Origin: Brevundimonas sp. Leaf363
GTDB taxonomy: Bacteria; Pseudomonadota; Alphaproteobacteria; Caulobacterales; Caulobacteraceae
Reading direction: 5' to 3'
NCBI RefSeq assembly: GCF_001424025.1
Contig: NZ_LMPZ01000002.1
Location: 914,550 to 978,549, forward strand
Length of the DNA stretch: 64,000 nucleotides
Under the pieces are notes generated by a model. The model had not been told where the DNA came from and made no database searches. It saw nothing but the letters and a program-made list of their open reading frames with translations. Below, in pieces: positions 1 to 64,000 of the stretch; within the stretch, counting starts at the first letter, position 1, and each line of letters starts with the position of its first letter. Made by a program: the position numbers and the translations under genes.

Positions 1-722
1 GCAACCTCTACACCATCCGCAAAGGCCCGGCCTCGATCCTCGATCTGGCGCGGGCCTTTGCATCTGAGGTCGGCAACCTCGAGCCGCGCGACATTTATCC
101 GGATTAGGCCGCGCCCATCGTCCGCGCCGATGCGAACGGCGAGCGAGTTCTCGTTATGGCGCGCTGGGGCCTGCCGTCGTCCAAGAAGGCGATTTTCGAT
201 GCCGCGACCAAGCGGGCCGACAAGGCGCGCGCCAAGGGCAAGGACGTCGACTTCCCCAAGATGCTTGAGCTGGAGCCCGACGCCGGCACGACGAACGTAC
301 GCAACACTGCGTCCAGCCACTGGCGGCCGTGGCTTTCCCCGGCCAACCGATGCCTGGTCCCCTTCACGGCCTTCAGCGAGCCGGGGCGCGACGCCGCCGG
401 CAAATACACGCCGATCTGGTTCCGGCTGCGTGATCCGGATCCGGAGCCGCTGGCCTTCTTCGCCGGCGTCCACGTCCAAAGCCACACCTGCGTCCGCAAG
501 ATGAAGACCGGTCTGGAGACGTGCGACCTGTTCGCCTTCCTCACCACGGAGCCGTCGGAGCCGGTGGCGTCGATCCACCCCAAGGCCATGCCGGTGATCC
601 TGACGACCGAGGAAGAGCGGGATGTTTGGATGCGCGCGCCGTGGGATGAGGCGAAGGGCCTGCAGCGGGCCCTGCCGGACGGGAGGCTGGAGATTTTTGA
701 TCGGAGCACCGTAAGCGGATGA
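1..722 (+). pseudogene. SRAP-family (YedK/HMCES-like) peptidase with internal amber stop, 5' partial
   Basis: SRAP proteins crosslink to abasic sites in single-stranded DNA through Cys2 and self-release by autoproteolysis. The window opens inside what is probably the Cys2 codon (the last two bases, GC, are seen), followed by NLYTIRKGP, typical of the family N-terminus. An in-frame TAG at 105-107 follows IYPD. The same frame then continues with the rest of the family: WGLPSS, the Asn in NVRNTAS, the Glu in FSEP and the His in [11 protein letters not shown]. The only alternative start (ATG 156) would lack Cys2. It is either a recent nonsense mutation or a sequencing error. The family call is confident; the pseudogene call is less so. 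Confidence 0.75.
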
Positions 723-964
723 CCTGGACGACACGTAGAGACGGCAGCCTCGATCTTGCGATCGTCGTTGGATATGAGCTGATCGCCCTCGACAACGACG
801 CCTTGGCGATCCGGATCGAGTACGCGGAGAACCAGGAGCAGCTACTGGGTCAGACGGCACCCGCGACCAAGCAGTTGGTGTTGACCCGAGAGCGGGCCAC
901 AGAACTTGGCATGGACCTCACGCACGGTGTGGCAGTCAGCGGTGACACCAAAGGCAAGGCCTGA
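719..964 (+). CDS. Hypothetical protein, 81 aa
   Basis: The ATG overlaps the stop of the SRAP frame (ATGA at 719-722), indicating one transcript and translational coupling. The protein is acidic and soluble, with no signal peptide or membrane segment. It begins [12 protein letters not shown] and ends GDTKGKA. I do not recognise the family. The coupling suggests a partner of the SRAP gene, but this is inference. Confidence 0.6.
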
Positions 965-974
965 AACGACGAAA

Positions 975-1004
975 GCCCGGCCACCCCGCGAAGGGCGACC
1001 GGGC
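975..1004. terminator. Possible terminator hairpin
   Basis: GCCCGG at 975-980 pairs with CCGGGC at 999-1004, just after the stop at 964. There is no strong T-tract on either side, so this is a weak intrinsic terminator at best. It lies between the rightward SRAP pair and the leftward lysis genes, where a bidirectional stop would make sense. Confidence 0.35.
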
Positions 1005-1060
1005 CTGAATGCGGAGCCGCTAAGGCTCGACGCTAATGGACGGTAATGGGGCCTAATGAA

Positions 1061-1378
1061 CTAGCCCGGCCGGGGAGGGGCGCTGGGCGGCGTCTCGCAC
1101 GTCTGACCTGCGACGGAGGCCCTCTCCCACCCACGACGCCCCCAGGACCGCGCATCAGCATCGGACGTCAGATGCTCGCGTGTCGCCTCGCGCTCTTCGG
1201 CGGTCACAGGCACCACGATAGTCCCGGCGACGGGCGGCTCGGCCTCCAGCGGCGCGCACAGGCGTGGATCGGCCGCGACCGGAGCGGGCTGGGCGATGGG
1301 CTCAACCGGCAGGCTGGAGGGCTTCGCGCACGCTCCGAGGATCGACAAGCTCACGCACAGGGCAGCGGGACGGATCAT
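1061..1378 (-). CDS. Rz1-like outer-membrane spanin lipoprotein
   Basis: The 105-aa protein starts MIRPAALCVSLSILGAC, a lipoprotein signal with lipobox LGAC (Cys at residue 17). The mature part is rich in Pro and Ala, as in Rz1 o-spanins that join an inner-membrane Rz partner to fuse the inner and outer membranes at the end of lysis. Its first ~25 codons overlap the 3' end of the Rz-like gene in another frame, the classical overlapping Rz/Rz1 layout. It is the last gene of the leftward late operon. Confidence 0.75.
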   Translation of the reverse strand: MIRPAALCVSLSILGACAKPSSLPVEPIAQPAPVAADPRLCAPLEAEPPVAGTIVVPVTAEEREATREHLTSDADARSWGRRGWERASVAGQTCETPPSAPPRPG

Positions 1379-1709
1379 AGGTCGGCTCCTTCGTGACGAT
1401 GCGTTCGATGACGCGGGCGGACTGGCGGGCTTCGGCGACGCGAGCAGCGCATTGCTCGATCAGGGATGTCGCGGCGGCCTGGGAGGTCTGGCGCTCTTCG
1501 CCCCGGCGGCTCTCCGACACGCGGTAGGAGGCCATCCACCCAAGGGCGTGGCGCTTCCACTCGTTGGTGCCGGCAATCGCCACGTCGTGGCGGGCCTCTT
1601 GGCGGGCGTGGGAGGCGGCTGGCCCAATGAAGGGCGTCCAGTGCCAGAGAAGCGCGCCGATGACGGCGGCTAGGGCGTACGGGGCCAGCAGGCGGGCGAG
1701 GGCGGTCAA
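1302..1709 (-). CDS. Rz-like inner-membrane spanin
   Basis: The 135-aa protein has one N-terminal membrane segment (about residues 8-26) and then a long charged helical region with many Glu, Arg and Ala residues, the usual form of an i-spanin. It lies downstream of the endolysin with a 4-nt overlap (1706-1709) and overlaps the lipoprotein gene at 1061-1378. Together they would connect the inner and outer membranes during lysis. The call rests on topology and gene order. Confidence 0.75.
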   Translation of the reverse strand: MTALARLLAPYALAAVIGALLWHWTPFIGPAASHARQEARHDVAIAGTNEWKRHALGWMASYRVSESRRGEERQTSQAAATSLIEQCAARVAEARQSARVIERIVTKEPTYDPSRCPVRELVDPRSVREALQPAG

Positions 1710-2134
1710 TGCGCCAGCTCGAAGTGCGGGCTGTCGCTCTCACCGCGTTCCCGGGGCTTGCCATCCTGGTCCCAGTCAGCGCCCCAGCGGATCTTCACGC
1801 CCAACTGCTTGGCCGCCTCGAACATCGCCCGCGACACCTGGTCGAACGGCCCGGTCGCCTTCCAGTCGTAGGGCGAGGGCAGCAGATCGACGGCGTGGCC
1901 GAACCCGTCCGCCTTGACGAAGTGGTTGCTGTTTACCGTCCAGGTGACGACCGGGCCCGGCTTCGTGCGGCCTTGGGCGTATAGCTCTTTCTGCCGCGCC
2001 GGGGTGCGGACGCCCTCGATGACCTTGAAGTCGACGGGGCTGATTTCGATGGCTCGTTCGACCACTCGGACCAGCTGGGGATGCACCCCCGACAGGCGCC
2101 CACGCGAGGTAGCGCCCAAGGCGAACTTGGCCAT
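1706..2134 (-). CDS. M15-family endolysin (peptidoglycan L,D/D,D-peptidase)
   Basis: The 142-aa protein starts at ATG 2134 (MAKFALGATSRGRLSG). An upstream extension of the frame reads as noise (arginine-rich) and was not used. It carries the M15/VanY-type signature: RTPARQKELYAQGRT, a zinc-ligand stretch SNHFVKADGFGHAVDL (His and Asp) and a final DSPHFEL (His). These enzymes cleave peptide cross-links of peptidoglycan. There is no signal peptide, so it needs a holin; candidates are at 3408-4258. It overlaps the Rz-like gene by 4 nt. Confidence 0.85.
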   Translation of the reverse strand: MAKFALGATSRGRLSGVHPQLVRVVERAIEISPVDFKVIEGVRTPARQKELYAQGRTKPGPVVTWTVNSNHFVKADGFGHAVDLLPSPYDWKATGPFDQVSRAMFEAAKQLGVKIRWGADWDQDGKPRERGESDSPHFELAH

Positions 2135-2221
2135 CGTCAGTCTCCAGTTTGTGATGGGAAATCTGCGGCGCAGCTCGCGGCGAAGCTGAAACCTGCGCCG
2201 CCGTTTGCGACTTGCTCTCGC

Positions 2222-2380
2222 ATGACCATGACGCCGAGAACCGTCGAACAATGCCTGGACGAAGCCCGCAAGCTGATTGCCGAGGCCGTGCCGGAGCAGG
2301 ACGAGATGCGGCGAACCGCCCTCTTGGCGTTGGCCGACCACTGGATCGCGCTGCACGCGTCGCGGAAGTCGGAGGCCTAG
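2222..2380 (+). CDS. Small helical hypothetical protein, 52 aa
   Basis: It starts at ATG 2222 (MTMTPRTVEQCLDEA) and ends KSEA. It is short, helical and leucine-rich (RRTALLALADHWIAL), of a type common as small phage or alphaproteobacterial proteins. It lies on the strand opposite to the endolysin and runs tail-to-tail with the gene at 2382-2582. No clear ribosome binding site was seen. Confidence 0.45.
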   Translation: MTMTPRTVEQCLDEARKLIAEAVPEQDEMRRTALLALADHWIALHASRKSEA

Positions 2381-2381
2381 G

Positions 2382-2582
2382 TCAGCGGAAGATCGACCAG
2401 ATGGCGAGCGCGAAGCTGGCCACAGTCGCCAGGACCATGAGGGCCAACAGCAGGATGTCGCCGCGCTTCACATTGGAATAATACCAGCCTTGAATGCGCC
2501 CGGGAACGAACGGGCCGAATCGTTGGATCGCGGCTAAGATCAACGCCTCTGAGACTGCGCGTGTATGCCTCACAGCGCGCAA
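2382..2582 (-). CDS. Small single-pass membrane protein, 66 aa
   Basis: The C-terminal half is one strong membrane segment (DILLLALMVLATVASFALAI) preceded by basic residues. The longest frame begins with TTG at 2582; a GTG at 2573 is an equally good start. Its place next to the endolysin suggests a holin or antiholin accessory, but the sequence does not prove this. Confidence 0.45.
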   Translation of the reverse strand: MRAVRHTRAVSEALILAAIQRFGPFVPGRIQGWYYSNVKRGDILLLALMVLATVASFALAIWSIFR

Positions 2583-2604
2583 TCGAGCTTAAGGATTCGC
2601 CACC

Positions 2605-3390
2605 GTGCTGAAGACGTCGAAAGCTTTCGATCTTCACGACTATGCCGATGCACTTCCTCGGGGAAAAACGCGAACGAAGCTTCTTTCTGCGATACGGGGC
2701 TACCTTGGCATCAAATCAGTTATACGCGATCTGACCCATGCTCGCGAGGTAATGCGTATCCTTGGTGAGCACCAGGCGAAGGAGACCCCTGGCAGACAAA
2801 CGCTGGATTCGGCCCTGCTGGGTCGAGCCCTTTTTAATCAAGCGCTGCTCTTATACGTCGGTGCGACAAAGACAGTATCGCATTCGAGACCCCCATTTGA
2901 TGGCTGGCGAATGTATAGCGAGAATGATCGGAAGAGGCATAAGGTCATATGCGATCTCAGAGACAACGCTATTGCGCATTATGGGCCTGGGGGTGAGCTG
3001 CTGCGCCAGCCGTGGGTAGAGGATCGTTTAGCCTTAGTCGTAAACTCGCAAACAGATATGCTTCACCTCAAACCATGCTACAAAATATCTGCCACCAAAG
3101 GTGTCCTGTCTGATGATCTTCGGGCCCTTATCGAACTGGCTTTGTCCTTAGCCGAGTTACGAGTTAACCCAAAAGCTGAAGACCTCTTCAATCTGCTGCG
3201 CACGGAACACGGGGCGGGTCAGGATCTACTCGAAAAATCGCCGTTCGACCCCATGAAGTTCTTTGACAACGAACCCGCAGCAGCGGCCTTTTGGGAGACC
3301 GGCCCAAGCGAAACGAATATGATTAGTATAAGCGCCGATAGGCGGCAGGTCGTGCGCGACGACAGTCTCAACCGGACGGGGGAAAGCTAA
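2605..3390 (+). CDS. Putative HEPN-motif protein, phage cargo gene
   Basis: This 261-aa protein is encoded on the strand opposite to the late operon. Its base composition is visibly lower in GC than its neighbours, a sign of recent acquisition. Residues 119-125 read RDNAIAH (R-x5-H) within a helical stretch (KVICDLRDNAIAHYGP). This matches the R-x4-6-H motif of HEPN ribonucleases, including AbiU2-like abortive-infection proteins. No membrane segment or signal peptide is present. HEPN membership is an inference from one motif. The gene call is firm, with ATG 2605 just after an AT-richer spacer. It could be a defence or exclusion gene expressed from the prophage. Confidence 0.7.
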   Translation: MLKTSKAFDLHDYADALPRGKTRTKLLSAIRGYLGIKSVIRDLTHAREVMRILGEHQAKETPGRQTLDSALLGRALFNQALLLYVGATKTVSHSRPPFDGWRMYSENDRKRHKVICDLRDNAIAHYGPGGELLRQPWVEDRLALVVNSQTDMLHLKPCYKISATKGVLSDDLRALIELALSLAELRVNPKAEDLFNLLRTEHGAGQDLLEKSPFDPMKFFDNEPAAAAFWETGPSETNMISISADRRQVVRDDSLNRTGES

Positions 3391-3407
3391 AGCGCGAATC
3401 CGGTTCG

Positions 3408-3920
3408 TCAACCGCCGCCATTGACCATCACCGTCAGGCCGACGCCGATCAGCACGAAGACCGCGGCGCCGACGAAGATCCATCGGTTCCACCCCGGCGG
3501 GGTCTCCATCGCAGGCCGGTCCAGCATGGCTGCCGGCGGCAGATGCATCCCCGCCTCCACCATCCATTTGTCGCGGCCCAGCACGGCCAGCAAGCGCATC
3601 ACCATGACGCTCCACGGCGGCGGCGACCGCTCCCGCTGCACCAGGTCCAGGATCAGCAGCGACATGACCAGCGCGACCAGCGCGCCCGCCGGCAGCAGCG
3701 GACTCATGTGATCGACGCGGACCAGCCGCCCGGGCCAGATCAGGGTCGCGCCGCGCACCACAAAGAAGGCGGCCATCGCGAACACGACGCCCCGGTGCAG
3801 CCAACTCGCGCTGATCCGCGTGTGGTAGGTCGGCCCCAGGATGCGGAACACGACGGTCATCACTCCTGCCGCACCCAGGAACAGCAACCCGGTCAGCGTC
3901 ACCCATGCGCCATGGCTCAT
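3408..3920 (-). CDS. Multi-pass membrane protein, lysis region
   Basis: It starts at ATG 3920 (MSHGAWVTLTG), giving 170 aa. Four hydrophobic segments are visible, near residues 7-27, 43-62, 76-96 and 145-166. The start overlaps the stop of the upstream holin-like gene by 4 nt, so the two are coupled. It is probably part of the lysis cassette, but the family is not recognised. Confidence 0.65.
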   Translation of the reverse strand: MSHGAWVTLTGLLFLGAAGVMTVVFRILGPTYHTRISASWLHRGVVFAMAAFFVVRGATLIWPGRLVRVDHMSPLLPAGALVALVMSLLILDLVQRERSPPPWSVMVMRLLAVLGRDKWMVEAGMHLPPAAMLDRPAMETPPGWNRWIFVGAAVFVLIGVGLTVMVNGGG

Positions 3921-4258
3921 GACGGCTTTTCCTTCTCGTCGATCGCGGCTTTCAGGGCGGCCTTGAAGATCCGGCCCAGGAAGTTGAAGAAGGCGCGCGG
4001 ATCGTTCGCGGCCAGATAGCCGGCGACCAGGGCGACGGCCGGCTTGGCCATCACCGGCACGGCCGCCGCGACAGCAGACGCCAGCGCCTCGGCCGCCACC
4101 GGCCCGGCGAACACGCCGATACCCAGGCTCAACCACGCCTTCGTGCGCGCCTCGGCGGTCGCCCCCTTGGACGCATAGGCCGGCAGCATGCCGATGGCGC
4201 CCGCGATCAGGCCGCCGCACAGGCCCCAGAACGCGGACAGGTCACGCGGGTCGTACAT
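3917..4258 (-). CDS. Holin-like membrane protein, 113 aa
   Basis: The start is ATG 4258 (MYDPRDLSAFWG); the longer frame upstream lacks coding character. The protein has two or three hydrophobic segments (about 13-30, 44-66 and 72-90) and a charged C-terminus ending DEKEKPS, the general plan of a class I holin. It lies in the lysis cluster just before another membrane protein. A holin role follows from topology and position only. Confidence 0.6.
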   Translation of the reverse strand: MYDPRDLSAFWGLCGGLIAGAIGMLPAYASKGATAEARTKAWLSLGIGVFAGPVAAEALASAVAAAVPVMAKPAVALVAGYLAANDPRAFFNFLGRIFKAALKAAIDEKEKPS

Positions 4259-4287
4259 CCGCCCCTCCAAGGCTTCAGATGGGCGGG

Positions 4288-4689
4288 TCAGACGTCTCGG
4301 GTCGTCTGGGCCTGGCAACGCACGCCGGCCCACATGATCCAGCGGCGCAGCGGCGGCACATCCAGCACCGCCATCGCCTCCCGATAGATGCGGTCGATCT
4401 CGCGCCGGGCGCGGGTCCGCGGCTTCGGCTGAGACCACAGGAAGTCGTGCAGCACCGCCGCCTTGGCGCCCCGATCGAACGTCGAGACGAACCCGCGCGC
4501 CCAGCGAGGCACGGAACAGAAGTCGGTCTCGAACCCGATCGGCACTTCGATCGTCTCGCCGGAGCCCAGATGCCCGACGTCATAGGCGAAGGGGCTGATC
4601 AGCCGGACCGTCCCGCGCCCCCGTTCCTCCCGCTGCTGCACCTCCACCCGCAGAGGCAGAGTGAAGCGGCTACGCGGGCCAGCCGGCAT
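4288..4689 (-). CDS. DUF1353 family protein
   Basis: This 133-aa protein shows DUF1353 features: FETDFCSVPRWAR, a following AAVLHDFLW and REIDRIYREAM. The His-Asp pair and the downstream Asp are conserved in the family and hint at a hydrolase-like site; the function is unknown. It is common near tail fibre and lysis genes of tailed phages. The start overlaps the end of the upstream DUF4376 gene by 20 nt. Confidence 0.8.
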   Translation of the reverse strand: MPAGPRSRFTLPLRVEVQQREERGRGTVRLISPFAYDVGHLGSGETIEVPIGFETDFCSVPRWARGFVSTFDRGAKAAVLHDFLWSQPKPRTRARREIDRIYREAMAVLDVPPLRRWIMWAGVRCQAQTTRDV

Positions 4690-5266
4690 TGATGTCGATG
4701 GCGTCGAGGGCAGCCCGATCGGGCGCGGCGTCGATTTGGTCTTTCAGCACCCAGGACCGCCCCATGATCTGCTGGCCCCAGGTCGCCATGCCGACCACGA
4801 TCACCTGCAGTCCTTCGGCGAACGACGCGACCACGGTCTCGTTGTCTGCCGTCCTGAACGTCGCGCCCATGACGGCGCCGTGGCCGCCCATGACGGCCGC
4901 CGAGTAAGAGGCCTGCGACGTCAGCCAGTTGATCTTGTCGGTCTCGTTGCGGACCTGCAGCGTGTGCCCCGCCAACGCCCCGGTGCTGGGTGTGAACCCG
5001 GCGGCGAACACCGCCTCACGACGTGCAGTGACGGCCGCGTTCTTGGCGGCCTTGGCCTCTTCAAAGGTTGGCGCCGGATAGTGCTCGGCGCGCCATGCCG
5101 CGATGAATTCCGGCGTCCAGACGGCCTCGATCTCTGCCGCGACTTCTCGCGGCAAATCGCTCAGGTCATGGCCCGGCTCGCGCGACCCACGGTGCGGGCC
5201 GTTCTCGGTGTCCCACTTCAGGAACAATAGGCCGTCAGCGGCCAGGACGTGCTCGATCAACTGCAT
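4670..5266 (-). CDS. DUF4376-type tail-fibre-associated protein
   Basis: The 198-aa protein has a helical middle (EEAKAAKNAAVTARREAVF) followed by LQVRNETDKINWLT and ATFRTADN, which match the DUF4376 domain found beside or fused to tail fibres. The start overlaps the stop of the tail fibre gene by one base. It is probably a fibre assembly or baseplate-associated protein. Confidence 0.75.
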   Translation of the reverse strand: MQLIEHVLAADGLLFLKWDTENGPHRGSREPGHDLSDLPREVAAEIEAVWTPEFIAAWRAEHYPAPTFEEAKAAKNAAVTARREAVFAAGFTPSTGALAGHTLQVRNETDKINWLTSQASYSAAVMGGHGAVMGATFRTADNETVVASFAEGLQVIVVGMATWGQQIMGRSWVLKDQIDAAPDRAALDAIDINAGWPA

Positions 5267-7080
5267 CAGTTGGCTCCCACGAAGACGCCGGCGAAGACGA
5301 AATTGAAGCCGTCGGTGATGCTCGACCAGGGCAGGTTCGAGTAACCGCTGGCGCCGCTCTGCTCCATTCGGAACTGGTTGGACGAAACGGTGGCCGTCAG
5401 GATGTTGGAGGCTGTCAGCGTCAGTCCGGTGGCGCGCGAGACGGTCACGGCGGCGTCAGCGGCCGAGGCTGCCGGCAGGCCGCCGATCCGCACGTTCCCC
5501 GTCCCTCCGGTGCCCTTGCTGGTCAGAGCGACGCGCCCCCAGTAGATCCAAAGCTTGCCGACCTTGATGTAGCCTCCGGCGTTCGCTGCCGCATAAACGG
5601 CGTCCGTCGGGGTCGTGCCGTCTGTTACGATGGAAGGCGTCCACGCGCCCTCTTCGTAGTCGTCGAGGGTATTCGGATCTGTCGATGCCAGTTGGGCGGC
5701 CGGGAATGCGATCTGGCCCGTCCGGCCCGCTCCAGCCCAGCCACTCGCACGAAACAGGTGGTTCAGCCGCCAGTTGCCGCCGCCGAGATACTCGAAGAGG
5801 GCGAAGTCGCCGACCTCGAGCGTCAGATCCTTGCCGCCGGGCAGGATCAGGCTGGTCGCATTGTGGGTCAGGGTGTGACCGGAGTTGAACCGGGCGAAGT
5901 AGAACGGCTCGGCCAGCGAAGCCGAGGATCCCAGCGCAGCTATGGTGGCGGTCGAGCCTCCGATCACCACGAAGTGCGAGGGGTACAAGCCCAGGTCTAC
6001 CGTTGCGCCGATACTGGCGAACGGTCCCACCCCGCCCGCCATGAGGCTCGCTGCCCGCGTCCAGCTGACCAGCCGCCAGTTGCCCGAGGCGTTGGATTCG
6101 AAGATGGCGATATCGCCCGCCGCCGTCAGCAGGTTCGCACCGCCCGGCAGAATCAGGGATGTGCCGTTATGAGTGAGCGTCAGCGCCGAGGCGAAGCGCA
6201 CCCGCTTGCGCAGGTTGGCGCCCGCCCCCAGCGACGTGATCGTGGTCGTGCCGGTGATGCGGACCTTGTTCGAGGCCGCCGCGCCGATGTCCGTGGTCGC
6301 GGCGCTCGCGACATCGACTTCGGTCGCCTCTTCGCCGGCCAGGCCCAGGGCGGCCAGGATCGCACGGGCCGCGACGGCGCCGGCCGTGCTCAACAGCGAC
6401 CGGCCATAGTTGCTCTCGCTGACCGACTGATACTTGCGCATCCGCCAGACGCCCGAGCCGTCAGACGAGAACTCCGCCAGGTCGCCGGCCGCCATCTGCA
6501 TGTCCGCCGCGCCGGGCAGGATCAGGTTGGCGCCGTGGGTCAGAAGGGGCGTGCCGGTGAAGCGCAGCAGCTTGCGGCGGTTAGCCACGCTGTCGAACGC
6601 CGTGATGGTGACGTTGCCCGACACCACGACCTTGTTGCTGTTGGCCGCGCCGATGTTGGTCGTGGCGGCCGAGGCGACCGTGACCTCAGGCGCGTCGCCC
6701 AGGTCGCCGGTCAGCGTGCCGCCGCTGATCCCACCCGTCGCCCCGCCGGGGCCGGACAGTGCGATGTTCCAGGCAGTCTTCGTACCGGAGCCCCCGACCG
6801 ACACCACATCGACGACCAGCGACGTGCCCGAATAGCTGGAGACCTGCCCCAGCATGTAGTTGGCCGGGTTCGCCTGATCCGACACCTGCACGAACTGGCC
6901 AGCGACGAACGCCTTGCCCGATTGCGTCGTAAAGGTCTTCTGGCCCGTGCCGATGGCGTTGCTGGTCGTGGACGAGGCCAGGAACAGGGCGGCGTTGGCC
7001 GCGCTCGATCCGGCTTCCAGCAGATCCAGTCGAGCGAGCAGGGGCAGCAGTCGCTGGGCGACGAAGGTCTTGACGCTCAT
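5266..7080 (-). CDS. Tail fibre protein with three tandem repeats
   Basis: The start is ATG 7080 (MSVKTFVAQRLLP), giving 604 aa. Residues ~138-218, 260-343 and 358-446 are three related modules, each reading ATT(N/D)IGA..., a short beta region, (L)THN.TSLILPG, GD.A.FE and G.WRL. The C-terminal region contains DDYEEGAWTP, YIKVGKLWIYWGRV and a terminal beta-rich part, a common ending of phage fibres. It probably forms a trimeric beta-helical receptor-binding fibre. The module differences suggest duplication followed by divergence. Confidence 0.8.
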   Translation of the reverse strand: MSVKTFVAQRLLPLLARLDLLEAGSSAANAALFLASSTTSNAIGTGQKTFTTQSGKAFVAGQFVQVSDQANPANYMLGQVSSYSGTSLVVDVVSVGGSGTKTAWNIALSGPGGATGGISGGTLTGDLGDAPEVTVASAATTNIGAANSNKVVVSGNVTITAFDSVANRRKLLRFTGTPLLTHGANLILPGAADMQMAAGDLAEFSSDGSGVWRMRKYQSVSESNYGRSLLSTAGAVAARAILAALGLAGEEATEVDVASAATTDIGAAASNKVRITGTTTITSLGAGANLRKRVRFASALTLTHNGTSLILPGGANLLTAAGDIAIFESNASGNWRLVSWTRAASLMAGGVGPFASIGATVDLGLYPSHFVVIGGSTATIAALGSSASLAEPFYFARFNSGHTLTHNATSLILPGGKDLTLEVGDFALFEYLGGGNWRLNHLFRASGWAGAGRTGQIAFPAAQLASTDPNTLDDYEEGAWTPSIVTDGTTPTDAVYAAANAGGYIKVGKLWIYWGRVALTSKGTGGTGNVRIGGLPAASAADAAVTVSRATGLTLTASNILTATVSSNQFRMEQSGASGYSNLPWSSITDGFNFVFAGVFVGAN

Positions 7081-7084
7081 CGGA

Positions 7085-7834
7085 TCATCCCAGGGTGATG
7101 CTGCGGCGGACGCACCAGGCCGCGACATCGGCGGCGAAGGCGTCCTTGAGGGCGATGGAGGGCGTTTCGTATTCGCCCAGGCCCTTCACGAAGAAGACGG
7201 CGGCGATGTCGACGGCGTCGCGGAAGGTGGCGGAGTAGTCGTCACCGATGCGGAACTTGCGGGCTGCTGGTCGGCGAACGCCGGGGCCATTGGCCAGGTT
7301 CGGCGCGAGCACGCCTGGAGCCGCGCCATATCCGCGCTGGTTGATCACCGTACGGTCAGCCGGCGCAGGCTCGTAGATCGCCGAGAAGAGGTTGATCCAC
7401 CATTCGGAATAGCTGGTCGTCAGGACGCGGCTGGAACTGAGCAGGCCGCCGGCCGTGTCCGCGCTGACCCGCAGCGATTTGCCCGACGTGTAATAGACCG
7501 ACGTCCCGGGCGAGGTGTTGTTCAGGTAGGTGCCGGCGACGATGGCGCCGTTGACCGGCTCGGCCACCATTCGCGAGACGCTGACGATGCAGACCTCTTC
7601 GGTGTCGAAGATCTCCGTCTCGAGGCACGCGCCGCCGCTGAACCGCAGAGCGTTGGCCTGCGGGACCGGCACACCGATCACCCGCGCCGGCGCGCCGCCC
7701 GCGTGGTTGATTACGGCGCGCTCCAGTCCCTGCGACAGATCGAAGGCCCCGACCAGTTCGAGACACAGCTCCGGGCGCGGCGTCACGCCCCACGCGGAAT
7801 CAATCCCTGCAAAGGGGTCTTTGGCTTTGATCAT
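7085..7834 (-). CDS. Hypothetical tail-associated protein, 249 aa
   Basis: The start is ATG 7834 (MIKAKDPFAGIDSAWG). The predicted structure is beta-rich, as in lectin-like or concanavalin-like tail proteins (SVYYTSGKSLRVSADTAGG). It lies between an SGNH-hydrolase tail protein and the tail fibre, so it is probably a receptor-binding or baseplate part. The family is not recognised. Confidence 0.65.
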   Translation of the reverse strand: MIKAKDPFAGIDSAWGVTPRPELCLELVGAFDLSQGLERAVINHAGGAPARVIGVPVPQANALRFSGGACLETEIFDTEEVCIVSVSRMVAEPVNGAIVAGTYLNNTSPGTSVYYTSGKSLRVSADTAGGLLSSSRVLTTSYSEWWINLFSAIYEPAPADRTVINQRGYGAAPGVLAPNLANGPGVRRPAARKFRIGDDYSATFRDAVDIAAVFFVKGLGEYETPSIALKDAFAADVAAWCVRRSITLG

Positions 7835-7848
7835 GGGGGCGCCTCAGA

Positions 7849-9207
7849 TCAGGGGACGAGGTCGAGCAGGTTCGCGCCAACCGCAGCGGCGAAGTCGGAG
7901 CCGCCTTCGCTGTTGAAGTGCAAATCGTCCTTCCAGCGCCCCTCGGCGTTGCCGACAGACCAGACGGGGAAGTCGTCGTGCGCGTTGTAGAAGGGCAGGT
8001 CTTCGGCCTGCGTGTAGGCCCACATCGCGTCGCGATAGGTGTCCTGCGGCTGGTAGGCCAAGGCGTTGGATTGCGCCGGCGCCACGATGATCGGCGGCAC
8101 GGCCAGACAAGACCGGATCGCCTTCAGCCCCTCGATGGTCTTCGATGGCGGCGACCAGACGAGCGTCGTGGGCAGGCCGCGATAGTCGTTGGTCGAGATG
8201 ATCAGCATGGCCGCATCCAGACCGATGTCCGCTGCGATGGCGGTCATGGCGTTCTTCGCGGTCGTCGTCAGGACGGTCCAGTCGTAACCCGTCAGGCCGG
8301 AGTTTCCGAACTTGATGAGCTCGGCGCCCGACTTGGCGGTGATCGTGGCGTACACGCCAAGGATCTTGATCGTCCCGGCGGACCAGGCCAGCGACAGGGT
8401 ATGCGCCGTCTCGGTCAGGCCTGCGGTGATGGTCAGGATGCCGAGGCCGCCGGACCCGTCCGTCGCCACGGTGTTCACCGCGCCGCCGTCGACCTGCCAG
8501 GTGAAGGTGCCGGTCTTCTCATAATAGACGCGGAACTCGGTCGCGATGCAGTTGGCCCAGGTCACGCTCGCGGTGGCCGAAGCGGAAAGGCTATGACCAT
8601 CGATGCCGCACAGGCCGGCCGGCGGCTGGTCGGCCGACAGGTCGAAGGTGGACCATGCGCCCGACTTGGCGAAGGTCACGCCGTTCAAGGGTGGGCTGTC
8701 GGTCGTCGCGTTGACGCTTAGCCAGCCTTCGCCGCCCTTGCCGAACTCGTCGTACAGCTTGTTCCCGAGCGCCTGTGGGATGGCCAGGTTGTCACCCCAG
8801 CTGTCGCCGCCCACGCCCAGCTTCAGCTTGACGACGGAGCCGGTCCCCGCGTCCAGACGCCGTTCCAGCTTGCCCTTCTGCGCCCGCCACTTCCGCAGCG
8901 CGCGGCGGTTGGCGAAGATCGGCAGACCCGACGACATCTTGGCCAGCTTGGCCTGCATCTCGGCGCGCTGGACGTGCGCGGGCTTCTCGCCTGGGCGTAT
9001 CATGTCCAGCATCTGGCCGCCGGCCGTCTGGACGAACGACCCGCCGTAAGAGTTGGAGACCTCGAGCACCTGGCCAATCAGCGCGTAGATCGCGTCGATC
9101 TGGGCTTTCGTCTCCAAGGATTGAGCGTAGATCGCCGCGACCACGCTCGCGCCGTCAATGCGGACGACGATCTGGCCGTTGACGACGGAAACGACAGCGT
9201 CAGCCAT
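7849..9207 (-). CDS. SGNH/GDSL hydrolase tail protein (first of two)
   Basis: This 452-aa protein has the SGNH blocks GGDSWGDN (Ser ~136), STNDY in place of GxND, and DDLH (Asp 427, His 430). The N-terminal ~120 residues contain a helical linker. Phage tail SGNH enzymes remove acyl groups from surface polysaccharide during adsorption. It shares order and a jelly-roll insert (FTWQVDGGAVNTV) with the next gene, so the two are paralogues. The start codon overlaps the upstream stop by one base. Confidence 0.8.
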   Translation of the reverse strand: MADAVVSVVNGQIVVRIDGASVVAAIYAQSLETKAQIDAIYALIGQVLEVSNSYGGSFVQTAGGQMLDMIRPGEKPAHVQRAEMQAKLAKMSSGLPIFANRRALRKWRAQKGKLERRLDAGTGSVVKLKLGVGGDSWGDNLAIPQALGNKLYDEFGKGGEGWLSVNATTDSPPLNGVTFAKSGAWSTFDLSADQPPAGLCGIDGHSLSASATASVTWANCIATEFRVYYEKTGTFTWQVDGGAVNTVATDGSGGLGILTITAGLTETAHTLSLAWSAGTIKILGVYATITAKSGAELIKFGNSGLTGYDWTVLTTTAKNAMTAIAADIGLDAAMLIISTNDYRGLPTTLVWSPPSKTIEGLKAIRSCLAVPPIIVAPAQSNALAYQPQDTYRDAMWAYTQAEDLPFYNAHDDFPVWSVGNAEGRWKDDLHFNSEGGSDFAAAVGANLLDLVP

Positions 9208-10676
9208 TAGCGAGCATCCAGCAGATAGGTTTTCAGCTTGCCGATGCCGTCGAGCGCGCCCTTCGCATTCGGGTGCTCGAAGTCGGTGAAGTTGCCGGCG
9301 TCGTTTTCGACGGCCCAGGTGTCCCAGAGCCGGAGCCAGCTGAACTTCTCGATCCCGATGGACGCGACGGTCGTGTCCATCGCCGTGTCGTAGGCGCTGA
9401 GCGGATTGACCGGGGTGCCGTTGGTGTCAGGCGGCAGGATGAACAAGTAGCTGGCGCCCGAGTTGAGGTTGCGCAGCGTGCCGACGAACGTCGCGATCTC
9501 CGATGCGAAGGTCGAGGGCGGGGAGTCGGGCCGCTGGTAATCGTTCGTGCCCAGGATGATGATGATCAGCTTGGGCGCCAGCAGCGACATGCAGTCGCCG
9601 GCGGGGTCCGCATACTTGATCAGGTCGCTGGCCTGCAGGCTCGAGTTGCCGGCCTTCAGGAACTCGATGCCGGGGCCGTCACGGGTCGAGTAGACCCCCA
9701 GCAGGACGACGTTGCCGCCGGTGCTGACCGAGGTGTCGACCTCCAGGGTGTGGGCTGCCAGGGGGAGGGGGCCGATGTCCACGAACGTGGTGCCGGGGGA
9801 GCCGGTCGGGGTAACGGTCGTCCAGGCGCCGCCATCGACCCGCCACTGGAACTTGCCCGTCTGCCCACGGTCGTAGAACAGCTTCAGGCGCGTGGCGATC
9901 GTGCCCTCGACCTTGAACGATCCGCCGGTGCCGGATCGCACGATGTAATGGCCATCGATGCCGGCCTTATAGGTCGCGGCCGTGTTGTCCGAGGCGTCCC
10001 AGAGGGTGAAGCCGGGGCGGGTGACGGTGACGCCGGTCGGCTCTGTGATGCCCCTGACGTTAATCCAGCCGTCGCCCGCGATGGTGAGACCGTCGTCGGC
10101 GTACAGCTGGCGGAAGGCGTCCCAGATCTTCGTTTGCTCGGCATAGCTGTCGCCCAGGATCGCGACCGTGACCTTGCCGGAAGGCGAACTGGCCTGCAGC
10201 GCGGCGATGGCGTTCTGGAAGGCACCGAGGGTCAGGCCCGACGTGAAGGTGTTTGAGGGGATGATGTTCTGCGTCGCGCCGGGCTCGATGATGAAGCTGC
10301 CCTGTAGCCAACGGTGCTTCGGATAGGCGGGCGCCTTCGTGACGTGCATGTCCCAGCAGAGCGCGACGGACTGGCCGACCTTCACCCCGGAGTCGGGGAA
10401 GGGCAGCAGGTCTTCTAGGGTCCGCTCGTTGATGCGGATCGTCACCGTGGACGTGACCCGGCCCGCCACTGTCGCCACGCTGACCGACAGACCTTGCGCC
10501 GGCGCGACACTGTTCTGCAGCGTCAGCACAGCCGAAGGCGCGTCGCGGTAGGGCCGCACCTGCATCACCAGCGCGGCGCCGGTGAAGTCCAGGTCTTCGA
10601 AAGCGATGGTCGCCACGAAACCCTCCCAGCGCAGAGCCGTGAGGTCGAGCGTGCCCGTACCGATGCCAGGGATCAT
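9207..10676 (-). CDS. SGNH/GDSL hydrolase tail protein (second of two)
   Basis: In this 489-aa protein, SGNH block I is ILGDSYAE (Ser ~177), block III is LGTNDYQ and block V is DFEH (Asp 465, His 468). An N-terminal ~130-residue beta domain precedes the hydrolase. A beta insert with FQWRVDGGAWTTV matches the insert of the neighbouring paralogue. The probable role is to deacylate capsule or O-antigen for host access. Confidence 0.8.
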   Translation of the reverse strand: MIPGIGTGTLDLTALRWEGFVATIAFEDLDFTGAALVMQVRPYRDAPSAVLTLQNSVAPAQGLSVSVATVAGRVTSTVTIRINERTLEDLLPFPDSGVKVGQSVALCWDMHVTKAPAYPKHRWLQGSFIIEPGATQNIIPSNTFTSGLTLGAFQNAIAALQASSPSGKVTVAILGDSYAEQTKIWDAFRQLYADDGLTIAGDGWINVRGITEPTGVTVTRPGFTLWDASDNTAATYKAGIDGHYIVRSGTGGSFKVEGTIATRLKLFYDRGQTGKFQWRVDGGAWTTVTPTGSPGTTFVDIGPLPLAAHTLEVDTSVSTGGNVVLLGVYSTRDGPGIEFLKAGNSSLQASDLIKYADPAGDCMSLLAPKLIIIILGTNDYQRPDSPPSTFASEIATFVGTLRNLNSGASYLFILPPDTNGTPVNPLSAYDTAMDTTVASIGIEKFSWLRLWDTWAVENDAGNFTDFEHPNAKGALDGIGKLKTYLLDAR

Positions 10677-10705
10677 CGGGCCTCCAGTTCAGATTGAGGG
10701 GGTCG

Positions 10706-11245
10706 TCAGACTTCGATGACGGTGATGCGGACGGTCGCCCCGACCAGCAGCGACAGAACGCCGGTGACGAGCGCCGCCTGCTTGGCCTGGATCTTCACGC
10801 CGGTTGCGGTGCGAGACCCGGCGACCTCTTCCACCGACACCGGACCGCCAGTCACAGGCGCGTTGCCGGTCGGGATGACGATGGGTGGATTGGCGAAGGC
10901 CGGCGTCGCGTTGAAACTGAAGGTCGCGACGCCTTGCGCGTTCGTGACGGCCTGCAGCTCCATCACCCGCTTGATGGCGTTGAAGTTGAAGCCGTCCGCC
11001 TTGGCCGAGGCCAGCGAGCCCGAGGCCGTCAGGTAGCCGGTCGCGGGTTTCGCACCCGCGCCGCCCGACCAGTCGTAGAGCTCGATCAGCGTGCGCGCGC
11101 TGTCCTGCACACCCCGGAACATCGGGGTCCAGCCTGACGCGCCGGTGTCGCCCTTGGGGCCCGGGTCGTCCTGCTGAAGGATCGGCACGACCGACCCGTC
11201 CGCCATCCGGCTCGCGCCGCCGTTCACAACCACCTTCGGGCTCAT
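10706..11245 (-). CDS. Tail protein with short collagen-like segment
   Basis: This 179-aa protein has a short G-x-y run (GPKGDTGASG, residues ~29-38) like the collagen-like linkers of phage tail fibres. The C-terminal part is beta-rich (GVATFSFNATPAF...). The start overlaps the stop of the tail tip gene by 4 nt. It probably attaches to the tail tip. Confidence 0.7.
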   Translation of the reverse strand: MSPKVVVNGGASRMADGSVVPILQQDDPGPKGDTGASGWTPMFRGVQDSARTLIELYDWSGGAGAKPATGYLTASGSLASAKADGFNFNAIKRVMELQAVTNAQGVATFSFNATPAFANPPIVIPTGNAPVTGGPVSVEEVAGSRTATGVKIQAKQAALVTGVLSLLVGATVRITVIEV

Positions 11246-13116
11246 ACGGTCACCCCCGTCTGCACCCAGGCCGATTGCGCCCCCGTGTCAGAGACGGCCC
11301 GCGCCCAATACCGGATCACCCCCGACCCCGGCGTGTCGGTCACCGTGAAGGTCTGGCTTGGGGCGCCCATGATCGGCGGGACCAGGTTCGTCCCCGGCAT
11401 GGTCGTCGAGTTCACCGACCGGCGGACCTCGATGTAGTCGAACGACAGGTCGGACGGCGCGCGCACCGTCAGGGTGACTGTGCCGCTCGACACCGTGGGC
11501 GTGTAGATGGCAGGCGCGTTGATGAAGGCCGAGGGCGGGGCCGTCGATCCCGGCACAGGGCTTGTCACCCCCACCTGCGCCATCGCGGCGTCGTGCTTGG
11601 CGTCCGTTTCTTCGCGGAACGTGATCCGGACGACCGCGGTCATCGGGTCAAAGTTGCGCTGCAGGCACTTCGCCTTGACCCCGTCGAGCTGGAAGCCCGG
11701 AGCGTCGAAGGTGAAGCAGTCGCCGGGCTTGATCCGGCGCATATAAGCCTTCAGGGGGACAGTTCCGGACAGGCGCTCGCGACGGTCGGCCAAGTCGTAA
11801 TAGATCAGCTGGGCGGCTTGGTTCTTATCGGGGACGTAGGGATAGTCGCCTCGCGTGGGACGCTCGGATCCCCGATCCTGCGTCACCCAGGCGGCGTTGC
11901 CGATGGGATCGATCGGTGTGAGATCGCCCCAGGTATGCGCGCCCGAGAGGAAGTAGGCGGTCCCTGAGTTCTTTCGGTCTAGACGCGACGGCCCCAGCGA
12001 GAGCTCAACCTCGCCAGCCGTATCGGCCGGCGTGATCGTCAGCAGGCTCGCTTGTTCGGCGCCTCGCGAGACGCAGCTGATCTTGCCTGCGACCCGGGAC
12101 CGATACGCCCCGGCGGCCTGCAGCGCCTGGTCGAGCACCGTGCTCTCGTCCATCGAAGAGTCGGGGACGCCGGCCATCTTCCAGCCGTTCGCGTCCGCGA
12201 CGTTCGCGGCATAGACGAAGGCCCCGACATCGATCCCGTCCAGGCTGGACCCGATGCCGCCCACGAGGGAGGACTGATAGGGCACGCCGTACAGGCCGCC
12301 GCCGCTGTCGCCCTCCCATCGACCAATCGACCAGTTGAGGCCGTAGATCGCACCGTTGCTCATCAGAACCCAGGTCGCCGGGTTGTTGAGCCGGCATGTG
12401 CCGGCACCACCCGGCCAGGTGCTATCTATCCGGGGATCCCACCCTCGGAGACCGTCTAGGATGATGAGCGGCTTCTCTTCGTTGCCCTCGAACTCGCTGA
12501 GCTTGGAGTTCTCCGACAGCGTCAGCATGTAGGCCGCCGCGCCGCTCATCTTGTAGGCGGATGTCCAGTCCGGGATCGTGGCCCCGCTGGTCAGGCCGCT
12601 AGGAGAGGTGAGCGCCGTCTCGGGCTGGGTGCCGAGGGTCGTCTGAAGCCACATCCAGCCGCTGTGCGGCCCGTTGGTTGCCTTCTCGTCCGACCCGAAG
12701 GTGGTGACGACGTCGTTGAACGCCGTGCTGACGATGCCTTGGATCGGGCCAGAGCGCGCCAGGGTCGCGACGATGGACTGGTACTGGTTATTCGGGCCGT
12801 ACGCGACGCGGTAGTTGATCTTGCCGGCCATGCCGACGCGGCCGGCGGGGAAGGGGAGCGGGGTGTCGTTGCTGGCGACCCAGTCCGTGGGCTGGCGACC
12901 CTGGCCGGTCGCCATGCCCGACATCGTCGATCCGACAAGGTTCAGCGCGAGGCCGGCCGTGACATACTGGCCCGCCGTGATGCCGAAGGCCGCAGTCCCG
13001 AAGGCCCCCGTCAGACCGCCGCCGGCGAGAGTCGGGATCAGAGAGGCGCCGGCAGTCGCCAGGGCCAGACCGCCGATGACGATGGCCGTTCCAACCGTGG
13101 CCAGCGCCTTTCCCAT
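11242..13116 (-). CDS. Tail tip / host specificity protein (gpJ-like)
   Basis: This 624-aa protein has a Gly/Ala-rich hydrophobic N-terminus (residues 1-75), a middle beta region and a C-terminal fibronectin-III-like segment (TVTLTVRAPSDLSFDYIEVRR). It follows the tail assembly genes in the order seen in lambda (L-K-I-J) and is probably the tail hub/tip. The match to gpJ is by position and domain plan. Confidence 0.7.
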   Translation of the reverse strand: MGKALATVGTAIVIGGLALATAGASLIPTLAGGGLTGAFGTAAFGITAGQYVTAGLALNLVGSTMSGMATGQGRQPTDWVASNDTPLPFPAGRVGMAGKINYRVAYGPNNQYQSIVATLARSGPIQGIVSTAFNDVVTTFGSDEKATNGPHSGWMWLQTTLGTQPETALTSPSGLTSGATIPDWTSAYKMSGAAAYMLTLSENSKLSEFEGNEEKPLIILDGLRGWDPRIDSTWPGGAGTCRLNNPATWVLMSNGAIYGLNWSIGRWEGDSGGGLYGVPYQSSLVGGIGSSLDGIDVGAFVYAANVADANGWKMAGVPDSSMDESTVLDQALQAAGAYRSRVAGKISCVSRGAEQASLLTITPADTAGEVELSLGPSRLDRKNSGTAYFLSGAHTWGDLTPIDPIGNAAWVTQDRGSERPTRGDYPYVPDKNQAAQLIYYDLADRRERLSGTVPLKAYMRRIKPGDCFTFDAPGFQLDGVKAKCLQRNFDPMTAVVRITFREETDAKHDAAMAQVGVTSPVPGSTAPPSAFINAPAIYTPTVSSGTVTLTVRAPSDLSFDYIEVRRSVNSTTMPGTNLVPPIMGAPSQTFTVTDTPGSGVIRYWARAVSDTGAQSAWVQTGVTV

Positions 13117-13535
13117 CAGAGCGTCCTCCAGGCAGCGACAAAGGCGTGGGGCTGCATGATCACCGCGCCCTTCTCGCCTTCGAGGAAGCCGATCACCCGG
13201 CCATTGCCGACCGCCACCGCGAGGGCGCCCAGAGGATGCTCAGTTGGGAGCGCCATCAGGTCGCCGGGTAGGGTCATGGCAGGCGCAATCCGCTGTAGGC
13301 CGACACCGTCGAGCGCCTCGACAAGCGAGTTGAAGCCCAACCGCTTGAGCGCCTTCAGACCCCCGATCTCCGTCGAGTAGGCCGGGAGCTTGCCTTGCCC
13401 CACCCGGCGGCCGAGGTGGTGCAGGCAGTGCTTGGCCAATTGGACGCAGTCGGCTTTGCCCGGCTCGTAAGCGCGCCCCCGGAAGCGATCGATGCAAGCT
13501 TGGGCTGCTAGAGCCCGCTTCCTCATCGGGGTCAT
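13116..13535 (-). CDS. DUF6950/NlpC-P60-like tail assembly protein
   Basis: This 139-aa protein has DCVQLAKH near residues 28-36, where NlpC/P60-type peptidases carry the catalytic Cys, and a later LAVAVGNGRVIGF where the His strand would lie. The canonical His is not obvious, so activity is uncertain. The position before the tail tip gene matches gpK-like tail assembly peptidases. The start overlaps the previous stop. Confidence 0.65.
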   Translation of the reverse strand: MTPMRKRALAAQACIDRFRGRAYEPGKADCVQLAKHCLHHLGRRVGQGKLPAYSTEIGGLKALKRLGFNSLVEALDGVGLQRIAPAMTLPGDLMALPTEHPLGALAVAVGNGRVIGFLEGEKGAVIMQPHAFVAAWRTL

Positions 13536-14110
13536 GAGATGGCGTTGTTTGGCGCCGTGGTGCGCCAGTAGATTTTCTTGGTCAGCCCATCCACATGCGA
13601 CAGACCGAGCTCACCCGGCCAGACTGATTGGTGGAAGGAGTTGGTCAGGCGGCGCTCATCATTTGCCTCGAGCATCCTCGCCTCTTCGGTGATCAGGTCG
13701 TAGGACAACTCGCCGCCGGTGCCTGATAGCCGGGGCTCATCCAGCTCGGCCCGGAGCAGCAGATCGGGCTCCCCGACGAGGCGGCCGGTTTCGAAGTCGA
13801 CCGCCCCAAAATGGATAAGCACCTCGGCGCCCTGGACCTCTGGTGCGACGAGGTCTGCGAACGCGTCGTCTGACGACGGCATGAGCGAGAGGGTGCAGCT
13901 CGTCACCTCGGCGTCCACGCCGTCCGAGATTTCACCGACCTCTGAGACCGTCCCCCAAGCCGTCAGCGCCCGGTAGACCTCGCCGCCCCATCTGACGAAG
14001 CCGCCATCCGTCCAGCGGATCGTCGTCGAGCCGTCGAGCTTGATGGTGACTAGGATGACCGTGAAGGGCGCCTTGGACGCCAGTTCGGCGATCAGGTCCG
14101 CGTCCATCAC
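13532..14110 (-). CDS. Minor tail protein
   Basis: This 192-aa beta-rich protein (LDGSTTIRWTDGGFVRW, ELSYDLITEEARML) lies between tape measure and tail tip genes, where lambda gpM and gpL tail tip components lie. Overlaps of 4 nt on both sides place it in a coupled series. The family is not firmly recognised. Confidence 0.65.
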   Translation of the reverse strand: MMDADLIAELASKAPFTVILVTIKLDGSTTIRWTDGGFVRWGGEVYRALTAWGTVSEVGEISDGVDAEVTSCTLSLMPSSDDAFADLVAPEVQGAEVLIHFGAVDFETGRLVGEPDLLLRAELDEPRLSGTGGELSYDLITEEARMLEANDERRLTNSFHQSVWPGELGLSHVDGLTKKIYWRTTAPNNAIS

Positions 14111-14694
14111 TCGCGCTCTTTGATCGTGAAGCCCGGCGCGATCAGGTGATTGCCGTCGATGGCCCAGCAGCCCTCGTCAGGCGTGCAGAACCCCTCCATT
14201 TCGGGCTGTCCCAGCAGGACGGCGTCGTTGTCCGCCGGAGGAACGCGGAGCATGGTCCGCAGCGGCAGGGCCAGCACGCCTGTCGGGCTTGCGATGGCGT
14301 CCGACCGGGCGCGGTAGCAGTAGCGCTGACCCGCTGTGATGATCGTCAGCCACTGGTTCTTGCGGACGGCATAGCTCGGCGTCACGCCGTCCATGACGAT
14401 ATTGGCGCCTGCCTGGCCGCCGCCCCGAACTCTGGGCAGGCCGGGCGTGCCCGTGTCGAGACCGGGTTGAGGGATGGCGAAGATGCAGGTCTCGGCCTCG
14501 TCATCGATGTCCGCCCACTCGTAGGCGTCGTCGATCTCCATCGGCTCCAACTTGACCTTCAGCTGGTAGCGCGAGCCCATCCGGTTACGGCGTTGCTCGG
14601 GACCGCCGAAAGCAGGGACCAAGGCATTCCGGGCGGTGATCAGCGTCGGCTCGATGGAGACGCCTTCGAACACTGTCGGCAGGACCAGCGTCAC
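14107..14694 (-). CDS. Minor tail protein
   Basis: This 195-aa protein follows the tape measure gene with a 4-nt overlap. It contains an RYCYRARSD segment and paired cysteines near the C-terminus (FCTPDEGCW). It is assigned by position to the distal tail complex. Confidence 0.6.
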   Translation of the reverse strand: MTLVLPTVFEGVSIEPTLITARNALVPAFGGPEQRRNRMGSRYQLKVKLEPMEIDDAYEWADIDDEAETCIFAIPQPGLDTGTPGLPRVRGGGQAGANIVMDGVTPSYAVRKNQWLTIITAGQRYCYRARSDAIASPTGVLALPLRTMLRVPPADNDAVLLGQPEMEGFCTPDEGCWAIDGNHLIAPGFTIKERE

Positions 14695-16793
14695 GCGCGG
14701 CGGCCCGTCTTCAATGTGCGGGCAGCGCGGCGGCTCTGATCAACCGGGACCGTGCTGCGCGAGACGGTAACGCTGCCCTCATAGGCGGCGGCCGACATTG
14801 GCGTGGCAACGTCACTGGCTGTTCTCATCACGTAGGCGTTCAAGCCATCGCGGTCGGCCGTGACCATGACCTCGACGGGCTCGCGACGACGGGCGGCTTC
14901 CTGTTGGGCTTGATAGCCCTGCGACGCCGTTCGGATGCCCGTCGTGGCCGATCCGCCTGGCATGTTGTCGTTGCTGGCGTAAGAGGCGGACCCGCCGCCG
15001 CTGCTCCCCCGCAGGCCCAGACTGGCCAGCACCGCGACCATCGCAGCGACTAATGGAAAGGCGAACGGGCCGAGAGCTGCGAACATCTTGGCCGCGCCCT
15101 CAACCATGTAGGAAGCCCCGCGCGCCAACGATCCGGCAACAGCAGAGGCGGTCTCTGTCTGGCCAGTCGTCATAGCCATCAGCATCCCAGCCAACTGCTG
15201 CGCGCGATATACCTGCTCGATGGCCAGCAAGACGCGGTAGCCGTCCGAACCTTCCTCGAAGAAGCCCCGAGCCGCAGCGGCCATGTCGCCGTAGTTTTGC
15301 ATCTGCGCCTGGGCGCGCTCGCGGTCAGCCTGGACCGAAGAGAGCCGGTGCTCCTTCTGTGCGAGGTCAATGTCAGCGAGGCGAGCCTCATAGCTGGTCA
15401 TCGTGGTCAGGAGGTCGCCAAGCGCTCGGCCGGGCTCGCCGAAAGCCGACGAAAGACCCCGCGCCATGTCGTCTGCCAGGCCGTTGATCAGCCTCATCTC
15501 GTCAGCCAGCAGCTTGAGCGGGTCGATGAGTTCCGGCAGTCGGTAATCGAGCGGCCGCAGGTTGGGCACGTCGAAATCCGTAAGGCGCTGGGTCGCCAGC
15601 GCGTCGGGCCTGTCGCGACCGCCGCGGGTTGCGCGCGCATCGCCGGCAGCAGCCCGGTTCCGAGCCCGAGCGGTTGCTTCGGTGTTGGCCATCCATCTCT
15701 CATAGGCCGCAGTCAGGCCCGCCAGCGTTTGGTCAAAGGCGGTGATGTACTCGCTGCCCGCCCGCCCGATGAGGTTAGCCGCGGCGCCGGCGAATGGGTT
15801 GCCGATGCCTGAGAAGCGCACCTCGTCGACGTAGCCGATCGAGCCGGCCAGGCTGAACGCCGGGTTCACGGCGGCAAGTCCCTTGGCTCCGGCAATCAGA
15901 CGATTGATGCCGGCGATGCCGGCGTTGACCATGCCTTCCACCGCACGAATGGTGATGTTGGCTGCCGAGATCGCGGCATCGCCGAGGACTGCCGGTATGG
16001 CGCGCCAGTTGTTCCGAATGACGTTGTAGGTGCCGATGAATGCTGCACCGATGGCGCCAGCGGCGTTGATCGCGACCTTGCCGGCCAGGTCCAGAAACTC
16101 GTTCCAGCGCTCTCCGACCCAGTCCAATTGCTCGCCGAAGGTTTCGACAAACATCTCTTTGATCGTGGTCCCCAGGGCCTTGAAAGCGTCGCCGGCCGTG
16201 GCGGTCGAGGACACGCCCTCTTCCTTGAGGCGCTCCATCTGCTCCCGCGTGAGCCCCATGCCGTCCGTCACGTCACCGATGTCCGAAGAGAGGGATCGCG
16301 TCGCCAGGCCCCAAGCGCCGGCAACGACCGCAGCGCCTGCAGCAAGGGCGGCGATAATGGGCAGGAGCGGGGCAAGGGCGGTCCAAACGACCGCGCCGGT
16401 GGCGATCATCGCGGCGCGGATGCCGGTACCGGCCCGGATTGCCGCAGTCTGGAAGATGTCGAAGAGCTGAGGCCCCTGCATGATTGCGATCATCAGCGGG
16501 TTGGTGCCCATCGCGGCCTGGACGAACACGTCGGACATCTGGCGGCTGAAGTTCAGGCCCTCCTGGGCCGTGAGGCCCATGCCGCGTTGCACCGAGGCGA
16601 GCGCCCGCTGCTGCTGCATGATGCCGGCGTTCATGGCCTGAAGCGGACCTGAGGTGCCGCGTGCAGCAGCCGCTAGGCCGTCGACGCTCGCCTCGGCCCG
16701 GTCCGCCGATGCCGACAGTCCGTCCAGGCGGTCCTCAGCGAGCTCGGCCTGCTGGCTTTCGACAACAACGGCAAGTCGGGCGATGTCGGTCAT
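14691..16793 (-). CDS. Tail tape measure protein
   Basis: This 700-aa protein has an N-terminal coiled coil (residues 8-45, SQQAELAEDRLDGLSASADRA), hydrophobic segments near 130-165, and a long Ala-rich helical C-terminal half. This is typical of tape measure proteins that set tail length and form a channel for DNA entry. It lies immediately after the frameshifted tail chaperone, the standard order. Confidence 0.85.
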   Translation of the reverse strand: MTDIARLAVVVESQQAELAEDRLDGLSASADRAEASVDGLAAAARGTSGPLQAMNAGIMQQQRALASVQRGMGLTAQEGLNFSRQMSDVFVQAAMGTNPLMIAIMQGPQLFDIFQTAAIRAGTGIRAAMIATGAVVWTALAPLLPIIAALAAGAAVVAGAWGLATRSLSSDIGDVTDGMGLTREQMERLKEEGVSSTATAGDAFKALGTTIKEMFVETFGEQLDWVGERWNEFLDLAGKVAINAAGAIGAAFIGTYNVIRNNWRAIPAVLGDAAISAANITIRAVEGMVNAGIAGINRLIAGAKGLAAVNPAFSLAGSIGYVDEVRFSGIGNPFAGAAANLIGRAGSEYITAFDQTLAGLTAAYERWMANTEATARARNRAAAGDARATRGGRDRPDALATQRLTDFDVPNLRPLDYRLPELIDPLKLLADEMRLINGLADDMARGLSSAFGEPGRALGDLLTTMTSYEARLADIDLAQKEHRLSSVQADRERAQAQMQNYGDMAAAARGFFEEGSDGYRVLLAIEQVYRAQQLAGMLMAMTTGQTETASAVAGSLARGASYMVEGAAKMFAALGPFAFPLVAAMVAVLASLGLRGSSGGGSASYASNDNMPGGSATTGIRTASQGYQAQQEAARRREPVEVMVTADRDGLNAYVMRTASDVATPMSAAAYEGSVTVSRSTVPVDQSRRAARTLKTGRRA

Positions 16794-16805
16794 GCGATCG
16801 CACCT

Positions 16806-17180
16806 CTATCGCTTCGCCCGGTCGGCTGCGGCGCGCTCGCGCAGCATCTGAACAAGGGAGGCCTTCTGTTCGCTTGGGTCTGGGACGCCGGAAGCGATGC
16901 GGATGAACTGCTGGTCGAGGCGCCGGATCAGCGCGACGTCTGCGGCAGACAAGTCAGAGAGGGTGGTGCGTCTGAAGGCTTCAATCTCAAAAAACGAGAT
17001 GGGCGCCGGGATAGGGACGCCACCGTTCACGCCGACGATCACCTGCGTGGTGCGGGTCTCGGACAGGCGACTAAAGCACTCCCAGACGAAGGCTAGGTCC
17101 TCGGGGAAGGCGGGCAGTGCTCGATCGCCGCGCTGAACAGCCCCCGCGAAAGCTGTTAGCTCTCCGCAGAGGCCTTCGTA
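16806..17180 (-). CDS. Tail assembly chaperone, -1 frame extension (gpT-like)
   Basis: A continuous frame runs from at least 17190 to the stop at 16806 without a good start until a GTG at 17042. It reads naturally from the TTTT run onward (YEGLCGELTAFAGAV). It is one base behind the frame of the upstream chaperone gene and overlaps its last codons. This is the layout of lambda G/GT: a small share of ribosomes slip back one base to make a fused protein. The post-slip part would be 124 aa. The exact slip site is inferred as TTT at 17180-17183. Confidence 0.7.
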   Translation of the reverse strand, partial: YEGLCGELTAFAGAVQRGDRALPAFPEDLAFVWECFSRLSETRTTQVIVGVNGGVPIPAPISFFEIEAFRRTTLSDLSAADVALIRRLDQQFIRIASGVPDPSEQKASLVQMLRERAAADRAKR

Positions 17181-17566
17181 AAACGGGCGCGGTCGAAGAT
17201 GAACGCTCGGGCTTGGTCGCGCACCCAGGCATGGCCGTAGAGGGTCCGCGCGGCGTCATCCGAGAAGGCCGTCTCGTCTTCCCCAAGGCCAATGCCGTCC
17301 CAGCCGACAGACGCCGCCACCAGATAGTCGATATCCGCCTTCTGGCCTTGCTCGACAGTCATCGTGACCGGCCCCCTGGCACGCATGTGCCGGTTGCCGC
17401 GAGCGTTCATAATGCGGGTCAGCTTGTCGCTGTCCTGGCCCAGCAGCGTAATCGTCACCGGGGTTTCGCCATCCACCTTGAAGAGCGGCACGCCATCCGG
17501 CCCGTGCAAGTGCATCGCGACGCCGGCGTTCGCCTGGTCTGTCACGTCGAGACTGAGAAGATCCAT
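17156..17566 (-). CDS. Tail assembly chaperone (gpG-like)
   Basis: This 136-aa acidic protein (MDLLSLDVTDQANAG) lies between the tail tube and tape measure genes, where tail assembly chaperones always lie. They coat the tape measure protein before the tube polymerises. The stop is TAA at 17156-17158. A -1 frame extension continues to 16806. An AAGGAC-type ribosome site precedes ATG 17566. Confidence 0.8.
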   Translation of the reverse strand: MDLLSLDVTDQANAGVAMHLHGPDGVPLFKVDGETPVTITLLGQDSDKLTRIMNARGNRHMRARGPVTMTVEQGQKADIDYLVAASVGWDGIGLGEDETAFSDDAARTLYGHAWVRDQARAFIFDRARFTKASAES

Positions 17567-17627
17567 GATTAAGTCCTTGGGAAAAGGACGCCGGGCGCGA
17601 CCCTGGCGTTAAAGTTGGGGCGGAGGA

Positions 17628-18107
17628 TCAGGGGACGGCAGTCGCAGCCACTTCGTGGATGGCCGTGTCGATCAGGATGGAGAACGTCCGTTTGTTGACC
17701 GAGTTGGACTGGCCGACATTGATCTTGTTCGAGTTGACCAGGCCGGCGAAGTAAAAGGCGCTGTCCGTGTCGTTCGCGTCGCCACCGTCGTCGGCTTGGA
17801 TCTTGATGGCGTAGCGGAACTTGGTCTTCTCGGCCGCGATCATCGCCACCTGACCAGGATCATCCGGAATGTTGGCGAAGGTGACCGCGAGGTCGCCGGC
17901 GTCGCGCACACCCTTGCGCTTGCGCACACGGCCATCGCTAAGGGAGTTGAAGGTGGTCGTGGCGGCGCTGTCGCCGAAGTCGGGAATGGCTTCGCATTCC
18001 TTGATCTCGACGTAGGTCAGCGCCGTCATCGTGGACGGATCGTAGGACGACGTGACCGGCCCGATGAAAATCTTCGTGCCGATACCATCGGAGAGGGGCA
18101 GCGCCAT
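17628..18107 (-). CDS. Major tail tube protein
   Basis: This 159-aa protein contains TYVEIKECEAIPDFGD, VTFANIPDDPGQ and FAGLVNSNKINVG, features of siphophage tail tube subunits. Position after the tail terminator and before the chaperone supports the call. Confidence 0.8.
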   Translation of the reverse strand: MALPLSDGIGTKIFIGPVTSSYDPSTMTALTYVEIKECEAIPDFGDSAATTTFNSLSDGRVRKRKGVRDAGDLAVTFANIPDDPGQVAMIAAEKTKFRYAIKIQADDGGDANDTDSAFYFAGLVNSNKINVGQSNSVNKRTFSILIDTAIHEVAATAVP

Positions 18108-18169
18108 GTGGAGCTCCTATGGGTGTGGAAGGACCGGCGCCCATCTCGGCAACAGGGCGGACCAGGCGC

Positions 18170-18592
18170 TTAAGCGGCGCGCCAAGGAATGGTGACAGCG
18201 ATCAGGGTTTCGGTGTCGTCGGGGACCGGCGCACCGTGCCAGGCATCGCCGCTGATCTTCACGCGGGTGGCGCCTTCGGAAAGGACAAGGCCCTTCGGAA
18301 AGTGAGCGATGACCTGGCCAGCAGCCGCGATCGGCTTGATGTTGCCCTTGAGCTTGGGCCAGACGACCGTGACCTGCAGTAGGCCCTGATCGACCCGACC
18401 GACCGCCAAGGCGGCCCAGAAAGGCGCATTGGGAAACAGCGAGACCCTGAGGTAGGGTTTCGGCTTGCCCTTGCCGTCCACCGGAGGCGTGAAGCTCACG
18501 TCTGGCATCGCGACAGGCATAGCCGGCGAACCGACCGACAGGCTTTCGCATCGGGCCAGCAGGAGCTTGGCCACCACGGCGGGGTCGGACAT
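18170..18592 (-). CDS. Tail terminator protein (DUF4128-like)
   Basis: This 140-aa protein (MSDPAVVAKLLLARC) has a middle beta region YLRVSLFPNAPFWAAL and QVTVVWPKL, resembling DUF4128 tail terminators that cap the tail tube for head joining. It lies between the gp10-like neck gene and the tail tube gene. Confidence 0.7.
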   Translation of the reverse strand: MSDPAVVAKLLLARCESLSVGSPAMPVAMPDVSFTPPVDGKGKPKPYLRVSLFPNAPFWAALAVGRVDQGLLQVTVVWPKLKGNIKPIAAAGQVIAHFPKGLVLSEGATRVKISGDAWHGAPVPDDTETLIAVTIPWRAA

Positions 18593-18601
18593 AGCTTTCC
18601 C

Positions 18602-19054
18602 CTAAGCGCGGGCTTTGACGGTGCTCTCCGCTCGTGCGGCCGATGCCTCGATCAGTTGCGGCCACCGCTGCGTCGCGAGCCGAACGAAGGCGTATTTCTC
18701 TTCCATCTTGCGGGCGTAGACGGCGCCGTACGCGATGGTCAGCGGCGTCTCGAACTCAGCGCCCTGGATGGTGAGATTGATCTCTGCCGCGTCGTAGCTG
18801 AACGCACCCTCGGGGTTGGGATTGGGCAGTGCGGGGGGTAGATCGTAGCCGGGGCTCGCCGTCAGAGACGCGCGGAGGAAGCCGGTGTCGACAGGCAACG
18901 CGCCTCCGAAGCCTCCCGCCGGGTTTGCCACGCTTGGCCCTGGCGTCTGCATGATCCCCACCAGTTCCTGGACCGCGTCGGCTCGGACGGCGTGCATCCG
19001 CTCCTTGGTTTCGATCGCCCACCCCCGGATCTTCGCGGAAAAGGCGCCGGCCAT
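18602..19054 (-). CDS. HK97 gp10-like neck/head-tail protein
   Basis: This 150-aa protein has LPVDTGFLRASL and a later IAYGAVYARKMEEKYAFVR, the pattern of the HK97 gp10 / phage neck family. It is involved in head-tail joining. Confidence 0.7.
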   Translation of the reverse strand: MAGAFSAKIRGWAIETKERMHAVRADAVQELVGIMQTPGPSVANPAGGFGGALPVDTGFLRASLTASPGYDLPPALPNPNPEGAFSYDAAEINLTIQGAEFETPLTIAYGAVYARKMEEKYAFVRLATQRWPQLIEASAARAESTVKARA

Positions 19055-19058
19055 CTGA

Positions 19059-20099
19059 TCACCTCAGGTTGACGAAGAAGTCGATCCGGTATTCCGCGTC
19101 ACAGCGGCAATTCACCGTCTCCTCAGGCCCAGCGCCGAGGGCCGTATCCATCGGAAACCGGAGGCGGGCGCCAGAGGGGCTAGTGAAGGCTCCGGAGAAC
19201 GGCACGCTCTCCCTGTTCAGGCCGCGGTGTGTGTGGCGGACCCGGCTGTCGCCTGCCGACCGCCAGACCTTCGTGACGGTGTTCTCAGCGACCTTCCCGG
19301 AAGCGATGGCCTGGCGATAGGCCTCGTACTTTGAAAGTTGGAGGGCGGTCATGGCCTCGACCCGGCCGATGGTCTCGCCCCGCAGCTTCAGCAGGCGGAC
19401 TTCATAGGCCTTCAGCGCCTTCGCTGCGATGGCTGGATCGACGACCGATCCCTCCCAGATCGCCTTTGTCACCGATCGGTCGAACCGCTTGTCCCTGCGC
19501 CCGCGCGTCAGATAGGCCCTGAGGGCTGCCGGGTCGCTGGAAGCGAGTTGATCCCGCGCCGCCCTGACATAGGCCTCCTGCGCCATCGTGAGCCCGAGGA
19601 CGCCCCCTTCGCGCCTACCCGTGACCCGATTGACCCGACCGACGATATCCAGCGCGGCCTGACGCGGGTTCACGCCCCGCTGCATGGCCTCCGACAGGCT
19701 GGTCCGAACGACCTGGCGCTGCTCCTGCGTCAGCCGTGTGATCAGGTCCGAGGAGTGCTGTGAGAGCCAAGCCTCAGCTTCAAGGTTGCGGCCATCGAAG
19801 CGGATGACCAGCGCGGTCCCGTCCGGGCGGCGGCGCGGCATGTTCTCAGCGGCGGTGCGCCCGCCTTCCTCATGCGCCGCACGAAGTTCGCTGGCGACCT
19901 CGTTGAAAGCCTCAGGGTCGATGTGGAGCGCATCCAGCGCCGCCTCGATGTCGCCCGCCTCAACCGCTGCCGTGACCCGCTGAACCTCAGCTAACGACCG
20001 GAGGGCCTGGAGGGCTCGCAGGAAGGCGTCAGCCACCCTTCGGCCATAGCGATCCGCCAGCTCCTCGTAGAGCTTGGCCTGCGACCGCGATGTGGGCAT
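19059..20099 (-). CDS. Minor head protein (SPP1 gp7 / Mu F-like morphogenesis)
   Basis: The C-terminal domain of this 346-aa protein has WRSAGDSRVRHTHRGLN, then VPFSGAFTSPSGARLRFP and a final ETVNCRCDAEYR. This is the signature of the Mu gpF/SPP1 gp7 head morphogenesis family. The N-terminal 250 residues are helical. The gene usually sits directly after the portal; here it lies ~5 kb away among the connector genes. Confidence 0.8.
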   Translation of the reverse strand: MPTSRSQAKLYEELADRYGRRVADAFLRALQALRSLAEVQRVTAAVEAGDIEAALDALHIDPEAFNEVASELRAAHEEGGRTAAENMPRRRPDGTALVIRFDGRNLEAEAWLSQHSSDLITRLTQEQRQVVRTSLSEAMQRGVNPRQAALDIVGRVNRVTGRREGGVLGLTMAQEAYVRAARDQLASSDPAALRAYLTRGRRDKRFDRSVTKAIWEGSVVDPAIAAKALKAYEVRLLKLRGETIGRVEAMTALQLSKYEAYRQAIASGKVAENTVTKVWRSAGDSRVRHTHRGLNRESVPFSGAFTSPSGARLRFPMDTALGAGPEETVNCRCDAEYRIDFFVNLR

Positions 20100-20102
20100 C
20101 GA

Positions 20103-20321
20103 CTAGCGCTTGAGGAGGGTCATCTGAGCGCGGGCAGCTTCCGCGTTCATGTCGAAGCAGGTGTCCAGCATGTCGTGGGCCTCCTGCCGAACCTTCTCGG
20201 CCGCGTCTCGGTCGCCGGTCACTTCGGCGCGAAGCACCGCCGCCTGATACTCGGACTGCTTGGCGTTCAGGTCTTTCCAAGCCGCTTGGGCGAGCATCGC
20301 AGCGTTGATGTAGTCGCTCAT
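20103..20321 (-). CDS. Small helical phage protein, 72 aa
   Basis: An all-helical protein (MSDYINAAMLAQAAWKDL) with charged repeats and no membrane segment. The start overlaps the previous stop by 4 nt (20318-20321), so it belongs to the head-tail connector cluster. The function is unknown. Confidence 0.6.
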   Translation of the reverse strand: MSDYINAAMLAQAAWKDLNAKQSEYQAAVLRAEVTGDRDAAEKVRQEAHDMLDTCFDMNAEAARAQMTLLKR

Positions 20322-20683
20322 GCCCGGCCCTGGACCCAGTAGAAGAGGTCGATCCCCGCCGGCGAAAGCGGCTGGACGTCCATGACACTGTAGGCCTGGC
20401 CCGCCGCATCGAGCAAATGGTGATCGGTCGCGGGCTTGAGAGGCAGGGTTCCGACCGCCAGCAGGATCTTCTTGTCGGTGCGCAGGACGCGTGTGCCGTC
20501 GATGTCCTTCTGGTCGTACTCCAGCACCGCGAAGACCGCGTCGTGCTCGTCGGGGTCGCTCTCATCCGGGTCGTAGGAAGGCCCCGTAGCATCGGCCGGC
20601 ACGCTCAGCTTGCCCTGCTGACCGTAGCGGGTGATCAGCCGGTTGGCCGTAGCCAAGGCGCGGGAATAGTCGAAGCTGGGCAT
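20318..20683 (-). CDS. Putative head closure protein, 121 aa
   Basis: The start is ATG 20683 (MPSFDYSRALATANRLI), which overlaps the upstream stop; the longer frame upstream is arginine/proline noise. The protein is beta-rich (VFAVLEYDQKDIDGTRVL, PLKPATDHHLLDAAG). Size and position agree with a head closure or stopper protein, but the family is not certain. Confidence 0.6.
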   Translation of the reverse strand: MPSFDYSRALATANRLITRYGQQGKLSVPADATGPSYDPDESDPDEHDAVFAVLEYDQKDIDGTRVLRTDKKILLAVGTLPLKPATDHHLLDAAGQAYSVMDVQPLSPAGIDLFYWVQGRA

Positions 20684-21159
20684 CAGACGACGAAGATCGC
20701 GGGCTCGTACACCGTCAGGAAGGGTGCGAGCAGGCCCTCGACCGCCTGAAGGCGAACCGTCGCATCGATCAGGGCATCGCCCGAGGCAGTGACGTACTCG
20801 GTCTCGATCGGGCCGATCTTCTCGCGCTTGATGGCGCCGCCCGTGCTGGCAGCGACATGCAGCGAGCCGGGGGCCGTGGCCTCCTGCCAAGCCGCCGCAT
20901 AGCTGGCCTGAACGACCGCCACGGGGATGATTTCAGAGGGAATGTCCGAGCCATAAGCCGAAGCGCCGGTGCGCGGCCATGCGCGCTCCTGGGCAAACCC
21001 GCCGGTCGGCTGGCCGGAGAACTTGGGCCCGTACAGCCCGTCGATGTACCCGCCGCCCCGCTGACGCAGCACAGCCGAAGCCGGTGCGCCAACGGGGAGC
21101 GTGTAGCCGTTGGCGGCGAGGTAGGCAGCCAGGCCCGCGTCGTCGCCATAGCCGGCCAT
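20683..21159 (-). CDS. DnaT-like / head-tail connector protein
   Basis: This 158-aa protein contains GLAAYLAANGYTLPVG, GGGYIDGLYGPKFSG and AWPRTGA, matching the 'putative DnaT-like' phage family that takes the head-tail adaptor position. No evidence for DNA binding is seen. Given its place after the capsid genes, connector is the better functional guess. Confidence 0.7.
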   Translation of the reverse strand: MAGYGDDAGLAAYLAANGYTLPVGAPASAVLRQRGGGYIDGLYGPKFSGQPTGGFAQERAWPRTGASAYGSDIPSEIIPVAVVQASYAAAWQEATAPGSLHVAASTGGAIKREKIGPIETEYVTASGDALIDATVRLQAVEGLLAPFLTVYEPAIFVV

Positions 21160-21161
21160 GG

Positions 21162-21509
21162 TCAGGCCTGGGCCCTGTCGGCCACGAACGCGGCCTTCTC
21201 TTCAGCCGACATCGCGTTGAAGGCGTCCGCATCGGCCTTGGGCAGATCGGTCAGCAAGACCTTCTCTCCCTCGGTGATGTTGAACTTGCCGCCGCCGTGA
21301 TGTTCGGCCTTCAGGCCGTCCGGGCCCTTCTTGCCCCTCCCGGCCGTGACCTTGACGTTGTCGGCCTCCAGCGCGGCGACCTGCTCTTCGGTCAGGGGCA
21401 GGGCCGTGTCGACCTCGCCTTTGCTGCCGGCGGCGATGATCGAGTAGCCGGCGTCCGAGCGGAACGCCTTGTCGACCGGGGACTGATTGTCGATCGAATA
21501 GACCGTCAT
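21162..21509 (-). CDS. Hypothetical head-region protein, 115 aa
   Basis: The start is ATG 21509 (MTVYSIDNQSPVDKAFR), 2 bp after the capsid stop; the longer frame begins inside the capsid gene and was rejected. The protein is Lys/Ala/Glu-rich at the C-terminus (DADAFNAMSAEEKAAF). It may be a small head or connector accessory. Confidence 0.6.
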   Translation of the reverse strand: MTVYSIDNQSPVDKAFRSDAGYSIIAAGSKGEVDTALPLTEEQVAALEADNVKVTAGRGKKGPDGLKAEHHGGGKFNITEGEKVLLTDLPKADADAFNAMSAEEKAAFVADRAQA

Positions 21510-21511
21510 GA

Positions 21512-22537
21512 TCAGGTCCTCCGGCCGGTGCGCAGGACGTCCGGGCGTTGGCAGAAGTACAGCGGGTAGCTGTACAGCTCGCCCCGGGTCCACGCCTGGC
21601 GATCCCGGTCGGGGATGTTCATGGCGTAGGTGTCCTGGCCCAGCGTGTTGACGTACGGCCCGAACTCGGCCGGCGCCATCGCCTTCTTGAAGATGTCCTT
21701 CGCGCCCACCGGGAAGAATTTGGCCTTGTCAGTCGGGACCGCCACGGTCGAGTTGTCGTCGGTGCCCTGGTAGTTGTGGTAGGTGATGCCGGCGTAGGTG
21801 AAGGCCGTGAACGACTTGTCGGTGCGCAGGTCCGCAGCGGCCGCCCAATTCAGGTAGGACTTCTCGACTTCGGCGCTGGTGACGAGCGCGTCGAAGAACG
21901 CATCGCCGGCCAGGGCGTGGATCGTGGTGCCCGGGGTGAACGAACCGCCCGCCGAGCGGCGCATCGACCGGATCAGCGCAGCCGACTTCAGGCGGATCGC
22001 GCCTTGGGCCGGGGAGGCGTTGTCCAGGTCGAAGTCGATCTCAGTCGGGGCCGTGACGCCGAACTCGTCGAAGTAGTTGTAGATGACCGACGAGCCGTCC
22101 GCGTCCAGCAGCAGTCCCTGCAGAGCGCCCAGACGATGGTTCTCATGAGTGAGCTCCATGTCGTTGCGGACCGAAGCCATGCGCTTCAGGTACTCGGTCT
22201 GGACCTGGGCGAACTCGCTGTCGGAGCCAAAGGCACGGATGCCTTGGATTTCCTCGGCGTAGAGGGTGAAGCCCTCGGCCAGGCGAACCGTCTTCAGCGG
22301 GACGGCGTTGCGCGGATCAACGATCAGCTCCTTCGGCGGTGCGCCGATGGGGCTGGACGGGATCAGCGTCAGGCGGTCGTTCTGACGGTCGACGAAGACC
22401 GTGCGGGTGCGGACGGGCATGGGCTCGAAGATGCCCAGCTCACCCAGCAGTTGCGGCTTGTATCCGACCTTCGAAACCGCGCCCGTGAGCGAGGTCATCG
22501 AGAAGGCCGACGAGTTGAAGATATCCATGCCAGCCAT
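21512..22537 (-). CDS. Major capsid protein (lambda gpE family)
   Basis: This 341-aa protein begins MAGMDIFNSSAFSMTSLTGA and contains RTRTVFVDRQNDRLTLIP, LYAEEIQGIRAFGS and a C-terminal WTRGELYSYPLYFCQRPDVL. These are hallmarks of the gpE-type coat family with an HK97 fold. The decoration protein gene lies immediately upstream, as in lambda D-E. Confidence 0.9.
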   Translation of the reverse strand: MAGMDIFNSSAFSMTSLTGAVSKVGYKPQLLGELGIFEPMPVRTRTVFVDRQNDRLTLIPSSPIGAPPKELIVDPRNAVPLKTVRLAEGFTLYAEEIQGIRAFGSDSEFAQVQTEYLKRMASVRNDMELTHENHRLGALQGLLLDADGSSVIYNYFDEFGVTAPTEIDFDLDNASPAQGAIRLKSAALIRSMRRSAGGSFTPGTTIHALAGDAFFDALVTSAEVEKSYLNWAAAADLRTDKSFTAFTYAGITYHNYQGTDDNSTVAVPTDKAKFFPVGAKDIFKKAMAPAEFGPYVNTLGQDTYAMNIPDRDRQAWTRGELYSYPLYFCQRPDVLRTGRRT

Positions 22538-22551
22538 GGTGTCAGCCCTCC

Positions 22552-22917
22552 TTAGCGAACGATGATGCCGAGGGCCTTCAGCGCCGCGTTGGCCGTGGCC
22601 TTCGCGGTGGCATCAGCCCCGGATTGGTAGATGAGGTGCGCGCCGTTCACTTCGGCGTCGCGGGTGACGACGGTCTTGCGGACGGTGCCGACCGCGGCTT
22701 CCCAAAGGATGCCGGCGATGGTCTGCGAACCGTCCGAGCCGCCCGGCGCATAGGCGACGTAGTTGCCGCCCGACGTCAGCTTGCCGAGGATCGTGCCGGC
22801 GGTCAGGCCCGGCGCGGCGCCAGCGGCGACGGTCACAGCATCGCGGCTGCGATACATGCCGTTGGCCTCGGAGACGAGGAAGTTCGCGGTGCCCCGCGTT
22901 TCGTTGAGAATGGCCAT
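22552..22917 (-). CDS. Head decoration protein (gpD-like)
   Basis: The 121-aa size and sequence (FLVSEANGMYRSRDAVTVAAG, GTILGKLTSGGNYVAY, AGILWEAA) match the lambda gpD head-stabilising family. It binds capsid threefold sites after expansion. Confidence 0.85.
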   Translation of the reverse strand: MAILNETRGTANFLVSEANGMYRSRDAVTVAAGAAPGLTAGTILGKLTSGGNYVAYAPGGSDGSQTIAGILWEAAVGTVRKTVVTRDAEVNGAHLIYQSGADATAKATANAALKALGIIVR

Positions 22918-22920
22918 GTC

Positions 22921-23442
22921 TTAGGCACCCTTCTTCAGCTGGGCGACGCCGGCCGCGGCGAAGACGCCGTCGTTCCACGCGTCGTTCGCGTTCATGGAGT
23001 GGTCCTGGGTACGGATGGCGTCGCGCACGCTGTCGTTTGCGGCGTCGACGGTCTTCATGTCCCAGGCAGCGTTGACGTAGTCGTCCGACTGGCCGTTCGC
23101 GGCGTCACCGATGATGGCGCGCTTGATCTCGGCGTTGGACTTACCGTCCGTGACGACCTTCGGATCCAGGGCCTTCGCCTTGGTCACGACGGCGGCGCGA
23201 TCGGCCACCAGTTTGTCGAGGGCCGCACCGTCGACGACCTTCTTCTTCAGGTCCTCGTTCTCGACGTCCTTCTTGGCCTTCTCGGCGTCGGCTTCCGCCT
23301 TGGTCTTGGCGTGGGCCGCCTTCTCGTCGGACAGAGCCTTGTCCGCGACAGTGAGCAGTCCGCGCATCTTCTCGATGGCGGCGATGCCTGCATCCGTGGT
23401 TTCGACCGGCAGGCCGTCCACGGTGATGGTCTTGAGCGTCAT
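22921..23442 (-). CDS. Nested scaffold protein from internal start
   Basis: ATG at 23442 (MTLKTITVDGLPV) is preceded by AAGGAG, at a spacing of 9 nt. It would give 173 aa in the same frame as the protease C-terminus. The content is a long coiled coil rich in Lys, Ala, Glu and Asp, then a compact tail. This reproduces the lambda C/Nu3 arrangement. The ribosome site is seen; the expression is inferred. Confidence 0.6.
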   Translation of the reverse strand: MTLKTITVDGLPVETTDAGIAAIEKMRGLLTVADKALSDEKAAHAKTKAEADAEKAKKDVENEDLKKKVVDGAALDKLVADRAAVVTKAKALDPKVVTDGKSNAEIKRAIIGDAANGQSDDYVNAAWDMKTVDAANDSVRDAIRTQDHSMNANDAWNDGVFAAAGVAQLKKGA

Positions 23443-24039
23443 GTGACGATCTCCTTGGTGGACGGGCGCTTGCGATTGGCCGTTCTCGGGAGCGCCCATG
23501 TCCCCGATGCGGCATTCTGATCCGGCCCGACCCCGCCCAACGATGGCGAGGTGGTTGCCGCGGATGTTCTTCTGGATGGCGTCGTAGGCCTGGCCATCGG
23601 CGGTCACGCCGGGCTCGAACGCGAGGTCGCAGGTGTAACCGCAGGACAGTTCCCGCTTGCCGGCCTTCCAGGCGTCGATGGCGGCCTTGTCCATCACGAC
23701 CATCGGCACGCGGATGAACGCGCCGTCACGGGCGATCTCGTTGCCGGTGATGCCGACGCTGTGATCTTTCCAGTTCGTCGCCGAGACCGACTCCGCCGGG
23801 TGGTCGTTCGTCACCGGGCGGTGCGCGAAGCTGGCCATGGCGTCGGTGGAGAAGACCTCGCTCTCGGGACGCAGAACCCGCACGACGGCCTGGTCGCGGA
23901 AGCCGTGCCTGTTCTCGGGGTCGGCCTCCTTGCCGCGATAAAGCTGTATGCCGGTGCGCGCGATCTTGGCGTCGGCCACGAGGTATCCGTCCCGCGTGAG
24001 CCTGGGCTCGCCGAGGGCGACGGCGTCGAAGATCTGCAT
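22921..24039 (-). CDS. DUF2213 prohead protease with C-terminal scaffold region
   Basis: The N-terminal ~190 residues of this 372-aa protein are the DUF2213 domain, with FAHRPVTNDHP, AGKRELSCGYTCD (candidate catalytic Ser) and NHLAIVGRGRAG (candidate His). This is an HK97/S78-like protease layout. Residues 200-372 are a charged coiled coil typical of scaffolds. An internal ATG at residue 200 with a strong ribosome site would make the scaffold alone. Confidence 0.85.
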   Translation of the reverse strand: MQIFDAVALGEPRLTRDGYLVADAKIARTGIQLYRGKEADPENRHGFRDQAVVRVLRPESEVFSTDAMASFAHRPVTNDHPAESVSATNWKDHSVGITGNEIARDGAFIRVPMVVMDKAAIDAWKAGKRELSCGYTCDLAFEPGVTADGQAYDAIQKNIRGNHLAIVGRGRAGSECRIGDMGAPENGQSQAPVHQGDRHMTLKTITVDGLPVETTDAGIAAIEKMRGLLTVADKALSDEKAAHAKTKAEADAEKAKKDVENEDLKKKVVDGAALDKLVADRAAVVTKAKALDPKVVTDGKSNAEIKRAIIGDAANGQSDDYVNAAWDMKTVDAANDSVRDAIRTQDHSMNANDAWNDGVFAAAGVAQLKKGA

Positions 24040-24057
24040 CTACGACCCTTTCTTCGG

Positions 24058-25311
24058 ATGTGGACTCAGCGTCTGGTTGCGCGCGACCTGTTGGAGGGCA
24101 CCTTGGAAGCTGAACAAGAACAGGTGGCGAGCTTCACCCTCGCAGACGGCACCGAGTGGCGCCTCTTGGGGTGGCAGCGCATAATCGCGTGGATCGACGA
24201 GTTTCGTGCCGCTTGGGAATGGACCGAGCGGGAGCCTACTCTAAACGACCCAAGCGGTGGATACACTGGGTACTTAACCAGTCGCCTAGACCAACTCAGG
24301 TCGCAGGCGGAGGCGAGACGTCAACAAGGCCAACAACCAGCATCTTTTACGCAGGACGTCCCTGCTACCATGGACATCTACGCACCGTTTCACCCCAGCA
24401 GTGAGAACGGAACGCTGGTGGCGGATATTCGGAGAGCTGCCGGGGCTGACGCTGCAATCTTCGCTGTCCACCTGCTGCGTGGTCTTGTGAACCCCGTCAA
24501 TGCAGTAGCGCTCCCCTTTCTTCGTGGTGCGCTTTTCGTAGCTCAGCCGAGTCTTCTGGCGGGGGATGATGCCGCTCAGGCAATGAGGGACGAAAGAACT
24601 CGGTTCAAACGGTCCGTGAACGAATTCCGCGAGCGCCAGGATTTAGCCGAATCGGATCGGCAAGCGGCCTGGGCCTCAGCTCTGGAGGAAGCGGGATCAA
24701 CGGCGCGAACATGGGCCCGAACACTTACTAAGCGATGGCTTCGCTATTCCACGCATGCTCGCCGCAAAGAGCGTGCTTCGATGGAAAAGCTTCACGCGAC
24801 CGATAAGGCTTTCACTGAGCAAATGGGTTTGAGGGGGCCAGTGAAGTATTGGAAGGATAAGGCAGAAGCACACGAAGGTTCGGAGGCGTTGCTACGCCTC
24901 TTCGTGATTGCCTTCTTTGTTATAGCAATGGGCGCGATTGTCTGGGCGTTCTGGTCAGTGGGGTGGACGCTGATCAACTTAGCCCTGAGGCCTGACGCAC
25001 CAGCCATTCCTTCTGGCGTATATGTGGTTGCCTCTGCCGGGTTGGGTTCGGCAGCAGCCGTTTTGTTCTGGGCCGGTCGCCTGCTTACGAAGCTCTACCT
25101 CAGCCAACACCACCTGAGGCAGGATGCGCAAGAAAGGGCCACGATGGCCGAGACCTACCTAGCCCTGATCGAGAACCAGGCTGCGGACCCGGAAGACCGC
25201 CAAGTCATCCTGACCGCCCTTTTCCGCACCACTACGGATGGCATTGTGAAAGAGGAGGGCGGGCTAGATCCCAGCATCGCCGCTGCGTTGGGCAAGTACC
25301 TCGCCAAGTGA
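24058..25311 (+). CDS. DUF6161-like two-TM membrane protein, cargo gene
   Basis: The start is ATG 24058, 18 bp from the divergent start of the protease; the longer frame upstream is antisense to the protease. The 417-aa protein has a helical N-terminal ~275 residues with an RERQD/RRKER charged region. Membrane segments lie near 280-303 and 321-342. A conserved-looking end (DRQVILTALFRTTTDGIVKEEG) recalls the DUF6161 family. The last 48 bp overlap the portal 3' end on the other strand. Codon use is less GC-biased than its neighbours. It sits on the opposite strand inside the head operon, as a moron does. The function is unknown; superinfection exclusion or defence is an inference. Confidence 0.75.
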   Translation: MWTQRLVARDLLEGTLEAEQEQVASFTLADGTEWRLLGWQRIIAWIDEFRAAWEWTEREPTLNDPSGGYTGYLTSRLDQLRSQAEARRQQGQQPASFTQDVPATMDIYAPFHPSSENGTLVADIRRAAGADAAIFAVHLLRGLVNPVNAVALPFLRGALFVAQPSLLAGDDAAQAMRDERTRFKRSVNEFRERQDLAESDRQAAWASALEEAGSTARTWARTLTKRWLRYSTHARRKERASMEKLHATDKAFTEQMGLRGPVKYWKDKAEAHEGSEALLRLFVIAFFVIAMGAIVWAFWSVGWTLINLALRPDAPAIPSGVYVVASAGLGSAAAVLFWAGRLLTKLYLSQHHLRQDAQERATMAETYLALIENQAADPEDRQVILTALFRTTTDGIVKEEGGLDPSIAAALGKYLAK

Positions 25312-26664
25312 TCCAGACGTGTCAGGCGCGCCCATGGCCGCTCCCTGATCCAAGTCGTCTTCGTCGTCGGGTAGCGCGCCGAACTCTTCGACCGCCCCTT
25401 CCAGTCCGGCCAGTGAGCCATCCTCGATGAACTCGTTGACCAAAGCCGTCGACAGGGCGTCTGGCGAGATCAGGGGTTCGGAGGTGCCGCCGTTGCCGCG
25501 CAGGGTGCGGGCGGCATCAGACTTGGTCTTGAAGATGTCCGCCTTTTCCTTCTCCGACATCTGCCAGAGCGGGTTCCAGACGTAGTGGATGGCCGGGTCG
25601 CGGGCTCCGATGGCGGAGCGGATCGTAGCCTCGTCCAGCCGCATCATGGCGGGCGTCATCTCCAGCTCTTGGCCGGCCGAAATGCGGTCGTAGTAGTTCC
25701 GGAGGTCGCTCTCTCCGGTGCTGTTCATCCCGCCTGGCGACATGCCCATGAACCGGGTCATCGGGATGTCTGCGGCACCCGCCGCGTGCTGGTCGAAGCG
25801 GTCCATCAGGTCAGGCAGGGTGCCGAAACTGACGGCCTTGCGGTCGTAGGTGTTCTTGGCGTCCAGCACGAGGGCGCGGAGGTTGGATTTGGCGTCCAGG
25901 TTCATCCGCAACAGCTCGCGGACCTTGTCCTCGCCGCCGTTCATCTTGAGGATCTCAGCCAGGCCCTCGATCGACACCACGTCGACGTTGGCCTCGTAGA
26001 TCAGGCTGTTGATGTTGGCCGCGGCGCTCTCGGCCTGCTTCACCGCGTCGATGACCGACACGAGCACGCTGTCGCCCCAGCCATAGGCGGTGCTGGTGAT
26101 GTCGCGGTCCGGCAGTTCGTTGCCGGCGAAGATGGTCAGGCGCGAGGGGTGGATCGAGACCTGGCCCGTCGTTCCGCCTGAGATGTTCCAGACCTTCGGC
26201 GTCCCGTAGAACTCCGACATAGGGTCGGTGTCGATCTCGCCAGGCACCAGCTGTCGAGGCGTGAAGATCGATAGGAAGCGGATGCCACCCTTCTTCACCT
26301 TGGACACGTCCAGCGGCTTCGAAGCGTCGTCGCCGAGGTCGGTGTAGATGGCCGCGCCACCGAACAGTCGGCCCTTCTTGCGGGCGTCCAGCACCTTGCC
26401 CCGGACGTTGAGGCGCTTCTCTTCCGCCTCGATCAGCTCGATCTGATCCTGCTTCGCCTGCCACGCGCGCCAGTTCCGGCAGCTATCCAGCGCCGGAATG
26501 TCCACGACCTTCCGGGCCATCCATGAGCCACGGTAGGCGTTGACCAGCTGCAGGTGGTCGAGAGTGGGCTCGGCGTAGTAGGTCGAGGCCGCCTTGTCGC
26601 GCTCCGTGCCAAGGCCCGACAGCACGTTGGCCAGGCCGTCTTGGACGAGGGTCTCGCTCATCAA
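25264..26664 (-). CDS. Portal protein (DUF1073 type)
   Basis: This 466-aa protein has YRGSWMARKVVDIPALDSCRNW, GGAAIYTDLGD and MTRFMGMSPGGMNSTGESDLRNYYD, typical of DUF1073 portals. It forms the dodecameric DNA gate at the capsid vertex. The start overlaps the terminase stop by 4 nt. The 3' 48 bp are overlapped tail-to-tail by the DUF6161-like gene. Confidence 0.9.
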   Translation of the reverse strand: MMSETLVQDGLANVLSGLGTERDKAASTYYAEPTLDHLQLVNAYRGSWMARKVVDIPALDSCRNWRAWQAKQDQIELIEAEEKRLNVRGKVLDARKKGRLFGGAAIYTDLGDDASKPLDVSKVKKGGIRFLSIFTPRQLVPGEIDTDPMSEFYGTPKVWNISGGTTGQVSIHPSRLTIFAGNELPDRDITSTAYGWGDSVLVSVIDAVKQAESAAANINSLIYEANVDVVSIEGLAEILKMNGGEDKVRELLRMNLDAKSNLRALVLDAKNTYDRKAVSFGTLPDLMDRFDQHAAGAADIPMTRFMGMSPGGMNSTGESDLRNYYDRISAGQELEMTPAMMRLDEATIRSAIGARDPAIHYVWNPLWQMSEKEKADIFKTKSDAARTLRGNGGTSEPLISPDALSTALVNEFIEDGSLAGLEGAVEEFGALPDDEDDLDQGAAMGAPDTSGSLGEVLAQRSGDAGI

Positions 26665-28310
26665 AGCAGCGCGTCGATGTCGAGCCGGGCCGAGGCCGGC
26701 GGGTCAACAAACGTCAGCATCAGGGCATCCGCGTAGTCAGGCGATGCAATGCCGCGACGGGCGAGGGCCTTTTTCTGCTCGATCACGATCTTGCCCCGCT
26801 CATTCCGCTCCCACTTCACCAGCGAGAGCTGGAGGCAGAGGGCGTCGCTGTCCTTGTCACCGCTGGGCAGGGCCAGCAGATCGGTAAGCGGGTGCTCCAC
26901 GCCCGTTTCCTTCCCGTCGAGGAAAGCGACGTGCTCGTGGGAGCGCTGAAGGGCTGTCCGACAGAGCCACCAGACCTCGGCCTTGGAGTTGCCGAACATT
27001 TCTTCGGACGTCCGCCCGTCAGGCCAGCGCCGCTGCGTCGGGGGGAGGCCGGTGTTGACCGCCGTAACCGTGAGGCCAGGGGCGGGGTTGTGCTTCAGCG
27101 TGGATGCGACGCCGGCTCCAACGCCCGGAGCATCGAAGTTCAGGAACGCCGAGCCCTGTTCCTGGGCAATCTCCAGGCCCCAATGTGCTGTCTCGGTCGT
27201 ATCGGGCGCGCCGCGTGACTGCGGCTTGACTACGACGGGGCCGCGCCGCGTGATGGCGACCGACTTAGACTTTCCGGCGCCTACATCCAGCCCCGTAACG
27301 CCCTGGTTCGCGGGGAGCAGCCGAGGCTCCAGGGCCAGCAGCCGCTTGGCGCTCTCGACCCAGATTGCCGGGATGCAGATGCCCTCGACCGAAGCGCTGT
27401 AGTCGATGTCGTACTCGGAAGCCCAGGTCGTCGGGTCCGAGAAGCTGGCCTGCTTGGCGATGGCCCATTCCTCGGTCTTCCGAGGGTCGTCGCGCCAGTG
27501 CAGGCGGAAGATCTGGCGGGGCTTGAGGATCGAGTGGCGCTTGCGGGCGAACAGGTTGCCCATGCCGTTGACCGACGAGACCCAGATCACGCAGTCGGTG
27601 TTGCCGGACAGGGCCTTCTCGACCGTCTCGGCGTTGGCGACGAAGGCCGCCTCATCGACCACATACATGGAGGAGCGACCGCCCCGGCCCATGTCCTCGC
27701 CGCCTTCACCCGTGATGACCGAGCCCGTCTCCGGGTTGGTGATCCGCATGTAGTTGTCGTGGGCGCCGCGATTGAAGCCCTCGGGCATGAACTGCGCCGG
27801 CTGGCGGTATAGCATGATCCGCACCTTGGCGAAGATGCTGTCGGGGTCGTCTTTCTTGTCGACGTAATCGACCTTGCGGCTGCCGAAGGTGGACTTGAAA
27901 CCGGGGATGAACAGCCAGGCCCAGAGGGCGAACCCGCCGCAGAGATAGGTGACACCAACGTCCCGACTCTTCTCGCCAAGGCCCTCTTCAGCCGCTTCTA
28001 CCCGGGCCTTCAGCCACAGAATGAACTCTCGCTGCTTGGGCCAGAGCTTGAACGGGACGAAGGCTCCGCCCGGCTTGCCGACCAGTCGAGGGTCATAGGT
28101 CCAGGCGTATCGGTCGAACCAGTAGAGCGGGTCCGCCGCGCACTTGGCTTTCTCGGCCTCCCACCCGCCGGCCTCGGCCTCGATGCGCTCCCGTTCCTCG
28201 CGCTCTCGCTTCAGGCGGGCGCGTTGTTCCAGCAAGGCAAGGGCTTCACGCCTCTGCGTCAGGGGCAGCCGCCCCAGCATCTCCGGCGAGAGCGGCGAGG
28301 CGAGCGTCAA
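26661..28310 (-). CDS. Terminase large subunit
   Basis: The ATPase region of this 549-aa protein has SRDVGVTYL as a deviant Walker A and MYVVDEAAF as Walker B. The nuclease region has GLDVGAG, FDAPGVGAG and a C-terminal SPDYADALML with acidic residues for metal binding. It packages DNA through the portal. The N-terminus overlaps the small subunit C-terminus by 65 bp, so the true start may be one of the later Met residues. Confidence 0.9.
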   Translation of the reverse strand: MTLASPLSPEMLGRLPLTQRREALALLEQRARLKREREERERIEAEAGGWEAEKAKCAADPLYWFDRYAWTYDPRLVGKPGGAFVPFKLWPKQREFILWLKARVEAAEEGLGEKSRDVGVTYLCGGFALWAWLFIPGFKSTFGSRKVDYVDKKDDPDSIFAKVRIMLYRQPAQFMPEGFNRGAHDNYMRITNPETGSVITGEGGEDMGRGGRSSMYVVDEAAFVANAETVEKALSGNTDCVIWVSSVNGMGNLFARKRHSILKPRQIFRLHWRDDPRKTEEWAIAKQASFSDPTTWASEYDIDYSASVEGICIPAIWVESAKRLLALEPRLLPANQGVTGLDVGAGKSKSVAITRRGPVVVKPQSRGAPDTTETAHWGLEIAQEQGSAFLNFDAPGVGAGVASTLKHNPAPGLTVTAVNTGLPPTQRRWPDGRTSEEMFGNSKAEVWWLCRTALQRSHEHVAFLDGKETGVEHPLTDLLALPSGDKDSDALCLQLSLVKWERNERGKIVIEQKKALARRGIASPDYADALMLTFVDPPASARLDIDALL

Positions 28311-28701
28311 TCTCTGCCTCCGTCAGGTTGGCGAACTCGACCGGCCCACCCTGGGGACCAGTATGCCGAAGCGTGTGCTGCGGGCCGTACTTGGCGGGCT
28401 TGCGGATACCTGCCGACCACTTCTTGGCGTCGATGGCCACGCGCGCCGCCTGGGGGTCGAGGGTGCCCTCTATGACCTTCTCGCCGATGTCTCCCACGGC
28501 GTCCGCATCAGCGTCGGCCTGATCCTCACGCGCGAGCGCGTAGCTCTGCCGAAAGTCCGAGCGCTCCCGAAGCCAAGTCATGACGGTGCGGTAGGCGGGC
28601 ATCTCGTCGTCGCGGCAAATCTTGGCCAGGCTTTCGCCGCACGCGAGCCGGATGCAGATCTCGCCAGCCGTCGCCTCGTTGAATGAGGTGGGTCGGCCCA
28701 T
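28246..28701 (-). CDS. Terminase small subunit
   Basis: The start is ATG 28701 (MGRPTSFNEATAGEIC). The 151-aa protein has an N-terminal helix-turn-helix (SLAKICRDDEMPAYRTVMTWL) and matches the Sf6/GpA-type small terminase family that recognises the packaging site. It is the first gene of the late operon; 70 bp separate it from the divergent DUF2188 gene. Confidence 0.8.
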   Translation of the reverse strand: MGRPTSFNEATAGEICIRLACGESLAKICRDDEMPAYRTVMTWLRERSDFRQSYALAREDQADADADAVGDIGEKVIEGTLDPQAARVAIDAKKWSAGIRKPAKYGPQHTLRHTGPQGGPVEFANLTEAEIDARLAALAGDAGAAAPDAEA

Positions 28702-28771
28702 AGGTTTGGTCCCTGTTGCGGCTGGAGCGCCTCTTGGGGCAGGGTGCCGTCTCCAGAAAAGGAGGTCCGCT

Positions 28772-29023
28772 ATGGCCAAGGCGCCCAAAAGAGCCGTTTA
28801 CCACTCCACGCCCGACCCGAAGGGAAGCGGCTGGGTAGTTACCCGCGACGGCAAGAAGGTCTCGGGCCACCGAAAGCAGGAGACGGCAGAGAAGGCGGCC
28901 ACCAAGGCAGGGCGTCGCGCTCTCGACGAAGGCGGCCTGGGCCAAGCGGTTCTTCACAAGTCCGATGGCACCATTCGCGAGGAGCGGACCTACGGTTCAG
29001 ATCCCGCCAAAACGCCCGGCTAG
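28772..29023 (+). CDS. DUF2188 domain protein, 83 aa
   Basis: The start is ATG 28772 with a good AAGGAGG site 6 nt upstream. The pattern W(V)VTRDGKKVSGHRKQETAEKAATKAGR and a final KSDGTIREERTYG match DUF2188. These are small basic proteins of unknown role, often beside phage or restriction genes. It points away from the terminase operon. Confidence 0.8.
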   Translation: MAKAPKRAVYHSTPDPKGSGWVVTRDGKKVSGHRKQETAEKAATKAGRRALDEGGLGQAVLHKSDGTIREERTYGSDPAKTPG

Positions 29024-29074
29024 CGCCTTCCTGATCCAGCCGTTGCCGTAGCGCGGAACATGGTCAGAGGGCAT

Positions 29075-29106
29075 GAAAAAAGCCCCTAGACACAAGGTCT
29101 GGGGCC
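29075..29106 (-). terminator. Rho-independent terminator, leftward
   Basis: On the minus strand, a GCCCCAGAC / GTCTAGGGGC hairpin with a CTTGT loop is followed by a run of six T. It would stop leftward transcripts from 29225-30252 before the packaging genes, separating early from late transcription. Confidence 0.8.
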
Positions 29107-29224
29107 GCCGGGCGCAAGAGCACCTATGGCGTGTGTCCGCGATTACCTGTCCCCTGTCAAGCCACGGCATCTAGCGGTTGCGTCTGAGATTGAAGTCTGG
29201 GGGCCGGCCAGCGTAGTAAGAGGC

Positions 29225-29479
29225 CTAACCCTTTGGCCAGCTCAGGTAGCCCTCTTCATTCAGCTTGTAGGGCAGGTCGCTGCGCTCAAGGTGGGCGATA
29301 AGCTTTGGGTGGCGGGACGTGACGATACCATCCTCATTGCCCCGGTAGCACCGGTCGCAAACCAGGATGTCCCAGACGTTGACCGCCCGGCCTTCGTACA
29401 TGCCCGGACCCATCTTGAGCGGCCGCTCGCACATAAAGCATTCAAACGGGCTTTTGCTACCTTCGGGCGGGTTTGTCAT
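29225..29479 (-). CDS. Small zinc-ribbon-like protein, 84 aa
   Basis: CFMC near residue 14 and CDRC near residue 41 form two CxxC pairs, so a zinc-binding fold is likely. GNEDGIV and HLERSDLPYKLN follow. It is known as a small phage and alphaproteobacterial protein, function unknown. The strong terminator at 29075-29106 lies downstream. Confidence 0.7.
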   Translation of the reverse strand: MTNPPEGSKSPFECFMCERPLKMGPGMYEGRAVNVWDILVCDRCYRGNEDGIVTSRHPKLIAHLERSDLPYKLNEEGYLSWPKG

Positions 29480-29533
29480 TGTTTGACCCTAAGTGAATGC
29501 GTGCTGACGTGTTCATATCCAGACGTTACAGTC

Positions 29534-30088
29534 TCACGGCCTGTTCCTCTCGTGAATGCGATCTTCGAGTTCCGCTAGGCCCCAATCCATAAAATAGGCC
29601 AGCCACCATGACTTCTGACGCTTGGTCAGCGGGCACATTCGGTCTTCAGGCACGCCTCGCGCCCTCCACTCATCGTTTTGTGCCCTCAGATTGATCAGCT
29701 GGCGAACATGCGGCTCGTCCGCCTCTATTGTGATCCTGCGAGATCGTGCTTGGTGAAGGTGCTCATCGTCGGCAGGCCAAAGGGCCATGTCAGCCGCCAG
29801 TTTCGTAAAATCCTTGGTTAGCTTGTCATGGAGGTCAGCCTTTTTGGCGAACCCGTACACCAGGTTCAGCGTGCTTGTGACGCCCACGACGGCCATCAGA
29901 ATCTTGGCGATGAGCGTAGTTCTATCGACTAGAAAAAGGGCCACGAATGCCCCTGAACCGCTGACCGCCGAGATCGCGGTTATAAGATCGGCTATCCGCC
30001 GGTAAAACTCTCGCATTGCCGAGTGATACCGGCGGCTTCGGCCTACTCCGCACGAAACGACATAAAAGCCGCCGTCGTCCCAAGTCAT
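29534..30088 (-). CDS. SLATT-like two-TM protein, putative membrane effector
   Basis: In this 184-aa protein, residues 16-31 are GRSRRYHSAMREFYRR, TM1 is about 35-54, TM2 is about 59-79, then a helical region KKADLHDKLTKDFTKLAADM and a charged C-terminus. This plan (RYH, two TM, then a coiled coil) resembles the SLATT domain predicted as a membrane effector in nucleotide-signalling defence systems. The start overlaps the stop of the proline-rich gene by 4 nt (ATGA). The composition is less GC-rich than the flanking phage genes. The SLATT identity is an inference from pattern. Confidence 0.65.
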   Translation of the reverse strand: MTWDDGGFYVVSCGVGRSRRYHSAMREFYRRIADLITAISAVSGSGAFVALFLVDRTTLIAKILMAVVGVTSTLNLVYGFAKKADLHDKLTKDFTKLAADMALWPADDEHLHQARSRRITIEADEPHVRQLINLRAQNDEWRARGVPEDRMCPLTKRQKSWWLAYFMDWGLAELEDRIHERNRP

Positions 30089-30252
30089 TTTCTGGGCGGG
30101 CGTTCTTGCTGCAGCCAGTCTGGTGTTCGCCCGCCTTCGTTGTTTCTGGCCTTCTCTTCTTGAAGGGGCGTCTGACCGGGCTGGGGTCGCGGCGGCTGCG
30201 GTCGCGGCGGTTGCGGTGGCTGCGGTGGGTTGATCTTCTTTTCGTCCGTCAT
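30085..30252 (-). CDS. Proline-rich small protein coupled to the SLATT-like gene, 55 aa
   Basis: ATG 30252 has an AAAGGA site 6 nt upstream. The peptide begins MTDEKKINPPQPPQPP, continues with repeated PPRPQ and ends QQERPPRK. It shares ATGA with the next gene, so translation of the two is coupled. Low-complexity proline tracts often bind SH3-like or membrane partners. No known family was recognised. Confidence 0.7.
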   Translation of the reverse strand: MTDEKKINPPQPPQPPRPQPPRPQPGQTPLQEEKARNNEGGRTPDWLQQERPPRK

Positions 30253-30280
30253 GCCGTTCCTTTCGCGGGGGCTGCTGGTC

Positions 30281-31162
30281 TCAATCTAAGCAATAGACGA
30301 TAGCGCACGCGTCGAGTGCGAAGATCAAGTCCTCGCGAATCCTTGTCCGCACCGAACCGCTGCTGGCCATCTCGTTGATGTTCGCCCCCTTGCCCGCGAT
30401 CTCGGCCAGGGCATGGATCGCCCTCATAGCTGGGTGCCCGGCGGGGAGGTTCGGCATGTTGGGGCGCAGGTTGGGGTCTCCGCCCTTCCGCTCCGCTATC
30501 TCCAGGGGGACGCCTGCGATCATAAGGTGGATGGTCCGCAGCCGGTCCCAGCTCTCGGCGATCTTGGTGTCGTAGCCTTCACCCCCACCAGACTTGGTCT
30601 TGCCCTCGCGCAGCAGGGTCGGGGGTGTCAGCAAGCGTTCGGGGTCGATCCGCTCGTAATCGGTGCGGAAGCGCAGCCCAGCCGACCGCTGCAGTTCCGT
30701 GATCCCACCGGTGGTACGCAAAGTGTCCAAACCGTCTCGGCCGACACGCCACTGGTCGCCCTCTTGGCCACGCTGGTCCCGGCCCTTCTCGACCGACAGT
30801 TCGCCCCCGCGCGCCTTCTCCAGCGCGTTGATCTCCGCTCGGACGGATCGCATTCGCTTGGCGTCAGTCTGGGCCTCCAGGGCCAACTCAAGCTCCAGCA
30901 TTGCCAGATGCCCTTCGCGTCGACGGGGTAGGTCCGGCGCGATTAAACCGTTCGGGCCCTCGACCGTCGCAGCGAGGTCGGCCTCGGCTTTGCGGAAAGA
31001 CCGCGCCAAATCCGGCGACAGGGTAAGGCCGCCGATCACGACCGGCGCCGAGTTGTCGTTGGTGTGGTTGTCGTTCGCTCCGATGACGCGGGGGGCGGAC
31101 GGGGCACGGTGCTGGCCCTGGCGCTGGCGAGCGCGCTTCTTGGCCTTGTCGGTCTTGCTCAT
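30281..31162 (-). CDS. Hypothetical phage protein, 293 aa
   Basis: The N-terminus is highly basic (MSKTDKAKKRARQRQGQ), then come a helical region and GLRFRTDYERIDPERLL, followed by DRLRTIHLMIAG. No membrane segments are present. It lies between the DUF1376 replication gene and the accessory pair, with a 4-nt overlap upstream. The basic start suggests nucleic-acid binding; the family is not recognised. Confidence 0.65.
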   Translation of the reverse strand: MSKTDKAKKRARQRQGQHRAPSAPRVIGANDNHTNDNSAPVVIGGLTLSPDLARSFRKAEADLAATVEGPNGLIAPDLPRRREGHLAMLELELALEAQTDAKRMRSVRAEINALEKARGGELSVEKGRDQRGQEGDQWRVGRDGLDTLRTTGGITELQRSAGLRFRTDYERIDPERLLTPPTLLREGKTKSGGGEGYDTKIAESWDRLRTIHLMIAGVPLEIAERKGGDPNLRPNMPNLPAGHPAMRAIHALAEIAGKGANINEMASSGSVRTRIREDLIFALDACAIVYCLD

Positions 31163-32040
31163 GCTGCGGCTCCTGGGGCGAAGAGGTCAGGCTTGTGGTT
31201 GGTGTTGGCGGGCTGGGCGGTCAGACCGAACTCGACCAGCAGGTGAGGCGGGACGCGGCATCCGGGGCGGCCGGGCGAGGGGCCGATGTCATCGGACGGC
31301 CAGAACCGGTTGCGCTGAAACTCTCGCAGCTTGGCTCGCCAGCGGTCATCGTCCGGCGCGGCGGTGCGCTGGGCCAGCGAGGCGATGGCGGTTCGTGGGG
31401 CCTTTGCGATCGACCGGCGCGCCCAAGTCCGCCAGCAAGCGTCCCAATCGCGCTGTCGGCCGTCCTTGGCCATCCACCAGTCTCGGAACTGCCGGGCCTC
31501 AAACGCCAGATCGACGTTGGCTCCTACCTCTCGGGCTTCGGCCTGCATTTCCGCGACCAGATCGGCCTTCGGGCAATCCACCGGCAGAGACGTTTCAGGC
31601 TTTCGCCTTGTGGCCCCCTTGGGGGGAAGGGGGGTATCTTCTTCTGGTTCTGGTTCTGAAGAATGCTCTAGCAAAACGGTAGCATTTGCTAGGTCCGTCC
31701 CCTTTGCTTTCAGTGCCTTAGCCTGTCCACCTTTGGAACCGGAAACGGCTCTCTTGATCGACTTTTCCGACGCCTTTTTGAGCTCTTTGGTGATCCGGTC
31801 GTTGCGGATTACGTCGCCATCCGGGGTGAAAAACTCCAGCACGTCGTCGCCGATCTTGGCCCATCGCGAGGGCGAGCAGGCGGCCATCCGCGCCAGCTTC
31901 TTGGGGTCGTTCGGCAGCTCCCCGCCGGCCGTCCACATGGCCATCAGAAGCAGCAGGTAGGCCCCGTGCTGTTCGGCCGTCAGGTGGCGCGTGTCCTTGA
32001 GGTAGTCGCCCACATAGAGCTGCATGAAGGGGTTGCTCAC
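31159..32040 (-). CDS. DUF1376 (YdaU-like) replication protein
   Basis: This 293-aa protein begins MSNPFMQLYVGDYLKDTRHLTAEQHGAYLLLL with TAGGELPNDPKKLARMA, the DUF1376 signature. The C-terminal part has WWMAKDGRQRDWDACWRTW as in phage replisome organisers. It probably loads the adjacent DnaB helicase onto the phage origin. 4-nt overlaps lie on both sides. Confidence 0.8.
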   Translation of the reverse strand: MSNPFMQLYVGDYLKDTRHLTAEQHGAYLLLLMAMWTAGGELPNDPKKLARMAACSPSRWAKIGDDVLEFFTPDGDVIRNDRITKELKKASEKSIKRAVSGSKGGQAKALKAKGTDLANATVLLEHSSEPEPEEDTPLPPKGATRRKPETSLPVDCPKADLVAEMQAEAREVGANVDLAFEARQFRDWWMAKDGRQRDWDACWRTWARRSIAKAPRTAIASLAQRTAAPDDDRWRAKLREFQRNRFWPSDDIGPSPGRPGCRVPPHLLVEFGLTAQPANTNHKPDLFAPGAAA

Positions 32041-33455
32041 GCGGCTCTCCGGTCTTCAATGAGGTCGATCTCGGCGCGGTAGCTCATGGGCTCCGAGCCT
32101 TCGCCGCCGTGGCGGTTCTTGGCTATGATGACGTCCATGTGGGTGCGGAGGTCAGCGACCTTCATTTCCCAGTCCAGGTGAGTGTCGGTCCCGGCCTTCG
32201 GCTCGGCCTTCTGCAGGTAATAGACCTCGCGGAAGGGGAAGAGGACGGCGTCGGCGTCCTGTTCGATCGAGCCCGACTCCCGAAGGTCGGACAGCATCGG
32301 CCGCTTGTCGTCGCGGCTCTCGACCGAGCGGTTCAGCTGGGACAGCAGCACGACGGTGATCTTGGCCTCGCGTGCCAGGTTCTTGAGGGCGCCGGTCATC
32401 TCCGCGATCGCGCTGGCCTCGTTCCGGCCGGCGAGGGCAGGACGGCGCATCAGCTGCAGGTAGTCGATCCCGATGGCGGCCAGTTCTCCGCGGCGCTTCA
32501 TCGCCCAGACCGCGCGTGACACATCCTCGAGCGAGACGCCGGCCCGGTCGCGGAGCCAGAGGTTCTTCGGGATACGGCCCTTGGCGGCGTGCAGAGCCTG
32601 CATGTCGAAAGAAGTCAGAGGCATCACCTTGGCGATGTCTGAGAAGCTCACCGGCTGGTCCTCGCGGACGGTCAGACGCGACAGGGCGCGGTCGTTCAAC
32701 TGGTCAGTGTCCATCTCCAGCGAGAAGCCGGCGAAGAGCTTGGTCGGGTTTTGCAGCGCCGCGCCGTACAGCACGTTGCCCAGAAGCGCCGTCTTGCCCA
32801 TGCCGGGGCGACCAGCGAGGACGATGACCGAACCGGGCATGAGCCCGCCCAAGCGCTTGTCGAAGCACGACAGGCCGGTCTGGACACCCTTAGGCTTCCC
32901 GGTGGCGAGCTCCAGCTCCAGCCGACCCATACGCGTCTGCGCGGCCTCATAGGCATTCTGGAACAGCGCATCCTCTGGCGCGGAACCGCGCTCGGCGGTC
33001 TCCAGCTCGGCGCGGGCTTTGGCCACTGCCTCGTAACCACTGTGCTCACGGGACCGGGCCGACTGCATGGCTACGGCCGCCATCTTGATCAGGCGCCGGC
33101 GGACGGCCGTGTCCGCGAGCTGCTCGGCGTAGTCGCGCGAGAAGGCGGACGGTGGAGCGCGATCGATCAGGTCCAACAGATAGCTGAGGCCGCCGAAGTC
33201 GTGGAACGCCTGATCGTCGTCGAATGCCTGTTGGAGCGTCCTGGGTTCGGCTAGCTTGCCCGCGCCGATCAGCCGGGCGATCTCGGAGAACAGCCGCTCG
33301 TGAAAGGGCTCGCTGAAGTCCGGTCCTGTAACGGCGTCATGGACTAGCCGCCACGCCTCGTTCTCGAACATGAGGCAGCCCAGCAGCGCCTGCTCGGCTT
33401 CCAGGTTCAGCGGCAGGGCGTTGGCCCGGTCCTCTTCGTCGCGCGGATCCATCAT
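32037..33455 (-). CDS. Replicative DNA helicase (DnaB family)
   Basis: In this 472-aa protein, residues 15-120 are the DnaB N-terminal domain. The C-terminal RecA-like domain has Walker A GRPGMGKT (215-222), H2 IGIDYLQLM, H3 LLSQLNRSVESR and SGSIEQDAD. It unwinds phage DNA at the fork with the DUF1376 partner. Translation is coupled to its neighbours by ATGA overlaps. Confidence 0.9.
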   Translation of the reverse strand: MMDPRDEEDRANALPLNLEAEQALLGCLMFENEAWRLVHDAVTGPDFSEPFHERLFSEIARLIGAGKLAEPRTLQQAFDDDQAFHDFGGLSYLLDLIDRAPPSAFSRDYAEQLADTAVRRRLIKMAAVAMQSARSREHSGYEAVAKARAELETAERGSAPEDALFQNAYEAAQTRMGRLELELATGKPKGVQTGLSCFDKRLGGLMPGSVIVLAGRPGMGKTALLGNVLYGAALQNPTKLFAGFSLEMDTDQLNDRALSRLTVREDQPVSFSDIAKVMPLTSFDMQALHAAKGRIPKNLWLRDRAGVSLEDVSRAVWAMKRRGELAAIGIDYLQLMRRPALAGRNEASAIAEMTGALKNLAREAKITVVLLSQLNRSVESRDDKRPMLSDLRESGSIEQDADAVLFPFREVYYLQKAEPKAGTDTHLDWEMKVADLRTHMDVIIAKNRHGGEGSEPMSYRAEIDLIEDRRAA

Positions 33456-33634
33456 GCGGCCTCACTGTCGAACAGGGGGCCGCAGCGGATGGCCTCGGCA
33501 CGCGCTTGGGCTGCGTCAGCCCAGCGGTTCAGTTGCTCGGCGACGGCCGGGTACCGCTTGGCGCGGCTCTTCGCTTCACGGCGGACCATGCGGGCGTAGT
33601 TGAGTTCGAGGTCGAGGAGGTCTCGGCGATTCAC
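33452..33634 (-). CDS. Small basic helical protein, 60 aa
   Basis: It begins MNRRDLLDLELNYARMV; it is charged, helical and has no membrane segment. It overlaps both neighbours by 4 nt, so it is part of the replication operon. The function is unknown. Confidence 0.6.
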   Translation of the reverse strand: MNRRDLLDLELNYARMVRREAKSRAKRYPAVAEQLNRWADAAQARAEAIRCGPLFDSEAA

Positions 33635-33975
33635 CGGCGGTCCCCATCGTTAGCGGCGGAGGCGCGGTCGAACAGCTGTTCCGCCCGGGCCCGCGCGTTC
33701 GGTCCCGAAATCAGCGGCTGATAGGCCCGCGCCGCGATCATGGACGAAGCCCCAGGCCCATCACGTCGGGCGGTGAAGACGTCTTTGATGGCGTCCAGAG
33801 CCCCTTCGCATTCAAGCTGGAGGCAGGCGTCTGGCGCGCCCAGTAGGTGGTCTCGCATTCGCTCAAAGGCGGCGCGGCGCACGGCCTCGTCACGGGCGCG
33901 CTGGGCGGCCGTCTGGCGATCCCGGTCGATGCGGGCAGCGACATGGTCGGAGAAGTCTCGGCGGGCGGCGGTCAT
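33631..33975 (-). CDS. Hypothetical early protein, 114 aa
   Basis: The start is ATG 33975 (MTAARRDFSDHVAARID), overlapping the LexA-like stop. It has a helical region rich in Arg and Ala, and two Cys in the middle (ACLQLECEG). The function is unknown. Confidence 0.6.
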   Translation of the reverse strand: MTAARRDFSDHVAARIDRDRQTAAQRARDEAVRRAAFERMRDHLLGAPDACLQLECEGALDAIKDVFTARRDGPGASSMIAARAYQPLISGPNARARAEQLFDRASAANDGDRR

Positions 33976-34319
33976 GCAGCGCTCCGGATGCTGGCGTTGA
34001 ATCCGGCCTTGCGTCGGCGTGCGAGCTCCTCGTCGACCTTCAAGCACACGTAGGCGAAGTCGGGCTCTGACAGCCGCTGCAGGTCCATGAAATCAACGCG
34101 GGTGTCGTCGATCACTTCGAGCGTTCGCCAGCCACCGGGAAGGCTGCGAAGCCGACCGCGCCGGATCAACCCATAGACCATGCGGTGGACCCCGCTCTTC
34201 GAAGCGAGACCGAGCTCATCCATGATGTCGGTGTATGCGGGCGAAGCGCCCGCATGTTCAGCCTGATACCGTTTGATGAAGGCAAGACAGTTGGCCTGCA
34301 CTGTGGTCAGTCCGCTCAT
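33972..34319 (-). CDS. LexA-type winged-helix DNA-binding protein without peptidase domain
   Basis: The start is ATG 34319 (MSGLTTVQANCLAFIKRYQ). Residues 1-65 match the LexA DNA-binding domain (GASPAYTDIMDELGLASKSGVHRMVYGLIRRGRL). The Ser-Lys autocleavage domain of LexA is absent. It may be a phage regulator that competes at SOS-type operators, or an unrelated winged-helix regulator. Coupled by overlaps to both neighbours. Confidence 0.75.
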   Translation of the reverse strand: MSGLTTVQANCLAFIKRYQAEHAGASPAYTDIMDELGLASKSGVHRMVYGLIRRGRLRSLPGGWRTLEVIDDTRVDFMDLQRLSEPDFAYVCLKVDEELARRRKAGFNASIRSAA

Positions 34320-34507
34320 CCGATCCAATCCTTGTCCAGAACATGCGCGCCGGCGACCCGCTCGTATTCGGTCGAGATGATCGCCCGCAGGCCGTGCACA
34401 CCGCCCAGATCCAGGATCGCGCGCATGGCGCCGGACAACCGGGCTCGCTCGACCTCGATGCTGGTGGCGCGCTGACGCATCGCCGCGGCGGCCTCGGGAG
34501 GTCTCAT
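34316..34507 (-). CDS. Small hypothetical protein, 63 aa
   Basis: The start is ATG 34507 (MRPPEAAAAMRQRATS), chosen because it shares ATGA with the GcrA stop. Helical, no membrane segment. The function is unknown. Confidence 0.55.
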   Translation of the reverse strand: MRPPEAAAAMRQRATSIEVERARLSGAMRAILDLGGVHGLRAIISTEYERVAGAHVLDKDWIG

Positions 34508-35061
34508 GCCGCCCACCTGCGGAGGGACCGGGCGTAGTCCTTCTCGGACTGGCGGGGCGTGCCGACCTGGCGGGCCATCGCCTTGGCGGCATGGGTCAGG
34601 CAGTAGGTCTCGACCGACTTATTCGCGCCTTCAGGGACAGGGCCGCCGCAGCACATCTGAAATGCCGGGCGCCCAGGCTCGCCTACGGGCCAAGAGCACT
34701 GCGACCGGCGGCGATCAATCAGCAGCACGGCCAGATCGTTTGCGGGGGCAATGAGGCTCGGCGAATCGACCGGAGGCGGGGCGGCCTTCTCAGCCTTCAG
34801 CGGACCATTCGACATGTTCCGCACGATGGGCGGGGCTTTGGGCTCGCGCGGCGGTTTGGCGGGCGCTGCGGCTCTGAGGGTGGACTGCGGCCTGTCCTTT
34901 CTGGACATGCCCAGTCTATGCACACGGCCGATCACGGCGTTGCGCGTCCGGCCCGGCAGCACACTGGCGATTTCAGACGCGCTCTGGCCCTTCAGCCAGA
35001 GGTTCTTGAGGATCGCCTCTTCGTTCTGTGACCAGTCGCGGCACAAGGGGTTGATGTTCAT
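34504..35061 (-). CDS. GcrA-family cell-cycle transcription regulator homologue
   Basis: The start is ATG 35061 (MNINPLCRDWSQNEEAI), giving 185 aa. Residues ~9-55 carry the GcrA signature LWLKGQSASEIASVLPGRTRNAVIGRVHRLG. In Caulobacter, GcrA binds RNA polymerase-sigma70 and activates promoters with methylated GANTC sites. The linker is Pro/Ala-rich. The C-terminal part has CSWPVGEPGRPAFQMCCG, similar to the GcrA sigma-interacting end. A phage copy could redirect host S-phase transcription; that is inference. Confidence 0.85.
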   Translation of the reverse strand: MNINPLCRDWSQNEEAILKNLWLKGQSASEIASVLPGRTRNAVIGRVHRLGMSRKDRPQSTLRAAAPAKPPREPKAPPIVRNMSNGPLKAEKAAPPPVDSPSLIAPANDLAVLLIDRRRSQCSWPVGEPGRPAFQMCCGGPVPEGANKSVETYCLTHAAKAMARQVGTPRQSEKDYARSLRRWAA

Positions 35062-35630
35062 GCGGCGTCCCTCCGGGCGAAGTTGATGGGGTCCCAGTGG
35101 CCGGCCACCTTCGGGTGACGCAGGCGGAGGGCGCAGAGCCAGATGCCGAAGGCGTCGGCCTCGTCGGAGGCGTCCTCGCCAGCCTGGGTGTAGGTGTGGG
35201 GTTCCAGCCCAAAGGCTCGGCAAGCGCGGACCATGTCCGGCTTTTTGGCGTTGCCCTTGCCCGTGAGGGCTTGCTTCGCCTGGGCGGGCTGGACCTCGGC
35301 GCACTCCAGCCCTCCGCGGTAGGCGATGCGCTCAAGCTCTCCGGCGAGGCCTTGGAGCTTGCGTGTCGTCAGGATGCTGACGCCGCCCTCGACCTTCTTG
35401 CTGGCCGGGTTCCATTTGGCGCGGGGCAGAACCGGCGCTTCGAACACGATGAGGGCCGGCTGGACGCGCTCAAGCAGGGCGTTGATCCGGTCCTCGAACG
35501 CGGCAAGGAAGCGCCCGACCTCGTCACCCGTCGACGGCAGCCGGAAATGCTCCAGCGTCGGGACTTCGCCGGTATCGGCGGCCCCGAAGCAGATGCCGGT
35601 CTGGGTTGCGAGGTCGAGCGCGAGCAGCAT
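35058..35630 (-). CDS. RuvC-like Holliday junction resolvase
   Basis: This 190-aa protein has an RNase-H fold with acidic residues at LALDLATQTG (Asp 5), IVFEAP (Glu) and EDASDEADAFGIW (Asp pair). Phage RuvC-like enzymes resolve branched DNA before packaging. The start overlaps the upstream stop by one base (TGATG). Confidence 0.85.
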   Translation of the reverse strand: MLLALDLATQTGICFGAADTGEVPTLEHFRLPSTGDEVGRFLAAFEDRINALLERVQPALIVFEAPVLPRAKWNPASKKVEGGVSILTTRKLQGLAGELERIAYRGGLECAEVQPAQAKQALTGKGNAKKPDMVRACRAFGLEPHTYTQAGEDASDEADAFGIWLCALRLRHPKVAGHWDPINFARRDAA

Positions 35631-36286
35631 CAGGCCGCGTCCTGCATGTGCGCAGCATCGTCGCCGTCATCGTTGGCGACGGTTTCGATGTCGGTCTGGC
35701 CGTCATCGGGTTCCGGCGCCGACCGCGCATCGGCCGCAGCGGCGTTGGCCTTCTCGAGGCGGGTCTGGAAGGCACGGCGAACGATCCCTTGGCCTTCCTC
35801 GTGCCCTTCGCCGTAGCTCTGGACACAATCGGGCGGGCATTCCTTGGGTGCCTCACTTGCCCAGCCCTTGCCGGCCAGGCCATGCTTCACACCGATCTGA
35901 CGCCACTTGAGCTGCTCGCGGACGGGGTCAGGGGTCGCCTCGGTGCCGTACAGCTCCAGTTGCGAGCCGATGGGGTGGGCCATCGCCTCGGCGTACCAGT
36001 CGCGCTCGGCGTAGAACTTCTTGACCTCTTCCGGCGTCCATTCCAGCAGCCGGACCTGCTCATCCAGCACGCCGAGGGTGATGCCTTTGGCCTTGGCGCC
36101 CTTCCGGTAGGCGCTGATCTCCGCAGCGATCTTTTTCCGCTTCTCCAGCAGAGCGACCATCTCGTGCGCGGCCATGCGGATGTCGTCGTGGCTCGGCATG
36201 CCGTTGCCGGGCTCGTTCGGGATCGATCCGATGGTCCCTTGAACCTCGGGATACTTGTCATCGTTGGCAGTCAGGGTCTTGGCCAT
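35630..36286 (-). CDS. Hypothetical early protein, 218 aa
   Basis: The start MAKTLTANDDKYPEV at 36286 has a GGAGG site at good spacing. It is helical with HDDIRMAAHEMVALLEKRKK and an AKAKGITLGVLDEQVRLLEW region, then an acidic C-terminus (EPDDGQTDIETVANDDGDD). The helical segment loosely recalls DUF2312/GapR proteins, but too weakly for a call. Confidence 0.6.
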   Translation of the reverse strand: MAKTLTANDDKYPEVQGTIGSIPNEPGNGMPSHDDIRMAAHEMVALLEKRKKIAAEISAYRKGAKAKGITLGVLDEQVRLLEWTPEEVKKFYAERDWYAEAMAHPIGSQLELYGTEATPDPVREQLKWRQIGVKHGLAGKGWASEAPKECPPDCVQSYGEGHEEGQGIVRRAFQTRLEKANAAAADARSAPEPDDGQTDIETVANDDGDDAAHMQDAA

Positions 36287-36333
36287 CTGGCCCTCCATCA
36301 CGACCGCTCAACGGGGCGGTCTGTCCCGTTCAG

Positions 36334-36807
36334 TCATCGCTGCGCTGCGCGCGCCTTGCAGTGGTGGTAGAGCGCCAGCATTGGTCGCAGGGCGTCCTGG
36401 ATCAGGCTCAGGCTCGCAGCGCCGTCCAAGTGATCGAACTCGCCGTCAGCGGCCCGCCGGATCATCTCGGAGACCATCTCCCCGCTCTCGGCGGTGAAGG
36501 TCGCCAGCTGGGCTTGGAGCGCTGCCTGATCGATTGCCCCGCCGGGGACAAAGACTCCGCCCGCCTCATGAGCGATGTGCTCGGCCAAGGCCGTTCCGCC
36601 GGCGCCCGCCAGCTTGCAGGCTTCGGCGTAGGACAGCTTCACCCGCTTGCGATCCGGGGTGTCAGGGTCGCCCGCAGCGTGAAGAGACGCGCGCGGCCGT
36701 TCCACTACATCGGCGGCTTGGTTCAGCCCTCCGACCTGCCCAATGGCCTTCGCCAGGGCTTCGTAGTGCGATCCCGGCGGCCGGGGCTTCATCACTCGGT
36801 ACGTCAT
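36334..36807 (-). CDS. CII-like phage regulatory protein
   Basis: The N-terminal DNA-binding-like part of this 157-aa protein is HYEALAKAIGQVGGLNQAADVVE, followed by DTPDRKRVKLSYAEACKLA. This resembles the CII (CP76) phage regulator family. It lies two genes after the Cro-like gene, the expected place for a CII-type activator of lysogeny. Moderate confidence in function. Confidence 0.65.
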   Translation of the reverse strand: MTYRVMKPRPPGSHYEALAKAIGQVGGLNQAADVVERPRASLHAAGDPDTPDRKRVKLSYAEACKLAGAGGTALAEHIAHEAGGVFVPGGAIDQAALQAQLATFTAESGEMVSEMIRRAADGEFDHLDGAASLSLIQDALRPMLALYHHCKARAAQR

Positions 36808-36858
36808 CTGTTCACCCCAACGGGGCCTTCGCAGTTCAGGGGTGATCGTCCGGCCGTC

Positions 36859-37173
36859 TCAGGCGACGGTCGGGCTGGGCAGGACAGGGTTGGTTGGATG
36901 GTCGTTCGCGGCGTGCGGATGTTCCTCGGCTTTGCGAGGGAAGAAGGGGGCGAGCGTCCGCTGCGTGAGGTCCAAAGCCTCTGCGGCCTGCTGCTGGGCG
37001 GCGACCACGCCTTTGACGACAGGGAGCTCGGAGCGGGCGAAGTGGGCCAGGTTCCCAAAAGCCTGCCACGCCTCGTCTTGGTGGCCAGCCGCGGCCAGCC
37101 TCTCAATCTGGACGATGACGTCGTAAGCGACCGCCGCGTTGATCAGCGCGCCCTGGGCCAGCATCCTGGTCAT
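36859..37173 (-). CDS. Hypothetical early protein, 104 aa
   Basis: The start is ATG 37173 (MTRMLAQGALINAAVAYD). It is helical with NLAHFARSELPVVKGVVAAQQQ. It is the second gene of the Cro-led operon. Between its start and the Cro-like stop (37174-37337) a frame of ~53 codons exists that ends in ATGA at this start, but its composition is unconvincing. Confidence 0.6.
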   Translation of the reverse strand: MTRMLAQGALINAAVAYDVIVQIERLAAAGHQDEAWQAFGNLAHFARSELPVVKGVVAAQQQAAEALDLTQRTLAPFFPRKAEEHPHAANDHPTNPVLPSPTVA

Positions 37174-37337
37174 GAAAGCCCCCGGACATCGGCACGCGCA
37201 GAAAACCGTGACCGAGGGAGCGGTTTGGACCCGCGTTCTGACAATGGCCCGCCGGAGCACGGGAGGGGAGGGGCGCTCCAGCGGGCCGCCATCGCCGCGC
37301 GTGAGGTCGCCAGCGATGAAGGGGAAGCAGCCATCGG

Positions 37338-37610
37338 TCAGGCCGCCTCTTGGGAAAGGGAAGAGTCGTTGGCTGGCGCAGAGAGCCTGCGCAGCACACT
37401 CGCCGGTGCCTTGGGCTCGTACATTGAGCGGAGCAGACGCAGCTCAGCTGCGGAGCGTCCCACGGTTGGTCCGACGCGCAGCCCATGTTCGTCCAACAGC
37501 CAAAGCGCTAGAGGCGGGGCCACCTGTCGTGTGCCAGCGATCACATGATCGGCGAAGCTACGAGACAGGCCTGCACGGCAGAGGTCGGCAGATGTGATTT
37601 GCTGAGCCAT
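37338..37610 (-). CDS. Cro-like DNA-binding protein
   Basis: This 90-aa protein has SADLCRAGLSRSFADHVIAGTRQVAPPLALWLLDEHG, a short helix-turn-helix resembling Cro/Xre-type phage regulators. It is the first gene of the leftward operon and divergent from the repressor gene at 37704. The leader is very short: a TACAAT -10-like hexamer lies inside operator 37619-37633. Confidence 0.7.
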   Translation of the reverse strand: MAQQITSADLCRAGLSRSFADHVIAGTRQVAPPLALWLLDEHGLRVGPTVGRSAAELRLLRSMYEPKAPASVLRRLSAPANDSSLSQEAA

Positions 37611-37618
37611 GGACGGAC

Positions 37619-37670
37619 CCTACATATTGTAGGACTTCCATGCAAGGCCAAATCCTACGATACCGGTAGG
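37619..37670. promoter_or_regulatory. Divergent immunity operators (two palindromes)
   Basis: Site 1 is CCTAC-ATATT-GTAGG at 37619-37633. Site 2 is CCTAC-N7-GTAGG at 37654-37670. Centres are 36 bp apart. Read leftward, site 1 contains TACAAT, a good -10 for the Cro-like gene. Two more copies with almost the same spacing lie at 40729-40778, so the repressor probably controls both operons. Confidence 0.75.
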
Positions 37671-37703
37671 GACGTCTTGGTGCGCTCTCTGCACAATGTA
37701 GAG

Positions 37704-38021
37704 ATGGCCAGCCCGCCTTTTCCAAATCACGTCCGCGCCTGGCGGCTGTTCCGCCATATGACGCAGGAAGAGCTAGCCGAAGCGATTGGGTCGTCTACTG
37801 CGACCGTGGGACACATCGAGACTGGAGCTCGGCGGCTCACCGATAAATGGGCCCATCCCATCGCAAAGGCGCTGAGCACTTCGGCTGGCTACTTGCTGGA
37901 TCACGATCCAAACGACCTACCGACTGCAGTTCTAGATGTGTGGGCCGAGATACCCGTCGAGAGCCGTGACCAAGCGCTAAAGGTGTTAGAGAGCTTCAAG
38001 CGGACAGGGACGCAAGGATGA
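37704..38021 (+). CDS. XRE-family prophage repressor (CI-like)
   Basis: The ATG start at 37704 (MASPPFPNHVRAWRLFR) gives 105 aa; a GTG at 37680 is possible. The helix-turn-helix is HMTQEELAEAIGSSTATVGHIETGARRL. The C-terminus is short, with no LexA-type peptidase region, so induction would not be by RecA-stimulated self-cleavage. It is divergent from the Cro-like gene across the operators. Confidence 0.85.
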   Translation: MASPPFPNHVRAWRLFRHMTQEELAEAIGSSTATVGHIETGARRLTDKWAHPIAKALSTSAGYLLDHDPNDLPTAVLDVWAEIPVESRDQALKVLESFKRTGTQG

Positions 38022-38401
38022 TAAACTCGGCCGTTTTGCTTGCCCTAGCGGTCCAGGTCGCGGCGGCGGCACCGCTTACTCCTCAGTTCGATCTGGTCTG
38101 CGTGGACTCAAAAAACGGAGAGCAATATCGCTTTCGCCTGGATCTAGATCAGAACCGCTGGTGCGAGGCTGAGTGCGCCGAGGCGCGCCCCATCTCTGCC
38201 GTCACGGCAGACCGCTACACGCTGTTCGATTATGAAAGCCGATCGCCTCGGCTGAGGACTTCTGGTCTTGGATATATTGATCGACAGACCGGTGAACATT
38301 GGGAACAGCGCACAGCGATAGGCTCCCTGACGCAGATCACTCGTCGAGAAGGGCGCTGCGAGCGCGCCGACTTCAGCGGAATGCCAGAGCCAAGGCTCTA
38401 G
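38018..38401 (+). CDS. Secreted hypothetical protein, 127 aa
   Basis: ATG 38018 shares ATGA with the repressor stop, so it should be made in the lysogen. MINSAVLLALAVQVAAAAP is a signal peptide with likely cleavage after the Ala run. The mature part has four Cys that could form disulphides in the periplasm. No family recognised. A lysogenic conversion gene is the reasonable inference. Confidence 0.7.
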   Translation: MINSAVLLALAVQVAAAAPLTPQFDLVCVDSKNGEQYRFRLDLDQNRWCEAECAEARPISAVTADRYTLFDYESRSPRLRTSGLGYIDRQTGEHWEQRTAIGSLTQITRREGRCERADFSGMPEPRL

Positions 38402-38451
38402 GCCGCAGTGAATAAACCTTTCCAAGCGCCGCTCTGGAGTCTTGCGGGCGG

Positions 38452-38925
38452 ATGATCCCCCCGCCCGACCCGCCCGCCATCATCGGCCAGGCCAGCGTCA
38501 TCGACGGCGACACCCTCGAGATCCACGGCCAGCGGATCAGGCTCTGGGGCATAGATGCTCCTGAGAGCGGCCAGACCTGCGAGCGGGGAGGCCAGACATA
38601 CCGTTGCGGGCAGCAGGCGGCGTTAAGGCTGGCGCGCGACATCGACGGCCAAGTCGTCACCTGCGCCCCTCACGGCCGGCGCGATCGCTACCGGCGCATC
38701 GTGGCGAAATGCTCGATCAACATGGTCTCTGATAGTGAGTGGGAGCGGGTGGACGTCCCGGTCGATCTCGCGGCCGGCCTGGTTGTGGTCGGCTGGGCGG
38801 TCGACTTCCCGCGCTACAGCGGCGGCGAGTATGCAGACGAAGAGGCGATGGCGCGCGAGAGCCGCAACGGCATGCACGCCGGCACCTTCATCGCTCCTTG
38901 GGAGTGGAGGGGGCGGCCCAGATGA
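38452..38925 (+). CDS. Thermonuclease-like (SNase) protein
   Basis: This 157-aa protein has QASVIDGDTLEIHGQRIRLWGIDAPES, with the metal-binding Asp, catalytic Arg and Glu of staphylococcal-type nucleases. A later RYRRIVAKC supplies the second Arg. No clear signal peptide from this start. It follows the repressor gene in the same direction and may be expressed in the lysogen. The role (DNA degradation or exclusion) is not shown. Confidence 0.8.
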   Translation: MIPPPDPPAIIGQASVIDGDTLEIHGQRIRLWGIDAPESGQTCERGGQTYRCGQQAALRLARDIDGQVVTCAPHGRRDRYRRIVAKCSINMVSDSEWERVDVPVDLAAGLVVVGWAVDFPRYSGGEYADEEAMARESRNGMHAGTFIAPWEWRGRPR

Positions 38926-39129
38926 TGTTGCCGGGAAGCCGCAAATCGTTTGGGTAACGATACCAAGTGGCCAGCGCGCCGAGAGGGCTGAAGCCAAACA
39001 GAAGCGGCTTCTGGCCGATAGCCGAAGAAATCGAGTCTGTCAAATTCGCTTGATTTATAGAACTTAACGGGACTTCTTTGGCTTTCATAAGCTACCGGCG
39101 CCCAAAGTGCGTCTTGAATGGAGGCAGTC

Positions 39130-39324
39130 ATGGCAGCGATACGCAATGAATTCTCCTTCTTGGGTGTTCATGTGAGCTTCGGCAAACCGAAGGCAGTAGG
39201 CGAGAGCCGCCGCGCCCGTGAGTTCGCCAACAAGGTTTACAAGGAAACCAAGGGGGCGACGCCGGAGCTTAAGCGAATGTACGCCAAGCTCCTGGAAAAT
39301 GAGCGTCGAACCTCCGGCTCTTAA
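39130..39324 (+). CDS. Small protein upstream of GNAT gene, possible antitoxin
   Basis: The start is ATG 39130 with GGAGG 5 nt upstream. The 64-aa protein is basic and helical: MAAIRNEFSFLGVHVSFGKP then RRAREFANKVYKE. It overlaps the GNAT start by 26 nt. It is not a recognisable DUF1778 (RHH) antitoxin. The pair resembles a toxin-antitoxin layout, but the role is inferred from order and size. Confidence 0.6.
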   Translation: MAAIRNEFSFLGVHVSFGKPKAVGESRRAREFANKVYKETKGATPELKRMYAKLLENERRTSGS

Positions 39325-39835
39325 TCCCACTCCGCCAATCGAAATTGGGCCCTTCGCCGGCAAGATCGCGAGGGGCTCTTTTCGTTGCGGGGAGCGGGAG
39401 ATCGACCGATGGGTGGTCGACTGCCACAAGGACCACGAAAAGCTGAAGGCCCGGGTCTGGGCCGCGCGGGTCGAGAACGGGTCTGTGGTGGGATTGTACG
39501 CCCTCCGCATTCGTCTTGAGCCTGACGACGATATTGAGGGCGGTGGGCAGTTTTTCCGACGCGAGGCTAACCATTTCGCAGCCGTGCAGCTCTGCTATTT
39601 GGCAACGCATTGGCCGTTCCAACGCCACGGGATCGGTGGCCTCATGACCTCGCATGCTATCCGCGAGTTCGGCCACGTCGCGGCCAAAACCGGGATCTGC
39701 GCGCTCACCCTTGTCGCCATCAACGAAGAAAAGGCTGCCTGGTACAAGAAGCTTGGCTTCCGCCAGTACGGCGCGGACTGCGCACAGCCGAAGCTGTTCC
39801 TACCTGCACAGTCTGCTATCGAAATGATCGGCTAG
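39299..39835 (+). CDS. GNAT-family acetyltransferase, TacT/AtaT-like
   Basis: The start is ATG 39299, inside the upstream gene in another frame; 178 aa. The N-terminal FRCGEREIDRWV is like the F.CG..xLDxFL start of GNAT toxins. The acetyl-CoA loop is QRHGIGG, and the end has AAWYKKLGFRQY. Toxins of this type acetylate aminoacyl-tRNA. No paired RHH antitoxin is seen, so an ordinary acetyltransferase is also possible. Confidence 0.75.
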   Translation: MSVEPPALNPTPPIEIGPFAGKIARGSFRCGEREIDRWVVDCHKDHEKLKARVWAARVENGSVVGLYALRIRLEPDDDIEGGGQFFRREANHFAAVQLCYLATHWPFQRHGIGGLMTSHAIREFGHVAAKTGICALTLVAINEEKAAWYKKLGFRQYGADCAQPKLFLPAQSAIEMIG

Positions 39836-39882
39836 CCCTACGTATCGACGGTGACGTTGGCTAATCATCTGCGAACAGCAAA

Positions 39883-39909
39883 ACGGCGGCCCCTTCCGAG
39901 GCCGCCGTC
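39883..39909. terminator. Bidirectional terminator-like hairpin
   Basis: ACGGCGGCC and GGCCGCCGT form a 9-bp stem around an 8-nt loop (CCTTCCGA), between convergent GNAT (+) and YecR-like (-) genes. An A-run precedes it and short T-containing sequence follows, as for a bidirectional stop. Confidence 0.65.
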
Positions 39910-39935
39910 TGCTCACTCTGTGGGGTGAGTGAGGC

Positions 39936-40298
39936 CTACAGTGTATCCCGGCGCGTCATGCGGATGTCCGCCGTTCCGCCGGCGCCGTTGCCGGTGCACT
40001 GGTATTCCTTGGTGATCAGCGTGGTCATGCAGCCGGAACTCGTCATCGCCGTGCACTGGCTGGTCGTGCCGCCGAAGGCCTCGGCCCCCGAATATCCCCA
40101 GGTGGCGCAGCGTTGCTGAGCGACCTTCAGGCCTTGGGCCTCGTCGACTGTAGGCGCCTCGAACATGCCGACCTCATAAGACAGCCGCACCGTTCCGTCG
40201 GCACGGCTTCCGCCTGTCGCGGTGTATGTCTTGGCAGTGGCGCAGGCGGCCAACGCCAACAGGCCGACGCAAGCGCCGGCAACTAAGATCTTCTTCAC
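39936..40298 (-). CDS. YecR-like lipoprotein
   Basis: The N-terminus of this 120-aa protein, MKKILVAGACVGLLALAAC, is a lipoprotein signal with lipobox LAAC. The mature part matches the YecR family: GGSRADGTVRLSYEVGMFE, VAQQRCATWGYSGAEAFGG. Phage-borne YecR-like lipoproteins are common; they are surface-facing and could act in exclusion. Transcribed toward the terminator at 39883. Confidence 0.8.
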   Translation of the reverse strand: MKKILVAGACVGLLALAACATAKTYTATGGSRADGTVRLSYEVGMFEAPTVDEAQGLKVAQQRCATWGYSGAEAFGGTTSQCTAMTSSGCMTTLITKEYQCTGNGAGGTADIRMTRRDTL

Positions 40299-40378
40299 AG
40301 GATAGCCCCCTCAGGCTTAATCGAACGCCGTCCTCCCGACGACGCGAGTTCACCATAGGGCACAGCTTCGGCGAGAGT

Positions 40379-40636
40379 CTAGGCGGCTTCAGGTTGTGTC
40401 TGCTCGGTGACTCTCGGGCAGGTGCCGAAGCTGGCCAGGATCACGGGCTCGTCCCAGAAATCCACATCCGGTTCCCCAGTCAGACTGAATGCGGCCGCGC
40501 CGTCTGCTGAACGGGCGATGATGTCTGCGCCTTCGAGCGCGCGCTCTGCATTCAGGAATTGGTGCACCTCGCCGGCCTCAAGCCGGCCGCTCCGGGCCCA
40601 GAACCCTTGCGCGCAGTAGATCTTCTTTCTGGCCAT
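40379..40636 (-). CDS. Small hypothetical protein, 85 aa
   Basis: The start MARKKIYCAQGFWARSGRLE lies divergent from the rightward operon. No membrane segment. The plan, with FLNAERALEGADIIARSADG in the middle, resembles small soluble phage proteins of unknown role. Confidence 0.6.
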   Translation of the reverse strand: MARKKIYCAQGFWARSGRLEAGEVHQFLNAERALEGADIIARSADGAAAFSLTGEPDVDFWDEPVILASFGTCPRVTEQTQPEAA

Positions 40637-40728
40637 CTGCCGCTCCTCTCGCCGTTAACGAATCGCCGGTTTCACCAAGGAGTCGAGTCCGGCGGCTAAA
40701 TGGTGCGACCGCTCCTGTCGTGAGGCAT

Positions 40729-40778
40729 CCTACAAAAAGTAGGAAATTCCGCTGGACACGATCCCTACGATATGTAGG
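40729..40778 (+). promoter_or_regulatory. Paired operators upstream of rightward early operon
   Basis: Two palindromes: CCTAC-AAAAA-GTAGG at 40729-40743 and CCTAC-GATAT-GTAGG at 40764-40778, centres 35 bp apart. The second contains TACGAT, a candidate -10, in the same place as TACAAT in the immunity site. The first gene starts at 40806, ~28 bp after the second site. Confidence 0.75.
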
Positions 40779-40805
40779 ATGCCCTCATCACCTGAGAGGG
40801 ACGCC

Positions 40806-41192
40806 ATGTCGCTTCACCAACCCCAAGCCCGCCCGCAAGCGTCCGGAGTTCCGGCGCAGCTGGCCGCCGATTTGTCGCACTTCGACGCCGCGATGGATCG
40901 TGACTTCCCGCGCCATCAGCCCGCAACCTATGCCGATCTGGTCGGCAAAGAGTCGGGGCTGGCCCAGACGCTCATGCGACGCGCTGCGACCCGCTTCGGC
41001 CAGTTCGAAAGCGTGATGCTGGACCACTGGCGCTTCCGCCGGGCGAGCCGCCAGCCGGTCGAGGCCATGCCGAAGCTGGCCCTGCGCCACCTTAACGCGG
41101 TGTTGGATGATTACGACGCCCTGGCCCCGATCATGGCTGAGCTACGGGCTCGCCGGGATGCTGCTGTGGCCCCCATCGCCAAGGCCGCGTGA
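40806..41192 (+). CDS. Hypothetical early protein, 128 aa
   Basis: The start is ATG 40806 (MSLHQPQARPQASGV). It is helical (YADLVGKESGLAQTLMRR; HLNAVLDDYDALAPIM). First gene of the rightward operon, so it should be made soon after derepression. The function is unknown. Confidence 0.6.
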   Translation: MSLHQPQARPQASGVPAQLAADLSHFDAAMDRDFPRHQPATYADLVGKESGLAQTLMRRAATRFGQFESVMLDHWRFRRASRQPVEAMPKLALRHLNAVLDDYDALAPIMAELRARRDAAVAPIAKAA

Positions 41193-41554
41193 TGGAGCGC
41201 CTCGACAGCATCGTCGGTCGGATGCGCGACGGCATGACCGTCACCATCGGCGGCCAGGCCCTCAAGATCTCGACCACCTACCGCGTGGTGGACGGCGAGA
41301 TCATCAACCGCACCGGTCGGCTTTTCACCGTCGCTGAGGCGTGGGAGCGCATCGCCCTGATATGCGAGGACAGCGGCCGGGCCGAAGTTCTCTACGGCCA
41401 GACCAACCCCGATCAGGCCGACATCATCCAGGCGATCAACGCGGCGGACATCCGCTGCCTGCGGGCCTGCATCAAGGCGGTGAGCGGGCGGGGCGATCCC
41501 CAGCCTCCGGCCGCTGCGAACGCGCTGCCGATGGAACAGGCGAGGGCAGCATGA
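41192..41554 (+). CDS. Hypothetical early protein, 120 aa
   Basis: The ATG at 41192 overlaps the previous stop (TGATG). MERLDSIVGRMRDGMTV then RVVDGEIINRTGRLF suggest a small beta domain followed by helices. No family recognised. Confidence 0.55.
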   Translation: MERLDSIVGRMRDGMTVTIGGQALKISTTYRVVDGEIINRTGRLFTVAEAWERIALICEDSGRAEVLYGQTNPDQADIIQAINAADIRCLRACIKAVSGRGDPQPPAAANALPMEQARAA

Positions 41555-41670
41555 GCGCGCTCCTCTGGCCCCTGTGCGCCTTCGCGGCCTTCGCGCTCGG
41601 CAACGTCGCTTACCTTGGCTGGTCGGTCTGGGATGACTGCACCAAGCCTCTGCCAAGGGGGCGGGGATGA
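41551..41670 (+). CDS. Tiny single-TM protein, 39 aa
   Basis: ATGA overlaps on both sides (41551-41554 and 41667-41670). MSALLWPLCAFAAFALGNVA is a membrane segment, then a short polar tail. The overlaps support real translation. The function is unknown. Confidence 0.6.
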   Translation: MSALLWPLCAFAAFALGNVAYLGWSVWDDCTKPLPRGRG

Positions 41671-41855
41671 ACGACCTCTCTCCTTCGCGGGACTGCGCCA
41701 TCGCGCGTCTGACTGACCTTCGGGCGGCCCAGGCCAAGCGCGACGAGTTCGACCCGCGCATCGAGCCCTTCCGCATCAGCCCTTGGGTCGCGCGAGGCGT
41801 CGAATTCGCTGCCTGCGCTGCGTCCGTCGTCTTCGCTTGGAGCGTCCTGCCGTGA
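41667..41855 (+). CDS. Small protein with C-terminal TM, 62 aa
   Basis: The N-terminal ~40 residues are soluble and charged (CAIARLTDLRAAQAKRDEF), then a C-terminal hydrophobic stretch (FAACAASVVFAWSVLP). 4-nt overlaps on both sides. Tail-anchored small protein of unknown role. Confidence 0.6.
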   Translation: MNDLSPSRDCAIARLTDLRAAQAKRDEFDPRIEPFRISPWVARGVEFAACAASVVFAWSVLP

Positions 41856-42805
41856 CCCTCGCCAATCCCCTGACGCTGCCTGAGGGCGGCAAGATCACCG
41901 CGCCTGGCGTCTACTCTCTGTCGATGTCCGACTATCACTCGGACATCTGCTCCGGGTCGTCGATTAGCTCGTCCGGTCTGCGGACCATCTGGGCCAAGTC
42001 GCCCGCGCACTACTGGTACGAGAGCCCCTACAATCCGACGCCACCCGAGGCGAAGGACCGGCCTCACTTCTCCATTGGCCGGGCCGCGCACCACCTGCTG
42101 TACCTGGGCCGCAAGGGCTTCGACGACGAGTTCGTGGTCCGGCCGGAGCAGTGGTCGGACTGGCGCACCAAGGAGGCGAAGGTCTGGCGCGACGCCGCGA
42201 TCCTCGCCGGAAAGACCGTCATCACCGACAACGAGCTGGCGCTGATCGCTGGCATGGCCCGTTCACTCGCCGCGCACCCACTGGTGAAGCAGGGCGTGCT
42301 GGACGGCGCGGTCGAGCGGTCGCTGATCTTCAAGGATCCGGTGACCGGCGCCTGGCTTAAGAGCCGCCCCGACAACATCCCGGTCGACAGCGGCTTGATG
42401 GCCGATCTGAAGACGACGGACAGCGTCTCCGACGACGACCTGGAGCGGTCGTTGGCCAGCTTCGGCTACCACATGCAGGCCGCGCTGGCGGGCATGGCGT
42501 CCGAGGCCGTCCTAGGCCGCCCGATGGAACAGTTCGCGCTGGTCTGGGTGGAGAAGGCTCCGCCGCACTGCGTCCGCGTAACCGTCCTGACGGGCGCCGA
42601 CATCGAGCGCGGCCAACTGCAGCTCCGCACCGCGATCGATCAGTTCGCTGCAGCCGTGAAGTCCGGAGTCTGGCCCGGCCCGGGCGGCGACCGCCGCGAT
42701 GCCGAATACCTCCAGCTGCCCGCCTGGGCGGCCAAGCGCATCGACAGCCGGCTCGAGATTATCGGCGCCGAGAACGACAACACCTCCAGCCCGAAGGCCG
42801 CCTGA
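41852..42805 (+). CDS. RecE-like PD-(D/E)XK exonuclease (DUF3799 type)
   Basis: The start is GTG 41852, overlapping the upstream stop; an upstream ATG frame would start inside the previous gene. The 317-aa protein has an N-terminal helical part with SGLRTIWAKSPAHYWYE, then FSIGRAAHHLLY. KSRPDNIPVDSGLMADLKTT supplies the D...DLK catalytic core. It pairs with RecT-like annealing protein downstream, forming a RecE/RecT-type recombination unit. Confidence 0.8.
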   Translation: MTLANPLTLPEGGKITAPGVYSLSMSDYHSDICSGSSISSSGLRTIWAKSPAHYWYESPYNPTPPEAKDRPHFSIGRAAHHLLYLGRKGFDDEFVVRPEQWSDWRTKEAKVWRDAAILAGKTVITDNELALIAGMARSLAAHPLVKQGVLDGAVERSLIFKDPVTGAWLKSRPDNIPVDSGLMADLKTTDSVSDDDLERSLASFGYHMQAALAGMASEAVLGRPMEQFALVWVEKAPPHCVRVTVLTGADIERGQLQLRTAIDQFAAAVKSGVWPGPGGDRRDAEYLQLPAWAAKRIDSRLEIIGAENDNTSSPKAA

Positions 42806-42806
42806 C

Positions 42807-43826
42807 ATGACCGATCAACTGCCCGCCACCCGTCAGGCCGCGCCGCGTCCGCCGATCATGGCAGGGGGCCAGATAGCGGCCCTTGTCCCGCAGACGCTGG
42901 ATGAAGCGTTCCGGGTCGCTCAGGCCATCGCCGCGTCGGGTCTGGCGCCGCGCGGGCTCGACAAGCCGGAACAGGTCATGGTGGCGATCATGGCCGGCGC
43001 CGAGCTGGGGCTCGCCCCTTTCCAGGCTCTCCAGTCGTTCGCCATCGTCAACAACCGGCCCACCCTTTGGGGCGACGGCTTGATGGCCGTGGCGCGGGCC
43101 CAGGGCATCAAGGCCCGCGAGTGGATCGACGGGGTCGGCGACCAAGCGGTGGCGAGCTGCGAGGTCACCCGCCCCGACACAGGCGAGATCATCCGCCGGT
43201 CGTTCTCGGTCGCAGACGCCAAGAAGGCGGCGCTTTGGAACAAGCAGGGGCCGTGGCAGTCCTACCCGAAGCGGATGCTCCAGATGCGCGCTCGCGCGTG
43301 GGCCCTCCGCGACGGCTGCGCGGATATGCTGCGCGGCTTCCAGGTCCGCGAGGAGGTCGAGGACTTCCAGCCAATGACGGCACGTCAGGTGCCGGCCGAC
43401 GCCCCAAACCTGTCCGCTCGCCTTGCCGCGCCGCGCGAGGAAGACGCTCCGCGCGAAGGCTTCTCGACCATCCAGGCCGAGTTTACCGACACCGACGCCG
43501 CTACGCCCCCCGAGGCGGCTTCGGAGCCCGCGCTGGATGACGGCGCTGGCGATCTCTCCCCCGACGCTCCGCAGGCGGATGGGGCAGGGGAAGCAGCCGA
43601 GCCCGCGGAGCCCAAAGGCGATGATGAGACGGGCTCGGCTGCCGACCTCTTGGCGTGGGCACAGCGGCTCATCGAAGACCTGCCGGGCCTGAACCGCGAT
43701 CAGATCGAAGCCATCCTGGCCAGCGAGAACGAGGTCGCCAACTTCACCGGTCTGGAGGCGACCCAGCCCCAGGTGGCGATGGACCTGCAGCGCGCGATCA
43801 AGAACCGCCAGCGGGAGCTCGCGTGA
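42807..43826 (+). CDS. RecT-like single-strand annealing protein
   Basis: The start is ATG 42807 (MTDQLPATRQAAPRPP). The 339-aa protein has a core with MVAIMAGAELGLAPFQALQS, NNRPTLWGDGLMA and YPKRMLQMRARAWALRDG, features of RecT-family proteins. The C-terminal ~120 residues are acidic and Pro/Ala-rich, then helical. It would anneal the ends made by the upstream exonuclease. Confidence 0.8.
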   Translation: MTDQLPATRQAAPRPPIMAGGQIAALVPQTLDEAFRVAQAIAASGLAPRGLDKPEQVMVAIMAGAELGLAPFQALQSFAIVNNRPTLWGDGLMAVARAQGIKAREWIDGVGDQAVASCEVTRPDTGEIIRRSFSVADAKKAALWNKQGPWQSYPKRMLQMRARAWALRDGCADMLRGFQVREEVEDFQPMTARQVPADAPNLSARLAAPREEDAPREGFSTIQAEFTDTDAATPPEAASEPALDDGAGDLSPDAPQADGAGEAAEPAEPKGDDETGSAADLLAWAQRLIEDLPGLNRDQIEAILASENEVANFTGLEATQPQVAMDLQRAIKNRQRELA

Positions 43827-44044
43827 TGTCGATTCTTACCGTCCGCGTCGACCTGATCCTTAAGTCCGGAATGTCCGTGCGCTTCTATTGCAGCGGCATC
43901 ACAGCCACTCGCCGGCAAGACAACAGCTTGTCCGCCATCGAGATTACGAAGCCAGTTGGCTGGCCTCTCTACATCCGCCTCGACGACGTGAGCGCAGTTG
44001 TCACCCGCAGGATGCCGTTCTGGTGCGCTTGGGGCCGCCGATGA
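43826..44044 (+). CDS. Small hypothetical protein, 72 aa
   Basis: The start is ATG 43826, overlapping the RecT stop. MSILTVRVDLILKSGMSVRF is beta-rich; no membrane segment. Overlaps the HNH gene start by 4 nt. Confidence 0.55.
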   Translation: MSILTVRVDLILKSGMSVRFYCSGITATRRQDNSLSAIEITKPVGWPLYIRLDDVSAVVTRRMPFWCAWGRR

Positions 44045-44448
44045 CCCTCACCAAGGACGACCGCGAGACCGTCAAGATCGAAAAGCGCGCCGTCTCCAAG
44101 GCCCGCCGCGAGAAGATCATCGGTAAGCAGGACGGAGCCTGCAAACGCGCCAACTGCGACCAGCCGGCCGTCGATGTCGATCACATCCTGCCCCTATGGG
44201 CGGGAGGGTCGAACCGAGACGAGAACCTCGAAGGCCTCTGCACCGGCTGCCACAAGCTGAAGACGAAGGCTGAGGCCGCATGGCGCGCCAAGGCTAAGCG
44301 CATCGAAGCCCGCGAGAAGGGTACGCGCCGCGCCCGTCAGCCGATCCCGAAGGCCGCCAATCCCTGGCCGAAAGGTCGAGGCTTCGGCCCCAGGCCCCGC
44401 AAGTTCAACGGCCAGATCACTCCTACCAGGCGGCGGGGGGAGGGATAG
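44041..44448 (+). CDS. HNH endonuclease
   Basis: The start is ATG 44041 (MTLTKDDRETVKIEK). The HNH core is CKRANCDQPAVDVDHILPLW, then GSNRDENLEGLCTGCHK with two CxxC-type pairs. The C-terminus is basic (RRARQPIPKAANPWPKGRG). Likely a DNA nuclease linked to recombination or packaging. Confidence 0.85.
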   Translation: MTLTKDDRETVKIEKRAVSKARREKIIGKQDGACKRANCDQPAVDVDHILPLWAGGSNRDENLEGLCTGCHKLKTKAEAAWRAKAKRIEAREKGTRRARQPIPKAANPWPKGRGFGPRPRKFNGQITPTRRRGEG

Positions 44449-44625
44449 ATGCGCGAGACCCTGATCGAGGACGCCCTGATCGAGCTTCTGAACAGCCTCA
44501 TGGTCTGCCGCCAGCGGCCTGATGACGGCCCTTTCCGCCAGGCGACCGGCGTCAACACCACCCGCTTCTGGACCGCCTACGAGCGCGGCCACGCGGCGCT
44601 GAACACACCGAAGGATCCGGCATGA
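44449..44625 (+). CDS. Small helical protein, 58 aa
   Basis: The ATG starts immediately after the HNH stop (44446-44448) and ends with an ATGA overlap to the next gene. It begins MRETLIEDALIELLNSLMV. The function is unknown. Confidence 0.6.
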   Translation: MRETLIEDALIELLNSLMVCRQRPDDGPFRQATGVNTTRFWTAYERGHAALNTPKDPA

Positions 44626-44969
44626 CCAATACCAACACACAGCCCGAAGAACCAGGACATACGGGTGGGCAATGGGCCGTTTGGAACGAAGGATGGTCCG
44701 AGCACAGCTACGCGACTGCCGAAATCGTGCGGGTAACGCCGATGAAGGTCATGACGGCGGCGGCTTGGGGCCGGAGGCGCGAGAAGCATCACTACGCCGA
44801 CAACATCCTGTTCTCAGGGCCTGAAGCCAATGCAAAGGCCCTGGTCGAACGCCTGACATCGTCCGCTGGGCTCATGAAGGACGAGGTCCGCCGGTCCCGT
44901 GAACGCCATGCAGCGCGCGTCGCCGCAGAGGTCGCCCGCGCCACTCAACCAGAGGCGGGCTCGGAATGA
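44622..44969 (+). CDS. Hypothetical early protein, 115 aa
   Basis: ATG 44622 overlaps the preceding stop. It is Trp-rich at the N-terminus (GGQWAVWNEGWSEHSYA), then helical (ANAKALVERLTSSAGLM), with a charged C-terminal helix. No family recognised. Confidence 0.6.
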   Translation: MTNTNTQPEEPGHTGGQWAVWNEGWSEHSYATAEIVRVTPMKVMTAAAWGRRREKHHYADNILFSGPEANAKALVERLTSSAGLMKDEVRRSRERHAARVAAEVARATQPEAGSE

Positions 44970-45346
44970 GCGACGCCATCGACCTATTCTACGCCAAAGC
45001 GGACGCCTGCAATCCTGTCAAAATCGGGGGGAGAACCAATCTGCTTGGTGACCCCGACATCAAACCGGAAAAGCCGCACACCATAATCGGTTTCCCCGGC
45101 GGCGATGTGGAGATCGCTCGCACAGAAGACGGCGATTACTGGATCCATGTCGCCGTGCGGACCGATCATCGCGGAGACGGCGAGCCCAAGGGGGCGGGCC
45201 AGATTATCCGGGCAAGGATCGACGCATCGGGCCGCTACTCGGACGCGGCGAACGCGGCGCTCAATGACGAGATCGAGGAAGGCGCTGTCGAGCACATCGC
45301 GTTTCTCGTCCGCCCTGGATTCAAGCCCTCACGGAGCCGGAAATGA
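44966..45346 (+). CDS. Hypothetical early protein, 126 aa
   Basis: The start is ATG 44966 (MSDAIDLFYAKADAC). It is mostly beta (GGDVEIARTEDGDYWIHVAV). No signal peptide. 4-nt overlaps on both sides. The function is unknown. Confidence 0.6.
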   Translation: MSDAIDLFYAKADACNPVKIGGRTNLLGDPDIKPEKPHTIIGFPGGDVEIARTEDGDYWIHVAVRTDHRGDGEPKGAGQIIRARIDASGRYSDAANAALNDEIEEGAVEHIAFLVRPGFKPSRSRK

Positions 45347-45894
45347 CCGCCCCGTCCGACCACCCCACACCCGGATCAGTCCTAACGATTGGCGATCTGG
45401 TTCGGCATGATCGCGGCGAGCTTGGTGTCGTGACGGTGATTGAAGGTGATCGCCTGAAAATCGCTACCCTGAACGACACCGGGTTCCGAGGCGACTTCGT
45501 GAATCGCTTCACCTTCGTCTCCCGCCCCCAACCTGAACCCGGAGCGGAGGGGGTAGAGGCGGCGGTTGAGCGGAAGGCGTTCGATCCGCAGTTTTACGCC
45601 GAGCTGCGCGAACACGCACTGACCGCCCTTCGCGACCGAAAGCCATTCACCATAAACGCAGACGGCGCGCTGGCAATCATCGACCAGGCAGCGGCTGATC
45701 GCGCCTCCCACGAAGCCCAAGCGGCCGAGATCAAGGCGCTCAAGGAAGGGCTGGAGCTAGTGGCTGGCCTGTTGCCTAGCCTCGCTGGCGCGGACGGCCA
45801 ACCCGATGGGAAGGTCTACGCGATCTACGCCACCAAGCGCGAAATCATGGCGGCTAAGGAAATAGCCAGCACCCTCACTGAAAGGGGCCAGTAG
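45343..45894 (+). CDS. Hypothetical early protein, 183 aa
   Basis: The N-terminus forms a small beta domain (TIGDLVRHDRGELGVVTVIEGD), the middle is helical (QFYAELREHALTALRDRK) and the C-terminal part is also helical (AEIKALKEGLELVAGLLPSL). Immediately followed by the deoxyribosyltransferase-like gene. Confidence 0.6.
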   Translation: MTAPSDHPTPGSVLTIGDLVRHDRGELGVVTVIEGDRLKIATLNDTGFRGDFVNRFTFVSRPQPEPGAEGVEAAVERKAFDPQFYAELREHALTALRDRKPFTINADGALAIIDQAAADRASHEAQAAEIKALKEGLELVAGLLPSLAGADGQPDGKVYAIYATKREIMAAKEIASTLTERGQ

Positions 45895-46905
45895 ATGGCT
45901 GAAGCTCTGAAGGCGCGGGCGGGCGTATATGTCGCCAGCCGGGCCAGCATTCCCGAGCGCGGGCAGATGTGGCGCGACCTGCGCGCATCGGGCGTCAACG
46001 TCACCTCGACCTGGATCGACGAAGACGGTCCCGGCGAGACGGCGGACTTCGCCGATTTGTGGCCGCGCATCCAGCGCGAGGTAACGTCCAGCGAGCGCCT
46101 GGTCTGCTACCTGGAACCCGACGACTTCCCCATCAAGGGCGTGTTGATCGAAATCGGCATGGCGCTCGCCGCTGGGGTTCCGGTGTTCATCGTCGCTCCC
46201 GACATCACGCTTGAAGGCCGCACGTTCCGGCCCCTTGGGTCGTGGGTCAAACACCCGGCCGTGACCTTCTGCGCCACTGTAGCCGACGCCATCCTAGCCC
46301 TCGCTCCTCCAGCTGTTGGAGTAGCGGGGCCGGTGGATAACGCTATCCGGCTCGCTCTTCACCGGTGGCTGGAGTGGGATTTCGACGGATCGGATCGGGA
46401 GTACCGAGATGGCACACAGCACATCTTGGCCGCTCTTTCCGATGGACCCCAGTCGAGTGAACCAGCTCGTTGGCTGTGGGACCAGCGGGAGGGGATGGGC
46501 TGGGCTGAGCGATGCACGGCGGCCAAGCCCTTACCGGGGCCGATGGTCCGTAATGTCCGAGCCCTATATGCCGCCCACCCCCAACCCTCGCAACCCGCCC
46601 CCGATGGGGAAGTCGCCGCACAGTTCGAACTCGACGAGATGGCGAGCAAGGCGACCAGCTTAGAAATCATCGCAGCGTCGTGGAAAGAGCGCGCCGAAGC
46701 CGCCGAAGCCAAGCTCCAGGCGATGGAGGAAGAGAGGGCGCTGGCCGAAGCTGACGTGCTGATGGCGGCCGAGCGCCTGTCGATCCTCGCGCAGGGCAAG
46801 TCGAAGGGGCCGCACGAAGAGTACGTTCGATCCTCCATCGCGCCGATTGCGGGCGACCTGTTCAGCCTCGCCCGTTCCCGCCTAGCCAGCAAGGGAGTGC
46901 GGTGA
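45895..46905 (+). CDS. Nucleoside 2-deoxyribosyltransferase-like protein with coiled coil
   Basis: In this 336-aa protein, residues 9-125 look like a nucleoside deoxyribosyltransferase/SLOG-type Rossmann fold: GVYVASRASIPERGQMWRDL, TSTWIDEDGPGET, CYLEPDDFPIKGVLIEIG and ALAAGVPVFIV. The rest has a region with RLALHRWLEWDFDG and a C-terminal coiled coil (~235-300). The domain type is found in phage nucleotide metabolism and in enzymes that sense or cleave nucleotides. No substrate can be inferred. Confidence 0.65.
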   Translation: MAEALKARAGVYVASRASIPERGQMWRDLRASGVNVTSTWIDEDGPGETADFADLWPRIQREVTSSERLVCYLEPDDFPIKGVLIEIGMALAAGVPVFIVAPDITLEGRTFRPLGSWVKHPAVTFCATVADAILALAPPAVGVAGPVDNAIRLALHRWLEWDFDGSDREYRDGTQHILAALSDGPQSSEPARWLWDQREGMGWAERCTAAKPLPGPMVRNVRALYAAHPQPSQPAPDGEVAAQFELDEMASKATSLEIIAASWKERAEAAEAKLQAMEEERALAEADVLMAAERLSILAQGKSKGPHEEYVRSSIAPIAGDLFSLARSRLASKGVR

Positions 46906-47003
46906 TGGGCGCGACTGACATCATGCTCGGCATCGCTCTCTGTGTCGGCTTCTGCCTTCTCGTAGGCGGCGCGACAGGGGGCTTTGATGCCCGCGACGCC
47001 TAA
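46905..47003 (+). CDS. Tiny TM peptide, 32 aa
   Basis: ATG 46905 overlaps the preceding stop (TGATG). MGATDIMLGIALCVGFCLLV is one membrane segment rich in Gly and Cys. The overlap is the main support. The function is unknown. Confidence 0.5.
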   Translation: MGATDIMLGIALCVGFCLLVGGATGGFDARDA

Positions 47004-47022
47004 CCCCTCCCGGAGAATAGCC

Positions 47023-47604
47023 ATGTCCGATCAACCCGACACTGTAGTGGTTCCGCGCGAGCCGACCGAAGCGATGATCAGTGCCTTCAGGGCCTGGTAT
47101 TACCAGCAATCCCGGAAGCGCATCTTTGCGACGAACGCCAAGAAGGCGTGGTCGGCCATGATATCCCAAGCCCCTGCTGCTGGCGGGGGAGGGGTGGACC
47201 CGAAGGTCCGTCGCCTGGTCATCGCGGCCCGCGCTGTAGCGTTCGGCGACAATACGGGCGCGGCAGCCATCAAGGAACTGGACGCGGCGTCAGAAGCCTT
47301 CGCAGAGACCGTTCCGTGGGACGACGACCCCGAACTAGAGGGCCTGGCCCTCACTGAGACGATCTGCGCCGAGGTCATCGCTGCGAAGGGGGGAGAGTGG
47401 CGGCCGATAGAGACTGCGCCTCGCGACGGAACATACGTCATCTTGGCCGAGCCGGACGGAAGCGTGTTCGAGGGCCGCTTGACCGATGGCGGGTGGTATT
47501 CGCGCGGTAACGACGCGTCCGACCATTGGGGCGGCGAGACGTATCCTGACCACTGGATGCCCCTGCCTGCCGCTCCCGCCCTCTCCTCCAAAGTGGGAGA
47601 GTAA
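47023..47604 (+). CDS. DUF551-type phage protein, 193 aa
   Basis: ATG 47023 has CGGAGAA upstream. The C-terminal part, EWRPIETAPRDGTYVILAEP ... HWMPLP, is the DUF551 pattern. The N-terminus has REPTEAMISAFRAWYYQ, common in phage proteins with variable ends. Confidence 0.75.
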   Translation: MSDQPDTVVVPREPTEAMISAFRAWYYQQSRKRIFATNAKKAWSAMISQAPAAGGGGVDPKVRRLVIAARAVAFGDNTGAAAIKELDAASEAFAETVPWDDDPELEGLALTETICAEVIAAKGGEWRPIETAPRDGTYVILAEPDGSVFEGRLTDGGWYSRGNDASDHWGGETYPDHWMPLPAAPALSSKVGE

Positions 47605-47605
47605 G

Positions 47606-47878
47606 ATGGACCGCGACGAAGAGGCCGACATCTTCCCGGCTAACAGAACGGTCAATGTGCGCCGCAGAATGAACCGCGTCAGGTCCAGCGCGAAGGTGTG
47701 CGTGACCTGTCCTGCAAGCCGCCACGTCGCCATGATGGCTGACGCGCTCTCGACCGGCGACAGAACCTACCACATGTTCGAGGACGAACCCCTGCACTGT
47801 GCCTCGTCGATCTACTCAGTGGTCGAGAACCTTTGGAAAGCGCGGGCTGAGATCGCGCGTCTGCGAGGCCTGTCATGA
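47606..47878 (+). CDS. Hypothetical early protein, 90 aa
   Basis: The ATG starts one base after the previous stop. The protein has Cys pairs (VCVTCPASRH) and LHCASSIYSVVENLW. It overlaps an 18-codon frame by 4 nt. The function is unknown. Confidence 0.55.
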   Translation: MDRDEEADIFPANRTVNVRRRMNRVRSSAKVCVTCPASRHVAMMADALSTGDRTYHMFEDEPLHCASSIYSVVENLWKARAEIARLRGLS

Positions 47879-47931
47879 CCCCCTCAAAGATTGCAGAGCT
47901 GCGACGGCTGGCGGAAGGAGCGACGCGATGA
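47875..47931 (+). CDS. 18-codon minigene
   Basis: ATG 47875 begins inside the previous stop and TGA 47929-47931 overlaps the next ATG. The peptide is MTPSKIAELRRLAEGATR. The length suggests a coupling leader for the J-domain gene rather than a functional protein. Confidence 0.4.
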   Translation: MTPSKIAELRRLAEGATR

Positions 47932-48527
47932 GCGAGGAAGCCTATCCGCTGGCCTGGCCGATGGGGAAGCCCCGGACGCCCTATGCCCGGCAACGACGCG
48001 GCGCGTTCAAGCAGGACGGCAAGCCTCTGACAATGACCGGGGCTCGGCGTCGGTTGACGGAGGAACTCGGTCGGCTGGGCGCGCGCTACGTCATCCTGTC
48101 GTCCAACGTCCCGGTGCGGCTCGATGGTCTGCCGAGGGCCGGGCAGCGCAAGCCTGACGATCCCGGCGTGTGCGCCTACTTCCAGCTGGACGGGAAGCCC
48201 TATGCGATGGCCTGCGACACCTTTTCGGAGGTCGAACAGAACATGGCGGCCATCGCTGGCCATATCGACGCGACCCGCACCATCACGCGCTATGGAGTGG
48301 CGAGCGCGGCCGAGACCCTGCAGGCATTCCAAGCACTCCCCGCGCCCGGCGGACGCCACTGGACGGCCGTTCTGGGCCTGACGAAGGCCGAGGCATCGCC
48401 GGACACCATCAAGGCCGCCCATCGCCGCCTGCTTCTGGACCGTCACCCCGACCGGGGCGGGTCCGATGCGGACATGGCTGAGATCAACGCGGCGCGCGAT
48501 CAAGCTCTGAAGGAGACCAACCCATGA
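47928..48527 (+). CDS. Phage J-domain protein
   Basis: The start is ATG 47928 (MSEEAYPLAWPMGKPRT). In this 199-aa protein the J domain is at the C-terminus (about residues 144-199), with HPD in LLLDRHPDRGGSDADMAEI. The N-terminal part is unrelated to DnaJ. It may bring host DnaK to a phage protein complex. Confidence 0.8.
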   Translation: MSEEAYPLAWPMGKPRTPYARQRRGAFKQDGKPLTMTGARRRLTEELGRLGARYVILSSNVPVRLDGLPRAGQRKPDDPGVCAYFQLDGKPYAMACDTFSEVEQNMAAIAGHIDATRTITRYGVASAAETLQAFQALPAPGGRHWTAVLGLTKAEASPDTIKAAHRRLLLDRHPDRGGSDADMAEINAARDQALKETNP

Positions 48528-48781
48528 GCACAGGACTGGTCGAACGGCTGGAGGCGGCTGAGAACGGCGAGGTCTCTGAACGACCGTGGATTGCGACGGA
48601 CCTCATGTCCGAAGCCGCCGCCCGTGTGGACGAATTAGCGACCCTCGTTAGGATGCTGGTCCGCCACGTCCCTGAAACCAAGGCGATACGGGCTAAGGCC
48701 GTGGACTATTTGGGCCGCCACAACCTCAACCCTAGTCCCCTCCGCGCCCTTCAGACCGACAGCAGTGGAGATGAGCCATGA
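48524..48781 (+). CDS. Small hypothetical protein, 85 aa
   Basis: The start is ATG 48524, overlapping the J-domain stop. It has a helical region with ARVDELATLVRMLVRHVP. The function is unknown. Confidence 0.55.
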   Translation: MSTGLVERLEAAENGEVSERPWIATDLMSEAAARVDELATLVRMLVRHVPETKAIRAKAVDYLGRHNLNPSPLRALQTDSSGDEP

Positions 48782-49224
48782 CGGCGGCTGTCCGTCACCG
48801 CGTCGATGTCCGGCCGGCGCCGTCAGACTGGGCCGATGATGACCCCATGACCCTGGCGGAGTTCGCCATCGTCTTCGGGGAGGCCTACCCCTTGACCGTG
48901 AGCGCCATGCGAGCCGAGATCCATCGCGGGCGCTTGACGGCCTCCTGTGTCGGGGGCTCCTACTGGGTTACCCCCGCGAGCGTGAAGGCTCTGTTCCGAT
49001 GCCCCGTCAGTCCAAAGGCCCGCGCCTCTACCTCCGCAAGGGGCGGGTCGACAACCGAACCGGGCAGAGGCTCCCCGACCGGTTCTTCATCCGTGACGGA
49101 TCGACTGAGGTCGGCACAGGCTGCGGCCCGGAGCGCATGGACGAAGCCGAGCAACGACTCGCAGCCTACATCGGCGAGAAGTGGACGCCGCCAGCCGCCG
49201 AAAGTGATCCCGCTAAGGTCTTAG
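48778..49224 (+). CDS. Excisionase-like protein, overlaps integrase
   Basis: The N-terminal ~75 residues form a MerR/Xis-like winged helix: MTLAEFAIVFGEAYPLTVSAM, HRGRLTASCVGGSYWVTPASV. After that the frame runs through 49224 while the integrase starts at 48999 in another frame. The tail is Ser/Pro/Arg-rich. The short N-terminal domain is confidently DNA-binding; whether the whole frame is used is less certain. Confidence 0.7.
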   Translation: MTAAVRHRVDVRPAPSDWADDDPMTLAEFAIVFGEAYPLTVSAMRAEIHRGRLTASCVGGSYWVTPASVKALFRCPVSPKARASTSARGGSTTEPGRGSPTGSSSVTDRLRSAQAAARSAWTKPSNDSQPTSARSGRRQPPKVIPLRS

Positions 49225-50159
49225 TCGCGGACGTTCTGGCGCTCTATGGCCATGAGCGCGGGCCGAAGCTCAAGAGCAAGGCGGCGTCGAACCTGGGCTT
49301 CACCAACAATCTGTTGGCCTGGTGGGGAGCCCGAACGCTATCCGACGTGCGACGGACCACGTGCGCCGCCTACGTCAAGCACCGCACGTCTCAGCGGATC
49401 CGCCACGGGGACACCGGGCGTATGGTGACGCCGCAGACCGCACGACGCGAGCTAGAGCTGCTGTCGGCCGCGATCGGCTACTGGGATGGCGAACACCACC
49501 TGACGCGGCGGCCGGCCGTCATCCTGCCCGAGAAGCCTGAGAGCAACCGAGACGCCCTCAGCCGAAAGCAGGCCGCTGCCCTGGTCTGGGCTTCGATGGG
49601 CTGGGATCGGATCGAAGGGGAGTGGAAGCGCCCCTCGACCAACGCGCGCACCAACCGGATGCACCTGCGCCGTTTCCTGCTGATCGGGCTCTACACCGGC
49701 TCGCGGTCGGACGTGATCAAGCGCCTTTGCTGGTCCGAGAGCCTGCATGACCCGTGGGTCGATCTGGAGGCGGGGATCATCTATCGGCGGGGCAGGGGAG
49801 AGCAGGAGAGCCGCACGAAGCGCCGGCCGCTGGTGAAGCTGCCGCACAGGCTCCTGAGCCATATGCGCCGCTGGCACGCCCTCGACGCGAAGGCGGGGCG
49901 GACGACGGTGCTGCACTTCGGAGGCGAGCCGGTCGGGTCTGTCCGCACGTCCTTCGCCAGCTGCGTGGCGGGCGCCGGTCTCAACCCCGAGGTGACGCCG
50001 CACTGGCTACGACACACCGCCGCGACCTGGCTGATGGAGCGGAACGTGGTCACCTGGGAAGCCGCCGGCTACCTCGGGATGACGGCCGCGACCCTCGAAA
50101 ATCACTATGGCCACCATCGCCCGGACCACCAGTCGGCCGCGCGGAAGGCGATGGGCTGA
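48999..50159 (+). CDS. Tyrosine recombinase (prophage integrase)
   Basis: The catalytic domain of this 386-aa protein has Arg in YTGSRSDVIKRL (~236), HWLRHT (His 335, Arg 338) and the nucleophile Tyr 370 in ENHYGHH. The N-terminal part is an arm-binding-like domain. Located ~100 bp before the tRNA-Val 3' fragment, its expected attachment site. It recombines attL and attR with the upstream excisionase-like protein. Confidence 0.9.
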   Translation: MPRQSKGPRLYLRKGRVDNRTGQRLPDRFFIRDGSTEVGTGCGPERMDEAEQRLAAYIGEKWTPPAAESDPAKVLVADVLALYGHERGPKLKSKAASNLGFTNNLLAWWGARTLSDVRRTTCAAYVKHRTSQRIRHGDTGRMVTPQTARRELELLSAAIGYWDGEHHLTRRPAVILPEKPESNRDALSRKQAAALVWASMGWDRIEGEWKRPSTNARTNRMHLRRFLLIGLYTGSRSDVIKRLCWSESLHDPWVDLEAGIIYRRGRGEQESRTKRRPLVKLPHRLLSHMRRWHALDAKAGRTTVLHFGGEPVGSVRTSFASCVAGAGLNPEVTPHWLRHTAATWLMERNVVTWEAAGYLGMTAATLENHYGHHRPDHQSAARKAMG

Positions 50160-50264
50160 CCTGCTTCCCGAATATTCCCCAGAAACGTCGGAAAACGCCG
50201 TGAACGAAACCGGAAAGTAAAGCGGGCCATACCCAGCAAACATAGACGTTAGGCGCTCAATCTA

Positions 50265-50314
50265 GCTCGTTTACACCGAGAGGGTCGGCGGTTCGAACCC
50301 GTCGCCGCCTACCA
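50265..50314 (+). other. attR-like site: tRNA-Val(UAC) 3' fragment
   Basis: The sequence has an anticodon arm with UAC, a T-loop GTTCGAA and an acceptor strand ending ACCA at 50311-50314, but no matching 5' acceptor or D arm upstream. This is the 3' half left when a phage integrates into a tRNA gene. It lies immediately after the integrase. The intact copy, rebuilt by phage DNA, is predicted to be left of the window. Confidence 0.8.
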
Positions 50315-50323
50315 GGCAAGACA

Positions 50324-50355
50324 AAGGCCGCCGGAGCGATCCGGCGGCCTTTTTC
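50324..50355. terminator. Strong intrinsic terminator
   Basis: A 12-bp hairpin, AAGGCCGCCGGA / TCCGGCGGCCTT, around a GCGA loop with T tracts on the plus strand and A tracts on the minus. It lies just after the tRNA fragment and before the autotransporter stop. It probably served the tRNA-Val gene and also stops the leftward autotransporter transcript. Confidence 0.85.
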
Positions 50356-50376
50356 CTTGGGTGGGCTGAGGCCCGA

Positions 50377-53300
50377 TCAGAAGCGGAAGCTGGCCCGCAG
50401 CAGCAGGCTGTAGCGGACGTAGTCCTCGATCATTTCGGCGTCGGCCGAGATGGAGAGCATGCCCAGCGCATTGCCGAGGTTCAGCTGGAGCCCGGCGATG
50501 GGGCCGCCGCCTTCGATATCCGAGGGGCTGAGCACGAAGTCCGGGCCGCCGGAGAGGAAGCGGGCGGTGGTCGAGCCTGGATCGACCGAGATGTTCTGGC
50601 GCCAGCCGAGGCGCAGTTCCGGACGGATCCAACCATCGCGGCCGAAGCTGTAGCCCACGTTCATGGCGGCGGTGGCCGAGAACATGTGACCGGTGCGCTC
50701 GTCGATCGACAGGTCGAAGCCGTCGCCGCCGCCGTCTTCGGTGCGGGCGTCTTCGGTCAGATAGAAATATTCCGAATAGGCTTCAGGGCGAATCCACAGG
50801 CGGCCGAAGCTGCGCTCGTAGGAAGCGCCCCCGGCGGCCGCCAGGGTGAAGCCGTGCCACTCTGACTTGTTCGACAGGTTGATGCCTTCGCCGACGAACT
50901 GGCGGGTGGCGCTGAAGGTGGCGTAGCCGCCGGCCGCGCGGGCCCAGGTCGTCCAGTACTGACCCTGCGCGCGCCAGTAGAGGCCCAGCTCCAGCAGGTT
51001 GGCGGACAGGACTTCCTCGGCCTCGGCCTCGGGGTCCTTCAGGTCGGAGGAGGTGAAGGCGGCCGAGACGCCGAATGCGCCCAGGCCCGTGCCCCGCTCG
51101 ACGCCGCCCGCGACGCCGAAGCCTTCGGAGCGGAAGCCGTAGGTGTCGGTCTTGTCCTTGTCGGCGTAGAAGTTGATCTCCTGCACCCAGGCGCTGGTCT
51201 GGCCCGGCGCGGCCGAGGCGTTGCGGCCGGTCAGGGCGCGGGTCACCGCATCGACGCCGGACGCCAGCGACAGCAGCGGCCCGCCGGAGTGGTCGGGCAG
51301 CATCTGTTCGTACAGGTTGATGAAGCCCTCGCGGCCGTTCTGGGCCAGGAAGGCCAGCCGAAGCTGCTCGTTGTCGCCCAGAGCGCCGTAGATGGCGTCG
51401 AAGGCCTGGGTCTCTGACTTGATCAGGCCCATTTCCTGCGTCGTACGCTGGCGCACATCGACGTACAGGTCGCCGGCCGCCTGATCGACGCCAACCGTGG
51501 TGACGAACAGATAGGGGGAGTTCTCGTCCACCTTGGTCTGATTCAGCGAGCCCACGTTCAGATCGCCGGCGTGGATCAGGCTGTAGCGCTCGGGGCCGTC
51601 GATCAGGGACGAGAAGCCGATGCCCAGGCCCGCGCCGTTGGCCAGATTGGCCTGACCGGTGACGTTGAAGCCGGGGGTCTGGTTCGACTGCGGGTCGATC
51701 AGGAACAGCAGGGTGCCATCGGCGCCGACGTCCAGGCTGGAGATCGTCGCGCGGCTGGTCTGCTGGGCGTAGAGGGTGCCCTTGGTGACGTCGATGTCCA
51801 GGCGACCGTCGCTGTCGTTGATAACGCCCGTCACGACCGCGCCGCCGGCGATCGACAGGCGATCCTGGCCCGCGCCGAAGTATAGGTCGCCCACGACGGC
51901 GCCGTTCTGGATGTCCAGGAAGTCGGCGCCGGCGCCCATCTTGATGTCGCCCGAAATCGCAGGCTCGAAGGCATCCGGCACGCCGTCTTTGTCGCTGTCG
52001 AGCGGCGGCTCGGTCTTGGGGTCGCCGTCATCCGGAACCACCACGCCGTATTGGGTGATGGTGACGCCGGTCGTGTTGGCGCTGAGGTCGATCGCGGTCG
52101 CCGTACCCGTCGTCGGCTTCTCGCTGTCGGGCTGGTTGCCGATCGCGATGATGCGGGTGTTGGTGAAGCTGGTCAGGGTGCCGGACAGGTCCTGCACGCC
52201 GGTCACGGCCGTCTCGTAGCCGCCCACGGCGGTGATGGGGCCGTTGTTGACGAAGGTCGGCATGTTCGCGCCGGCCGCGATACGTACGACCGCGACCTGG
52301 TTGGCGCCGGCCCCGCTGCTGACGGCCGCCATGGAGCCTGTGTTCACGAACCGGGGGGTCGTGGTCCCGGCCCGGATATCGACGCCGACCGCATCGCCCA
52401 GTATCGAGGTTGCGGCGACCGTGCCGCCGTTCGAGATGCCGCCGGCGACCGTGACGGTCTGGCCGGCGCCGCCGCCGATGGCGATCGCCGTGGCGTCCAC
52501 CTGATCGTACAGGCCGGCTGCGCTGACGCTGCCGCGGTTGATGAAGCCGAAGGCGTTGTCACCGGTCCCGGCGACGCCCAGCGTGATCGAACGGTCTGCC
52601 GCGCCGACGCGTACGGCGGGCGCGCTGCCCAGCGTCGTGATCGCGGCGGTGCCTTCGGAGGCGTCGGGTATGCCGTCGTCGTCCTCGTCCAGATCGTCCT
52701 TGCTCGCATCGGTCGGCGGAACGGCCAGAACGACGCCCTGGGCGACGTTGGCGGAGACCACCAGAGCGGAACCGCCCTGCAACAGATCGTCGGCGTCCAG
52801 CTTCTCGACGATCGTGGCTGACGGCCGCGTGGTGTAGCGGTACCCCGTGGAGCTGAGCTGGCCCTGGACGGTCACAGACCCGGACACGTCACCCTCGACT
52901 GACGCACCGACGGCGTTCTTGCCGATGGCGGCGACCGTGCCGGCGACATAGATGTCACCCGTGACGTCGCCCTGGCTGCGAATGGCGTAGGTATCGTCGC
53001 CGCGCACGCTGATGAGGCCACGCAGATCCAGGTCGCCGACCAGGTCGCTCTGCAGCCGCACGCCGTACGACTGGTTGCCCTCGACGCTGATGTTGGAGGA
53101 GGTCTCTCCGTAGATTCGGCCCGTGAAGGGGCTGGCGCCGACGATGTTGACGCCGTGGCGATTCGTGCCGGTCGAGAACGGACCGTCCAGGTCGCCGTCC
53201 TTGTCGGTATCGACGGCGGTCTCGAGATCGTCCGTCAGCTGAATCGCGCCGCCGATGGTGACCGATCCGGTGCGGCCGCCCTGGACCAGGATGCCGGTGG

Positions 53301-53550
53301 AGCCGTCGGCCGACTTCAGCATGTTGATCTCGGACCCGCTGTCCAGATCGATGGAATGGTTGGAATCGAGCGTCAACGCGGCGCCGGAGGCGACAGCGAT
53401 CGATCCCGAGCCGGCGATGCGCACGGAATCGTTCGAGCCCGACGTCGTGACGGGCGTGGTCCGATCGGTCGAGATGACCACTTCGGCCTGAACGCCTGTC
53501 GCAGCCAACAGGGGGGCGATCGCGGCCGCGGTCGCAAGCAGTTTACGCAT
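50377..53550 (-). CDS. Large autotransporter with C-terminal beta-barrel
   Basis: The start MRKLLATAAAIAPLLAATG is a signal peptide. The passenger is beta-helix-like, with repeated NGG/SVSAAG type turns. Three Asp-rich motifs resemble thrombospondin type 3 or EF-type calcium loops: DTDKDGDLDG (~115), DLDEDDDGIPD (~285) and DSDKDGVPD (~520). The last ~280 residues form the autotransporter barrel, ending RASFRF. About 1057 aa. Surface protein or adhesin of the host. Confidence 0.85.
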   Translation of the reverse strand: MRKLLATAAAIAPLLAATGVQAEVVISTDRTTPVTTSGSNDSVRIAGSGSIAVASGAALTLDSNHSIDLDSGSEINMLKSADGSTGILVQGGRTGSVTIGGAIQLTDDLETAVDTDKDGDLDGPFSTGTNRHGVNIVGASPFTGRIYGETSSNISVEGNQSYGVRLQSDLVGDLDLRGLISVRGDDTYAIRSQGDVTGDIYVAGTVAAIGKNAVGASVEGDVSGSVTVQGQLSSTGYRYTTRPSATIVEKLDADDLLQGGSALVVSANVAQGVVLAVPPTDASKDDLDEDDDGIPDASEGTAAITTLGSAPAVRVGAADRSITLGVAGTGDNAFGFINRGSVSAAGLYDQVDATAIAIGGGAGQTVTVAGGISNGGTVAATSILGDAVGVDIRAGTTTPRFVNTGSMAAVSSGAGANQVAVVRIAAGANMPTFVNNGPITAVGGYETAVTGVQDLSGTLTSFTNTRIIAIGNQPDSEKPTTGTATAIDLSANTTGVTITQYGVVVPDDGDPKTEPPLDSDKDGVPDAFEPAISGDIKMGAGADFLDIQNGAVVGDLYFGAGQDRLSIAGGAVVTGVINDSDGRLDIDVTKGTLYAQQTSRATISSLDVGADGTLLFLIDPQSNQTPGFNVTGQANLANGAGLGIGFSSLIDGPERYSLIHAGDLNVGSLNQTKVDENSPYLFVTTVGVDQAAGDLYVDVRQRTTQEMGLIKSETQAFDAIYGALGDNEQLRLAFLAQNGREGFINLYEQMLPDHSGGPLLSLASGVDAVTRALTGRNASAAPGQTSAWVQEINFYADKDKTDTYGFRSEGFGVAGGVERGTGLGAFGVSAAFTSSDLKDPEAEAEEVLSANLLELGLYWRAQGQYWTTWARAAGGYATFSATRQFVGEGINLSNKSEWHGFTLAAAGGASYERSFGRLWIRPEAYSEYFYLTEDARTEDGGGDGFDLSIDERTGHMFSATAAMNVGYSFGRDGWIRPELRLGWRQNISVDPGSTTARFLSGGPDFVLSPSDIEGGGPIAGLQLNLGNALGMLSISADAEMIEDYVRYSLLLRASFRF

Positions 53551-53856
53551 TATCGAGAACACCCCGAGGTGGACGCAGAGACCCAGACCGCCCCTGTATC
53601 AGGGCGGGAACGCAGTGTCTCAAGTTTCTCGAATTTGAGGCGAATAGAAGGCGTCGGACGGCGCGTTGCGTTGCGGCCGCCTGCGGCCCCTCGACGCCTT
53701 TTCGACCGGGCGCGGACGAAAGCGCCCGAGCCCTTGGCAAGCACGGCGCAGAGGCCTAGGGCAGCGGACATGGCCAAGCTTGCCCACAGAGGACGCATCC
53801 AAACGTCGCGTGGGCGCGTTGCTGCCGTCCCCAAGCCTAAGTTCAACGAGTTCTCC

Positions 53857-55107
53857 ATGAGCATGACCGACCTCGACGTTCAGGAAAGCGAGCTGCGGCT
53901 GATTCCTGGTCTGGATGAGGAGGTCGGCGACACCCTGCGGCGAGTGAAGGCGGCATCGTCCGATCCGCGCCCGCGCCTGGTCGACACCACCATGCTGTAT
54001 GCGCCCAAGTCGGGCGGGGTGAAACGATACCTTTTGTCCAAGAAGGCGTGGCTGGAACAGAACCGGCCGGGTGTCGCACACACGCTGGTCGTGCCCGGCG
54101 CGAGGCATCATGTGAAGGGGGACGGCATCGTCACCCTGCACGCGACCAAACTGCCGTTCGGCGACGGCTATCGCTGGCCGTCGTCGGTCAAACGGTGGGG
54201 CGCTTGGGTCGCCGCCATGAAGCCGACCGTGATCGAGGCCGGCGATCCCTACACGCCGGGGCAGGGGGCCCTGGAGGCCGGGCAGCGGGCCGGTTGTCCG
54301 GTTGTCGGGTTCTGCCACTCGGACCCTGCCAGCCTCGCCGCGCTGCATTTCGGCGAGTGGGCGAAGAAGCCGGTCGAGAAGCGGTGGGCGAAGCTGTTCA
54401 GCCAGTTCGATCGGGTGGTGTCTCCCAGCCGTTTCATCGCCAGTCGCCTGGAAGAGGCGGGTGTGCGCGACATCGTCATCCGCCCGCTGGGGGTCGAAAT
54501 CGACACCTTCCGCCCGGACCGGCGCGATCGCGACTGGTTGCTGCAGAAGACCGGCCTGCCGGCCCATGCGCGACTCCTGTGCTTCGCCGGGCGTCCGGCC
54601 AAGGAAAAGAACATCGACGTGCTGATCGAGGCCGTTCAGAAGTTGGGCGACCCCTATTATCTGGTGCTGGTCGGGGCCGGAACGGGCCTGCCGACCGAGG
54701 ACCGGGTCATCAGTCTGCCCTATGAAAGGGATCCCAAGGCAGTCGCGCGCATCATCGCCAGCTGCGACGCCTTCGTGCACGCCAACGACCGCGAGCCGTT
54801 CGGACTGATCGTGTTGGAAGCCATGGCTTGCGGCCGCCCGGTCGTGGGGGTGAACGCCGGCGGCGTCGCCGAGACGGTCAACGCCTCCGTCGGAGAGTTG
54901 GCGAGATCCGCCGACCCGGACGATTACGCCCAGGCGGTCGAAGCCCTGTTCGCACGCGACATCGAGGCGCTGGGCCAAGCGGCGCGGATGCATACGGTCG
55001 AGAACTTCGCCTGGAATCGCGTGTTCCAGGATTTGTCCATGGTTTATGCGGACGTCAGCGGCGAAGCCGCCTTCGTCCAGCCGAGCGAGGCCTGGGCGGT
55101 CCATTAG
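53857..55107 (+). CDS. GT4-family glycosyltransferase
   Basis: The start was chosen at ATG 53857 (MSMTDLDVQESELRLIPG); an in-frame ATG at 53770 gives a longer N-terminus. The GT-B features are SGGVKRYLLSK near the start, then GRPAKEKNIDVLIEAVQ and ANDREPFGLIVLEAMACGRP (E-x7-E motif). Likely acts on surface polysaccharide or glycolipid. The 53563-53856 stretch before it holds no other gene I can support. Confidence 0.85.
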   Translation: MSMTDLDVQESELRLIPGLDEEVGDTLRRVKAASSDPRPRLVDTTMLYAPKSGGVKRYLLSKKAWLEQNRPGVAHTLVVPGARHHVKGDGIVTLHATKLPFGDGYRWPSSVKRWGAWVAAMKPTVIEAGDPYTPGQGALEAGQRAGCPVVGFCHSDPASLAALHFGEWAKKPVEKRWAKLFSQFDRVVSPSRFIASRLEEAGVRDIVIRPLGVEIDTFRPDRRDRDWLLQKTGLPAHARLLCFAGRPAKEKNIDVLIEAVQKLGDPYYLVLVGAGTGLPTEDRVISLPYERDPKAVARIIASCDAFVHANDREPFGLIVLEAMACGRPVVGVNAGGVAETVNASVGELARSADPDDYAQAVEALFARDIEALGQAARMHTVENFAWNRVFQDLSMVYADVSGEAAFVQPSEAWAVH

Positions 55108-55124
55108 GCCCAGCCTCCCGCGTC

Positions 55125-56228
55125 ATGTCCCAAACATCTGAGTACGCGACTTTCACAGCCGCGCGGCCCCGCCGTGTGCTGGTGGCGACCAACCATCTGC
55201 AGAGGATTTCCGGCTCCGAGGTCGTAGCCCTCGAGGCCATCGAACACTTTCGCGCAGCGGGCTGCGACGTCACCGTGTTCGCCAACTGGATCGGCGCGCC
55301 GATGCGGCGCGTGGTCGAAAAGGCGGCCGGCAGGGCCATCATAACCGACCCCGCCGCCATCCGGCCGTTCACCTACGACATCGCCTATGTCCAGCATCAG
55401 GTGCTGGGCCTGTTGGACTACGAGGCGGGACCGGACGATGTCGAAGCGACGATGATCGCCATAGGCCGACTGTCGCGTCGCGCCTTTCTGGAGAGCGGCG
55501 GCTGGTTGCATGACCGTCTCCTGGCCAATCTGGTCCTCGCCAACTCCGAACTGACCGCTCAGCACCTGAAGGACGTTGGTGGCGAGGGCAGGGTGGTCAG
55601 TTTCCACAACGGCGCGCCGGACACCTTCTTCGCGCCCTACAGGCCTCGCCCAAGCAGGCCGGGTCGCATCATCGCGGTGACCAATCACCGCGACCCCGCG
55701 CTGCTGGCTGCGTTGGACGGCCTGGCCGACCACGCCAAGGTGCATCACTTCGGCCGGTCCGGCGAAAAAGTCCGCCGGATGACGCCGCACATCATCGCCA
55801 AGGCGGATCTCGTGATTTCGATCGGCAAGACCGTCCCCTATGCCCTGGCCGGCCGCATACCCGTCTATGTCTACGATCACTTCGGCGGGCCGGGCTATCT
55901 GACCCCGGAAAACCGCGACCGGGCGGCGCTGTTCAACTTCACCGGCCGCTGCAGCGAGCGAAAGCTGGCCGGCCGTGAGCTGATCGACGACATCCTGGGC
56001 GGGTATCGAATCGGAAACGACTTCGCTCGCGACGTGCCGGACGCGTGGCTGCGTCGGTATCGGCTGTCGGACCACCTCGATCGAATGTTCGAGCCGCCGC
56101 TGGTCTCGAACGCCGAGAAACGCGCGCGGATGAAGGCGAGCCCGTTCCTGGCGCAAGAGCGGATGCTGTCGGACTACGTCCGCGCCAGCTATCAAAGGGA
56201 ACAGAGAGTGGAGGCGAAACGGCGCTAG
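55125..56228 (+). CDS. Second glycosyltransferase-like protein (GT-B type)
   Basis: The start is ATG 55125 (MSQTSEYATFTAARPR), 17 bp after the previous stop. The 367-aa protein has an N-terminal VLVATNHLQRISGSEVVALE and GCDVTVFANWIG like GT-B glycosyltransferases, then GRIIAVTNHRDPALL. It probably works with the upstream enzyme. The acceptor is unknown. Confidence 0.75.
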   Translation: MSQTSEYATFTAARPRRVLVATNHLQRISGSEVVALEAIEHFRAAGCDVTVFANWIGAPMRRVVEKAAGRAIITDPAAIRPFTYDIAYVQHQVLGLLDYEAGPDDVEATMIAIGRLSRRAFLESGGWLHDRLLANLVLANSELTAQHLKDVGGEGRVVSFHNGAPDTFFAPYRPRPSRPGRIIAVTNHRDPALLAALDGLADHAKVHHFGRSGEKVRRMTPHIIAKADLVISIGKTVPYALAGRIPVYVYDHFGGPGYLTPENRDRAALFNFTGRCSERKLAGRELIDDILGGYRIGNDFARDVPDAWLRRYRLSDHLDRMFEPPLVSNAEKRARMKASPFLAQERMLSDYVRASYQREQRVEAKRR

Positions 56229-56294
56229 GCGGACATACACCGCGGCTCGCCGCCATGCGGGGCCGCGCCACCTCTTCCAGATTTTCAGAAGAAG

Positions 56295-56371
56295 TGGCGC
56301 GAGTGACGGGGCTCGAACCCGCGACCTCCGGCGTGACAGGCCGGCACTCTAACCAACTGAGCTACACCCGC
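56295..56371 (-). tRNA. tRNA-Asp (GUC)
   Basis: Read on the minus strand the 77-nt gene begins GCGGGTGTAGCTCAG, has the anticodon loop CTGTCAC (GUC), the T-loop GTTCGAG and ends CGCCA. The acceptor pairs GCGGGTG with its 3' strand apart from wobble positions. Confidence 0.95.
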
Positions 56372-56595
56372 GTTTCCCTCCCGGCCGGGGCCGTCGGGGA
56401 GGCGGTCGTTTAGGCGGGGGGTGGATTTGCTGTCAAGCGACCCGACCGCTTTTTGTGCGGAAATCGCAACGCGAAGCTGCGAACCATTCGCACAAAAATC
56501 GTTATCCGGCTTGGGTTTGAACGTCGATAAGGTTGGGTCTAAGAAGCGGCGAATCCGCCGCACCTCCCACCGCAGCGGACGAGGGTCTGTCCCCC

Positions 56596-56973
56596 ATGAA
56601 CGCCTTACTGCTGGAATACCTGCCGATCGTGATCTTCCTGGGGATCTCGGCCGCGCTGGGCCTGCTGTTCATCATCGCCGCCTGGGTGCTGGCGCCCAAG
56701 TCGCCCGACAGCGAAAAGCTGTCGGCCTATGAGTGCGGGTTCAACGCCTTCGACGATGCGCGCATGAAGTTCGACGTGCGGTTCTATCTGGTGTCGATCC
56801 TGTTCATCATCTTCGATCTGGAAGTGGCCTTCCTGTTCCCGTGGGCGGTGTCGATCTTCGATCTGTCCAAGGGCGGCATGGTCTTCGCCTTCTGGTCGAT
56901 GATGGCCTTCCTGGGCGTGCTGACCATCGGCTTCCTCTACGAGTGGAAGAAGGGAGCCCTGGAATGGGAGTGA
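56596..56973 (+). CDS. nuoA: NADH-quinone oxidoreductase subunit A
   Basis: The start is ATG 56596 ([16 protein letters not shown]), giving 125 aa with three membrane segments. The signature [32 protein letters not shown] covers the conserved loop. It is part of the membrane arm of complex I near the quinone site. First gene of the nuo operon. Confidence 0.95.
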
Positions 56974-57578
56974 CCACCACCAATACGCTGCCGCTGATCG
57001 GTGCGGGCAATCAGGGCGCGTCGCCGCTGGTTCCGGCCGGCTCGGCCGCACGATCGTCGGTCGAGGGCTATGACCCCAAGATCCACGACAAGTTCTTCGA
57101 GGCGGTGAACGTCGAGCTAGCCGAGCGCGGCTTCCTGGTCGCCGGCGCCGAGGACGTCATCAACTGGGCCCGAACCGGCTCGCTGATGTGGATGACCTTC
57201 GGCCTGGCCTGCTGCGCCGTCGAGATGATCCAGATGTCGATGCCGCGTTTCGACGTCGAGCGCTTCGGCATGGCGCCGCGCGCCAGCCCGCGTCAGTCGG
57301 ACCTGATGATCGTCGCCGGCACCCTGACCAACAAGATGGCGCCGGCCCTGCGCAAGGTCTACGACCAGATGCCGGACCCGCGCTACGTCGTCTCGATGGG
57401 CAGCTGCGCCAACGGCGGCGGATACTACCACTACAGCTACAGCGTCGTTCGTGGTTGCGATCGGGTCGTGCCGGTGGACGTGTATGTGCCGGGCTGTCCG
57501 CCGACCGCCGAAGCGCTGCTGTACGGGCTGCTGCAGCTGCAGAAGAAGATCCGCCGCACGGGGACCATCGACCGATGA
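56964..57578 (+). CDS. nuoB: NADH-quinone oxidoreductase subunit B
   Basis: The start is ATG 56964, 10-nt overlap with nuoA. The 204-aa protein carries the N2 [4Fe-4S] cluster ligands in [23 protein letters not shown] and [10 protein letters not shown]. It passes electrons to quinone. Confidence 0.95.
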
Positions 57579-58204
57579 GCCTTCTGGCCGCGATCCAGGC
57601 CGTCGAGGCCGAACTGACTCCGCTGGGCACCGAGATGGTCGCCGAGCTGGGCGTCGAGGCGCATGTCGCTTTCGGCGAGCTGACTCTGGCGGCGCCGCGC
57701 GAGCGGATCGTCGAGATCCTGACGGTTCTGAAGAAACGCTTCGGCTTCCAGCAGCTGCTGGACGTCTGCGGCGCCGACTATCCCGATCGCCGGGAGCGGT
57801 TCGAGGTCGTGTATCACCTGCTGTCGATGACGCGGAATGCGCGGGTGCGGGTGAAGGTCTCGACCGACGAGACCCAGCCGGTGCCCACCGCCGTCGAGGT
57901 GTATCCGTCCGCCGGCTGGTTCGAGCGCGAAACGTTCGACATGTACGGCGTGATCTTCTCGGGTCACCCCGACATGCGCCGGCTGCTGACCGACTACGGT
58001 TTCGAAGGGCACCCCCTTCGCAAGGACTTCCCGATGACCGGGTATGTCGAGGTGCGTTACGACGAAGAACAGCGCCGGGTCGTATACGAGCCCGTCAAGC
58101 TGACCCAGGAGTTCCGGAACTTTGATTTCCTGTCGCCATGGGAGGGCGCCGATTATCCGGCCCCCGTTCTGCCGGGCGACGAGAAGGCGGGAGGAGCGCG
58201 CTGA
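57575..58204 (+). CDS. nuoC: NADH-quinone oxidoreductase subunit C
   Basis: The start is ATG 57575, ATGA overlap with nuoB. The 209-aa 30-kDa subunit signature is [39 protein letters not shown]. It is not fused to nuoD here, as in most alphaproteobacteria. Confidence 0.95.
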
Positions 58205-59463
58205 TGGCTGACGGTCAGCCCCTGGCGCCGCTCGGCGCCGACGTTTTCGAGGATGTGGACGGCCGGACCGCGCATGCGCGGGAGATGGACGACCGCAAGT
58301 TCACCATCAACTTCGGCCCGCAACACCCGGCCGCGCACGGCGTGCTGCGCCTGGTGCTGGAGCTGGACGGCGAGCTGGTGACCCGCGTCGATCCGCACAT
58401 CGGCCTGCTGCATCGCGGCACCGAGAAGCTGATGGAGGCGCGCACCTACCTGCAGAACGTGCCGTACCTGGATCGCCTCGACTATGTCGCACCGATGAAC
58501 CAGGAGCACGCCTTCTGCCTGGCCATCGAGCGCCTGCTGGGCATCGACGTGCCGTACCGCGCCCAGCTGATCCGGGTGCTGTATTCCGAGATCGGCCGCA
58601 TCCTGTCGCACATGCTGAACGTGACGACCCAGGCCATGGACGTCGGGGCCCTGACCCCGCCGCTCTGGGGCTTCGAGGAGCGCGAGAAGCTGATGGTCTT
58701 CTACGAGCGCGCCTCGGGCGCTCGCCTGCACGCCAACTATTTCCGTCCCGGCGGCGTCCACCAGGACCTGCCGATGGACCTGATCGACGATATCGGCCGG
58801 TGGTGCGCGGAGTTCCCGCGCGCGCTGAAGGACATCGAGAGCCTGGTCACCGAGAACCGCATCTTCAAGCAGCGCAACGTCCACATCGGCGTGGTGTCGA
58901 AGGAGGAGGCGCTGGACTGGGGCTTCACCGGCGTCATGCTGCGCGGGTCTGACATCGCCTGGGACCTGCGCAAGTCGCAGCCCTACGAGTGCTACGCCGA
59001 CCTGGAGTTCGACATCGTCGTCGGCAAGGGCGGCGACTGCTGGGACCGCTATCTGGTGCGCATCGAGGAGATGAAGCAGTCGGTGCGGATCATGGAGCAG
59101 TGCATCCACCGCCTGCGCAACTGTCCCGGCGACCCGGTCATGGTCGAGGACAACAAGATCGTCCCGCCCCGCCGCGGTGAGATGAAGCGGTCGATGGAAT
59201 CGCTGATCCATCACTTCAAGCTCTACACCGAGGGCTTCAAGACGCCGGAAGGCGAGGTCTATGCGGCCGTCGAGGCGCCCAAGGGCGAGTTCGGCGTCTA
59301 TGTCGTCTCGGACGGCACCAACAAGCCGTACCGAGTGAAGATCTCGGCCCCGGGCTTCCGCCATCTTCAGGCAATGGACTGGATGAACCGCGGCCACATG
59401 CTGGCGGACGTTTCGGCCATCCTCGGCTCGCTCGACATCGTCTTCGGCGAGGTCGATCGTTGA
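58204..59463 (+). CDS. nuoD: NADH-quinone oxidoreductase subunit D
   Basis: The start is ATG 58204, overlapping the nuoC stop (TGATG). The 419-aa 49-kDa subunit has [21 protein letters not shown] and [15 protein letters not shown]; the His and Tyr residues face the quinone pocket. Confidence 0.95.
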
Positions 59464-59861
59464 TGGATTTCGCCGTCACGCCCATTTTTACGCTGACGCA
59501 GGCCATCTGGTTCGGCGTGTTTCTTGTGCTGGGCGTGGCCGTTCAGTTCGCCTTTTCACCTAAGCGCCGGGCGGTGATGGGCTCGCTGCGCTTCATCCTC
59601 GCCGACGTGTTTCGTACGGCGCCGGCCATCGCGGGCGTGACGCTGATCCGCGGCGCCTACCGGGCCGGCTATCTGGCCGAGGGCCGTGGGTTCTTCGAGG
59701 CGAACTTGCGCTCGGTCGTGTGGATGAGCGGCTTCATCTTCATCACCCAGCTGCTGGTGCGCTATCTGCCGCCGCTGTCCTGGCTGGCGCGCGACCTGCG
59801 CGACGCCGGCCGCGCCGTCTGGAGCGCGCGACTGGGCCGCTGGATGGGGAGGGCGGCATGA
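59463..59861 (+). CDS. Membrane protein within nuo operon, 132 aa
   Basis: The start is ATG 59463, overlapping the nuoD stop. Two or three membrane segments near residues 12-30, 50-65 and 85-105. It lies in the operon but is not a core complex I subunit; it may be a lineage-specific assembly or accessory protein. Confidence 0.7.
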   Translation: MDFAVTPIFTLTQAIWFGVFLVLGVAVQFAFSPKRRAVMGSLRFILADVFRTAPAIAGVTLIRGAYRAGYLAEGRGFFEANLRSVVWMSGFIFITQLLVRYLPPLSWLARDLRDAGRAVWSARLGRWMGRAA

Positions 59862-60193
59862 GCGTGGACGCCGTCGTTCAAGGCCAGCTGGACGCCTACA
59901 ATGCCCAGGACATCGAGGCCTTCGTGTCTCACTTCGCCGACGACATCACCGTCGCGGACCTGAACGCCGAACCGAACCTGACCGGTCTGGACGCTTACCG
60001 CGAGCGCCATGTCGGCCTGTTCGCTCAGCATCCGCAGAACCGCGCCGAACTGATTTCGCGCACGGTGATTGGCCGGACCGTGATCGATCATGAGCGGGTC
60101 TTCCGCTCGCCCGACGCTGCGCCCTTCGAGGTCGCGGCCATCTATTCCTTCGCCGGCGACAAGATCGCCCGCGTCGACTTCGTGAAGGCCTGA
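59858..60193 (+). CDS. NTF2/SnoaL-like small protein
   Basis: The start is ATG 59858, ATGA overlap upstream. The 111-aa protein has AQDIEAFVSHFADDITVADL and IYSFAGDKIARVDFVK, the nuclear-transport-factor-2-like fold of SnoaL proteins. Its role in the operon is unknown. Confidence 0.75.
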   Translation: MSVDAVVQGQLDAYNAQDIEAFVSHFADDITVADLNAEPNLTGLDAYRERHVGLFAQHPQNRAELISRTVIGRTVIDHERVFRSPDAAPFEVAAIYSFAGDKIARVDFVKA

Positions 60194-60194
60194 C

Positions 60195-60863
60195 ATGAGC
60201 GTTCGTCGTCTCGCCAAGGTTCAGCCGACCTCCTTCGCCTTCTCGGAAGCGACGAAGGCGAAGGCCGACTGGTGGATCGCCAAGTATCCGGCGGATCGTC
60301 GCCAATCGGCGGTGATCCCGATCCTGTGGCTAATCCAGAAGCAGGAAGGCTGGTGCTCGGAGCCTTCGCTGCGCGCGACGGCCGAGCTTCTGGGCATGGC
60401 CTATATCCGGGTGCTGGAGGTCGCGACCTTCTACACCATGTTCATGCTGGAGCCGGTGGGGACGTCGGCCCTGATTCAGGTGTGCGGCACCACGCCGTGC
60501 ATGCTGCGCGGCGCCGGCGACCTGATGAAGGTCTGCAAGTCGAAGATCGGTCCCAAGGACGTGCTGTCGGCCGACGGCCGCTTCACCTGGCAGGAGGTCG
60601 AGTGCCTGGGCGCCTGCGTCAACGCGCCGATGGCCCAGATCAACGACTATTATTTCGAGGATCTGACGGCCGAGAGCATGGCCCAGATCATCGACGACTT
60701 CGCCGCCGGCAAGACGCCCGAGCGCGGCTCTTACATCGGCCGCACCAACTCGGCGCCGGACGGCGGCCCGCTGACGCTGAAGGACCCGAGCCTGTACGAC
60801 GGCTCGGCCGCCAAGCCGATCACGGTCATCCCCAACAGCCAGCCCGCCAAGGAGCCGGCGTGA
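60195..60863 (+). CDS. nuoE: NADH-quinone oxidoreductase subunit E
   Basis: The 222-aa 24-kDa subunit has [2Fe-2S] ligands in VCGTTPCML and ECLGACVNAP. It carries a C-terminal extension beyond the cluster region (PITVIPNSQPAKEPA). Starts 2 bp after the previous stop. Confidence 0.95.
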   Translation: MSVRRLAKVQPTSFAFSEATKAKADWWIAKYPADRRQSAVIPILWLIQKQEGWCSEPSLRATAELLGMAYIRVLEVATFYTMFMLEPVGTSALIQVCGTTPCMLRGAGDLMKVCKSKIGPKDVLSADGRFTWQEVECLGACVNAPMAQINDYYFEDLTAESMAQIIDDFAAGKTPERGSYIGRTNSAPDGGPLTLKDPSLYDGSAAKPITVIPNSQPAKEPA

Positions 60864-61132
60864 CCCAACCGCTGGACCTCAACACCGAGGAAGGCCGATC
60901 GGCGTACCGGGTCGAGCTGCGCCGCGTGGCGTGGCCGGTGCGGATGACCGGTTTCGTGCTGGTCATCCTGGGTGCGCTGGCCGTGCTCGCCCCCCGGTGG
61001 ATTTCCGCCTGGCCCAACTCGCTCGTCACGGTGGGCTGGGTCGTTCTGGCGGCCGGTTGGGTCCTTTTCATCACGGCGATTGTCATGCGGACCCGCTATC
61101 ATCGCCGTCGGCTGGCGGAGCTGGCCGCATGA
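60860..61132 (+). CDS. Small two-TM protein in nuo operon, 90 aa
   Basis: GTG start at 60860 with AAGGAG upstream, overlapping the nuoE stop. Two membrane segments (about 30-48 and 55-75). Not a known complex I subunit. It is co-transcribed with nuo by position. Confidence 0.7.
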   Translation: MTQPLDLNTEEGRSAYRVELRRVAWPVRMTGFVLVILGALAVLAPRWISAWPNSLVTVGWVVLAAGWVLFITAIVMRTRYHRRRLAELAA

Positions 61133-61447
61133 TGCGTCTGTCTGTGCAACCGGCAAGGGCGGGGGATGGCCCAGAAACCGAAACGCGGCCCGGGGGGGAC
61201 GCGGCCGTCGCTGGTGCGACGCGCCGGCGTGGCCGGAGCCTTCATCGTCAATCTGGCGGGGGCCACGGCCCTGCCGTTCGCCGCCGCGCAAGCCGCGCCC
61301 ACCCGAACGCCGTCACCGCCCCATTCCAGCTCCAAGACGCCTGATGCCCCTCAGCCTCCAAGACAACAGCCTGATCGAACGCCGACCCTGCCCGAACGCG
61401 GCCAGACCGGCGGCGTCGCGCGTCGCCGCCGTAGCGGAGGTGGGCGC
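61133..61447 (+). other. Ambiguous 315-bp stretch before nuoF
   Basis: No clear single gene. One frame (from ATG 61166) is in frame with nuoF and looks natural for ~55 codons, then loses GC3 bias. Another short frame (ATG 61344, [15 protein letters not shown]) has good GC3 and ends in ATGA at the nuoF start. A third frame starts at ATG 61129, sharing ATGA with the preceding stop. Together these suggest one small gene whose frame is broken, or two tiny coupled genes. Confidence 0.5.
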
Positions 61448-62764
61448 ATGACCGGCGTTCTGCAGGACAAGGACCGTATCTTCACCAACCTCTACGGCCT
61501 GCACGACTGGGGCCTGGAGGGCGCGAAGAACCGCGGCTGCTGGAACGCGACCAAGGACATCCTGGACCTAGGCCGCGACTGGATCATCACCAACACCAAG
61601 AACTCGGGCTTGCGCGGACGTGGCGGCGCCGGCTTCTCCACGGGTCTGAAGTGGTCCTTCATGCCCAAGGAGGTGAAGGACGGTCGCCCGCACTATCTGG
61701 TGGTCAACGCGGACGAATCCGAACCCGGCACCTGCAAGGACCGGGAGATCATGCGCCACGATCCGCACCTGCTGATCGAAGGCTGCCTGATCGCCAGCTT
61801 CGCGATGCAGGCGCACGCCTGTTACATCTATCTGCGCGGCGAATATGTGCTCGAGCGCGAGCGCATGGAGGCGGCGGTCAAGCAGGCCTATGAGGCCAAG
61901 CTGATCGGCAAGAACAACGCCCACGGTTGGGACTTCGACGTCTACATCCACCACGGCGCCGGCGCTTACATCTGCGGCGAAGAGACCGCCCTGCTCGAGA
62001 GCCTGGAAGGCAAGAAGGGCCAGCCTCGCCTGAAGCCGCCGTTCCCGGCCGGCGCGGGCCTCTACGGCTGCCCGACCACGGTGAACAACGTCGAATCCAT
62101 CGCCGTGGTCGGCACCATCCTGCGTCGCGGCGCCGACTGGTTCGCGGGCTTCGGCCGTCCGAACAACACCGGCACCAAGCTGATGTCGATCTCGGGCCAT
62201 GTGAACAAGCCGTGCAACATCGAGGAGGCCATGAGCATCCCGATGAAGCAGCTGCTGGAAGAGCACTGCGGCGGCATCCGGGGCGGCTGGGACAATCTGA
62301 AGGCCGTGATCCCGGGCGGGGTCTCCGTTCCGCTGATCACGCGCGACATGGCCGAGACGGCCCTGATGGACTTCGACAGCCTGCGTGAGATGCGTTCGGG
62401 TCTGGGCACGGCGGCGGTGATCGTGATGGATCAGTCGACCGACCTGGTGAAGGCGATCGCGCGCATCAGCTACTTCTACAAGCACGAGAGCTGCGGCCAG
62501 TGCACGCCGTGCCGTGAAGGCACGGGCTGGATGTGGCGGGTGCTGGAGCGGATGGCCATCGGCGAGGCCGATCCGACCGAGATCGACCTGCTGCTCGACG
62601 TCGCCGGTCAGGTCGAAGGTCACACCATCTGTGCTCTGGGCGACGCGGCCGCCTGGCCCGTGCAGGGCCTGATCCGGCACTTCCGTCACGAGATCGAGGA
62701 CCGCATCGCCTCCTACCGCTCACGCCGCGCGAACTTCGCCGGCCACGCCATCGCGGCGGAGTAG
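61448..62764 (+). CDS. nuoF: NADH-quinone oxidoreductase subunit F
   Basis: The start is ATG 61448 ([17 protein letters not shown]), which fits the family length (438 aa); a longer in-frame ATG at 61166 was not used. NADH/FMN site: [16 protein letters not shown] and [17 protein letters not shown]3 cluster: [14 protein letters not shown] with TICALGD. Confidence 0.95.
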
Positions 62765-62767
62765 GGG

Positions 62768-63571
62768 ATGAACGCCGTGGTTCGATCGCTGACCGTCATC
62801 ACCGCTGCCGCGGCCCTGCTGGGGGCGTGCGCCACCCAGTCAATGCCTTCTGCGGCGGCGGTAGCTGATGCGGCTGCGTCGGAAGCTGCGGCCGCTGCAA
62901 ACGAAGCGGTTGATGAGTGGCGTGCATCGCAACGTCCGACCTCGGCCAGCGTGGGGGTGCCTCAGCCGGAAAACTTCCAGCCTGCCGGCTGGATGAATAA
63001 CAACTGGATCGAACAGGTGACGCAGATGTCGATCCTGCCGTCGACGCCGGGCGGCGTGGCCTTTGTCGGCGACAGCATCACCAACGGCTTCCGATGGGCC
63101 GAAGCCTTCCCGAACGCCAACGTGCGTAACTGGGGTATCAGTGGCGATACGACGTGGGGTGTGCTGGCCCGCTCGCAGCAGATCATCGCTACCAAGCCGG
63201 CCAAGATACTCCTGCTGATCGGCACCAATGATTTCGGCAATTGGGGCAAGACGCCGGAAGAGACTGCGGCTGGCATCGCCGCCATCGTCGATCTTTGGCA
63301 GGCGCAACTACCCGGCACACAAATCTATCTGCAGGGCGTGATGCCGCGTCAGCCGGAGTATCGTGAACGGGTCACGGCGCTGAACGCCATGATCCAGCAG
63401 ATCGCGGCCGAGAAGGGCGCGACCTACATCGACCTGTATACGCCGTTTTTGGACATAGACCGGCTGGACCCGACGGTGACGATGGACGACCTGCACCTGA
63501 CGGGGCAGGGGTATCAGCGCTGGCTGTCGATCATCACGCCCTGCGTCACAGGAGCGGGGCCGTGCGCATGA
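62768..63571 (+). CDS. SGNH/GDSL hydrolase lipoprotein
   Basis: The N-terminus of this 267-aa protein ends in the lipobox LLGAC. SGNH blocks: FVGDSITNG, GISGD, IGTNDFG and DDLHLTGQG. It lies 3 bp after nuoF in place of the expected nuoG. Likely an outer-membrane or periplasmic esterase. Confidence 0.85.
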   Translation: MNAVVRSLTVITAAAALLGACATQSMPSAAAVADAAASEAAAAANEAVDEWRASQRPTSASVGVPQPENFQPAGWMNNNWIEQVTQMSILPSTPGGVAFVGDSITNGFRWAEAFPNANVRNWGISGDTTWGVLARSQQIIATKPAKILLLIGTNDFGNWGKTPEETAAGIAAIVDLWQAQLPGTQIYLQGVMPRQPEYRERVTALNAMIQQIAAEKGATYIDLYTPFLDIDRLDPTVTMDDLHLTGQGYQRWLSIITPCVTGAGPCA

Positions 63572-64000
63572 GCCTGTCCCTGATCCTGGCCTTCGCGCCC
63601 GTCGCCCTGATGGCTTGCAAGCCGGCGGCCGAGCCCGCGCCGACGCCGGTCGAGACGGTCGCGGCCGCCCCGGCGGTGACCGACGCCGCGCCCGCTGCGC
63701 CGGCCGTGCTGAACGCCGCCGATCTGCGCCGCGTGTGCCGCGCCGGTCTGGCCGCGATCCATGGCCAGGACGTGTCGATGATCGAGATTTCCGGCGTCAC
63801 CGGCCAGGTCGTCAGCGCCAGCTGGCGCGCGCCGGTCGACGGCGGACGGATGCGCGCGGAATGCCGCGTGGATAGCGACCTGATCACCTGGAAGCCGCTG
63901 GACCTGCCGGACGCGAGCCAGGTGCGATGGATGAACCAGTCGGGCGACCCGGTCGTCCGCTATGCGCTGGACGGGGACCGGGTGATCGTCACCCAGACCC
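63568..64000 (+). CDS. Lipoprotein, 3' end beyond window
   Basis: ATG 63568 overlaps the previous stop. MSLSLILAFAPVALMAC is a lipoprotein signal (LMAC). A Pro/Ala/Thr linker follows, then a domain with two Cys (RRVCRAGLAA, RAECRVDS). Open to the end of the window. Confidence 0.75.
   Translation, partial: MSLSLILAFAPVALMACKPAAEPAPTPVETVAAAPAVTDAAPAAPAVLNAADLRRVCRAGLAAIHGQDVSMIEISGVTGQVVSASWRAPVDGGRMRAECRVDSDLITWKPLDLPDASQVRWMNQSGDPVVRYALDGDRVIVTQT

What the first reader, a model, noticed from the sequence alone, without database searches (positions are those of the whole stretch)
24058..25311. DUF6161-like membrane gene splits the head operon and overlaps the portal antisense
A 417-aa two-TM protein on the opposite strand sits between portal and protease. 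Its 3' end overlaps the last 48 bp of portal. The codon use differs from the phage core. Such placement gives lysogen-stage expression and antisense effects on portal, and suggests a selected accessory function such as exclusion.
Basis: inference. Interest (0 to 1): 0.63.

Follow-up and report, generated by a model that had tools for sequence, protein, structure and literature searches.

The report
AbiZ-like gene in reversed phage slot
A virus hidden in a bacterial chromosome carries, backwards between two capsid genes, a membrane protein of the AbiZ family that probably protects its host from rival viruses, and dozens of related viruses use the same backwards slot for other cargo genes.

Summary
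In detail: a 417-codon ORF (24058-25311, +) lies between portal and head protease of a prophage, against the head operon, and overlaps the last 48 bp of portal. It is DUF6161 (PF19658); its C-terminal 160 residues alone match the AbiZ abortive-infection profile, and 11 of 12 family members scanned (window included) match it. DUF6161 is patchy (5 of 249 genomes of the order); in four loci placed elsewhere it sits beside BREX pglX, PifA or Drt3 genes.

The larger finding is the place. Of 97 distinct junctions in related phages (portal at least 50% identical), 87 carry an insert; by strict criteria one reverse-strand gene fills it in 45, a forward gene in 1. Cargo GC3 is below both flanks in 48 of 48. 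Cargo turns over: 100 reverse ORFs fall into 66 clusters, among them DUF6161 (3 junctions), putAbiC, SLATT, NYN and PD-T7-4-like genes; most are unknown. Three portal tails tested in relatives carry Acb1 (anti-CBASS); this portal does not.

Best reading: an AbiZ-like exclusion gene in a reverse-oriented cargo slot, expressed in the lysogen and perhaps silenced by the phage's own late transcription. Expression, function and that switch are untested.

The parts
24058..25311 (+). DUF6161 / AbiZ-family cargo gene, 417 aa from ATG
   Evidence: PF19658 1.8e-20; AbiZ PDLC02354 5.1e-11
24093..24105 (+). probable ribosome-binding site GGAGG (24093-24097) and TTG start (24103), giving 402 aa
   Evidence: sequence; inference
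24547..24882 (+). cytosolic part of the long predicted helix (residues about 164-275), possible coiled coil (inference)
   Evidence: AlphaFold2 model, helix 164-310
24892..24960 (+). first transmembrane segment, residues about 279-301
   Evidence: hydropathy; model
25018..25086 (+). second transmembrane segment, residues about 321-343
   Evidence: hydropathy; model
25102..25251 (+). conserved C-terminal stretch of the family (residues 349-398)
   Evidence: S349, H352, L353, D356, E359, F389, G395 invariant in 72 sequences
25264..26664 (-). portal protein; no Acb1 tail domain
   Evidence: PF06381 is its only Pfam match; Acb1 in the tails of L033, L177, L183
25264..25311 (.). 48-bp convergent overlap of the 3' ends of cargo gene and portal
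24040..25263 (.). cargo slot between portal and protease
22921..24039 (-). head maturation protease (DUF2213), other border of the slot
   Evidence: PF09979, phrog_530
22552..22917 (-). head decoration protein
   Evidence: PF02924
21512..22537 (-). major capsid protein E
   Evidence: PF03864

Best explanation
The gene is a prophage-borne member of the DUF6161/AbiZ family, held in a recurrent cargo slot between portal and protease whose genes, in the nearer relatives, mostly read against the head operon. Shown: family, position, recurrence, orientation bias, foreign composition, cargo turnover, defence genes beside some homologues. Inferred: in the lysogen, with the late operon off, the gene is transcribed from its own promoter; the protein sits in the inner membrane as a two-helix hairpin with a long cytosolic N-terminal region and a conserved cytosolic tail; infection by another phage triggers it and it permeabilises the membrane or fires the invader's holin early, so the cell dies before progeny are ready, as AbiZ does in Lactococcus. 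Also inferred: on induction, late transcription runs through the gene antisense and shuts it off, so the prophage does not abort its own burst.
For: Family: PF19658; C-terminal fragment alone matches AbiZ at 3.9e-9 while an 89-aa coiled-coil fragment alone does not; 11 of 12 family members (window included) match AbiZ, best 5.5e-24; a DUF6161 protein on dairy plasmid pUCCL629C, with AbiA and LlaJI nearby, aligns with the family at probability 99.2, 8.2e-20 and with the window protein at 3e-12, 21% over 177 aa. AbiZ: early lysis and 100-fold lower titre (passage in PMC7182436); [quoted passage not shown] Slot: 87 of 97 junctions with an insert, strict strand count 45 to 1; GC3 below both flanks in 48 of 48; DUF6161 in the slot in 3 distinct phages. 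Neighbours: pglX, PifA twice, Drt3a.
Against: No expression or phenotype data. No sigma-70-type promoter found. Similarity to AbiZ is confined to the C-terminal half; the N-terminal half differs. Only a minority of cargo clusters have a defence-like match, and 57 other genes of this prophage also give PADLOC matches, mostly regulators. The neighbour scan had no matched background. No fold match explains function. In portals under 50% identity forward inserts outnumber reverse ones. The antisense off-switch is a deduction from orientation alone.
Confidence: 0.55

Rival explanations
1. Selfish or weakly useful moron: the slot is a spot that tolerates reverse insertions because the head operon does not depend on it; the orientation bias only reflects purging of inserts that disturb late expression, and this gene has no strong anti-phage effect.
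For: Cargo is very diverse and mostly without known function; no promoter shown.
Against: Three slot homologues stay intact although they share only 42-63% identity, so the frame is probably under selection; some homologues sit beside BREX, PifA and Drt3 genes.
Confidence: 0.2
2. Lysis-timing gene of the phage itself: a two-helix membrane protein that tunes its own holin.
For: AbiZ acts on lysis timing (passage); two membrane segments.
Against: It is antisense to the late operon, so poorly placed for late expression; homologues outside phages lie next to defence genes in the placed cases.
Confidence: 0.08
3. One reading: the gene's transcript is a selected antisense regulator of portal.
For: Convergent 48-bp overlap.
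Against: Other phages have unrelated cargo in the same orientation, and the overlap differs (15 bp in L161); portal needs no repression in a lysogen whose late operon is off (inference).
Confidence: 0.05
4. Toxin-like lysogeny maintenance gene that kills cells losing the prophage.
For: Membrane effector architecture (inference).
Against: No partner gene in the slot; the one gene fills it.
Confidence: 0.06

Closest known systems
AbiZ of Lactococcus lactis (plasmid-borne abortive infection)
   Same: Homologous C-terminal region with two membrane segments and the conserved tail; similar length (432 against 402-417 aa)
   Different: N-terminal half not aligned; Gram-negative prophage instead of plasmid; function not tested. 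That the plasmid protein is AbiZ itself is my inference from AbiA and LlaJI nearby; the record names it only DUF6161 domain-containing protein
P2-like and P4-like prophage and satellite defence hotspots (PMC9122126, passages seen)
   Same: Small locus between two conserved phage genes with fast turnover of anti-phage genes
   Different: P2's lies next to cos between gpA and portal gpQ; here the slot is inside the head operon between portal and protease, in 45 of 87 inserts a single reverse gene by strict criteria; no cargo tested
BstA prophage abortive infection with aba self-immunity (PMC8585504, passages seen)
   Same: Prophage Abi protein that must not block its own induction
   Different: BstA uses a DNA element; here I propose silencing by antisense late transcription
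Acb1 anti-CBASS nuclease (PF23474)
   Same: The domain is fused to the portal tail in the three relatives tested and borders the same slot
   Different: Absent from this portal; a counter-defence and not a defence

Membership tests
DUF6161 (PF19658) | Profile score above the curated cut-off | tested here: met
   73.8 bits against 27
AbiZ | Match to the PADLOC AbiZ profile, not by coiled coil alone | tested here: met
   5.1e-11 whole; 3.9e-9 for the C-terminal 160 aa, none for the coiled-coil fragment. The model also rings in one of 14 control genomes, M. jannaschii
AbiZ | Similarity over the full length | tested here: not met
   Alignment to the lactococcal protein only over 236-417 of the 424-column family profile
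AbiZ | Premature lysis of phage-infected cells and lower burst | not testable with these tools
   needs an experiment
Prophage defence hotspot | Conserved flanking phage genes with interchangeable content | tested here: met
   L161 and L031: portal 93.3%, protease 90.5% identical, different cargo; 66 cargo clusters; at least 71 changes of cargo label on a quick portal tree, 93 rows and 56 labels, so 55 is the floor
Prophage defence hotspot | Content protects against phages | tested here: inconclusive
   Profile matches only: putAbiC, SLATT_5, NYN, PDC-S45, PDC-S31, PDC-M72A, PD-T7-4, AbiZ among 47 representatives; a control of 57 prophage genes also matches 14 PADLOC families, mostly regulators
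SLATT two-TM effectors | Profile or fold match | tested here: inconclusive
   No Pfam SLATT match; six SLATT-named rows in the viral fold search, all E above 0.4

The most novel reading that the evidence does not exclude
Orientation is the safety catch. This phage group keeps its anti-phage gene inside its own head operon, in reverse, so that the gene is on in the lysogen and is switched off by late transcription when the prophage itself is induced: self-immunity encoded by gene orientation, usable with any cargo, which would explain why unrelated genes pass through the slot in one orientation.
Probability: 0.27. Interest if true: 0.82.

Novelty: new variant of a known kind. Interest (0 to 1): 0.63.

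Why it matters
It gives a predicted anti-phage role to DUF6161 in a Gram-negative prophage, and it marks a fixed address, the portal-protease junction, where candidate defence genes can be looked for in many phages; most of the cargo clusters there have no known family. It also makes an open question testable: how a prophage that carries abortive-infection genes avoids aborting its own induction. The Acb1 tail beside the slot puts a counter-defence and a defence-like cargo at one locus.

Tried and rejected
Direct homologues in phage records: none by tblastn for the window protein or for L161's. Literature: full-text searches for 'DUF6161' and 'putAbiC' found no paper; searches for prophage, portal, moron, hotspot, late-operon and Acb1 terms listed no paper that I recognised as describing this slot (listings only). 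The library holds only open-licence papers, so this is not proof of absence. The AbiZ paper itself (PMC1797342) is not held.

Promoters: no sigma-70-type match. No conserved block in the 90 bases before the protease start in 37 slots; only the start region itself is conserved. Folds: Foldseek gave nothing at E 0.001 or below in PDB or viral models; VIA-align rows (Z up to 10.9) are long-helix proteins of unrelated kinds; a sequence profile against solved structures found only weak coiled-coil-type matches (best 0.0089).

Weakened: the link 'portal without Acb1-length tail always has an insert' (61 of 61 against 26 of 36, Fisher 2e-5) is not significant once the tree is considered (median p 0.25) and has exceptions among portals under 50% identity (8 without tail or insert). 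PADLOC mad3 beside DUF6161 was dropped: the model rings in 14 of 14 control genomes. Other controls: PglX rings in 6 of 14 (the match in L110 is full length, E 0), PifA in 2 of 14, Drt3a in 0 of 14. Of four PifA places found in the 34 genomes, two lie beside DUF6161. The slot is not the only one: 18 of 87 terminase-portal gaps are also 150 bp or more, with the longer ORF on the minus strand in 12 of these 18. Protease to next gene is 0 of 86. With the window's own proteins as queries, terminase-portal was 0 of 6, protease-decoration 0 of 18, decoration-capsid 0 of 17.

Rows dropped before counts: of 201 loci, 24 lacked portal or protease; junctions with identical flanks were merged (177 to 153), but near relatives remain, so counts are not independent events. 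The 97 are those with portal at least 50% identical to the window's; in the 56 below 50% forward genes prevail (22 forward, 7 reverse, 10 unclear, 16 none, 1 without ORF). The reverse class of 67 in the 97 includes short ORFs; the strict count is 45 to 1 of 87. Clusters were made from 100 reverse ORFs of all 153 junctions, unclear calls included, so some are shadows. Family scans used 47 of the 66 clusters; I left out 19 that looked like shadows or were unclear, the largest of six members (L232) among them, and gave L031's shorter ORF. Neighbour scans used 135 proteins, those of 34 of 55 loci with full flanks; one ORF overlapping the DUF6161 gene was dropped. The DUF6161 tree used 77 rows.

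Full report
WHAT IS THERE. At least bases 156 to 48781 are a prophage: IMG/VR holds a provirus contig that maps there (offset computed by me). A + strand ORF at 48999-50159 reads to me like an integrase (recalled, not searched). The head genes read on the - strand. Between portal (25264-26664) and protease (22921-24039) lies one + strand ORF, 24058-25311, that ends 48 bp inside portal. A TTG at 24103 with GGAGG before it is the likelier start. The gene has GC3 0.63 against 0.89 and 0.88 for 900-base parts of portal and protease.

WHAT FAMILY. Pfam gives DUF6161 at 1.8e-20, PADLOC gives AbiZ at 5.1e-11. Because the AbiZ model also rings in one of 14 control genomes, I tested fragments: the last 160 residues keep the match (3.9e-9), an 89-residue coiled-coil stretch does not. 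Of 12 DUF6161 proteins, window included, 11 match AbiZ, best 5.5e-24. A dairy Lactococcus plasmid carries a 432-aa DUF6161 protein; AbiA is the second listed gene after it and a LlaJI restriction gene follows within 6 kb. It aligns with a 72-member family profile at probability 99.2, E 8.2e-20, over the C-terminal 175 columns only, and with the window protein at 3e-12, 21% identity over 177 residues. So DUF6161 and AbiZ share the membrane and tail region; the N-terminal halves differ.

WHO ELSE HAS IT. DUF6161 occurs in 5 of 249 genomes of the order and 10 of 398 of the phylum, the window's own included in both. A scan of species genomes met 75 loci, from Pseudomonadota to Bacteroidota, and viral contigs gave 16 loci, one of them this prophage. 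Among 135 neighbour proteins from 34 loci, PADLOC matched 353 families at 1e-5, of which 25 are shown; there is no matched background for this number, and many models overlap. I placed four cases by coordinates: pglX of BREX ends within a few bases of DUF6161 in an Oxalobacteraceae genome (L110); PifA is the next gene in a Sphingomonas genome (L101) and the second gene on in a Phyllobacterium genome (L103); Drt3a is the next gene in Uliginosibacterium (L119). mad3 was uninformative. At least one homologue stands between ordinary genes (L008, my reading of the ORFs). Patchiness and company fit a mobile defence gene, not a housekeeping gene.

THE SLOT. I collected portal and protease relatives. 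Of 201 loci, 177 have portal then protease on one strand; 153 junctions are distinct. Among the 97 whose portal is at least 50% identical to the window's (this prophage included), 10 have less than 150 bp between the genes and 87 carry an insert. By the loose rule the longest ORF is reverse in 67, forward in 4 and unclear in 16; by the strict rule (90 aa or more, 70% of the gap, 1.5 times the rival) a reverse gene fills the gap in 45 and a forward gene in 1. In all 48 reverse cargo genes compared, GC3 is below that of both flanks (median 0.595 against 0.82 and 0.775). A ribosome-site-like motif before a start lies in the reading frame in 21 of 48 and in the other two frames in 5 and 2. In portals under 50% identity the picture changes: 7 reverse, 22 forward, 10 unclear, 16 without insert and 1 without ORF, of 56. 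Next to the slot, protease to next gene shows no gap of 150 bp or more in 86, terminase to portal shows 18 of 87, so a lesser second site exists.

TURNOVER. One hundred reverse ORFs from all 153 junctions, unclear calls included, fall into 66 clusters. L161 and L031 have portals 93.3% and proteases 90.5% identical but different cargo: DUF6161 in one, a small Zn-ribbon-like ORF in the other. DUF6161 occupies the slot in three distinct phages (window, L178 = L161, L183); portals are 79-86% identical, cargo 42-63%. On the family tree the three form one clade (98*), next to the B. lenta gene, so one entry followed by fast divergence fits better than three entries. On a quick portal tree, cargo labels change at least 71 times, the floor for 56 labels being 55.

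WHAT THE CARGO IS. Of 47 cluster representatives (19 clusters not scanned), Pfam finds putAbiC (a cluster of six junctions), SLATT_5, two DUF4145, NYN, DUF2971, Trypsin_2, Acyl_transf_3, Imm45, GFA, ankyrin and a solute-binding/ligand-channel protein besides DUF6161. PADLOC finds PDC-S45 (7.3e-103), RTasSLATT (1.2e-28), PDC-S31 (1.9e-25), PDC-M72A, PD-T7-4, an ankyrin model and AbiZ. As a control, 57 other genes of this prophage match 14 PADLOC families, mostly regulators, so the bare number of matches is no proof. The slot is a cargo slot in which known and candidate defence genes recur; most cargo is unknown.

THE PORTAL TAIL. Many relatives have a portal longer by about 160-190 residues. 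In the three tails tested this is Acb1 (PF23474; 7e-31, 6.7e-43, 1.2e-42), an anti-CBASS family. By length, 36 of the 97 have such a tail; most of these were not domain-tested. The window's portal has no Acb1 match; L183 has both tail and reverse DUF6161. The tail state changes at least 19 times on the portal tree. Whether tail and cargo exclude each other is not shown.

HOW IT MAY WORK. The AlphaFold2 model (pLDDT 86.4, pTM 0.45) has a mostly helical N-terminal part with two short strands, one helix from 164 to 310 and a second from 319 to 372 with a short loop: read with the hydropathy, a membrane hairpin with a long cytosolic stalk and a conserved cytosolic tail (topology inferred). [quoted passage not shown] I infer the same outline: an infection signal, perhaps a structural protein, triggers the hairpin and the membrane or the holin fires early. 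In the lysogen the late operon is off and nothing opposes the gene. After induction the operon reads through it in antisense. This would give self-immunity by orientation and would explain one orientation for many cargoes. It is untested, and I found no promoter.

VERDICT. Prophage defence hotspots are known (PMC9122126, passages); one inside the head operon with reversed single genes, beside a portal that in relatives bears Acb1, is to my knowledge a new variant, and my paper searches (listings) did not show it.

Noticed in passing
window 2605-3390 (+): 261-aa gene of low GC3 (0.56) on the strand opposite to the late genes around it; no Pfam match. A second reverse cargo candidate.
   Followed up: partly
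window 29534-30088 (-): 184-aa protein with a weak SLATT_4 match below cut-off (0.0043), a match to phrog_11791 of unknown function, and no Pfam match.
   Followed up: partly
window 28622-29023 (+): DUF2188 protein, also PADLOC PDC-S16, reverse to the terminase genes beside it.
   Followed up: no
L222, L250, L244 and others, terminase-portal junction: 18 of 87 related phages have a gap of 150 bp or more between terminase and portal, with the longer ORF on the minus strand in 12 of the 18: a lesser second slot.
   Followed up: partly
L033:7216-7812, L177:6207-6833, L183:6210-6830: Portal proteins with a C-terminal Acb1 anti-CBASS domain.
   Followed up: partly
L011 9711-10892 (-): A DUF6161 homologue in another genome of the same genus lies beside what I read as tail and lysis-type genes and a DNA adenine methylase, so probably in another prophage (names recalled).
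   Followed up: no
L031 7371-7637 (-), L194, L259: Small Zn-ribbon-like reverse ORF (MALY..D) recurring in the slot; no Pfam match for L194's copy.
   Followed up: no
L197 and L210, before the protease start: Two phages with unrelated cargo share the same 40-odd bases between cargo and protease, as expected if cassettes are swapped between fixed ends.
   Followed up: no
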